Made by a program: the position numbers and the translations under genes. Below the pieces are notes generated by a model. It did no database searches. It was not told where the DNA came from and was given only the letters and a program-made list of their open reading frames with translations. Positions 1 through 31,367 of a DNA stretch of 31,367 nucleotides are shown here, piece by piece (position 1 is the first letter of the stretch; every line of letters starts with the position of its first letter). Origin of the DNA: a virus. Location: positions 1 to 31,367 of IMG/VR virus record IMGVR_UViG_3300034198_009155. The stretch is one strand, 5' to 3'.

Positions 1-84
1 GAAATGAATGATGCCCTGCAGGTTGTTATTGATAAAAAATATGATTCTGAAATGCAGGATTTTGATTTTAGAGACGAATATTAA
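1..84 (+). CDS. 3' end of a truncated gene, unknown product
   Basis: An open frame runs from the first base of the window to a TAA at 82-84. It encodes 27 residues with an acidic, aromatic C-terminus (ending DFDFRDEY). The start and most of the gene lie outside the window, so no function can be given. It reads in the same direction as the recombination genes that follow and lies 23 bp upstream of the SSB-like gene, so it is probably the preceding member of that plus-strand operon. The fragment is slightly richer in G and C than its neighbours (for example gccctgcagg near position 12). Confidence 0.6.
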   Translation, partial: EMNDALQVVIDKKYDSEMQDFDFRDEY

Positions 85-107
85 CTAATAAAATAAATAA
101 AAAAAAC

Positions 108-434
108 ATGGAAATCAAAGGAACACTACACAAAAAAGAAGATACTATCATTGTATCAGAAAAGTTTAAAAAACGTGAATTTATTATTAAAACAGATAGC
201 AAGTATCCTGAACACTTGAACTGTCAATTAGTAAATGATAAATGTTTTTTATTAGATAAAATAAATAATAACGATGAACTAACAATTCACATTAATTTAA
301 AGGGTCGTTTATGGACTAATAAAACAGGTGTTGAGGTTGCATTTAATACAATTGATGTTTGGAAAATTGATAATGTAAATGCTTTAAATGATAGCGTTCA
401 ACCTTCATCACCAATTGATGATTTACCTTTCTAA
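108..434 (+). CDS. SSB-like single-stranded DNA-binding protein (DUF3127 type)
   Basis: A 108-residue protein that probably binds single-stranded DNA during replication and recombination. The sequence has the pattern I associate with DUF3127, an OB-fold family common in Bacteroidetes and their phages: FKKREFIIKTD near residues 20-30, a YPEHL segment, a KCFLLD strand, and an LKGRLW strand near residues 64-69 followed by a WKID segment. The C-terminus ends SPIDDLPF, very like the acidic tip (DDDIPF) by which bacterial SSB recruits partner proteins. The gene heads the ERF and Gp157 genes, which fits a single-strand annealing recombination module. The ATG follows an A-rich run with no Shine-Dalgarno, as expected in this phylum. 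Family assignment is by eye. Confidence 0.75.
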   Translation: MEIKGTLHKKEDTIIVSEKFKKREFIIKTDSKYPEHLNCQLVNDKCFLLDKINNNDELTIHINLKGRLWTNKTGVEVAFNTIDVWKIDNVNALNDSVQPSSPIDDLPF

Positions 435-464
435 AATAAATTTTTTTTAATCAAAATAAATTAT

Positions 465-472
465 TATTTTTA
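465..472 (+). promoter_or_regulatory. Possible weak -7 promoter box (TAnnTTTA) upstream of the ERF gene
   Basis: TATTTTTA matches the Bacteroidetes TAnnTTTG element except at the last base. It would start transcription near 477 and give the ERF gene a leader of about 97 nt. This is the weakest promoter call in the list. Read-through from the SSB-like gene is an alternative. Confidence 0.3.
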
Positions 473-476
473 CAAA

Positions 477-573
477 CAAATACTACCACCAAATGAAAAC
501 ATTAATCATTAACCCTCAATTTGAAATGCCTGTGGTAGGGCTATTGAGTTGGGGGTTTCTTATTTTATAAAAC
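477..573 (+). promoter_or_regulatory. Structured 5' leader of the ERF operon (attenuator-like hairpin with loop complement)
   Basis: The 139-bp gap before the ERF gene holds an inverted repeat. CTCAAT (515-520) pairs with ATTGAG (543-548), and the flanking AACC (511-514) can pair with GGTT (554-557). Inside, GCC (528-530) pairs with GGC (539-541) around the loop TGTGGTAG. The 5' part of the leader carries CTACCAC (483-489), an exact complement of GTGGTAG (532-538) in that loop. The structure ends in a G run and a T-rich tract about 15 nt before the ERF ATG. The plan resembles the leader at 27188-27283: a 5' segment complementary to the apical loop of a terminator-like hairpin. Attenuation or translational control is inferred. 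Confidence 0.5.
493..570 (+). CDS. Possible 25-residue leader peptide overlapping the hairpin
   Basis: An ATG at 493 opens a 25-codon frame that begins MKTLIINPQF, is hydrophobic, and ends in TAA three bases before the ERF ATG. The bases around this ATG (AAATACTACCA...AAATGAAAACA) closely match those around the start of the 51-residue gene at 29649, with a 3-nt difference. That suggests it is a real initiation context or a duplicated 5' UTR. Ribosomes reading this frame would pass through the hairpin at 511-557, as in leader-peptide attenuation. Expression is unproven and the frame could be a by-product of the hairpin. Confidence 0.35.
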   Translation: MKTLIINPQFEMPVVGLLSWGFLIL

Positions 574-1197
574 ATGGAAAATTTAAATTTATACCAAAAA
601 CTATTGGTAATTCAAAAAAAGATTAACGGATTAGGGAAAGACAAAAAAAGTAACAACTATTCGTATGTAACAGGCGATAAAGTTTTAGGAGAAATTAAAC
701 CACTAATGAATGAATTAGGTTTGCTTCTTAAGCAAGAAGTAATTAGTATTCATAATGAAAGAATGGATTACAAAACAGGAATTGGAACTCCTTATGAAAA
801 ACCAAAATCAGAAATCTTATCAAAAGTAATGATGCAATTTACTTGGATTGATACTGAAAGCGGAGATAAAGATGTTAATTTATTTGGGGCTAATGGTCAA
901 AATGATTGGGAAAAGGGATTAGGTTCTGCTTTAACTTATGCTGAACGTTATTTTTTATTAAAGTTTTTTCACATTTCAACCGATGAAGACGATATTGATA
1001 ATGATAGCAGAAAGAAAATTGATAAACTTACTACACCTATACAACCAACAATCGATATTGAATCGGCAAAAGCCAAACTAATTGTTGTAGGCACACTTGA
1101 ACAGTTAAGAGTAGCTTACACTTCACTAACTAAATTGGAACAAGCTAATCCAGAAGTAATAGCGTTTAAAGATAAACTAAAAGCAACCTTAAAATAA
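574..1197 (+). CDS. erf: ERF-family single-strand annealing recombinase
   Basis: A 207-residue protein of the ERF family, which anneals complementary single strands in phage recombination. Family features are the N-terminal helix with LGKDKKSNNYSYV (residues 20-32), KVLGEIKPLMNELGLLL (residues 36-52), and the conserved block GLGSALTYAERYFLLKFF with the acidic TDEDDID stretch after it. The C-terminal third (from about residue 150) is a less conserved, helical, charged tail. The stop overlaps the ATG of the Gp157-type gene by one base (TAATG), so the two are translationally coupled. With the SSB-like gene upstream and the PD-(D/E)XK nuclease at 27322, it would complete a two-component exonuclease/annealase system. 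Confidence 0.85.
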   Translation: MENLNLYQKLLVIQKKINGLGKDKKSNNYSYVTGDKVLGEIKPLMNELGLLLKQEVISIHNERMDYKTGIGTPYEKPKSEILSKVMMQFTWIDTESGDKDVNLFGANGQNDWEKGLGSALTYAERYFLLKFFHISTDEDDIDNDSRKKIDKLTTPIQPTIDIESAKAKLIVVGTLEQLRVAYTSLTKLEQANPEVIAFKDKLKATLK

Positions 1198-1688
1198 TGA
1201 GTTCAATATTTAAAATACAAGCAGAATACCAACAAATAGTTAATGAGCTAATTGATAATGGTGGGTGTCTTACTCCTGAATTGGAGTTGGCATTGCAAAT
1301 AACAAAAGATAACTTTCATTCTAAATCTGAAAACTATGCGTTTATCACACGTCAATTTGATGCTGAAATGGATATAATCGATAATGAAATAAAGCGTTTG
1401 CAACAAGCTAAGAAAACGAGAGAGAAAGCTATTGAACGTTTAAAGGCTAACATTGAAATGGCTATGATTACTTTTGAAGTCGATAAAATTGAAACGCCAT
1501 TAATTAAGATATCATTTCGTAAAAGTGAATCAGTTGAGGTTGAAGATGTAAATAATTTACCAGCTTTGTATAAGATTGTTAAAGTTAGCGAAAGTGCAGA
1601 TAAATTAAAGATTAAAGATGCTATAAAGTCTGGTATCTTAATCGAGGGATGTTCAATTAAAGTAAATAAAAATTTAAGTATAAAATAA
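1197..1688 (+). CDS. Gp157-family phage protein
   Basis: A 163-residue protein matching the phage Gp157 family, which in dairy siphoviruses was linked to phage resistance and usually sits beside ERF or RecT genes. The N-terminal half is a long charged coiled coil (about residues 50-95, rich in K, R and E). The C-terminal half is a small beta domain with IKISFRKSESVEV, an LPALYKIVKV segment and the IKSGILIEGCSIK motif near the end, the part I recognise best. It overlaps the ERF gene by one base. Its biochemical role is not established; the neighbourhood suggests recombination or replication support. Confidence 0.75.
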   Translation: MSSIFKIQAEYQQIVNELIDNGGCLTPELELALQITKDNFHSKSENYAFITRQFDAEMDIIDNEIKRLQQAKKTREKAIERLKANIEMAMITFEVDKIETPLIKISFRKSESVEVEDVNNLPALYKIVKVSESADKLKIKDAIKSGILIEGCSIKVNKNLSIK

Positions 1689-1689
1689 T

Positions 1690-1866
1690 ATGGAAAATTT
1701 AAAAATAAGTAATGTAGCAAATAGTAAAGCATCATTATGTTTTAAATGTATAATATGCAGTAATTTTCAAGATATACCATATTTCTCTAATAAAATGACA
1801 CCAATATGTGATGAATGCTTATTTGACTTAAAATATTATGTAGAAACAAGGAGACCTAAACCCTAA
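1690..1866 (+). CDS. Small zinc-ribbon-like protein
   Basis: A 58-residue frame starting one base after the Gp157 stop, so probably in the same operon. It has two CxxC pairs, C20-C23 and C40-C43, spaced as in a small zinc ribbon, with an extra Cys at residue 17, and ends in a basic tail (RRPKP). Compact Zn ribbons in phage early regions often bind nucleic acid or proteins, but nothing more specific can be read here. Its stop overlaps the end of the convergent holin gene by four bases. It has no Shine-Dalgarno sequence, like its neighbours. Confidence 0.6.
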   Translation: MENLKISNVANSKASLCFKCIICSNFQDIPYFSNKMTPICDECLFDLKYYVETRRPKP

Positions 1867-2087
1867 TCCTTTTTACCATTCTTAAATTCAATAACATTTT
1901 GAACTGTTACAATACCCAAACAAAGCAAACTAAAACTAAGCCATACCATTAGAGCGTCTAATTGATGTTCTAATGGTATTTTAAAAATAGTTAAATAAAT
2001 AGCCGTTAAAACACCAACTAAAGCAGAAAGTTTACGACCAGAGAAACCAGTTTTATCATTCTTTAAACTATTTAATAAATCTTTCAC
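1863..2087 (-). CDS. Putative holin (two membrane segments)
   Basis: A 74-residue membrane protein at the end of the late operon, next to the amidase. It has a short basic N-terminus (KNDKTGFSGRK), a first hydrophobic segment at about residues 21-38, a short charged turn, a second at about 46-66, and a charged C-terminal tail (EFKNGKKD). Two membrane spans in a protein of this size beside an endolysin is the usual holin picture: it would form membrane lesions that let the amidase reach the wall. Its start shares one base with the amidase stop. No named holin family is claimed. An 11-bp inverted repeat in its coding sequence looks like a terminator for the opposite strand. Confidence 0.65.
   Translation of the reverse strand: MKDLLNSLKNDKTGFSGRKLSALVGVLTAIYLTIFKIPLEHQLDALMVWLSFSLLCLGIVTVQNVIEFKNGKKD
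1943..1984 (+). terminator. Rho-independent-type terminator for the plus-strand ERF operon
   Basis: ATACCATTAGA (1943-1953) and TCTAATGGTAT (1969-1979) form a perfect 11-bp stem around a 15-nt loop, followed on the plus strand by TTTT. There is no T tract in the minus direction. It lies about 80 bp past the zinc-ribbon stop, inside the oppositely oriented holin gene, where it would end rightward transcription from the recombination operon. Stem strength is modest because it is AT-rich. Confidence 0.55.
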
Positions 2088-2677
2088 TATAAACTTTTTA
2101 ATGTTTCTATTAAATTAAATTGAGGACTGCAATCGTTTTTATCTGAACGGTAAGAAACATGTGTGTAAATACCATTAACACCTTTCAAAGCATTTGCAGA
2201 TATATCCCACATATCTGAGTTGTAATGAGTTTTAATAGCAAACTTAGTACATAACTCATTTAATAATTTTTTAAGGCTTATAAGTTGTAAATCGTTGTAT
2301 TTATGATAGTATTCAAAACCTCTGAACTTTTTAATTTGTACAACTTCGTTTTCATGAACTTCTTTATTTACATAGTTAAAATATTTATCCCCTTTCTTAA
2401 TTAATTGCCCCCAATTGCATATCTCAATACCTATACTACCTTTATTCAAACTTAAATTATTGCCTGTTTTTAAACCTAAATGATACGCCCAATATTCAGG
2501 TTCAAACGCTTTTTTAATAACACCAGCACCATCAATTAAGTAAGCAGTTCCAATACGTTCAACGTTGAAATTCCATCCATGTATTACATTATCTGCATTT
2601 GAACCACCTGCAGTATGATGTATTACAATTTGATTCTTAAATTGTTTCTCTCTAAAATATTGGTCGTTATTTAACAT
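2087..2677 (-). CDS. N-acetylmuramoyl-L-alanine amidase (endolysin)
   Basis: A 196-residue Amidase_2-type zinc amidase that would cut the bond between muramic acid and L-alanine in peptidoglycan at lysis. The core begins IVIHHTAGG (residues 17-25), with H20 the likely first zinc ligand. It continues with the WNFNV...GTAYLIDGAGVI strand block and WAYHLG (residues 63-68), and ends with H173 and C183 (YTHVSYRSDKNDCSPQF), which complete the H/H/C set seen in T7 lysozyme-type enzymes. There is no signal peptide, so export depends on a holin. It overlaps the coiled-coil membrane protein gene upstream by 11 bp and the holin gene by one base, forming a lysis cassette. Confidence 0.88.
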   Translation of the reverse strand: MLNNDQYFREKQFKNQIVIHHTAGGSNADNVIHGWNFNVERIGTAYLIDGAGVIKKAFEPEYWAYHLGLKTGNNLSLNKGSIGIEICNWGQLIKKGDKYFNYVNKEVHENEVVQIKKFRGFEYYHKYNDLQLISLKKLLNELCTKFAIKTHYNSDMWDISANALKGVNGIYTHVSYRSDKNDCSPQFNLIETLKSL

Positions 2678-2849
2678 ACTCTAAATGTTCTACTCTTTTT
2701 TCTAAAGCATCATGTTTAACTGCAATTGAACGTATTTCAACTTTTATTTCATTTACTGATTTTGCAATTGACATTAAAGCATTAACCCCTAAAGCTCCTA
2801 CAAAACCAAGTATGCCAAGTAAAATAGTTATAATGTAAGTACTTTCCAT
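2667..2849 (-). CDS. Small membrane protein with C-terminal coiled coil, lysis cassette
   Basis: A 60-residue protein with one transmembrane segment (about residues 4-25, YIITILLGILGFVGALGVNA) followed by a heptad-like charged helix (about 28-60). The layout resembles XhlA-type or other accessory lysis proteins that anchor in the membrane next to an amidase. A longer frame starts at 2879, but that start lies inside the upstream 52-residue gene. The ATG at 2849 sits one base after that gene's TAA, so I take 2849. The function in lysis is inferred from position and topology only. Confidence 0.55.
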   Translation of the reverse strand: MESTYIITILLGILGFVGALGVNALMSIAKSVNEIKVEIRSIAVKHDALEKRVEHLEYVK

Positions 2850-2850
2850 T

Positions 2851-3009
2851 TTAACTTGCTTTAACCAATGAAATGCCATTAACTACTAATTGACGGTTGT
2901 ATTTTTTTAACACTTCGTTAATTTCGTTTGAACAAAGTTCATCAATTTTTTTTGCTTCAGCTTCAATTAATAATTGTGCTTGTTCTAATTCTGATAATGT
3001 TTTTTCCAT
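2851..3009 (-). CDS. Small helical protein, unknown function
   Basis: A 52-residue frame with ATG at 3009 and TAA at 2853-2851. The sequence is a charged amphipathic helix (MEKTLSELEQ... then a KKIDELCSNEINEVLKK segment) ending in a short apolar tail. It starts four bases after the stop of the 69-residue gene and stops one base before the ATG of the membrane protein, so it fills an otherwise empty 130-bp space in a tightly packed operon. That is the main support for its being real. No family is recognised. Residues 10-40 could form a coiled coil that pairs with the coiled coil of the next protein. Confidence 0.55.
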   Translation of the reverse strand: MEKTLSELEQAQLLIEAEAKKIDELCSNEINEVLKKYNRQLVVNGISLVKAS

Positions 3010-3013
3010 TTTT

Positions 3014-3223
3014 TTAGTTTTGAAAATTGTTTGGTGTTGTTGCTAATATTGCGTAACCTAAAGTTTCATCAGGTTTTGTAAAGTTTAAAATATCTCCATC
3101 AATAGTTGGGTTAATTAAAATTTCACTTCTTTCTTCTAAAAATAATTCAATATTTTCAGTTAATTGACAAATACCCATACTTTCAGGTTTGTCTGGTGCG
3201 TTAAAATAAATTAGAGTTTTCAT
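3014..3223 (-). CDS. Small phage protein, unknown function
   Basis: A 69-residue acidic protein (MKTLIYFNAPDKPESMGICQ...) with alternating hydrophobic strands and no membrane segment or known motif. It sits between the LamG-containing and lysis genes and has its own promoter box. The TATATTTG element ends only four bases before its ATG, so its transcript could begin at or next to the start codon. The A-rich context ATGAAAAC fits other starts in the window. No function is proposed. Confidence 0.55.
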   Translation of the reverse strand: MKTLIYFNAPDKPESMGICQLTENIELFLEERSEILINPTIDGDILNFTKPDETLGYAILATTPNNFQN

Positions 3224-3227
3224 GTTA

Positions 3228-3235
3228 CAAATATA
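3228..3235 (-). promoter_or_regulatory. -7 promoter box (TATATTTG), possibly for a leaderless transcript
   Basis: On the minus strand TATATTTG matches the Bacteroidetes TAnnTTTG element exactly. It lies four bases upstream of the ATG at 3223, so initiation the usual 4-7 nt downstream would fall at the start codon. It overlaps TGTTACAA (3224-3231), which matches part of the TTGTNACAA dyad found near 16436 and 22959. No clear -33 TTG is seen. Confidence 0.5.
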
Positions 3236-3246
3236 ATTATTTTTTA

Positions 3247-3489
3247 TTAATTAAAAAATGGTTCAGTCCATTCTTTAGTGTTTATTATTTCTATCATTTC
3301 ATCATTAGTATAAGTACGTTCTTTTGTAGTTAAAGAATTTATGCAATTAGGCAAATCACCTTCATATTTTACAAATGTTTTTTTACCATCTAAAGACTTT
3401 CTTACTGTATTTATAGATGTTTCTAAAACTTCATTAAAATCTATACTAAATAATTCTTCAATGTTAAATATTACAAATTGCCTTTCCAT
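3247..3489 (-). CDS. Small protein downstream of the LamG gene, unknown function
   Basis: An 80-residue acidic protein beginning MERQFVIFNIEELFSIDFNE, with a central KKTFVKYEGDLP and an aromatic C-terminus (KEWTEPFFN). A longer version starts at 3519 inside the LamG gene. I prefer the ATG at 3489 because it follows the upstream stop (3491-3493) by one base, the same TAA-n-ATG coupling seen at 2849. In tail-fibre loci a small gene in this place is often a fibre assembly chaperone, but no such family is recognised, so that is only a possibility. Confidence 0.5.
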   Translation of the reverse strand: MERQFVIFNIEELFSIDFNEVLETSINTVRKSLDGKKTFVKYEGDLPNCINSLTTKERTYTNDEMIEIINTKEWTEPFFN

Positions 3490-3490
3490 A

Positions 3491-4234
3491 TTAATATCCA
3501 AATCTTGTTTTTTCTGCATTAAAATTATTTAAAACCTGAGCAGAAGTTAAAGCTGATGCATAAGCTCTTGATATTGCTATTCTACCATTTAAATTAAATT
3601 GTACTGAACCTCCAATATAATAAGCACCTAAAAATAAAGCTGTATTATTATAAGTAATTGAACCAGTTAAACCAGTTACTTGAGCTACTTGAGTTCCATT
3701 AACATATATAGTTTTAATACCTGCACCATAAGTACATGTTAAATGATACCATGCATTTGCAGTCATATAACTTGCTGATGCAATACTTAAATCTTCTGTA
3801 CTTAAACCTTTAGTTCTAAAATAATAATTTCCATCTAAATAAAAGAAATTACTAAATTGAGTATTAACAGAACCTTTTTCAAATATAAAACCTGCTTGGT
3901 TTAATACGTTTAAATATACCCAACTTTCCATAGTAATTGTTTGACTATTTAAACCAGTAAGATTAGGAAAAGTAATATAATCATTTACGCCATCAAATTG
4001 CATATTTCCACCATTAGCTGAATTATAAGCAGTTCCATTTACTAATGTTCCAACGTTACTATTAAAATCTACCCAACTTGTAGGAGTACTAACATTCCAA
4101 GTTGAAGCATCAGCATTTAATAAAGCTACAGGTGTTAAAGATGGTAATGTAACGCCTGATATTTTTTTTATAGAAGCTTTAGCTATTCCATTAAATTTAC
4201 CAATATTAGTTGTATCAATTCCGTTTATTTTCAT
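3491..4234 (-). CDS. LamG / concanavalin-like lectin tail protein
   Basis: A 247-residue protein, probably part of the tail fibre tip. Residues 1-32 hold a short N-terminal segment (IGKFNGIAKASIKKISGV) of a kind common in Bacteroidetes phage fibre proteins. From about residue 70 there is a LamG-type jelly roll: MQFDGVNDYITFPN (79-92), TITMESWVYLN, FIFEKGS, WYHLTCTYGAGIKTIYVNGTQV and LFLGAYYIGG, then NGRIAISRAYASALTSAQV at the end. This is the standard strand order of Laminin_G_3 domains, which bind glycans or support adhesion. It lies three bases downstream of the fibre gene, so host-glycan binding is a reasonable inference. Confidence 0.75.
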   Translation of the reverse strand: MKINGIDTTNIGKFNGIAKASIKKISGVTLPSLTPVALLNADASTWNVSTPTSWVDFNSNVGTLVNGTAYNSANGGNMQFDGVNDYITFPNLTGLNSQTITMESWVYLNVLNQAGFIFEKGSVNTQFSNFFYLDGNYYFRTKGLSTEDLSIASASYMTANAWYHLTCTYGAGIKTIYVNGTQVAQVTGLTGSITYNNTALFLGAYYIGGSVQFNLNGRIAISRAYASALTSAQVLNNFNAEKTRFGY

Positions 4235-4237
4235 AAT

Positions 4238-7200
4238 TTATAATTCTATCCAAGTATTATCTGGGTTAAAATATAATATCCATTTAGCATTAGTTTGTGT
4301 AGCACTACTCCAAAATACATTACCAATTATTCTAACAACATTACCTGCTGTAGATGGTGCTGTATTAGTTATAGAACCTGCTGTTGCAGCACTCATAAAT
4401 AAAGGGTTACCAACTGCTCCTGCTGATAAATAAGTAGATTCAACATAACCTCTTGTTAAAATTGAAATAGCAGTATCTGTTGCTCCAACTGTTTGTAAAC
4501 AAATACCTAACATGTTATAAGCTGCAATAGCAGATGAACTACCTGTAGCTTTTTGCCATTTACCTGCTGCATTTCTGTAACATAATTGACCAAAGTTTAA
4601 TGCTTCACCAGATACTTCAGAATATAAAACCTCACCTGAATGATAGTTAGTTGCCCAAGTTTTTAAATCTCCTAATACAGAAGTAACACCATCTGTAGCA
4701 ACACCTGTTCTTGGAGTTGTATTAGCACCTACTACTAATGGTTTATTAATAGTAGAGATAGTAGAACCACTTGCCATTAAACCTGTATTTTCTAAAACAG
4801 CATTTAAAGACGTTGTATTAGTAGGTTGAACAATTGGAGTTGAATTCCAAAATGATAATTTTTCATTAGTAGCAGTTCCAATTCTTGTTCCTGTTGTTGT
4901 TTGAAAAGAAAAATTTGTAGCGTCCGCAAAAGTAGCCCCACCAAAGAAAATCATAGTGCCAATTCCTGAAACCTCAAATCTTTTTACACTATTTGTATAA
5001 AACTCAATTGGCTGAGTATCTGATGTTCCATATAAAAATCTTCCACCTGTTGCAAATAGCCAATTTTGAGCACCAGCAAAACTTTGCATTCTAATTTGTA
5101 AACCACCACTAACTGTATAAATACTTGAACTTGTTGCACCTGTTTGAGTAAATGTTGGTGAATTTGTAGTTTGTTTAAATTCAAACAATTGCCCTGTACT
5201 ACCTATAACTACATTACCATTAAATAATGCTGACCAATTATTAGTAATAGTTGCATTAGTCCCAGCTACGGGTGCATTGAATACATTACCATAAGCGTTG
5301 GTAATAGTTGAAGCACCTACAAATGAATAAGTAGTTGCACCCCATACGTTTTCATTTTGAGTAGTTATAGCACCTGTTGCCCATTGTCTACTAAATGATT
5401 GATAATTCCAACCCGAAACTGCCGTTGAAGCAGTTTGACCTGTATTACTTGCACCTAATAACGCAAAAGCATTAAATGAAGCTCCACCAAATGTTCCCGT
5501 AATTACAAATCTATTTGCAACTCCACCAGTAGATAATATTAAACTATCTGATGCTGATGGACTATTTAAAAATACATTAGTTCCACTACTTCTTAAAACA
5601 TAATTAACTACACTTGGAGTGGCTACATTCATATAAATAGCAGAACTACTTGTTGCACCAATCATTGAACCAATACTAACAAACGATGTATCTTGACCTA
5701 TCGTAAATATTCTTTGAGCCGAAGGAGTTGCATAGTTACCAACGCTAACAAAATCAGTTGTTTTAAAACTTAATAAACCACTCACTCCATTAATAATTGG
5801 CGTTGTAATAGCCGTTGTAAAAGTTGGATTAGCAATTAAAGCATAAGGAGTTAAAGCACTTGAAGTAATATAACCACTTGGATTAGTAGCATTGTAAGGA
5901 GTGAAACCTAAAGCAGAAACAACACTTTTGTTTTTCCATAAACTTGTTGAACCTTCAAAAGTTAATATTTCATTGTTACTCGGTGTAGTTGTAATTAAAT
6001 CTACATCATGAATTTCTCTTAATTCAAAACCATTCTGCACCTTAACAAATATTTCTCCAACCGTTGCACTTACTCTTGTAACAATACCAATAAATACTAA
6101 ATGAGCTGGTGCATATGGCTTACTTGCTAATCCGTAAATTAAAGCACCATCAACTCCTAACCAAACAGGGTCTCCAATAGTTGCACTATTTGTATTTAAA
6201 CCACTTAATAAACCTTCTGTTACTACAAAACCATTGCCATTAATAGCTAAGTTTTGAGCAATTAATCCTAATGTTTTTGAGCTTGTTGCTTCGCTTACAT
6301 TAGATGCTTTGCTTACTAACATATTAGTTCCACTTGCACCACTAACATAAACTGCTTGACCTTTTGTTAATGCTACACTTGCTTTAACCGTATGTTTTAA
6401 AACACTTGTATAATTAGCGTAATTCTCAATCCATTCTAAATTATAATCAGTATTATCTACTTTTGCAAGTATTTGACCAGTCGTTCCACCAACAGGAACT
6501 ACTTGAGTAGGAATAGTTAATGTTTTATTTTTCCATAAACCTGTAGATGATTCGTATGTTAATACTTGATTATTAGTTGGTGTAGTAGTAATTAAATCTA
6601 CTTCATTATTTTCGCTTAATTTTAAACCATTTTGTATTTTAACATATATTGAACCACTAACAGCATCAGGAAAAACAACAATTCCAATAAATACTAAAGC
6701 ATCTGGTGCATATGGTTTATTTATTAAACCAAATATTAAATTACCATTTATTCCTAACCAAACAGGGTCTCCAATTGTTGCTGAACTTGTATCTATACCA
6801 CTAAAATTTCCTTCTGTAATTACAAAACCAATATTATTTATTGATGTGGTTGAATCAATTATTCCAAGTATTTTTCCTGCAGTTGGGTCATTTCTATTAT
6901 CACCTTTTTGAACTACAATTTCAGTTCCATTTGAACTACTTGCATAAACTACTTGACCTTTAATTAAATTTTCACCAGCTCTTACTTTTTGCTTTATTAA
7001 GTTAGTAGAATTAGGAATATCAGCACTTGTAATATAAATATTATTATCTACAGTTCCATTTGCTTTTAAAAATTGTGATGCCGTTCCACCACTCTTTACA
7101 AATGAATTAGCAGTTATTGAAGTAGTAGTTGTACTACCTACATTTGTAACTGATTGTAAATTTTGTAAAGCAGGTGTATTTAAATCTGCTATATCTTGAG

Positions 7201-7303
7201 TTGTTGTTTGAACTGTTACACCGTCTTGAACTATTGGAACTAATTCTGTTCCATCCAATGTAACTGAAATTGGTAATTGTGATATTTTTTTGTCTGCTGC
7301 CAT
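4238..7303 (-). CDS. Tail fibre protein with repeated beta modules
   Basis: A 1021-residue fibre, the largest protein in the window. The N-terminus (KKISQLPISVTLDGTELVPI, residues 5-24) is a typical attachment segment of phage fibres. Residues about 105-262 and 304-461 are two copies of one module (KGQ.VY..., SATIGDPVWLG, KPYAP..LVFIGIV, VDLITTTP.NN, LWKNK). A more divergent third copy occupies about 899-1013 (FGQLCYR, RGYVESTYL, VGNPLFM, VRIIGNVFW). The middle (465-880) is a long Ser/Thr/Gly-rich beta region. No S74-type autoprotease is seen at the C-terminus. It would bind the host surface and lies between the LysM/baseplate genes and the lectin-like gene. Confidence 0.8.
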   Translation of the reverse strand: MAADKKISQLPISVTLDGTELVPIVQDGVTVQTTTQDIADLNTPALQNLQSVTNVGSTTTTSITANSFVKSGGTASQFLKANGTVDNNIYITSADIPNSTNLIKQKVRAGENLIKGQVVYASSSNGTEIVVQKGDNRNDPTAGKILGIIDSTTSINNIGFVITEGNFSGIDTSSATIGDPVWLGINGNLIFGLINKPYAPDALVFIGIVVFPDAVSGSIYVKIQNGLKLSENNEVDLITTTPTNNQVLTYESSTGLWKNKTLTIPTQVVPVGGTTGQILAKVDNTDYNLEWIENYANYTSVLKHTVKASVALTKGQAVYVSGASGTNMLVSKASNVSEATSSKTLGLIAQNLAINGNGFVVTEGLLSGLNTNSATIGDPVWLGVDGALIYGLASKPYAPAHLVFIGIVTRVSATVGEIFVKVQNGFELREIHDVDLITTTPSNNEILTFEGSTSLWKNKSVVSALGFTPYNATNPSGYITSSALTPYALIANPTFTTAITTPIINGVSGLLSFKTTDFVSVGNYATPSAQRIFTIGQDTSFVSIGSMIGATSSSAIYMNVATPSVVNYVLRSSGTNVFLNSPSASDSLILSTGGVANRFVITGTFGGASFNAFALLGASNTGQTASTAVSGWNYQSFSRQWATGAITTQNENVWGATTYSFVGASTITNAYGNVFNAPVAGTNATITNNWSALFNGNVVIGSTGQLFEFKQTTNSPTFTQTGATSSSIYTVSGGLQIRMQSFAGAQNWLFATGGRFLYGTSDTQPIEFYTNSVKRFEVSGIGTMIFFGGATFADATNFSFQTTTGTRIGTATNEKLSFWNSTPIVQPTNTTSLNAVLENTGLMASGSTISTINKPLVVGANTTPRTGVATDGVTSVLGDLKTWATNYHSGEVLYSEVSGEALNFGQLCYRNAAGKWQKATGSSSAIAAYNMLGICLQTVGATDTAISILTRGYVESTYLSAGAVGNPLFMSAATAGSITNTAPSTAGNVVRIIGNVFWSSATQTNAKWILYFNPDNTWIEL
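4265..4609 (-). repeat. Third, divergent copy of the fibre module (C-terminal)
   Basis: Encodes about residues 899-1013 of the fibre. The order of elements matches the two N-proximal copies: a GQ.xY strand, an LGI strand, a G.V strand, a G(N/D)P.(F/W)(M/L) strand, an AP segment and an IIGNVFW strand. Identity to the other copies is low, so this call rests on pattern. Confidence 0.4.
5921..6394 (-). repeat. Second copy of the 158-residue fibre module
   Basis: Encodes residues 304-461. It shares SATIGDPVWLG, KPYAP, LVFIGIV, VDLITTTP and LWKNKS with the copy at 6518-6991, and the DNA is also visibly similar (for example ggtgcatatgg and aaacagggtctccaat in both). An intragenic duplication is the simplest explanation. 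Confidence 0.8.
6518..6991 (-). repeat. First copy of the 158-residue fibre module
   Basis: Encodes residues 105-262 of the fibre. It is separated from the second copy by a 41-residue linker (VPVGGTTGQILAKVDN...). Such linkers are common between repeating fibre modules. Homologous recombination between copies could change fibre length. Confidence 0.8.
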
Positions 7304-7304
7304 T

Positions 7305-7823
7305 TTATAATATTATTTTACTATTGTTTTCTTGTAATAAGTAATAACCATCTTCTAATAACAAATAATCAACTCCTGCAATTCTACCTGTTGTAATAGA
7401 TTTTAATGTACTAACTGTATATCCTTTCTGCAAAATATACTTAGGTATTATTGTTGCTTCATATTCATAATCAAAATTTATGTTTGCTAAATTTTGTTCA
7501 TTTATACTTGAAATATTACCTAACTTTAAAACATCTAAAACACGCTCAGTCGTTCCAAATATTTGTAAACTTACATCAAAAATTGATTGATTTTGTCTTA
7601 TTGTTACATTCTTTTTTAAAATTGTTTCGGTTGTTACTACAGGCTTAAAAGTATTAGTTAATATTGGTTCATAATTAATTTCTAATCCTGTAATTGATTC
7701 ATTGTTTATATTCTGTAAAATAGGATTCAATTTAATTAGTTCATAAACATAACTAACATTTGAGTAAAGTTTTACCGATACATCAATTATTGATTCGCCA
7801 TATTTAATTACATATTTAAACAT
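7305..7823 (-). CDS. Tail protein with two LysM-like repeats
   Basis: A 172-residue protein with two LysM-like units: residues about 4-50 (YVIKYGESIIDVSVKLYSN...LIKLNPIL) and about 74-118 (VTIRQNQSIFDVSLQIFGT...VLKLGNIS). Each has the pattern of a strand, then GESI.DVS, a helix, and a closing segment. It may be the counterpart of short LysM tail proteins such as P2 gpX, which act in tail or baseplate assembly. The C-terminal 45 residues include a TGRIAGVDYLLLEDGYYLLQE beta hairpin. It overlaps the gp25-like gene by 8 bp and precedes the fibre gene by one base, consistent with a baseplate component. The exact role is unknown. Confidence 0.6.
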   Translation of the reverse strand: MFKYVIKYGESIIDVSVKLYSNVSYVYELIKLNPILQNINNESITGLEINYEPILTNTFKPVVTTETILKKNVTIRQNQSIFDVSLQIFGTTERVLDVLKLGNISSINEQNLANINFDYEYEATIIPKYILQKGYTVSTLKSITTGRIAGVDYLLLEDGYYLLQENNSKIIL

Positions 7824-8118
7824 TTCTTACAGCATCTACAGTTATATCTAATACATCAAAAGGACTTACATAAACATCAATATCAGTAAAACCATCGGCT
7901 TCTAATTGCACTGCAATATTACGTTTTAGTGCCAAACTTTGACCACTTGATTTTATGTAGTTTTCAATACCAACTCCACATAATGGGTGTTGTTTCCATG
8001 AACCAATCCATGATTCAATTATTAATTCAATATGCTGTGAATCACTTTCTTGAACATCAAAATCTCCATTTACAATATGTAAATCACTATCTAATAATAT
8101 AATATCTTTAACTGCCAT
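7816..8118 (-). CDS. Baseplate wedge protein, GpW/gp25-like
   Basis: A 100-residue protein of the size and pattern of GpW/gp25 baseplate proteins: an N-terminal DIILLDSDLHIVNGDF strand pair, a central helix with QHIELIIESWIGSWKQHPLCGVGI (residues 29-52), and a C-terminal segment (LEADGFTDIDVYVSPFDVLDI). In contractile phages this protein joins the inner baseplate and starts sheath polymerisation. The position after the spike and hub genes is the expected one. It overlaps the spike gene by 11 bp. Assignment is by pattern and context. Confidence 0.65.
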   Translation of the reverse strand: MAVKDIILLDSDLHIVNGDFDVQESDSQHIELIIESWIGSWKQHPLCGVGIENYIKSSGQSLALKRNIAVQLEADGFTDIDVYVSPFDVLDITVDAVRNV

Positions 8119-8614
8119 GTTTTACTTTTATATTTTGTAGGTCGTTTTTTACTGTAGGTGTTAAATTACCAACAACAACAGGAGTTGCAGGACCAGTGTT
8201 TCCACTAATTAAACCACCTGAATGAATATGAGTAGATGAATATAATATTAATTCATTAACTTTATTTTCAAGTTGGTTTAATTTTGTAACCAAGTCATTA
8301 ACCTTTACAATTCCATCTAAATTATCACCATTTAAATGTATTTCATCAATTTCACTACACATTGAAATATAACCTGTAGTGTTGTTAATTAAAGTAACTA
8401 CTACAATACTATTTTCTTTAGGTATTAACTTAAAACCTATTTTATTATCAGCAATTAAACGAACGTTAATTAAAATAGCTGAGCCGTCTACAGGTTCGCA
8501 ATCACATAAATATTTTTCTGTATCAATATTTGTTACTATGCAAACCTCAGAATAAGTTTTATCTATTGCTGAAATTTTACGAATAGCAAATTTTATATTT
8601 TGTAATTCATTCAT
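8108..8614 (-). CDS. Baseplate spike protein, gpV-like, with HxH tip motif
   Basis: A 168-residue protein like small spike proteins of contractile tails (P2 gpV type). An OB-fold-like N-terminal part (residues 15-88, ending VVVTLINNTTGYI) is followed by a short coiled segment (about 105-125). Near the end is THIHSGG, where H129-x-H131 matches the motif that binds iron at the tip of phage membrane-piercing spikes. The GPATPVV segment after it is often found in such proteins. It would sit at the centre of the baseplate below the hub, and the neighbouring hub and gp25-like genes support this. Confidence 0.65.
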   Translation of the reverse strand: MNELQNIKFAIRKISAIDKTYSEVCIVTNIDTEKYLCDCEPVDGSAILINVRLIADNKIGFKLIPKENSIVVVTLINNTTGYISMCSEIDEIHLNGDNLDGIVKVNDLVTKLNQLENKVNELILYSSTHIHSGGLISGNTGPATPVVVGNLTPTVKNDLQNIKVKHGS

Positions 8615-9741
8615 TAACTACCGTTGTTTCTAAAATCAAATACATTACTTTCTGCTTTGCCTATAAATGAACCAACATCAATAGTTTGACGCCACCCACC
8701 ATTTACACTTAAAGAATATTCATTACCTACAATTTGATAATAACCATCTTGCTCAGGAAATTTCTCGCTTGTTATTTTTGCAATATCACCATGCTTTACA
8801 AATGGTTCACCAAATGTAAAAATCTTACCAACGTAACCAGTGTACTTAACCTCTTTTAATTTTAACTGAGCAAATGTTTTTAAATCAGCATCAGTAGCGT
8901 TGTAAGTATAATATGTTTTTTGTGAACCATCTAAATCACCAACTTCAATCTGTTTTTTAGTATTATTTGCATCCATACTAATACAAACTATTTTTATATT
9001 TAAATCGTCTGCTTGTTGGTATTCTAATGATTCACTATTTATAATTGTTTTTTCAAAAGCAAATTCTTCGGTATTACTTTTAGCCGCATTACTTGGTAAA
9101 CCTACATGTAAAACACCATCTGTAAAATATGAATATAAACCATACTCACGTCTTAAAACATCTAATACTTCTGTTACACTAACTTTTGTTGCCCTTAAAT
9201 TACCTAAATTAACATCATCTGTATAACCAACGCCATCAGGTTTATTAACAATTATTTTATATTTAATATCTTCAGGAATCATGTAGTCAAGTAACTGATT
9301 CAATGTTATAGGGTCGCTTGTTATAATTGGTTTTTTTAATGGTTTACCTTGAGGATATTTTTTTGTAGGTTTACCGTTTGTAATAGTGCCTGTTTTTTCT
9401 GGATAGGTTACTTTAATATTTTTTAATAAAAACATTTTATCTTCGCACTCAATAACAATAGGATTGTTTGCACCAATTTTAGTGATGTATCCTTCAAAAA
9501 TTGTTCTTAATTTAAAATCATAACCTATTTCAATCTTAATTGAATCACCACGTCTGAATAAAGCAGTAGTTCCTGTAAATATATTACGACCATCATAATT
9601 AATATTTCTTGGAAACATTACCTTTGCAGTGCTCGTTAATTTATCATAGGTAGTATTAACGGTAACTTCATTAACAAAATCTATTTCAAAGACTTTGCCA
9701 TTTACAGGAGTTATTGTTATTTTACTATCTATTTTAAGCAT
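8614..9741 (-). CDS. Baseplate hub protein, gpD-like
   Basis: A 375-residue protein that appears to be the tail hub (P2 gpD / T4 gp27 type). The N-terminal part has a beta-barrel-like start (ITITPVNGKVFEIDFVNEV), a FRRGDSIKIEIGYD...IFEGYITKI stretch (about 63-88), and a fold interruption with a PTKKYPQGKPLKK linker (about 125-137). It then has VTEVLDVLRREYGLYSYF (about 186-203), typical of the second barrel of gpD-like proteins, and a C-terminal YYQIVGNEYSLSVNGGWRQTIDVG. It shares one base with the spike gene and overlaps the next gene by 8 bp. Function is inferred from pattern and order. Confidence 0.65.
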   Translation of the reverse strand: MLKIDSKITITPVNGKVFEIDFVNEVTVNTTYDKLTSTAKVMFPRNINYDGRNIFTGTTALFRRGDSIKIEIGYDFKLRTIFEGYITKIGANNPIVIECEDKMFLLKNIKVTYPEKTGTITNGKPTKKYPQGKPLKKPIITSDPITLNQLLDYMIPEDIKYKIIVNKPDGVGYTDDVNLGNLRATKVSVTEVLDVLRREYGLYSYFTDGVLHVGLPSNAAKSNTEEFAFEKTIINSESLEYQQADDLNIKIVCISMDANNTKKQIEVGDLDGSQKTYYTYNATDADLKTFAQLKLKEVKYTGYVGKIFTFGEPFVKHGDIAKITSEKFPEQDGYYQIVGNEYSLSVNGGWRQTIDVGSFIGKAESNVFDFRNNGS

Positions 9742-10381
9742 TAGATTTTATTTCAAATGGAGTTTCAGATAAACAAGTTAATGTATAATCATATACGTTT
9801 CTCATGCCTTCACGTTGCTCGTAAGTAACGTTTGTTATAACTACAGTATAAACCTTCAAGTCATCAAGAAAGTTGCTTATAACGTCTATTTCTGCGTTAT
9901 AACCTCTAAATAAATCTAATTTTTTTAATTCTTCACTTGGTCGTTTATTTGATAGTTCGCCAACTATAACACCACGAATTGATATTTGCCAATCACCATC
10001 AGAAACATATTCTTTAATAGTTCCATTTCTACCTTGTACAGCCGTTTTAACAATGTTTTTTTCTTGAGTTGCAGTTATTAAAGCAACCTCTAAAACTAAA
10101 TCATTTGCTGTTATTAAACCAGTATTTCTGCTATCGGGAACAAATGTTTGTATTTGATTACCAGCTCCTGCAGGTTTTTTAAAAATAACAGCATCAAATA
10201 CTTGCATACCTGATAAATTACCAGTAACACCTAAAGTATCTTCATACTCTTGTTCTTTAGAAACCTTAGTTTGGTCAATATTGTAAAATTTAGGTTTTAA
10301 TAAACCCAAACCCAAACCTTTTAAAATTAGTTTAGATTGGTTTGCAATATTTTGTTTATTTGTTAAATTAAATTTTGCCAT
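9734..10381 (-). CDS. Tail/baseplate protein, possibly DUF6046 type
   Basis: A 215-residue protein between the tape measure and hub genes. It contains FDAVIFKKPAGAGNQ (about 64-78) and the block VQGRNGTIKEYVSDGDWQISIRGVI (about 114-138), which looks like the DUF6046 family known mainly from Bacteroidetes phages. A LFRGYNAEIDVISNFL segment and VTYEQREGMRNVYDYTLTC follow. Gene order suggests a role like XkdN/XkdP or gp53-type proteins that link tape measure or tube to the hub, but that is inference. It overlaps the hub gene by 8 bp and shares one base with the tape-measure stop. Confidence 0.55.
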   Translation of the reverse strand: MAKFNLTNKQNIANQSKLILKGLGLGLLKPKFYNIDQTKVSKEQEYEDTLGVTGNLSGMQVFDAVIFKKPAGAGNQIQTFVPDSRNTGLITANDLVLEVALITATQEKNIVKTAVQGRNGTIKEYVSDGDWQISIRGVIVGELSNKRPSEELKKLDLFRGYNAEIDVISNFLDDLKVYTVVITNVTYEQREGMRNVYDYTLTCLSETPFEIKSNA

Positions 10382-11766
10382 TATCTTGTTATTAAATTAG
10401 CATCATTTACCATTTCTAAAAATACTTTTGAAATTTCTTCACGAATTTTACTTGTACCTTCTTTTAATGTTTGTGTACTTAAATTTAAGTTTTCTACTAA
10501 TTTTGTAATATTAATTGTTAATGATTGAGGTCTTGCTGCAGTAATATTTACACCTGAGTTTTGAGCACTTGGTTTTAATGATGCTAATTTTTCTTTCTCG
10601 GTTGCGTTTAATTTATCATTTGGTTTTGACTTTAAAACAGACATTGAACCTTGTAATTGTTTTACAGCGTTACCTGCTAATAATATTTTTGCACTTGCAA
10701 ATTCATTGGATATTTTACCTGCTTTTGCTTGTTCATTTGTTCTTTTAATTACATCTGAAAAATATTGTAAATTTTGAGCAATATCTTTAAATGAACCACC
10801 ACCTGTTTCTGTAATACTTTGATATTCTGCAGCTGTATTTTTTAATGATTGTCTATCTCCAACTAACATTTTAGATTTTAAACCTAAATAATCATTATAA
10901 AATTTAGATAAAAAATTTGATTCTAATCCTGTTCCCTTTAAAGTTGAATCTAAAATATTTTCAGCAGTTATTTTTCTATTAACAGCATTTAACATTTTAT
11001 TCATGAAGTCAATAGTACCAGCAATAATTCCTGTTTGTGATTTGCCTATATTAACTTTTATTTGTTCCCAAGTATCAGCTAAATTAGATATTTTTCCACC
11101 AACAGTTTTCATTTGTTCATCCATCATGCCAAAGAATTGACCACCTTGTGAGTTCATATCTTTAAATGCACCCTCTATATCTTTAAATCCAATTTTACCA
11201 GTAGAAACCATTGATGTAATAGCTTCTGTAGTTGTATTTAATCGTTTTGCTAATGTTTCATAAATTGGGATACCTCTACCTGCAAATTGACGTAAATCCA
11301 TCAAGGTAACACGTCCACTTGTTTTTAAAGTACCATATAAATAAGTAATATCTTCTAATGGAGCACCAACCCCACTACTAACATCACCTAATGTTTTCAT
11401 TGTTTCTACAATTTCACCAGCTCTAAAACCATAACCTAATAATTGCCTTGTTGCTTTTTGAACTTGTACTAATTCAAATGGAGTTGTTTTAGCTAAATTA
11501 ACTAATTGACCTTCTAAAGCATTTGCAGCATTTGTGTTTCCCTGTAGCATAGTTCTTAAACTTGCATGGAATGATTCGTAATTTTTTAAACTTTCAATAA
11601 CTGCTTTGCCAAAACTTACAACAGAACCAACTGCAAAAGCACCAGCAATAGTTGCACCAACTTTACTCATAGCACTATCCATTCGTGTTGTTGAATCAGC
11701 TGCACCTCTCATTTGCTTTGAAAACAAATCCTTAAGTGATAGTGTATAATTTAAATCTTTACTCAT
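10381..11766 (-). CDS. Tape measure protein
   Basis: A 461-residue protein with the tape-measure domain: NYESFHASLRTMLQGN (about 68-83), LVNLAKTTPFELVQVQKATRQLLGYG (about 88-113), then the LGDVSSGVGA, LKTSGRVTLMDLRQFAGRGIPIYE and STGKIGFKDIEGAFKDM motifs. N-terminal residues 30-60 are Gly/Ala-rich and hydrophobic, as usual. At about 1.5 angstrom per residue the length would fit a tail tube of roughly 70 nm, short for a myovirus. The ATG overlaps the end of the frameshifted chaperone frame by 8 bp (ATGAGTAA), the classic arrangement for G/GT and tape measure. Confidence 0.85.
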   Translation of the reverse strand: MSKDLNYTLSLKDLFSKQMRGAADSTTRMDSAMSKVGATIAGAFAVGSVVSFGKAVIESLKNYESFHASLRTMLQGNTNAANALEGQLVNLAKTTPFELVQVQKATRQLLGYGFRAGEIVETMKTLGDVSSGVGAPLEDITYLYGTLKTSGRVTLMDLRQFAGRGIPIYETLAKRLNTTTEAITSMVSTGKIGFKDIEGAFKDMNSQGGQFFGMMDEQMKTVGGKISNLADTWEQIKVNIGKSQTGIIAGTIDFMNKMLNAVNRKITAENILDSTLKGTGLESNFLSKFYNDYLGLKSKMLVGDRQSLKNTAAEYQSITETGGGSFKDIAQNLQYFSDVIKRTNEQAKAGKISNEFASAKILLAGNAVKQLQGSMSVLKSKPNDKLNATEKEKLASLKPSAQNSGVNITAARPQSLTINITKLVENLNLSTQTLKEGTSKIREEISKVFLEMVNDANLITR

Positions 11767-12240
11767 TTACTTTTGTTCTTGTACCGTTATAATCTAAAAC
11801 GAAATCTAATTGTGCTACTGCTTTACACCATTCTGTATCAGTCAATGTACTTGGGTTTACATTAAAATAAAAGCGAATGAGAGCGTTGTTTTTTTCACTG
11901 TCATTCGCTAATATTAAATCCCTGTATTTTTTTAATTTTTTTTTATAATTGTTTGCTGAACCTTCAATAATTGTACTACGGCATATTCTAAACTTTCCAT
12001 TGCATCTTCACTTTCGTAAACAATTGATAGTTTATCACCACCAACGTAAAGATTGTTTAAAACTGCTTTAATAGCACTTTCAGAGCTTTTTTGAGCTAAC
12101 TTACTCGCCATGTCTCTTGTTGTTTTGTCTGGTTTCCTTAGATGAATCGTTGCTGTTTTACTTTCATCGTCTTCATCTAAGGGAATTACCAAAGTTCTAA
12201 TTATTCCGTATTTTGCTTTTAATTCTTCTAAATTTTCCAT
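11759..12240 (-). CDS. Tail assembly chaperone fusion made by -1 frameshift (gpGT-like)
   Basis: The tail chaperone gene at 11932-12240 ends in ATA AAA AAA AAT TAA (minus strand). The run of nine A (11944-11936) is a slippery site. In the -1 frame the sequence continues open as AAA TTA AAA AAA TAC AGG for about 58 codons, through KKYRDLILANDS and NVNPSTLTDTEWCK to a TAA at 11761-11759. That extension has no ATG or GTG; its only TTG is mid-domain. Frameshifting would give a 160-residue fusion. Tail assembly genes of lambda (G/GT) and P2 (E/E') use exactly this device directly upstream of the tape measure gene, as here. The fusion product is inferred, while the open extension and slippery run are seen. 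Confidence 0.75.
11932..12240 (-). CDS. Tail assembly chaperone, short form (gpG-like)
   Basis: A 102-residue acidic and basic mixed protein (MENLEELKAKYGIIRTLVIP..., then KTATIHLRKPDKTTRDMASKLAQ). Its strand-rich N-terminal part and helical C-terminal part match small tail chaperones that precede tape measure genes in Gram-negative phages. It would bind the tape measure protein and recruit tube subunits during tail assembly. It ends in a slippery A9 run that allows a -1 shift into the downstream extension. It has its own promoter box at 12255-12262, about 14 nt before the ATG, and an A-rich leader. Confidence 0.7.
   Translation of the reverse strand: MENLEELKAKYGIIRTLVIPLDEDDESKTATIHLRKPDKTTRDMASKLAQKSSESAIKAVLNNLYVGGDKLSIVYESEDAMESLEYAVVQLLKVQQTIIKKN
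11936..11944 (-). promoter_or_regulatory. Programmed -1 frameshift slippery site (A9)
   Basis: Nine consecutive A on the minus strand, read in frame 0 as ATA AAA AAA AAT TAA. The A AAA AAA heptamer is a canonical tandem-slip sequence, and the zero-frame stop follows immediately after AAT, which favours pausing. No strong downstream hairpin is obvious by eye; A-tract slippage often needs none. Confidence 0.7.
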
Positions 12241-12254
12241 ATTTGTTTTTTTTA

Positions 12255-12262
12255 CAAATATA
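12255..12262 (-). promoter_or_regulatory. -7 promoter box (TATATTTG) for the tail chaperone/tape measure genes
   Basis: An exact TAnnTTTG match in the 37-bp gap between the tube gene and the chaperone gene, 14 bases before the ATG at 12240. It suggests an internal promoter for the tail-tip half of the operon. No TTG is found at the usual -33 distance. Confidence 0.5.
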
Positions 12263-12277
12263 ATAAAAAATATTTAA

Positions 12278-12706
12278 TTAAACGTATTCTACGTCTGAAA
12301 TAATTAAATCTACATCACAACTAATTGAAGTGTCTCCTGTTGCTGATTTTCTTGGGTTATTCATAAAACGGCAATTTCTTAGTTTGTGTTTTCTTGTAAC
12401 CAGTGCAGCATCTAAATAAATAACAACAATATCAAACTCAGGAATATTTTGAATGCTTCCCAATGGTGCAACTGAAGTTATGTTTTCAATTTCTTCCATT
12501 AACAAAGTTATTTTTGCAGTTGGTTCAAATTTACCATAACCACGTGATACAACCTTGTTTCCAGCACCATAGATATTCTCCATGTTTTGCTTGTTATCAT
12601 ACTCTATTGAAGTAATGCCTACCATTGGAACACCTAAGATGTTCACAATGATGTCTGCATACTCGTAACTTTTACCATTAATTAATGGTGGAATTATATA
12701 ACTCAT
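12278..12706 (-). CDS. Tail tube protein
   Basis: A 142-residue protein directly after the sheath gene and before the tail chaperones, the invariant place of the tube protein in contractile phages. Motifs support this: GVPMVGITSIEYDNKQNMENIYGAGNKVVSRGYGK (about 25-59) resembles the conserved tube N-terminal region, and a C-terminal strand set (ARKHKLRNCRF-like, then GDTSISCDVDLIISDVEYV) closes the barrel. Hexameric rings of it would form the inner tube along the tape measure. It starts 4 bp after the sheath stop. Confidence 0.75.
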   Translation of the reverse strand: MSYIIPPLINGKSYEYADIIVNILGVPMVGITSIEYDNKQNMENIYGAGNKVVSRGYGKFEPTAKITLLMEEIENITSVAPLGSIQNIPEFDIVVIYLDAALVTRKHKLRNCRFMNNPRKSATGDTSISCDVDLIISDVEYV

Positions 12707-12710
12707 TTTT

Positions 12711-14237
12711 TTATATTGATAAAGTGAAACCTACATTTACTTGAATTGTTCTTGCTACGCCTAAAGGTACAATTGCTACACTAATTACTAATTTAGATGT
12801 ACTTAAAACGTTTTGTGTTGGGTCAATTGTAATTTTATATGCAGATACTTCAGCATTACGTTGCATAACGTCTAAAGCCTGAGCACATAAAGTTTCATAG
12901 AATCCAATAACATCTTCTGTTAAAGTACCATTAGAATTTAATTTGATAGGACTTGCTAATTGAGGTAATAAAAACACTCTTAAATTACGAATTGCTTTGT
13001 TAAATGTTCTATTGTTTTCAATGTAAGCAAAGTCATTACTAACTGCTACACATGTATGTGAATCATTAAAATAAGAACCCTCATAACTTACAAATTTCTT
13101 AAGAATAATATAACCTAAAGAATTTAAGTTGTCAATTAAACCATCTGATTGAGCAGAATAAACAGCTCCATTTGCAAATGCTAAAGTGTCAAATTCTACA
13201 TTTGAAACATTAAATTTACCAGTCCATGCAATATCCTCATTTACATTTGCTAAAGCAACAGCTCCTAAAGTTGTACCTAAACAACCGATTGAAACATTAC
13301 TTGCCAACCATAATCTGTAACCATTATTTGCACCATCTTGACCTAAAACAACTGAAACGTTTGCAGCGTTTAAAGCTCTTAAATCTGCTAATGTATTTAA
13401 TGAAGTTGCACTGGTCATTAATCCTTGATAAATAACCTCTAAAGGTTTGTGATTAACAACGTTTGCATTTATAACAGATTGTAAAGTTGTAACTTGAGTT
13501 GTTGCAAATGTAGTTGTTTTTTGGTACACACCTACTTGTCTAAGTTTACCTAAAGCAACGTTTTGCATTAAAGTAATACTTGCAAAAGTAGTCGCATCCG
13601 AAACAGGATAAATACCAACAAATAATTGACCTTTTGGCTGTATTCTAAAAAATTCATTAACATGATAGTATAAAATATCAATATCACTTGCAACACCAAC
13701 AACTACATTTTGAACTAAAGTAGCTGCATAAGTAGTTGTAGTTCCTGTTACTGTATAAGTATATGGTGTGCCTGAGTTTAAATAAACTCCTTCTTTTTTA
13801 GGTGCTGTAATTGTAATAACACCAACCGCAGGACTTGAAACAAATCCATGAACTGATGTTAAAGCATTAATTGCTGTTGAAATAGCTAAAGCTGCACTTG
13901 TAATTGATACAACGTCTGCAGTTGTTAATGTATAACTACATAAAGTGATTAAACCTTTTGTAGATTGAACTGAAAGAGTAACTGTTTCACCTGCAGTACC
14001 TTTATTGGTAACTGTATGTGTAGAAGTTGACTGAGTAGCTCCTAATCCTGTATTTAAAATACCTAATGCTTCTGCATCTTGTATTGAAAAAATGCTCTTT
14101 ACTCTATCAGTAGATAAAAATCCTGATGGTAATGTAGCATCTGAATAAAACAAGAGACCAGATATAAAATCTTCGCCTGATAATGGTCTACCAAGACCAC
14201 CTTGTTTCTTTACAAATATAACGTCGTTTGATGCCAT
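12711..14237 (-). CDS. Tail sheath protein (DUF2586-like)
   Basis: A 508-residue contractile sheath subunit. The N-terminus (MASNDVIFVKKQGGLGRPLSG) and ISGLLFYSDATLPSGF look like DUF2586-type sheaths of Bacteroidetes phages. The C-terminal third holds the conserved sheath core: FVSYEGSYFNDSHTCVAVSNDFAYIENNRTFNKAIRNLR (about 387-425) and the final beta strands (LVISVAIVPLGVARTIQVNVGF). Residues about 70-180 are a Thr/Val-rich beta insertion after LNTGLGATQS that probably forms a surface domain. It follows a terminator downstream of the capsid gene and precedes the tube gene. Confidence 0.8.
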   Translation of the reverse strand: MASNDVIFVKKQGGLGRPLSGEDFISGLLFYSDATLPSGFLSTDRVKSIFSIQDAEALGILNTGLGATQSTSTHTVTNKGTAGETVTLSVQSTKGLITLCSYTLTTADVVSITSAALAISTAINALTSVHGFVSSPAVGVITITAPKKEGVYLNSGTPYTYTVTGTTTTYAATLVQNVVVGVASDIDILYYHVNEFFRIQPKGQLFVGIYPVSDATTFASITLMQNVALGKLRQVGVYQKTTTFATTQVTTLQSVINANVVNHKPLEVIYQGLMTSATSLNTLADLRALNAANVSVVLGQDGANNGYRLWLASNVSIGCLGTTLGAVALANVNEDIAWTGKFNVSNVEFDTLAFANGAVYSAQSDGLIDNLNSLGYIILKKFVSYEGSYFNDSHTCVAVSNDFAYIENNRTFNKAIRNLRVFLLPQLASPIKLNSNGTLTEDVIGFYETLCAQALDVMQRNAEVSAYKITIDPTQNVLSTSKLVISVAIVPLGVARTIQVNVGFTLSI

Positions 14238-14257
14238 GTTTTATAATTTATTTTTTT

Positions 14258-14294
14258 AAAAAAAAGGCTTGTAATTAGTTTACTACAAGCCTTT
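14258..14294 (-). terminator. Intrinsic terminator between major capsid and sheath genes
   Basis: AAAGGCTTGTA (14263-14273) and TACAAGCCTTT (14284-14294) form a perfect 11-bp stem around a 10-nt loop. On the minus strand the stem is followed by a run of eight T. It lies in the 77-bp gap between the capsid stop and the sheath start, so it would stop part of the transcription and raise capsid over tail expression. Confidence 0.75.
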
Positions 14295-14314
14295 CTTATT
14301 AGTTTATTTATTTA

Positions 14315-15253
14315 TTAAGATACCCAAGCTTGAACTAAAGCACAAACACCTTTCATGTCTGCTCTTAAGATTGCTGAACCTAAAAGAACCTCCATGTTAA
14401 AGATAGAACCTAAATACTCAGGTTTACCATTACCATTGTCTCCTTGGTCATACATTGGATTCATAGAACCTAAAGCACGTGATACAGTTGTTGGATGCCA
14501 AGCAATACAAGCTAAACGGTCAGATACTACAGTAGCAGTTCCTGGTACAGTTGGTACAGTTGCTGTTTTAGCATAAATAGATACTGTTGGTCTCATCATG
14601 ATTTCAAAACCAAACAATTGAGCTACCATTCCAGTTGACAAAGTGTTTGTACCATTTGCCATTTGAAAGCCATTATAAGATGCACGAACTACTTCAGAAA
14701 TTGTAAACAATTCCCAAAACATATCAGCATTCATTAACAATTTACGACCAACTCTTGGAACGTTGTCTTTGTCCATTTTCTTTGCTAAGTTAGCAATATC
14801 AATTAATGTAACTGCTTTACGTGTTCCTGTTGCTCCTGGAGCTAAAGATGTACCTGCAGTACCAGTTGTTTCAACAATGTTAGCTGCACCAGTTGCTGAC
14901 CAAGTATAAGCAACTTGAGTACCAATACTTTCAACTAAAGTTTTAATTTGCTGACCAATAACTGAGTTCTTCTTGTCGTAAGATACTTGAATAGCATCTA
15001 AGTTATCAATTAACGTTGGCTGTAAAGCATAACGAGTTAATGAATAAGTTCTATCAGCATCCACACGTGGTGCAATAGTCAAAGGGAATGATGTCGGGTT
15101 TACTAATACTGTTGGATTAGCTCCTGATTGTGGAATGTGTACAGTTCCAAATGCAACGTATTGCGAGTGGTCTACTGATGCAGGTAAAAACGCTGCGTCT
15201 TGAGTTAAAGTTTCAACAACTTCGTTTACCCAAATTTCTTTAATTAATGCCAT
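14315..15253 (-). CDS. Major capsid protein
   Basis: A 312-residue protein placed directly after the protease/scaffold gene, as expected for the HK97-fold coat protein. The start (MALIKEIWVNEVVETL) and the stretches FPLTIAPRVDADRTYSLTRYALQPTLIDNLDAIQVSYDKK (about 57-96), SVIGQQIKTLVESIGTQVAY, VPRVGRKLLMNADMFWELF (about 163-181) and VSDRLACIAWHPTTVSRALG (about 243-262) read as coat protein blocks: N-arm, spine helix, P-domain and A-domain. No separate decoration gene is visible. A terminator follows it, which fits its need for high expression. Confidence 0.8.
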   Translation of the reverse strand: MALIKEIWVNEVVETLTQDAAFLPASVDHSQYVAFGTVHIPQSGANPTVLVNPTSFPLTIAPRVDADRTYSLTRYALQPTLIDNLDAIQVSYDKKNSVIGQQIKTLVESIGTQVAYTWSATGAANIVETTGTAGTSLAPGATGTRKAVTLIDIANLAKKMDKDNVPRVGRKLLMNADMFWELFTISEVVRASYNGFQMANGTNTLSTGMVAQLFGFEIMMRPTVSIYAKTATVPTVPGTATVVSDRLACIAWHPTTVSRALGSMNPMYDQGDNGNGKPEYLGSIFNMEVLLGSAILRADMKGVCALVQAWVS

Positions 15254-15278
15254 TTTATTTGTTTTTTATTTGTTTATG

Positions 15279-16346
15279 TTAGATTGTTACTTTTAATTTT
15301 TTTACTAATTTTTCAAATTCTTCAGGATTAGAATTTTGCATTTCAGTTAACGCTTTATTATCATTCTTTAACCAATCGTTAAATGTCCACTCTGAACGAT
15401 TTTCAACAGTACCATCTGCTTTAGTAACTGTAAAATCAAATACAGGAGTTGCATTTTTAACAAAGTTAATTTTACTTAACATGTTTTCAATTGTTTCAAA
15501 GTTTGATACAGCTAAATTAATTAAAGATTCTTTTTCTTCTTCTTTAATTTTTTTATCTTCAAATGCTTTGTTTACTAAGTTAGTAGCTTTGTTTTTCATG
15601 TCAGCAATAGCAGCTTCTTTAGCTAATTCTTCTGCATCGGTGAAAGCCTTTAACCTTTCTTTTAATTCTAATATTTCAGCATCTTTTGATACCAAAACAC
15701 TATCCTTTTCTTCGATAGCTGAAACGATTTCTTCTTCAGATGCTTCGTTTTTCAACTTCAAAAAGTCTGTTACTTTTATCATTGTTTTTGTTTTTGGGTT
15801 TATTAATTTATTATATATTAAAGCCATGTTATAAAGGCTTTCGGTTTTATTCATTTTAATTTTTTTGCCACTTGAAACAATTTCATTTACCAAACCATTT
15901 GCCAATGCTTCTGTTGCAGATAGCCATGTTTCTTTGTCCATCATTTCAGCTATTTCATCCATTGCCTTACCTGAACGATTTGAAATAAGGTTTACCAATG
16001 CTTCTTTAACTATTCCTAATACTTTAGGTTCACCACCACTTGGATTGTGCAGCATTAAAGTACCATAATCCATCATGTAGCATTTAGTACCAGCCATTGC
16101 AATAACACCTGATATACTTGCTGCTAACCCATCAATGTAAGTATTGCATGGAACCTTAGAATTTAAAATAGCACTAATAATACTGTATCCTTCTAAAACA
16201 GAACCACCAACTGAGTTAATACGAACAGAAATGCTTTGGCATCTTTCTTGTAAGTATTGCATTTCATAAGCAAATGATGCTCCATTGATGCCTTGGGATA
16301 AATTACCATTTTCATCAACAGAATCACCTATTTGAGAATAAAGCAA
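15279..16346 (-). CDS. ClpP-type prohead protease fused to scaffold region
   Basis: A 355-residue protein. Residues 1-165 are a ClpP/SppA-type serine protease: SVRINSVGGSVLEGYSIISAI (40-60), nucleophile S77 in GLAASISGVIAMAG, H100 in TLMLHNP, then ETWLSATEALANGLVNEI. Residues about 190-300 are a charged Lys/Glu coiled coil, like internal scaffolds, followed by a C-terminal segment (NRSEWTFNDWLKNDNKALTEM). It would mature the prohead. No ATG fits: the only standard start is TTG at 16346, yet the frame extends upstream and ISEEEGTILLYSQIG reads as the natural first strand, so an ATT at 16370 is possible. It has its own promoter box at 16402. Confidence 0.8.
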   Translation of the reverse strand: MLYSQIGDSVDENGNLSQGINGASFAYEMQYLQERCQSISVRINSVGGSVLEGYSIISAILNSKVPCNTYIDGLAASISGVIAMAGTKCYMMDYGTLMLHNPSGGEPKVLGIVKEALVNLISNRSGKAMDEIAEMMDKETWLSATEALANGLVNEIVSSGKKIKMNKTESLYNMALIYNKLINPKTKTMIKVTDFLKLKNEASEEEIVSAIEEKDSVLVSKDAEILELKERLKAFTDAEELAKEAAIADMKNKATNLVNKAFEDKKIKEEEKESLINLAVSNFETIENMLSKINFVKNATPVFDFTVTKADGTVENRSEWTFNDWLKNDNKALTEMQNSNPEEFEKLVKKLKVTI

Positions 16347-16401
16347 AATTGTGCCTTCTTCTTCAGAAATGTTTTTTATGTATTTAAAATTTTCGATATA
16401 A

Positions 16402-16435
16402 CAAAATTATTTAAAAATTATTTATATATTTGCAA
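16402..16435 (-). promoter_or_regulatory. Minus-strand promoter (TTG-N23-TAATTTTG) for protease and capsid genes
   Basis: On the minus strand TAATTTTG (16409-16402) matches TAnnTTTG, with a TTG 23 nt upstream (16435-16433). It lies in the 110-bp divergent gap between the plus-strand insert gene and the protease gene, and would supply an extra promoter for the capsid block. Confidence 0.5.
16425..16432 (+). promoter_or_regulatory. Plus-strand promoter box (TATATTTG) for the inserted gene
   Basis: TATATTTG is an exact -7 box 24 bases upstream of the ATG at 16457. A TTGTAACAA dyad (16436-16444) follows directly, overlapping the expected start of transcription, which is where a repressor site would act. 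Confidence 0.55.
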
Positions 16436-16444
16436 TTGTAACAA
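16436..16444. promoter_or_regulatory. Candidate operator TTGTAACAA (TTGTNACAA dyad)
   Basis: A 9-bp sequence with a perfect 4+4 dyad around a central base. The same dyad (TTGTTACAA) occurs twice, 18 bp apart, at 22959 and 22977 near the promoter of the connector gene. Protein binding is inferred only from the symmetry and the promoter positions. Confidence 0.3.
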
Positions 16445-16456
16445 AAACTTAATAAT

Positions 16457-16705
16457 ATGGCTGAGAAATCAATAGAAAATTTATTAAAAAAGAAATCAGA
16501 TATGGCTATGAAGGTAACTACTCGCATTTGTGGTTATGCTAAAGATGGTTTTATAAATGATTGTGTTAATAAAGAAGCTCTTGAATCACACGTTGCTAAA
16601 AATATTATTGAAGTTTATTATCAAATTATTAATAATATACCTAATCATAAATACATGGAATTTGTAGAAATAAAAAGGTATATTAAAGATAATTTAAAGT
16701 TATAA
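16457..16705 (+). CDS. Inserted plus-strand gene (moron-like), unknown function
   Basis: An 82-residue, mostly helical protein (MAEKSIENLLKKKSDMAMKV..., ending YIKDNLKL), mixed basic and acidic, with no membrane segment and no motif I recognise. It is the only plus-strand gene inside a 28-kb minus-strand structural operon. It has its own promoter box and a dyad operator-like site, and its stop overlaps the end of the convergent tail gene by six bases. This is the layout of a moron: an independently expressed extra gene inserted in late genes. A small regulator or a host-modifying factor is possible; neither is supported by a motif. Confidence 0.6.
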   Translation: MAEKSIENLLKKKSDMAMKVTTRICGYAKDGFINDCVNKEALESHVAKNIIEVYYQIINNIPNHKYMEFVEIKRYIKDNLKL

Positions 16706-17527
16706 TTCTTTTACAAACATTTTAACGTTTGTAGCAGTTATATTATCTGTACCTGTATCAATTCTAAATCTTGAATTAATAACCACAGATGGTGCAATTG
16801 TAGTTATTGTTTTACATTGAAAATTAACAACAATTACTGAATCAACTGTTACTCCTGAAGCAATGGTATTAATAGTAATTCTTGAATCATCTAAAGATGC
16901 ACTATTTGTTTGGTCAAATAATTGAAAATAAGCTCCACCACCTGCAGAACCTGAACCACTTGTACTATCAATTTGTATAGTACCTTTTAATTCAATTTCA
17001 TACTTAGCTGTTTTAGTAGTAGTGTATGTTAAACCAGTTAAATTAACAAATGAACTTGAAGTAGTAGCTTGACTTGCTAATGTATATTGGTTTGCTATTT
17101 TAGTATTATTAAAAGCATTTACTACATTATTAACATTATATAAAGCACCTGTAGCTGTTGGCGTATATGTTATGTATCTATTACCATGTACATTTCTATT
17201 TACTGAATCAGTAAATAAAACAGGGTCAGCAACAGAATCAGGTGTAGTATCAACTATTGCATAATCATAACCTGCAACGTTTTCAGTTGTTCTATATAAT
17301 TCATTTCCGTAAAAAATGTAACCATCACCAGTTATTCCACCGTAATTATCAGCTGAAATATAATAAGGAGTTGTTGCTGAAAATGTATGTCCATGTGAAA
17401 CAATAATGTTTCTACAAATGGCATAAACCATTTCTTTGTTTGCTTCTTGCAAAAATGATAAAGACCTACCAGTAAATGGTTGTTGAATTGATGGGTCTAC
17501 AATTTGTGTTACGTCTATTTTTTTCAT
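16700..17527 (-). CDS. Tail-associated beta-jelly-roll protein
   Basis: A 275-residue protein. The N-terminal part (KKIDVTQIVDPSIQQPFTGRSLSFLQEANKEMVYAI) is an attachment-type segment with a helix. The middle (residues 70-130) contains short beta units. The C-terminal 130 residues (from about QYTLASQATTSSSFVNLTGL) form an antiparallel beta domain that reads like a C1q/TNF-type trimeric jelly roll (KYEIELKGTIQI, AYFQLFDQT, VVINSRFRIDTGTDNITATNVKMFV). It follows baseplate J and a baseplate-like gene, so it may be a short fibre or baseplate-attached adhesin. Function is inferred from fold-like pattern and place. Confidence 0.5.
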   Translation of the reverse strand: MKKIDVTQIVDPSIQQPFTGRSLSFLQEANKEMVYAICRNIIVSHGHTFSATTPYYISADNYGGITGDGYIFYGNELYRTTENVAGYDYAIVDTTPDSVADPVLFTDSVNRNVHGNRYITYTPTATGALYNVNNVVNAFNNTKIANQYTLASQATTSSSFVNLTGLTYTTTKTAKYEIELKGTIQIDSTSGSGSAGGGAYFQLFDQTNSASLDDSRITINTIASGVTVDSVIVVNFQCKTITTIAPSVVINSRFRIDTGTDNITATNVKMFVKEL

Positions 17528-17539
17528 GTTTTTTTTATT

Positions 17540-18214
17540 TTAATATGTTAATACTTGATAACTCATACCTGCTAAATTATATAAATCTGCAAAGTTTCTA
17601 ATTGCATTTTGTCTGTTAATTGTTGTACTACCTAAGGTAATAAATAAAGCAGATGGAACATAAATAGTATAATCAAATGTATTTGATGAATAAGTATAAG
17701 CATTACCTAAATAATTAACTTGGTAAATACTATTTGTAGACATACTTGAACTAAGATTACCAGTATTTCCCATTACAAAAGGAGTTACAAAAGTAGTAGT
17801 GTTTTGAATATAAATTTGTGGGCTTGAAATTGCAACTCTAAAATATCTATTTAACATGTATTCAAATACAACATTTTGAGCATTTCCATTAATTCTATTA
17901 TTTACACCAACAAAATTATCTTGAGTTTTAACCCAGTATAAAGGATTGTTTGGTAAATTACCTGCAGTTGAAATTTTATTAATATAAATATAAACACATT
18001 TATCTTCATAAATTACAATATCATTTAAAGTATAAGTATTTGTTAAATCAAAATTTGTATAACTTACATTTGCTCTATAATTATAAAATAAAGTATTAAA
18101 GAAATTTAATTCTTTTAATAACACTTTTAACCATGCTAAGAACCTGTTTGTTCTTAATTTTGGTGGTGTTAATTGCTCAGCAACGTAATTAGTATCTATA
18201 TCGTAAAAATCCAT
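17540..18214 (-). CDS. Baseplate/tail protein after gpJ, with carbohydrate-binding-like module
   Basis: A 224-residue protein in the place of P2 gpI or Mu gp48 (after baseplate J). The N-terminal helix (VAEQLTPPKLRTNRFLAWLKVLLKELNFF, residues 11-39) fits tail protein I-like adaptors. Residues about 59-95 form a small module (NTYTLNDIVIYEDKCVYIYI...GNLPNNPLYW) that reads like a chitin/carbohydrate-binding beta unit (Y..xDxVxY...Y......xxP...xW). A related module occurs in the connector protein at 22089. The C-terminal half is beta-rich with no known motif. Baseplate function is inferred. Confidence 0.5.
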   Translation of the reverse strand: MDFYDIDTNYVAEQLTPPKLRTNRFLAWLKVLLKELNFFNTLFYNYRANVSYTNFDLTNTYTLNDIVIYEDKCVYIYINKISTAGNLPNNPLYWVKTQDNFVGVNNRINGNAQNVVFEYMLNRYFRVAISSPQIYIQNTTTFVTPFVMGNTGNLSSSMSTNSIYQVNYLGNAYTYSSNTFDYTIYVPSALFITLGSTTINRQNAIRNFADLYNLAGMSYQVLTY

Positions 18215-18215
18215 G

Positions 18216-19064
18216 TTATTGTGCTATAAATGTAAGTGTATTTGTAAATAATTGACCTGATGTAGTTTCTTGCTCAATATAACCTGCAATTGATGGATAG
18301 TTAGATATAATTGTTGTTTTATTTTGAACTAAAAATGTTTTGCTTGCAAATGGCGTTGTATTAGAACGAATAGCAACGTCTACTAAAACAATATCAGTAA
18401 CACCTGTTACGTTTTGAATTGCGTCTGTTAATCTTAATAAATTTACTGCTCCATCAAATGGAATGTTTGATAAATAAGTATTTATTGCAGCAATAACATT
18501 AACACTAATTGTTGAAGCATATTGACCATTGTAATAAATGTTAGCTTTTATATATAATTTATCAGATGATAAAGAATTTACTTGATAATTAACACCTGCA
18601 AATGAAATGTCTGAAATATAACCAGTTAATGATGCTAATTCTGGAGCAGATAAAGCAACAGGTGGATTTGATTTTGCAACCTTAATAATAACTGTTTTAA
18701 TTGGTGATGTTTTAACGCTACAACGTGTAATGAGTATTAGTGTAGGGTCTACAATTGGATACGTTACAGACAAAGTAACAGGGTCTACAGATAATACTTG
18801 TGGAACAGTTGCAGAATACTGAAAATCAAATATTCTTTTTTGAAACCAAAAATTTGAACCAACAGGAGCTACCTTTACAATAGCTTCAATTTCTGTTTTG
18901 TAAGTATCAAACAATTGCTCAAAATAATTTATAACACTTGCAGTTATATATTTCCATAACTTATAAATAGCAGTTTGTGATGTACTATTTAACGTTGCTA
19001 ATTGAGTTTGAGACGCTTGTTCAACGTCCATTGATGTTATAATTGTTTCCGTACTTCTAGCCAT
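18216..19064 (-). CDS. Baseplate J-like protein
   Basis: A 282-residue baseplate wedge protein of the gpJ type. The central region YQVNSLSSDKLYIKANIYYNGQYASTISVNVIAAINTYLSNIPFDGAVNLLRLTDAIQNVTGVTDIVLVDVAIR (about 168-240) carries the typical order of a strand, a helix (V..AI..YL..I.F...), a LL..LTDAIQ helix and a GV.DI.L strand found in baseplate J proteins. The N-terminal part is helical. Such proteins form the peripheral baseplate ring and trigger sheath contraction. Its neighbours on the 3' side are likely baseplate and fibre genes. It is unusual that it lies upstream of the capsid genes. Confidence 0.7.
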   Translation of the reverse strand: MARSTETIITSMDVEQASQTQLATLNSTSQTAIYKLWKYITASVINYFEQLFDTYKTEIEAIVKVAPVGSNFWFQKRIFDFQYSATVPQVLSVDPVTLSVTYPIVDPTLILITRCSVKTSPIKTVIIKVAKSNPPVALSAPELASLTGYISDISFAGVNYQVNSLSSDKLYIKANIYYNGQYASTISVNVIAAINTYLSNIPFDGAVNLLRLTDAIQNVTGVTDIVLVDVAIRSNTTPFASKTFLVQNKTTIISNYPSIAGYIEQETTSGQLFTNTLTFIAQ

Positions 19065-19067
19065 TTT

Positions 19068-19541
19068 TTATATTTCTAATGTTCCTGTTAATAATAAATC
19101 TGGTGATGCTAATTTGTTTGGTCTTGTATCAGCATCAAAATCTTTGCCTGTTACTTTGAATCTAATTTCGTATGCTTGTATATTATCATGGTCGTAATTT
19201 TGAGTATCTGATTCACGACTTAATAAAGAAAACAATTTTGTATTTGAATTAAAACGACTTAATGCAGTATAAATACTTTGCTTAATATCTAAAATATTAA
19301 TATCTTCTGTTTTATAACTTTCAAAACCTAAATGAATGCAAACAATAAAGTCATATTGCTGCACCCCACAAAGTAAGTCTCTACATTGTGATGGTTCAAA
19401 TTCAATAAAACAACAAGGATATAAAAATGGCTCATTAACATTTTCACGTTCAAACTGGTTATTCCATAAACGAACGTACTTAATACCTTCAATGGCTTCA
19501 AGTGTTGTTTTAATTTCGGTGTATAATGCTTTTAAACTCAT
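19068..19541 (-). CDS. Mu gp37-like or tail-terminator-like protein
   Basis: A 157-residue protein following the morphogenesis gene, with a 4-bp ATGA-type overlap. It opens with a helix (MSLKALYTEIKTTLEAIEGIKYVRLWNNQFERE), then FLYPCCFIEFEPSQC and QYDFIVCIHLGFESY strands, a DIKQSIYTALSRF helix and a C-terminal YEIRFKVTGKDFD strand. This alternating pattern and the size match the small tail-end proteins that complete head-tail joining (gp37 of Mu, tail terminator types). The family is judged by pattern and gene order, and a head-completion role is inferred. Confidence 0.45.
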   Translation of the reverse strand: MSLKALYTEIKTTLEAIEGIKYVRLWNNQFERENVNEPFLYPCCFIEFEPSQCRDLLCGVQQYDFIVCIHLGFESYKTEDINILDIKQSIYTALSRFNSNTKLFSLLSRESDTQNYDHDNIQAYEIRFKVTGKDFDADTRPNKLASPDLLLTGTLEI

Positions 19542-19975
19542 TTGAATATTTTTTCTATGTTATATCTTAATCTTAATTCTATCTTTCGTGATAAACGTTC
19601 ACTATAGCCTACAAATTGACGTTTAGGCATTATAAAACCACGACCACGACCACTTCTTAACCCTTCATTGTGTACGTTTGCGTAAATAACATTAGATTCT
19701 ATTCTAACAGAATATTTATTTATTTTTCTGTATCTTATTGAATCTTTTAACCTTCCACCACCACCTTGTCCAACTAAAATTGCTCTGCCATCTCCATCTC
19801 TTGTTCTTTTACGTTGCCTCCATGCTTTAAAATTTACATCAGTAAAACCACCATCAATAAATGATTTCTTATAATGATTAATGGCATAAATACCCATAGT
19901 TTCAACCATATCTGCAATTGTTTTTTCAGCCATTTGCATATCTTTAACTATTTTTCTTGCTTCGTTAAATTTCAT
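19538..19975 (-). CDS. Virion morphogenesis protein (gpG/gpS-like)
   Basis: A 145-residue basic protein of the virion morphogenesis family (Mu gpG, P2 gpS), involved in tail completion and attachment to heads. Features are FKAWRQRKRTRDGDGRAILVG (about 51-71), GGGRLKDSIRYRKI (about 73-86), NVIYANVHNEGLRSGRGRGFIMPKRQFVGYSERL (about 98-131), and the basic end. The PKRQFVG motif is characteristic. A longer frame starts at 20008. I prefer the ATG at 19975 (MKFNEARKIV), because the longer version would overlap the gpF-like gene by 44 bp and the shorter one by 11. Confidence 0.7.
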   Translation of the reverse strand: MKFNEARKIVKDMQMAEKTIADMVETMGIYAINHYKKSFIDGGFTDVNFKAWRQRKRTRDGDGRAILVGQGGGGRLKDSIRYRKINKYSVRIESNVIYANVHNEGLRSGRGRGFIMPKRQFVGYSERLSRKIELRLRYNIEKIFK

Positions 19976-20762
19976 ACGGCATAGGTAAACCAAAGTTAGT
20001 ATTTGCAAAATTTTTATCTCTTGGTGCTATATCAAAATATGGATGTTTTTTACTGTATACAATTTTTTCCTTACCAGCATTAAATTTAAAAGCATCAGGT
20101 ACATTTTCAACAACTAAGTTTTCTGTATTAGTAACAGTTCCTTCATCTAATTGAATAACACCACACCTACAATGCCAATCATTTTTAGGCATATAACTAT
20201 TCCAAAATGGGTCGTCTACTTTTTTAATTATATTATTTAATGCAGCATGTTCAGGTCTTACACGTCCATCACCTACTGTTTTATATTGTAAATAAGGAAA
20301 CAAACCTTTTGTTCTTTGAATATCTTGCCATTGAGACGCCATACTGCTTTGACCAATTGCACTATTATACTCAGCTTTTAAATAATTATTATTATAATCT
20401 TCAAAAACTGTTTTAGCTTGTTTTTTAAATTCATTAAAGGGAACTATTTTGCCATTATCGGTTAATAATGAACTCATTTGCCTAACTTGTTGGTATTGTT
20501 TAGCTCCACTAAAAATAAATACATTATCACGTAAAGCGTAAAGCATTTGGTAATCTTCACTAAGGTAAAGAACGCTGTCCAATGTTTTGCCATAACCTAC
20601 ATAAACTCCACTTGTTAATTTATCAGCTACTTTTAAATATGTTTTAACATCTAAACTTCGCAAAGTAATAATACCAGCATAAATACCAGCAATTACTCTA
20701 TCAATTTCCTGTTCATCAAATAAATCAGGTTCTTGATTAACTATATCACAAAATGAACACAT
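19965..20762 (-). CDS. Mu gpF-like head morphogenesis protein
   Basis: A 265-residue member of the phage Mu protein F family, a minor head protein linked to the portal. The diagnostic C-terminal blocks are YKTVGDGRVRPEHAALNN (about 161-178) and FWNSYMPKNDWHCRCGVIQL (about 186-205), where the Cys and His residues are conserved. The N-terminal half is helical. It starts on the last base of the portal stop (TAATG), so the two are translationally coupled. The set of a DUF935 portal, a gpF-like and a gpG-like gene is the same trio as in Mu-like heads. Confidence 0.85.
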   Translation of the reverse strand: MCSFCDIVNQEPDLFDEQEIDRVIAGIYAGIITLRSLDVKTYLKVADKLTSGVYVGYGKTLDSVLYLSEDYQMLYALRDNVFIFSGAKQYQQVRQMSSLLTDNGKIVPFNEFKKQAKTVFEDYNNNYLKAEYNSAIGQSSMASQWQDIQRTKGLFPYLQYKTVGDGRVRPEHAALNNIIKKVDDPFWNSYMPKNDWHCRCGVIQLDEGTVTNTENLVVENVPDAFKFNAGKEKIVYSKKHPYFDIAPRDKNFANTNFGLPMPYEI

Positions 20763-21988
20763 TATTTATAAAAATCCTTTAATTTATTTTGAACTGCAGT
20801 AATACCTGTATCAATGTTTGTTTTCATTTCAACAGGTGTACCATAAGTTTTCTCAATATAATCTACAGGAATATTATAATATTTTAATAATTCTAAATCA
20901 ATTTTTGAACGCTCAATTAAAGTAATTTCATCATCTTCTTCAGTTTCAATCTTTGCACCATTAAACTTAATACCTAAATTTTCAAGCATTGGTATTAACT
21001 GATTGTTTAAAACGTTTTCAATAAAGTGTTCATCGTTTTCACCATAACTTTGTAAGATACGCTCATGAACCTCAGCTGAACCTACAAAGGCTTTCTCAGC
21101 AGTTGTACCTGTTTGCCCTAAAATTAGTTTTGATATTTCACTATTACAACGTTCAATTAACATATCAAATACGTTAAAGGCATCTGAGTTACTTGATTCA
21201 ATTAATTCAATAATATCATCGGTATCAAAACGACCCCATGCAGCAACACCCATATTCTTTAACATGTTATCCATGTTATCTGTAGTTGTTTTATCACGTT
21301 TTGATGTTTTACCAATACGAATTGGTGAACCAAATATTTCTTGATATTGAGCCCATGCACCTAAAGCATTTTTTTTCCAAATAACTAAAGGAGCTACTTT
21401 ATTTAATAAACCTAAATCACGTCGTTTACCAACACCAATACAAAAATCAGAATAAGGTTGCTCAGTATAATTAATACCAGTAATATCACCCCAGTGTTTA
21501 ACTACAATACTAAATTCTGGTTTAACAAATTGACGTGGAACTAAATTAACTTCTTTAAAATAATTATCAACTAATGAATCAAATTGAACTAATGAATAAC
21601 CCCAAAATAATGAATCTAAAGCATAATCTAAAAAATCACGAAACCATTGACTTTCTAACATTGCTGTTAATTCTTCATTTTCGCTACCATCTTTATTTAT
21701 AACACAAAAGTTACGGCACAATGTTAAGTTTTTACGTTGCTGCATACATGCTGTAGTATGTGCATCTAAAACAATATCATTGTATGTTCTTAATAAGTCA
21801 TAACGGTTTGGATAATTAACATTCTCAGCATTTTGTAAACCTAAACGCCATTTACCAATGTCTTGAGATATACGATAAATTTGAGAAGTAATTTTTTCAA
21901 TTGTATTTAAAGTATTGTTTTGAGGTAACAATGCCTTTGAAGCATTATCAATTTTTGTAAATGGTATTTGGATTCCTAATATTTTCAT
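20762..21988 (-). CDS. Portal protein, Mu gp29-like (DUF935)
   Basis: A 408-residue portal of the Mu gp29/DUF935 family, forming the dodecameric gate at the head vertex. Typical segments are DLLRTYNDIVLDAHTTACMQQRK (about 63-85), ALDSLFWGYSLVQFDSL (about 127-143), the RQFVKPEFSIVVKH strand (about 151-164), GSPIRIGKTSKRDK (about 219-232), and DAFNVFDMLIERCNSEISKLILGQTGTT (about 265-292). The start overlaps the stop of a 34-residue gene upstream. The long terminase gene lies further upstream, as in other tailed phages. Confidence 0.85.
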   Translation of the reverse strand: MKILGIQIPFTKIDNASKALLPQNNTLNTIEKITSQIYRISQDIGKWRLGLQNAENVNYPNRYDLLRTYNDIVLDAHTTACMQQRKNLTLCRNFCVINKDGSENEELTAMLESQWFRDFLDYALDSLFWGYSLVQFDSLVDNYFKEVNLVPRQFVKPEFSIVVKHWGDITGINYTEQPYSDFCIGVGKRRDLGLLNKVAPLVIWKKNALGAWAQYQEIFGSPIRIGKTSKRDKTTTDNMDNMLKNMGVAAWGRFDTDDIIELIESSNSDAFNVFDMLIERCNSEISKLILGQTGTTAEKAFVGSAEVHERILQSYGENDEHFIENVLNNQLIPMLENLGIKFNGAKIETEEDDEITLIERSKIDLELLKYYNIPVDYIEKTYGTPVEMKTNIDTGITAVQNKLKDFYK

Positions 21989-22089
21989 TTGTTTATTTTT
22001 TCTAAAATAAATGTTTTACCTGTAATTAAATCTAATGCCAAAACACGCCCATCGGTTAAAGTCATTATTATTTCAATATTTTTACTCAT
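21985..22089 (-). CDS. 34-residue protein between connector and portal genes
   Basis: A tiny frame (MSKNIEIIMTLTDGRVLALD...) whose ATG overlaps the TAA of the connector gene (TAATG) and whose TGA overlaps the portal ATG (ATGA). Tight coupling on both sides and an otherwise empty 100-bp space support translation. The sequence reads as two short strands (IEIIMTLTDGRVLALDLITGKTFIL) and contains no known motif. It could be a small head-joining piece or a coupling peptide that keeps ribosomes moving to the portal gene. Confidence 0.5.
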   Translation of the reverse strand: MSKNIEIIMTLTDGRVLALDLITGKTFILEKINK

Positions 22090-22937
22090 TAATACATATT
22101 GCTGTTTGCAATATTAACACCATTTGCATTTCCCCAAGTAATTGAATTACCCTGAACAGGTATTATTTCAGCTATATCTACATATATTTTACCTGCACTA
22201 ACATTTTTTAACCAGCCAATAGCACCACCAATTTGACTTGCTATATTACCATCATAACGTTCTTTTCTTAGTTCTGGAACATTTCTTGGGTTAATCCTAC
22301 AATGTAAATTATATAAAGTTATATCAATTAAATATTGAACAATTTCTTGGTTTCTATTATCACCTAAAGTCCATTTTGTAGCATCGGTAGGTAATATACC
22401 AGTAACTGAATACTCAGAACCAAGTGTCCAATAAACCGTATTAGTTGGCGGTATATTTGAAACAGGATATTTACATGTGTAAATAAAGTTGTTATAAAAT
22501 ACAACATCACCAATAGCATAGGTTAAAGAATTATTATACTCAGGATTAGGTAATGTTATGTAATATAAATTTTTATCGTTACAAACAAATTCCCATTCTG
22601 CTAACAAAAAAGCGTGAGCAACAGAACCTGCAATAGACTTATAAATTTTACCATTGTAAGATACTCTTTGATTCGTTATATAAACTGCAATGGCACTAAA
22701 AACAGGTTCTGTGTACTCAACTAAATTATTGCCTTTATATGTGGTTGCTATGTTAAATGAAAATGTGTTTGCAAACACTTTTTCAACTTGATAGCGTTGT
22801 TTTAAATGACCTATCATTGTAAGTTGAGCTGCTTGTTCAACATCAATTAATAGGCTATAATTTGATTCAATTATTTGAGCCAAGTTATCACTTTGAATAG
22901 CTCTTTCATAATCTAATAAACGTAATAATCTTGCCAT
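22089..22937 (-). CDS. Head-tail connector-like protein (Mu gp36/DUF1320) with two inserted beta modules
   Basis: A 282-residue protein. Its N-terminal helices (residues 1-60) and C-terminal part (from about residue 192: DNRNQEIVQYLIDITLYNLHCRINPRNVPELRKERYDG, then GWLKNVSAGKI and SITWGNANGVNIANSNMY) match the gp36/DUF1320 family of Mu-like phages. Two short modules are inserted between them, about residues 82-117 (ITNQRVSYNGKIYKSI...EW) and 133-171 (LTYAIGDVVFYNNFIYTCKY...VYW). They read like carbohydrate-binding beta units and make the protein about twice the family's usual length. Its TAAATTTG promoter box is four bases before the ATG, so the transcript may be leaderless. Confidence 0.65.
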   Translation of the reverse strand: MARLLRLLDYERAIQSDNLAQIIESNYSLLIDVEQAAQLTMIGHLKQRYQVEKVFANTFSFNIATTYKGNNLVEYTEPVFSAIAVYITNQRVSYNGKIYKSIAGSVAHAFLLAEWEFVCNDKNLYYITLPNPEYNNSLTYAIGDVVFYNNFIYTCKYPVSNIPPTNTVYWTLGSEYSVTGILPTDATKWTLGDNRNQEIVQYLIDITLYNLHCRINPRNVPELRKERYDGNIASQIGGAIGWLKNVSAGKIYVDIAEIIPVQGNSITWGNANGVNIANSNMY

Positions 22938-22941
22938 AGTA

Positions 22942-22949
22942 CAAATTTA
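22942..22949 (-). promoter_or_regulatory. -7 promoter box (TAAATTTG) at the connector gene
   Basis: An exact TAnnTTTG match on the minus strand, ending four bases before the ATG at 22937. The two TTGTTACAA dyads lie 10 and 28 bp upstream of the box, in the place where a regulator could contact the -33 region. Confidence 0.5.
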
Positions 22950-22958
22950 TATTAAAAA

Positions 22959-22994
22959 TTGTTACAAAAATAATGTTTGTTACAAAATGTTACA
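22959..22994. repeat. Direct repeats of TTGTTACAAAA (candidate operators)
   Basis: TTGTTACAAAA occurs at 22959-22969 and 22977-22987, an 18-bp period. A partial third copy (TGTTACA) lies at 22988-22994. Each copy contains the dyad TTGTNACAA, also found at 16436. They sit in the 52-bp gap between terminase and connector genes, across its promoter. Confidence 0.4.
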
Positions 22995-24429
22995 TTTTAT
23001 GTTTATCAGAAATGTAATTACGACCAATAGAATGACCAACAATAACATCACCATGTTGAAATCTAGAGTATTCATCACTAAAGGCTTCACAAATTAAATA
23101 ATCGGTTAAATCTGAAAGGTGACCATATTTTTGGTAACTAATACCTGTTTTAGTATCACGTTCTTTAGCTTTGTCTTTAGTTCCATCTGCAGCTTCTTTA
23201 GTGTTTGTAAAATCTGCTATTGCTGTTTTACATTTATCAGATATTATTAAATTAAGTTCATATAGATTTTTATCTAATATTTTGTTAATGAAGTTAGCCC
23301 TCATAACAACCGATGGATTTGAACGTGCAACTCTTAATGTAGGTTTGTATTGCATTAATTCATTTTCTATTAACCTAAAGAAGTTATATCCCTTTTGTTG
23401 TTTAACATCCTCCTTTTGAGAGGTTGCATCACCATAAATAAATAAACCAGCATTATGGTCATAATACCTGTATTTAAAGTCGTTACATACATCATGTACT
23501 GTATTACGTGGGTTTATGCCTAAAATTTCATCAATCATTCTTATTTCAGTTCCTTGTATTTGGAATACGCCACATGGTAAATATGGATTAACGTTTTCAT
23601 CCCATGAGATATGTAATGGTAAATCAGGATTATATTGAACAGGTTTAACATGTTTATCTAAGTTAAAATATTTATAGAATTCTGAGCCTGTACGTTCTTG
23701 CAAATCCCAGTTACCTTCAACAAACACCTGATATTCATACGTTGTTAATGTTTTAAGTGATTCTAAGTAACTTTCTGGAACAAATGGGTTATCGGTTATC
23801 TTTGATGGTATGTATAGCCAATTAGCAGGTAAATCATTTAATTTCCACTTATTGTATATTAGTTCTTTAACCCAGTTATTAGATGGATTACAGGTTGCTA
23901 AAATTAATGGTTTTGGTTGTTTATCAATTATTTGTGAACCAGCACGCTCAATACATTTATAAAACGTTTTTTGTTGCAACTCATTAATTTCTTCTAATAA
24001 AAAACCATTTACCTCTAATCCTTTAAACCTGTTTAATTCTTTGTCATCTGCATAATTTTCACCCATAAAAATAATTTGTGAATCGTTACGCAATGTAACT
24101 GTTTGTGTATCCTGATTATAAGATTTAATAAATGATTGTGGGCAAACCTTATTAAACGATGGTATTGTAGTTCTTTTAAGTGTTTGTAAAGTATCACGAA
24201 CTATACACCATTTAGATTGTGGATACATTTTAGCCAAAAGTAATAAAGCACCAATACCAGCAAAGGTTTTACCTCCACGAATTGCACCACCATACATAAT
24301 AAAGTTGTAATTATTACTAAAAATAGCTTCTAAAAACTCTATCTGTTTTGGAAACGGCTCAAATACTATTTGTTTATTAGAGTTCAATTTCGGTGTTACC
24401 AATTTTAAAGATTTGTGTTGTTGTTTCAA
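22990..24429 (-). CDS. terL: Terminase large subunit
   Basis: A 479-residue DNA packaging motor. The ATPase half has Walker A GGAIRGGKT (residues 47-55), Walker B FLLEE (143-147), and the coupling motif LATCNPSNNW. The C-terminal nuclease half is of RNase H type, with acidic stretches at HISWDENVNPYLP, FIYGDATSQKED and HLSDLTDYLICEAF. It follows the small subunit gene with a 53-bp overlap and sits upstream of the connector and portal genes. The final basic tail is GRNYISDKHKM. It would cut concatemers or load DNA into proheads; no cos or pac site is visible in the window. Confidence 0.9.
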   Translation of the reverse strand: MKQQHKSLKLVTPKLNSNKQIVFEPFPKQIEFLEAIFSNNYNFIMYGGAIRGGKTFAGIGALLLLAKMYPQSKWCIVRDTLQTLKRTTIPSFNKVCPQSFIKSYNQDTQTVTLRNDSQIIFMGENYADDKELNRFKGLEVNGFLLEEINELQQKTFYKCIERAGSQIIDKQPKPLILATCNPSNNWVKELIYNKWKLNDLPANWLYIPSKITDNPFVPESYLESLKTLTTYEYQVFVEGNWDLQERTGSEFYKYFNLDKHVKPVQYNPDLPLHISWDENVNPYLPCGVFQIQGTEIRMIDEILGINPRNTVHDVCNDFKYRYYDHNAGLFIYGDATSQKEDVKQQKGYNFFRLIENELMQYKPTLRVARSNPSVVMRANFINKILDKNLYELNLIISDKCKTAIADFTNTKEAADGTKDKAKERDTKTGISYQKYGHLSDLTDYLICEAFSDEYSRFQHGDVIVGHSIGRNYISDKHKM

Positions 24430-24649
24430 CTTCTGCTTTTAAATCTACTGCAGTTGGTACAAGTTTAATCCATATTTTAGTATAAAATGATTCAGGGTTT
24501 TCTTTTGCCCATGCCTCTAAATTATGTAAATCACTTGCTTGTAGCAACTCAAACACTCTTTGAATTGACTCCTTAGCTGTTGCTGTATTTTTGTTTGGTG
24601 TACCTAAAGCACGACCACCTTTCTTGATTTGTCCTTCTTTGAATGGCAT
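24377..24649 (-). CDS. Terminase small subunit (putative)
   Basis: A 90-residue protein directly upstream of the large terminase, sharing 53 bp with it. The start KKGGRALGTPNKNTATAK (residues 9-26) is the Gly/Lys-rich GRxxGTPNK segment seen at the N-terminus of many small phage terminase-associated proteins. A helical region follows (ESIQRVFELLQASDLHNLEAWAKENPESFYTKIWIKL). It would recognise the packaging site. Its promoter has both -33 and -7 boxes. Confidence 0.65.
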   Translation of the reverse strand: MPFKEGQIKKGGRALGTPNKNTATAKESIQRVFELLQASDLHNLEAWAKENPESFYTKIWIKLVPTAVDLKAEVETTTQIFKIGNTEIEL

Positions 24650-24672
24650 ACTATTATAATTCTAATTTAGTA

Positions 24673-24704
24673 CAAATATAAACATTAATTACAATATATT
24701 ACAA
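24673..24704 (-). promoter_or_regulatory. Promoter for the structural operon (TTG-N21-TATATTTG)
   Basis: On the minus strand TATATTTG (24680-24673) is an exact -7 box, with TTG (24704-24702) 21 nt upstream. Both spacing and sequence match the Bacteroidetes promoter consensus. It lies in the 121-bp gap between primase-helicase and terminase, giving a leader of about 18 nt for the small terminase gene. This is the best promoter in the window. Confidence 0.65.
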
Positions 24705-24770
24705 AATCAAAACCTTTAAGGTGTACAAGTTGACAAATTGGAGCAATGTATAAAATTTCAAAGTATTTCA

Positions 24771-26552
24771 TTAGAAGTCTATTAAAGTGTTATTATTAAT
24801 TAATTGGTTTGTTTCATTTAAAAAATTTGTATTATCAATTTGTTTAGGAGCTTCAATTGTATTTATCCAAGATTCATAAGTTGGCGTTCCTTTGTAGTAT
24901 CTGCCATTTGTTTTATCCCATCCCATTTGAATGCATCCCGTTTGTCCCCAATGTTTAAACTTTACTTTTTGTACATATATTTCTGTTAATCCTGTTTCAT
25001 AATCAAGATACACTGTTATTCCGTTTGCTGTTTTATTGTAAAAGTTAGCCGAGCCACTAATAGAGTAAAGGTTTGGTATTTCATATTTACCAGTTGTTTT
25101 ATCCTTTTGTATTTTAGTTGGATGAGCTACTAAAAAGCAATGTACTTTATTTTTTTCACAAAATATAGTTATTTTATCTAATTGTTCAGAAATATATTTA
25201 GTTTCATTAGTTGTATATTGGTGGTCAAGTTTATTCCAAGCATCAATAACAAAGGCTTTAATTCCTTTTTTACGAACTAACTGCTTTACTGCAGCTAATA
25301 TATTATCAAGTGTAAAATCGTTTTCAGGATTAATAAAAAAGAAATTTTTAGAGTGATATTCAATTAAGTTTTTTAAATCAATTGGACTTAATCGGTTAAT
25401 TCCTTCAAATGGTTTTCCTGATATTTTTTCTGCAAATTTACTAAAATGAAGTTCTAAAGGGTGGTTTTCTGGTGAATATAAAGCTGTTTTCCAATCATGT
25501 GATATATTTAACCTACATAATAAAAAATCTAAAAATTCAGACTTACCATGACCTGGAATACCTGTTATGGTTGTTAAGTAACCCTCTTGAAACTTGATAT
25601 GCATGTCTACTTCACCAACACCAATTCCACATCCTTGAGGTAAACCGTTGTTATAATATTCATAAATATCACGCTCAATATCTAAGGCGTTAAATACACC
25701 AACAATTGGAAACTCTTTAGCATCGTTAATTGAATCAATAACGGCTTTCATACCATATTTAATTAAACAATCATTGGCGTCTTTACAATCTTTAAAAACT
25801 ATTTTACTGCAATTTTCAAAGCCTAAACGCCTTGCTAATTCATTTTGTAGGTTTAAACCTGCTTTATCATTATCAAGTGCTAATAAAAACTTTGTATTAT
25901 CTGAAAATGAATCAATACAATTATCTAAGTATTCAAAGTTTATTTTACCTAAGCCTGCACCATTTGGAACTGATATTACATTTTTAAAACCACATTCATA
26001 AATGGCTAAGGCGTCCATTTCACCTTCGCATATTATAATTGTTTCATTATCAATTGTAGCATCTAAGTTATAAAATATAAGCTCAGCATCTTTAAACAAC
26101 TTAAAGTCTTTATTTTTTCCACGTGATTTGATATTTATTAGTTCTCCATTCCTAAAATAATTAAATTGTATTGTTGGTATTTCTGACCTTGCTTGAGGCA
26201 TCCATTCAATTGCTTCAGTAACTTTTAAGTCTAATAGTGTTTTTTCGCTAATTAAACGACTTCTAAAGAACTTTATACAGTTATCGGTATATTTACTTAA
26301 CTCAACTATTTTTGGACGCTTATATTCATTGTATGTAGTTTTAGGTTCAAAAGGTTTATTTTCTACTAAAACAATTCCACAATGGTTACATCGACCAGCT
26401 CCTTTGTTTAGGTTAAAAGAAAAACATTTATCGGTTTTCTTTTTACGATCAGACGAACATTCAGGGCAAACCATTTGATTTTCTCCATTTTTATGTACGT
26501 CAATGGTATACTCTTTTTTATCTGCTAAGTTAATTACTTTGATATCGCTCAT
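24771..26552 (-). CDS. Primase-helicase (Toprim + DnaB-like, T7 gp4 type)
   Basis: A 593-residue bifunctional replication protein. A zinc-binding primase domain opens it (C29-x2-C32 ... C55-x2-C58). A Toprim domain follows with E176 in ICEGEMDALA and D227/D229 in LALDNDKAG. The RecA-like helicase has Walker A GIPGHGKS (331-338), and AFVIDAWNKLDH serves as Walker B. The order resembles T7 gp4: primer synthesis and DNA unwinding in one chain. It starts on the last base of the replication initiator stop, so the two genes are coupled. It would load at the candidate origin in the gene upstream. Confidence 0.9.
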   Translation of the reverse strand: MSDIKVINLADKKEYTIDVHKNGENQMVCPECSSDRKKKTDKCFSFNLNKGAGRCNHCGIVLVENKPFEPKTTYNEYKRPKIVELSKYTDNCIKFFRSRLISEKTLLDLKVTEAIEWMPQARSEIPTIQFNYFRNGELINIKSRGKNKDFKLFKDAELIFYNLDATIDNETIIICEGEMDALAIYECGFKNVISVPNGAGLGKINFEYLDNCIDSFSDNTKFLLALDNDKAGLNLQNELARRLGFENCSKIVFKDCKDANDCLIKYGMKAVIDSINDAKEFPIVGVFNALDIERDIYEYYNNGLPQGCGIGVGEVDMHIKFQEGYLTTITGIPGHGKSEFLDFLLCRLNISHDWKTALYSPENHPLELHFSKFAEKISGKPFEGINRLSPIDLKNLIEYHSKNFFFINPENDFTLDNILAAVKQLVRKKGIKAFVIDAWNKLDHQYTTNETKYISEQLDKITIFCEKNKVHCFLVAHPTKIQKDKTTGKYEIPNLYSISGSANFYNKTANGITVYLDYETGLTEIYVQKVKFKHWGQTGCIQMGWDKTNGRYYKGTPTYESWINTIEAPKQIDNTNFLNETNQLINNNTLIDF

Positions 26553-27187
26553 TAGTAAACCATTTTTAAGGGTGAGTTTGTGTCAATTATTTTGTTTTCA
26601 GGTTTAAACCAAACTGCCTGAGCTTTTTGTTTCCAGTTTTTAACTTTATTTCCTTTGCTATCTTTCCACGAAGCTACGGAATAATAATCATAAAACTTTT
26701 GGGCTGAAGATTCAGAGTAGCCATTTTCAAAAAAATAAAGTTTAATATCGTTTATATTTATTTCTTTTTCTTCTTCTTCTTTTATTCTTATTTCATTCTT
26801 ATTCTTATTCTTCTTTGTTGAAATTCGTTGAACGGTCGTTGAACGGTCGTTGAGCAATCGTTTAACGTTCGCTCTACTTTCCGCACTTTTCTTACCATTG
26901 GCAGAGTTTACTTTTGATACATGGTTAGCATCAATTAACTGTTCGTCTAAGAATTTAATTGAAATTATATCATTTTTAACCTCAACAAATCTATTAATTA
27001 AATCTGATAATTCATTAGGATTTTTATATCTTTTATTAATATCCTCAATTGATAAATTACCATCACGTTGCCAATATAAAGCACAAATATTAATAAATAA
27101 ACCTTGAGTAGATAATGACTCAAAAACTATATCACCAGTCATCCATTCAGATACAGTAAATTTAAAATATGGAAAATTCTTTGCCAT
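26552..27187 (-). CDS. Replication initiation protein with DUF1376-like winged helix
   Basis: A 211-residue protein. The N-terminal half (YFKFTVSEWMTGDIVFESLSTQGLFINICALYWQRDGNLS, residues 6-45) matches the winged-helix pattern of DUF1376-like phage replication proteins. The middle (about 100-145) is low-complexity Lys/Glu/Asn, and the C-terminal domain has EKFYDYYSV-like and WKQKAQAVWFK helical segments typical of initiator or helicase-loader tails. The gene contains 11-bp iterons (26826-26869) and an AT/pyrimidine tract, as lambda O does. Its leader can form kissing hairpins. It starts a coupled pair with the primase-helicase. Confidence 0.7.
   Translation of the reverse strand: MAKNFPYFKFTVSEWMTGDIVFESLSTQGLFINICALYWQRDGNLSIEDINKRYKNPNELSDLINRFVEVKNDIISIKFLDEQLIDANHVSKVNSANGKKSAESRANVKRLLNDRSTTVQRISTKKNKNKNEIRIKEEEEKEININDIKLYFFENGYSESSAQKFYDYYSVASWKDSKGNKVKNWKQKAQAVWFKPENKIIDTNSPLKMVY
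26761..26869. other. Candidate replication origin: four 11-bp iterons and an AT/pyrimidine-rich tract
   Basis: Four adjacent 11-bp units occupy 26826-26869: CGTTGAACGGT twice, then CGTTGAGCAAT and CGTTTAACGTT. An almost pure pyrimidine plus A tract (26761-26816) built from TTATTC-like repeats lies next to them. Eleven is not a multiple of three, so each unit encodes a different peptide and the repetition is unlikely to be a protein constraint. Iterons beside an easily melted region inside the initiator gene are the layout of the lambda-type origin. Origin function is inferred. Confidence 0.6.
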
Positions 27188-27283
27188 TTTATTTAATAAA
27201 AAAACCCATGCCTTTGGAGTGTGCGCTCCGCAAGCAATGGGTTAATAAGTTAGTTAATTAAATAGCATCGCACAATGCCTTAA
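27188..27283 (-). promoter_or_regulatory. Structured leader with kissing hairpins upstream of the replication initiator
   Basis: On the minus strand a first hairpin, GCAT-TGTGCG-ATGC (27278-27265), has the 6-nt loop UGUGCG. A second has outer stem AACCCAT/ATGGGTT (27243-27237 with 27209-27203), middle CTT/AAG and inner GGAG/CTCC (27229-27226 with 27219-27216). Its 6-nt loop is CGCACA (27225-27220), the exact complement of the first loop. The outer stem is followed by seven T (27204-27198), then about ten bases and the ATG. The structure thus looks like a terminator or start-site blocker whose loop can kiss an upstream hairpin. Regulatory function is inferred. Confidence 0.6.
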
Positions 27284-27289
27284 CTTCTA

Positions 27290-27297
27290 CAAATATA
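27290..27297 (-). promoter_or_regulatory. -7 promoter box (TATATTTG) for replication genes
   Basis: An exact TAnnTTTG match on the minus strand, in the gap between the PD-(D/E)XK nuclease stop and the replication initiator. Initiation near 27283 would make the first kissing hairpin the very 5' end of the transcript. No TTG is seen at the -33 distance. Confidence 0.5.
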
Positions 27298-27321
27298 ATA
27301 TATTATTTTTTAATAAACTAA

Positions 27322-27999
27322 TTATTTTATAAAATTATTAAATTCAATAATATTATAATTAAAATTATCAATATGAATTATATAACAATTTTTTATATCG
27401 TATTCTTTACACATTGATTTGTATAAACTTAATTGTAATGAATAATGATAATAATTTGAATCAGGATAAAAAGAATATTCTCCTAACATGTATTTATTAT
27501 AAGATTCCTTTTCTATTTTATTATTTGTTTTCCAATCTAAAATAAAATATTCATCCTTTTTATTTTTAGCTATGCAATCAATTTGACCAGCTAATTTATC
27601 ATTGTAAACTATAAATTCAGTTTCAATCGGAGTTAATATTTCTGTTTCAAAATAATCATTAATAAATTTTTTAACTATATTTTCTTTTTTTGAAATTCCT
27701 AAAAGTTCAATTTTATTATTTAAAATATAATTTTCAAAAATAGTATGACAAGCTATTCCATTTTTTATTGATAGGTCTGCTTTATCTTTCCATTCTCTTA
27801 AAACTTCTAATTTATTTAAACCATGTTTTTTAGAAAATATTTCAGCAATAGAATCGGAATCAAATTTATTTTTAAACTGACTTATATAAGTCGTAACACT
27901 TTTTAATTGTTTATCTTCTAAAAAATATGTATGATTTTCAGAATTAAAACACACTTTTTTATCTTTACTATATTTATTCATATTTTTTATATTTTTCAT
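27322..27999 (-). CDS. PD-(D/E)XK nuclease, Cas4/RecB-like exonuclease
   Basis: A 225-residue nuclease of the PD-(D/E)XK superfamily. Motifs in order are H85 in GIACHTIFEN, E126/E128 in IETEFIV, D141 in LAGQIDCIA, D155-x-K157 in FILDWKT, and Q189-x3-Y193 in YSLQLSLYKSM. The spacing matches phage RecB/Cas4-like exonucleases, but no four-cysteine iron-sulphur cluster is visible. It would make single-stranded tails for the ERF annealing protein encoded at 574. It overlaps the glycosyltransferase gene; an internal ATG at 27981 gives a smaller overlap (8 bp rather than 26) and is an alternative start. Its base composition is even richer in A and T than its neighbours'. Confidence 0.75.
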   Translation of the reverse strand: MKNIKNMNKYSKDKKVCFNSENHTYFLEDKQLKSVTTYISQFKNKFDSDSIAEIFSKKHGLNKLEVLREWKDKADLSIKNGIACHTIFENYILNNKIELLGISKKENIVKKFINDYFETEILTPIETEFIVYNDKLAGQIDCIAKNKKDEYFILDWKTNNKIEKESYNKYMLGEYSFYPDSNYYHYSLQLSLYKSMCKEYDIKNCYIIHIDNFNYNIIEFNNFIK

Positions 28000-28837
28000 T
28001 TATTATCATAGGAGTTGCAACAGACCAATCAATTAAATGATGCAATCTTTTATTAGTTCTTCCCATTTTATTAATTTTACAACAATCAGGTCTACACATA
28101 ACAGTATAAAAAGATTTTACATATGTTCCACTACTTAAATATGCTTCGGTCATTCCACCTTTTGTTTTTTGTGTTTGCATTTGGTCTAATTGTATAAATG
28201 GAATAGTTAAAAAAACATTTCCTTGATGTCCTAATTGCATATATGTATTTACATCTTCATTTAATCTACTAATAAACATAAATCTTCTTTTAGTTGAACA
28301 AAAAAAAGAGTTCATTGCTTTTCTTTTTGGGTTTTTATTAAAATTAGTTTCACCTCCAAACCAATCACCACCTTGTGATAAACATATAGATTTAAAATTA
28401 GCGTTTTTATAATATTTTAAAACTGATAAAAAAATATCATCAATTCCTTTTTTTATATTAGGGCAACTTTTAGGATGTTTTAAATAGTTATTAATTCTAA
28501 ACTTAAATGATGTATAATCATCATCTAATACTAAAAAATATTCATAACCTAAATTTTCAGCAAAATCAAAACAAGCATTTCTTGCGTGAGTTGTAGTTCT
28601 ATAATTACCAGAATTATCAAAATTATCTACTAAAGAAGCATAATATTTTTTATTAAATTGTAAAACATTGTTTTTATATTTTTCAAAATAAATAAAATCA
28701 GTTTTATCTTCATTATCTATTATAATATAAATGGGTAATTTACATTCAATTTGTTTTAAAGTTTTTAATGTAATAATATCATTTGGTCTGCCATGTGATA
28801 TTATAAATATTACTAAATTATTCTCCATAAGTTTCAA
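27974..28837 (-). CDS. Glycosyltransferase-like protein, TET-associated (TAGT) type
   Basis: A 287-residue protein with a nucleotide-sugar transferase pattern. SHGRP (residues 14-18) follows the first strand, HARNACFDFAENLGYEYFLVLDDD (84-107) carries the DxD metal-binding motif in VLDDDYTSF, and a later part has GGDWFGGE and GTYVKSFYTVMCRPDC. This order (GRP, ARN, DDDY) resembles the TET-associated glycosyltransferases that in some phages add sugars to modified DNA bases. It lies between the PD-(D/E)XK nuclease and an uncharacterised gene in the early region. No TET/JBP or base-hydroxylating enzyme is seen in the window, so the substrate is unknown. Another glycan target cannot be excluded. 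Confidence 0.55.
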   Translation of the reverse strand: MKLMENNLVIFIISHGRPNDIITLKTLKQIECKLPIYIIIDNEDKTDFIYFEKYKNNVLQFNKKYYASLVDNFDNSGNYRTTTHARNACFDFAENLGYEYFLVLDDDYTSFKFRINNYLKHPKSCPNIKKGIDDIFLSVLKYYKNANFKSICLSQGGDWFGGETNFNKNPKRKAMNSFFCSTKRRFMFISRLNEDVNTYMQLGHQGNVFLTIPFIQLDQMQTQKTKGGMTEAYLSSGTYVKSFYTVMCRPDCCKINKMGRTNKRLHHLIDWSVATPMIINEKYKKYE

Positions 28838-29213
28838 AATATTGGTTTGCTAATTCATGAGCTAATTGAATATATCCATTTGAATAAGCCTTATTAAAAT
28901 CAATAACTACAAGAGCTGATTTTTCCATTAAATTTTGCATTTCTTTAGAAGAATGTGCATAATAATCTGCTATTTTTTCATAATTAAAAACGTTATGCCT
29001 TCTTGCGGAATCTATTAAAAACTTTTTTTCTTCAATAGATAAATTTGATTCATCAATTTCTTTAATTAATCTATGAGTTTTTTCTTTATTAATTAATTCT
29101 AAAATGTGAGGTTTTGAATTTTTCGGCTCGTAAATAGGAATATTAATATTTGAAGTATATTCAGATTCATCTTTTGATTCAAATTCATTTCCAAATAAAT
29201 TGTGTTGTTTCAT
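28818..29213 (-). CDS. Conserved-looking early protein, unknown function
   Basis: A 131-residue protein. The first 30 residues are Asn/Ser/Glu-rich and probably flexible. Residues about 34-75 are a Lys/Glu-rich helix pair (HILELINKEKTHRLIKEID). The rest has a helical block with KIADYYAHSSKEMQNLMEKSALVVIDFNKAYSNGYIQLAHEL. The last part looks conserved rather than random, but I do not recognise the family. Its stop overlaps the glycosyltransferase start by 20 bp, so the two are likely coupled and may act together in DNA or protein modification. Confidence 0.45.
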   Translation of the reverse strand: MKQHNLFGNEFESKDESEYTSNINIPIYEPKNSKPHILELINKEKTHRLIKEIDESNLSIEEKKFLIDSARRHNVFNYEKIADYYAHSSKEMQNLMEKSALVVIDFNKAYSNGYIQLAHELANQYFETYGE

Positions 29214-29218
29214 AATTT

Positions 29219-29497
29219 TTATTTTTTAAGTTTTATAAAATATTCGTTTTTAATTAGCGTGTAAATAAAGTTATGTAAATTTTCATCCATTTGTTCTATT
29301 GCAGCAATTGATTGACTATCTAAATTAGTTTTAATGGTTTTAATAAACATATCAGAAACACGTATTAAGTCATTAAACTTTTGTTTTTCTAAGTGTTTAA
29401 AACGCCCTAAAAAATAAGTGTACATTTCATTTTGTACCTTTGCAAGTGAACAAAATACAATTAAAGCTCTTTGTGTTTGTTGTTCTAATTCGTTCAT
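29219..29497 (-). CDS. Small helical early protein, unknown function
   Basis: A 92-residue protein that is almost entirely helical by residue pattern (MNELEQQTQRALIVFCSLAK..., then FNDLIRVSDMFIKTIKTNL and IAAIEQMDENLHNFIYTLI). It has no signal peptide and no clear membrane span. Its ATG overlaps the stop of the 51-residue gene upstream (ATGA) and it ends six bases before the 131-residue gene, so it belongs to the same early operon. No family is recognised. Confidence 0.5.
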   Translation of the reverse strand: MNELEQQTQRALIVFCSLAKVQNEMYTYFLGRFKHLEKQKFNDLIRVSDMFIKTIKTNLDSQSIAAIEQMDENLHNFIYTLIKNEYFIKLKK

Positions 29498-29649
29498 AAT
29501 ATTACCTTTAAATTTTTTGATTCACAATATGCTTTGCTAAAAGCTAAAGTTACAATATAATAACCAGTGGTTTCATTTAAACACAATCTTGGTTTAAGAA
29601 TTGGATTTGTTCTGTTGAACTCTCTAAGAGCTTCGTGTAGTGTTTTCAT
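29494..29649 (-). CDS. 51-residue early protein
   Basis: A small frame (MKTLHEALREFNRTNPILKP...) from ATG at 29649 to TGA at 29494, which overlaps the start of the next gene. A TATATTTG promoter box lies 38 bp upstream, so it may head the early operon. Its residues suggest a helix followed by a short beta hairpin (RLCLNETTGYYIVTLAFSKAY). The bases around its start closely match those around the 25-codon frame at 493, with the same MKTL beginning. The function is unknown. Confidence 0.5.
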   Translation of the reverse strand: MKTLHEALREFNRTNPILKPRLCLNETTGYYIVTLAFSKAYCESKNLKVIL

Positions 29650-29686
29650 TTGGTAGTATTTAATTGATTAATATTTAGCAATATTA

Positions 29687-29694
29687 CAAATATA
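29687..29694 (-). promoter_or_regulatory. -7 promoter box (TATATTTG) for the early minus operon
   Basis: An exact TAnnTTTG match on the minus strand in the 100-bp gap after the RusA gene. Its transcript would include the 51-residue gene and those after it. The gap (29650-29749) is otherwise AT-rich with no other feature seen. Confidence 0.5.
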
Positions 29695-29749
29695 TTTTTG
29701 AATAAAAAAATTTATTTTCATAATATTTTGTAACTAATTGATTATCAAT

Positions 29750-30070
29750 CTAATAAAATTTAAATTTAATATAATCTTGACCTTTATTTATTATCGTTTT
29801 GGTTACATGTAATTCAACAATATACCTATCATCAAAGCCATATTTTTTAACTAAACAATCCAAAAAAGTTTTTAAACCGTTGTCAATATCACTAAGTTTT
29901 GAGCTATATCCAAAATCAATTTTTAAACGAATGTCTTTTGTTGGCACGTCTTTTAATTTAGGTAGCACCAATAACATGTTAGAAATAAATTTATTGTATT
30001 CAGGCGTTTTAAATCTGCGACCTTGAAATGCTTTATTAATTGATAATGCTTTTATGTTTAAATTTATCAT
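29750..30070 (-). CDS. rusA: RusA-like Holliday junction resolvase
   Basis: A 106-residue protein of the RusA family, which cuts four-way DNA junctions as a dimer. Acidic residues fit the family: SDIDNGLKTFLDCL (residues 60-73) has the D61-x-D63 pair, and GFDDRYIVELHV (79-90) has the later acidic pair (D80/D81). The N-terminal half has the FQGRRFKTPEYNKF segment that resembles substrate-contacting loops in this family. A length near 110 is usual. The TATATTTG box ends six bases before its ATG, which suggests a short or absent leader. It would resolve junctions before packaging. Confidence 0.75.
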   Translation of the reverse strand: MINLNIKALSINKAFQGRRFKTPEYNKFISNMLLVLPKLKDVPTKDIRLKIDFGYSSKLSDIDNGLKTFLDCLVKKYGFDDRYIVELHVTKTIINKGQDYIKFKFY

Positions 30071-30075
30071 TTACG

Positions 30076-30083
30076 CAAATATA
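30076..30083 (-). promoter_or_regulatory. -7 promoter box (TATATTTG) at rusA, near-leaderless
   Basis: An exact box on the minus strand, five bases from the ATG at 30070. It forms a divergent pair with the plus-strand box at 30096. Confidence 0.5.
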
Positions 30084-30095
30084 AATAAAAATAGT

Positions 30096-30103
30096 TATAT
30101 TTG
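30096..30103 (+). promoter_or_regulatory. -7 promoter box (TATATTTG) for the metallophosphoesterase gene
   Basis: An exact TAnnTTTG match on the plus strand, 17 bases before the ATG at 30121. It is back to back with the rusA box, with 12 bases between them, so the two could compete or be co-regulated. Confidence 0.55.
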
Positions 30104-30120
30104 TTAAAAACTTATAAATT

Positions 30121-31119
30121 ATGGCAGGTAGTAAACCAACTCTTAAAAATGAAATTGTAAGAAAATATTTAAAGAAATTTCCTACAACGCCAAACGCTGC
30201 TTTAGCACGTAAAATCTTTAAAGAGAATCCTATTCAGTTTAAAGACGCTGAAACTATTAGAACCATGATAAGGAATATTACTGGTAACTTGGGACTTAAA
30301 AATAAAAATATATTAATAGATAAAACTTTAATTAGTAAAGCAAAGCCTTGTAATCCTTATAATTTGCCGAATAGTTATGAATCTGATTTTACAATATTTG
30401 ATATTAAACAAAGCCGTATTTTAATTTTAAGTGATTTACATTTTCCATACCAAAATAATAAAGCTGTTGAAGTTGCACTTGATTATGGCAAAGAAAAAAA
30501 AGTTGACTGCATTTTAATTAACGGTGATTTAATTGATTTTGCTAACATCAGCAGACACGACAAAGATTGGCGTTCACGTTCTATTAACGATGAATTTGAA
30601 TCGGTTAGAACATTCTTAAAATCATTAAGGTTAAACTTTCCAAACACACGAATAATTTATAAACATGGAAATCATGATGAACGCTGGGAGAAATTTTTAT
30701 ACGTTAAAGCTCCAGAAATATTTGACGTTGCAGACTTTCAATTAGAAGTGTTGTTACGTTTAGGTGAATTAAAAATTGAAACCGTAAAAGATAAACGACC
30801 TATTCGTTTGGGTAAATTAACTGTACTACATGGTCATGAATTAATGGGAATGGGTGGTGTTAACCCTGCACGTGCTACATTTACTAAAACATTAGAAGAT
30901 ACATTGGTAGGACACTATCATAGGACAAGTTCACATTCTGAACCAACAATGAATAATAGATTAATTAATGTACATTCACAAGGTTGTTTGTGTGATATGC
31001 AACCAATGTTTATGCCAATTAATAAATGGAATTTAGGATTTAGTTATGTTGAACTAAACATTAAAACAGATGAATATTTCTTAGATAATAAAAAAATAGT
31101 TAACAATAAAATTTATTAA
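30121..31119 (+). CDS. Calcineurin-like metallophosphoesterase with N-terminal HTH-like region
   Basis: A 332-residue phosphoesterase. The core has all five motifs of the family: D105-x-H107 (SDLHFP), D136 (NGDLID), GNHDER (183-188), a GH motif at 238-239 (LHGHEL), and H265-x-H267 (GHYHRT). These residues bind two metal ions. The N-terminal 60 residues (NEIVRKYLKKFP...NAALARKIFKENP...DAETIRTMIRNITG) resemble a small helix-turn-helix domain, so it may act on nucleic acid. Phages carry such enzymes, but their substrates are mostly unknown. It has its own promoter and is divergent from rusA. Confidence 0.8.
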   Translation: MAGSKPTLKNEIVRKYLKKFPTTPNAALARKIFKENPIQFKDAETIRTMIRNITGNLGLKNKNILIDKTLISKAKPCNPYNLPNSYESDFTIFDIKQSRILILSDLHFPYQNNKAVEVALDYGKEKKVDCILINGDLIDFANISRHDKDWRSRSINDEFESVRTFLKSLRLNFPNTRIIYKHGNHDERWEKFLYVKAPEIFDVADFQLEVLLRLGELKIETVKDKRPIRLGKLTVLHGHELMGMGGVNPARATFTKTLEDTLVGHYHRTSSHSEPTMNNRLINVHSQGCLCDMQPMFMPINKWNLGFSYVELNIKTDEYFLDNKKIVNNKIY

Positions 31120-31122
31120 ATT

Positions 31123-31367
31123 ATGGCATTATTTAAATTCAGAATAATTGACAAACACGAAACACAGGAGTTCGGTGATTACGGCGAAATAATTACTAAG
31201 CCATTTGGTGATTGGTTAATTTTTAATTTTGCCTTAGAAACAAGCGAAACTGTTATTATTGCATTTAGAAGTTATATTTTATTTGACGAAAATGAAAATG
31301 CAAAAGAATGCACAAAGGTGTATTTATCAGACGGCTCTATTTTATTTGCCGTTAATAAATTTGATAC
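31123..31367 (+). CDS. 5' part of a truncated gene, unknown product
   Basis: An ATG at 31123, three bases after the phosphoesterase stop, opens a frame that continues past the window end (81 full codons seen). The visible part is beta-rich and acidic (ALFKFRIIDKHETQEFGDYG, then GDWLIFNFALETSETVIIAF and YLSDGSILFAVNKFD). No family is recognised. Position suggests the same operon as the phosphoesterase. Confidence 0.55.
   Translation, partial: MALFKFRIIDKHETQEFGDYGEIITKPFGDWLIFNFALETSETVIIAFRSYILFDENENAKECTKVYLSDGSILFAVNKFD

Follow-up and report, generated by a model that had tools for sequence, protein, structure and literature searches.

The leader between a predicted promoter and a replication-associated gene on the minus strand of this virus (IMG/VR record IMGVR_UViG_3300034198_009155; the window is the whole stretch analysed, 31,367 nt) raises the question of whether two adjacent hairpins with complementary loops form an RNA switch, and on which step of gene expression such a switch would act. 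The original prediction described loops UGUGCG and CGCACA as exact 6-nt complements and gave hairpin 2 three stems and a U7 tract just 5′ of the ATG, all of which is borne out by the minus-strand sequence and by folding (Table 1); an outer stem, P1, comes in addition to that description. The Bacteroidetes −7 consensus TAHHTTTG belongs to the primary sigma factor, and in Flavobacterium johnsoniae a transcription start was mapped 4–5 nt downstream of it (PMC6847099). With this spacing, the outer stem should supply the first base of the RNA, which would then not begin past hairpin 1; this also speaks for the predicted kissing interaction. With a G+C-rich hairpin and U tract, a promoter on one side and a gene on the other, the window leader has the layout of an attenuator leader, and its U7 tract lies 10 nt from the ATG (27187). 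A simple consensus terminator scan of the window did not list hairpin 2, because of its internal loops. Elsewhere, at 27974–28837, the window encodes a TET-associated glycosyltransferase (Pfam TAGT, E 3.3e-26; PHROG 842, HMC glucosyltransferase) adjoining a ParB-like gene, which suggests a glycosylated, hypermodified phage DNA.

Table 1 Features of the window leader, its surroundings and related leaders
Feature	Position	Strand	Sequence or remark
Upstream same-strand gene, PD-(D/E)XK exonuclease-like	27322..27999	-	stop ~25 nt before -7 element
Promoter -7 element	27290..27297	-	TATATTTG; Bacteroidetes consensus
Predicted transcription start (+1)	27285	-	first base of P1; 4-nt spacing after -7 element
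Outer stem P1	27252..27285	-	AGUUAA 27285-27280 / UUAACU 27257-27252; encloses hairpin 1
Hairpin 1 (P2)	27264..27279	-	stem GGCAU/AUGCU 27279-27275 / 27268-27264; loop UGUGCG 27274-27269
A/U-rich linker, P1 to terminator hairpin	27244..27251	-	from alignment
Hairpin 2 (predicted terminator)	27203..27243	-	from fold and covariation
Hairpin 2 lower stem	27243-27237 / 27209-27203	-	AACCCAU/AUGGGUU
Hairpin 2 middle stem	27235-27233 / 27212-27210	-	GCU/GGC
Hairpin 2 apical stem	27229-27226 / 27219-27216	-	GGAG/CUCC
Hairpin 2 loop	27225-27220	-	CGCACA
Kissing helix, 6 bp	27220..27274	-	UGUGCG 27274-27269 with CGCACA 27225-27220
U7 tract of predicted intrinsic terminator	27204-27198	-	from sequence
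Downstream gene, 211 aa, replication-associated	26552..27187	-	PHROG 9327, E 2.7e-6; PHROG 29280, E 3.7e-23
Primase/helicase, next in operon	24771..26552	-	bait for relatives
Second-class segments, L055	4312	+	CCGACGAAA/UUUCGUCGG
Second-class segments, L102	3822	+	UCACCGCCAAG/CUUGGCGGUGA
Second-class segments, L074	~729 nt before primase		GCUACCAAGU/ACUUGGUAGC
Loci with ~75-aa protein after leader	L004, L006, L028, L033, L050, L057, L061		
Small ORFs overlapping leader or promoter	L160:14157-14300, L341:252-371, L202:686-781, L328:780-920		
Loop pair, morran9-1			GUGAGAAG/CUUCUCAC
Loop pair, lillamy9-1			GUGAGACG/CGUCUCAC
Loop pair, mumin9-1 and snusmum6-1			GUGGAACG/CGUUCCAC
Loop pair, Flavobacterium phage 11b			CGGGCAGG/CCUGCCCG
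Loop pair, elemoA_7-9A			UGAGAGC/GCUCUCA
Loop pair, elemoA_2-5C			GUGAGAUG/CAUCUCAC
Loop pair, elemoE_6-9C			GUGGAGG/CCUCCAC

That such an arrangement is unlikely by chance can be argued from the window sequence by itself with moderate force. Two adjacent hairpins whose loops share at least 6 complementary nt, at least 4 of them G/C, arose in 0.2% of 20,000 dinucleotide shuffles, a complementary-loop hairpin pair without the G/C demand in 15%, and the pseudoknot-free fold reached z = −2.1. Relatives were therefore needed, and it is the joint change of the loop pairs among them that makes the case.

The primase/helicase served as bait to collect 80 IMG/VR loci, from which 12 copies of the element could be aligned straight away; their loops already differed, with compensation. 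In some loci related to that of the primase no copy could be detected, which counts against a role as attenuator. A search of IMG/VR with a pattern that fixed the promoter, the outer stem and a GAG..CTC apical stem, but neither of the loops, returned five loop versions (UGUGCG/CGCACA, UUCGGG/CCCGAA, UGCGGG/CCCGCA, UGUGGG/CCCACA and UGGUGG/CCACCA), perfectly complementary in every match that shared the other features of the family. Distant members, a 7-nt class among them, were retrieved with a covariance model built without the kiss, and all had complementary loops. The true relatives in both searches were kissing members only, and such searches, ignoring loop sequence, place the element in many uncultured phages. 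About 32 different loop pairs of 6–8 nt were collected in total. As members found by scanners that require complementarity pair perfectly by design, the fair sample consists of 17 pairs that came from close relatives or from searches blind to the loops, and in this sample complementarity was perfect in 17/17; scanner matches without promoter or ATG were dropped as chance. A pattern for the 7-nt class, although too loose, added at least a few members among the matches listed. A scan for the architecture (promoter, U5, ATG and, on the 5′ side, at least 7 nt that can pair with the terminator region) found 27 distinct copies versus 2 in three shuffled data sets.

The element gave no match in a BLAST search of phage records; its members vary too much to be found by sequence. 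A pattern of the window type matched 37 scattered stretches of genome contigs, in which a structural scan detected no true copy. Likewise, covariance models R1 and R2, narrow models applied with strict filters that may miss copies, gave 11 weak matches in 351 Flavobacteriaceae genomes, none with kissing loops and none a convincing copy. In the window itself, a strong terminator-like hairpin with U tract on the minus strand (14260–14337) scored a weak 21.8 bits to the covariance model without the kiss, lacks kissing loops and is probably an ordinary terminator.

Among 14 distinct relatives, pairing of the 6-nt kiss is 100%, and 4 of its 6 pairs have changed on both sides. P1 is paired in 100% of cells with one pair changed on both sides from AU to UA, the stem pairs of hairpin 1 covary, and covariation over the whole structure amounts to 0.213, compared to 0.098 in shuffles. 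The subfamily with a 7-nt kiss (12 sequences) pairs in 98.8% of cells and covaries in all four helices (0.545 vs 0.191); pairing of its kiss is 100% and 4/7 pairs have changed on both sides, and in its hairpin 1 pairing is likewise 100% and two pairs covary. In both subfamilies hairpin 2 covaries and kiss covariation is well over shuffles and slid controls. Loops thus vary only with compensation, in agreement with the predicted kissing interaction, and the comparison supports the kiss, the hairpins and their position well.

Nearly all copies have a TTTG-containing −7 element 2–11 nt before hairpin 1 and a U5–U7 tract, and typically lie shortly past the stop of a same-strand gene. A same-strand ATG follows 3–44 nt downstream, mostly at 3–19 nt and in some copies at 34–44 nt; at 3–19 nt from the U tract, as in most copies, a second promoter cannot fit. 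The genes behind the element are unrelated among copies and often serve replication or recombination (DUF6291, DUF1376-like or primosomal, ERF, helicase-methylase, BT4734-type primase, HNH-like and small unknown proteins). The proposed tie to a replication initiator finds no support: the window gene is weakly primosomal-protein-like (PHROG 9327), elsewhere unrelated genes follow, and the element is thus not tied to any single initiator gene. Among the first genes after the leader, one for a small unknown protein of ~75 aa (MEKTK.VFCSS... or MNVKTIYCCDD...) recurs, with differing loop pairs. Full contigs carry 1–2 copies with different loops, in some genomes on opposite strands.

Complementary loops are also inverted repeats in DNA, and since the element adjoins replication genes, a protein-bound repeat or a cruciform at a replication origin could be imagined. 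However, the repeats fall exactly in hairpin loops, the polarity of promoter, hairpin, terminator and ATG is fixed, and two copies per genome stand before unrelated genes. In addition, the covarying stems contain G-U pairs in the transcribed strand, which argues for RNA rather than DNA and makes a DNA-level feature scarcely credible.

The only evident promoter and the ATG lie on opposite sides of the terminator, which transcription from that promoter must pass to reach the gene. We therefore propose with moderate confidence that the leader attenuates transcription in cis and close to the promoter, with a 5′-terminal hairpin that kisses the terminator loop. Transcription would begin at the first base of the 5′-terminal hairpin, whose loop would pair with the apical loop of the terminator hairpin as the latter emerges. 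The kiss, 6–8 strict Watson–Crick pairs and short enough for two closed loops, would tie the RNA 5′ end to the terminator and thereby determine how much of the polymerase halts at the U tract and how much goes on into the gene, the ATG of which usually lies within the next 20 nt. Conservation concerns the architecture rather than the loop sequence. Since each copy has its private loop pair, the leader should act on its own terminator. By eye, no pairing that competes with the terminator was seen. The kiss itself does not compete with it for base pairs and would therefore act through folding kinetics or stability, or through recognition by polymerase or a shape-reading protein. Because the kiss is compatible with a complete terminator, there is no obvious antiterminator fold, which counts against attenuation. 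We infer that termination takes place, is regulated, and is pushed one way by the kiss; its sign is a guess, with a slight leaning towards a kiss that favours terminator folding, i.e. default off. During infection, a putative factor would lift this default-off state, either by recognising the kissing complex or by keeping it from forming.

The original prediction had named transcription attenuation or start-codon occlusion. Of these, attenuation is likely, whereas occlusion is improbable, as the structure leaves the AUG free. More generally, the structure might impede ribosome loading, as the AUG lies 10–20 nt past the last stem in most copies and start-proximal secondary structure tunes translation in F. 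johnsoniae (PMC6847099). Nevertheless, control of translation appears very improbable to us: not only the AUG but also the A-rich region upstream of it is outside all helices, the AUG is 34–44 nt away in some copies, and the constant U tract would be left unexplained.

In the kissing class no conserved leader ORF was found by eye, and a 4-codon ORF is confined to the window copy. A second class of leaders lacks hairpin 1. Here 9–11 nt close to the 5′ end of the RNA are the complement of a segment in the terminator region, and an ATG follows the 5′ segment immediately. Its frame seems to run on without a stop as far as the terminator or past it, so that these are possibly leader-peptide attenuators. 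A further type, ~1305 nt (L032) and ~1131 nt (L076) before the primase, combines hairpin-1 loop AGUAACGAA with a long linker holding a second complementary segment and UUCGUAA/CUCGUAA at the terminator apex.

Between close relatives, 2, 4 or 6 loop bases change together in pairs, and the neighbouring sequence stays the same. Compared to relative L001, the window differs in 6/12 loop bases and in 2/44 bases of the terminator part, and L058 and L065 differ in 4/14 and 0/42, respectively; other close pairs kept their loops. The kissing 6-mers average −8.1 kcal/mol versus −6.0 kcal/mol for random 6-mers, and 7- and 8-mers are slightly stronger than random, no more. Such loop turnover is compatible both with a shape device that drifts and with selection that favours private codes. 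Tentatively, the switch might even be sequence-independent, with only the kiss between 5′ hairpin and terminator loop being of importance, read by polymerase or a shape-recognising protein, and with loops diversified against cross-reaction between leaders of the same or competing phages.

Phage P4 CI RNA and P1 c4 RNA are leader RNAs that use hairpin complementarity and premature termination and act in trans as immunity RNAs of temperate elements. By analogy, the element could be a ~90-nt small RNA with its own promoter, 5′ hairpin and terminator, acting in trans, e.g. as antisense or immunity RNA on co-infecting phages, with the loops as specificity codes. It has the full anatomy of such an RNA, phages from the same hosts carry different loop pairs, and between the window and L001 the loops change in whole compensated steps with the rest constant. 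Yet a free small RNA needs neither the same-strand ATG that nearly always follows within 3–44 nt nor the lack of room for a second promoter, and with the complement already in cis, intramolecular pairing should win. Loops within one genome differed in 10/10 genomes, which is not significant given the diversity of loops. Among cultured phages, a structural scanner and similarity searches found the element in Lillamyvirus, Muminvirus, Elemovirus and Flavobacterium phage 11b. Of these, Mumin and Lillamy phages have been described as lytic (PMC7077304), so lytic phages carry it too. We therefore regard an action in trans as unlikely.

A candidate that precedes the Rha gene in Bacteroides phage B40-8 is without covariation support; this 7-bp candidate is shared with BF702P1 and shows one uncompensated mismatch in BF766P1, which counts against the attenuator reading. 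Small annotated ORFs that overlap the leader or promoter in morran9-1 (gp42), elemoA_2-5C, snusmum6-1 and BF766P1 are probably spurious gene calls over regulatory RNA.

Like attenuator leaders with an intrinsic terminator, e.g. of the pT181 or trp type, the element combines a promoter, a structured leader, the terminator and a gene directly after it. It differs in that no leader peptide or antiterminator fold was found by eye and the kissing partner is built into the same RNA instead of being an antisense RNA, as is also the case in comparison to ColE1 RNAI–RNAII, where loops of 6–8 complementary bp meet between two molecules and Rop reads the kissing shape, not the sequence. In the guanidine-II riboswitch ligand binding precedes kissing, and the loops are short and conserved. 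Its two linked hairpins were proposed to kiss via their loops (PMC9094411), whereas our leaders have a kiss of 6–8 bp, non-conserved loops and an attached U tract; guanidine-II gave no gathering-level Rfam match in the window or 15 related loci.

The put leaders of phage HK022 are cis-acting early leaders with two hairpins at the RNA 5′ end, which suppress termination through sequence-specific polymerase contacts (PMC9378689). A folded leader that binds RNA polymerase so that it resists both the leader's terminator and those further on would agree with two hairpins right at the 5′ end of early-type genes, and with 1–2 copies per genome, some on opposite strands, as for putL and putR (PMC9378689). 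However, put itself is not a terminator, while hairpin 2, with its U tract, is predicted to be one. Moreover, put needs specific polymerase-contacting bases, whereas no loop or stem sequence is common across our subfamilies, with put set beside them by description. A put-like function is thus quite unlikely.

No Rfam 15 family was matched at its gathering threshold in the window or the 15 related loci, and nothing real at E-value thresholds. The best match, 23S-methyl RF01065, is weak (27.3 bits, gathering threshold 50); both have two stem parts followed by a terminator, but the RF01065 model has no kissing loop. No description of the element was found in the open-access literature searched, and a large human-microbiome survey of candidate structured RNAs could hold unnamed members (PMC8040213). 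We place the element among the attenuator leaders, as a variant whose architecture is undescribed.

We know of no described attenuator or riboswitch class that works by a kiss independent of loop sequence. Single-loop and compensated double-loop mutants would make the mechanism directly testable. The ever-changing but perfect pairing poses the question of whether a pure shape device drifts neutrally or private codes are kept among phages that share hosts. The leaders are an undescribed family of structured RNAs with strong covariation, present in cultured phages of a group, the viruses of Bacteroidetes, whose gene control is poorly known, and very probably they represent an RNA switch of a new kind, which governs transcription of the genes behind it.
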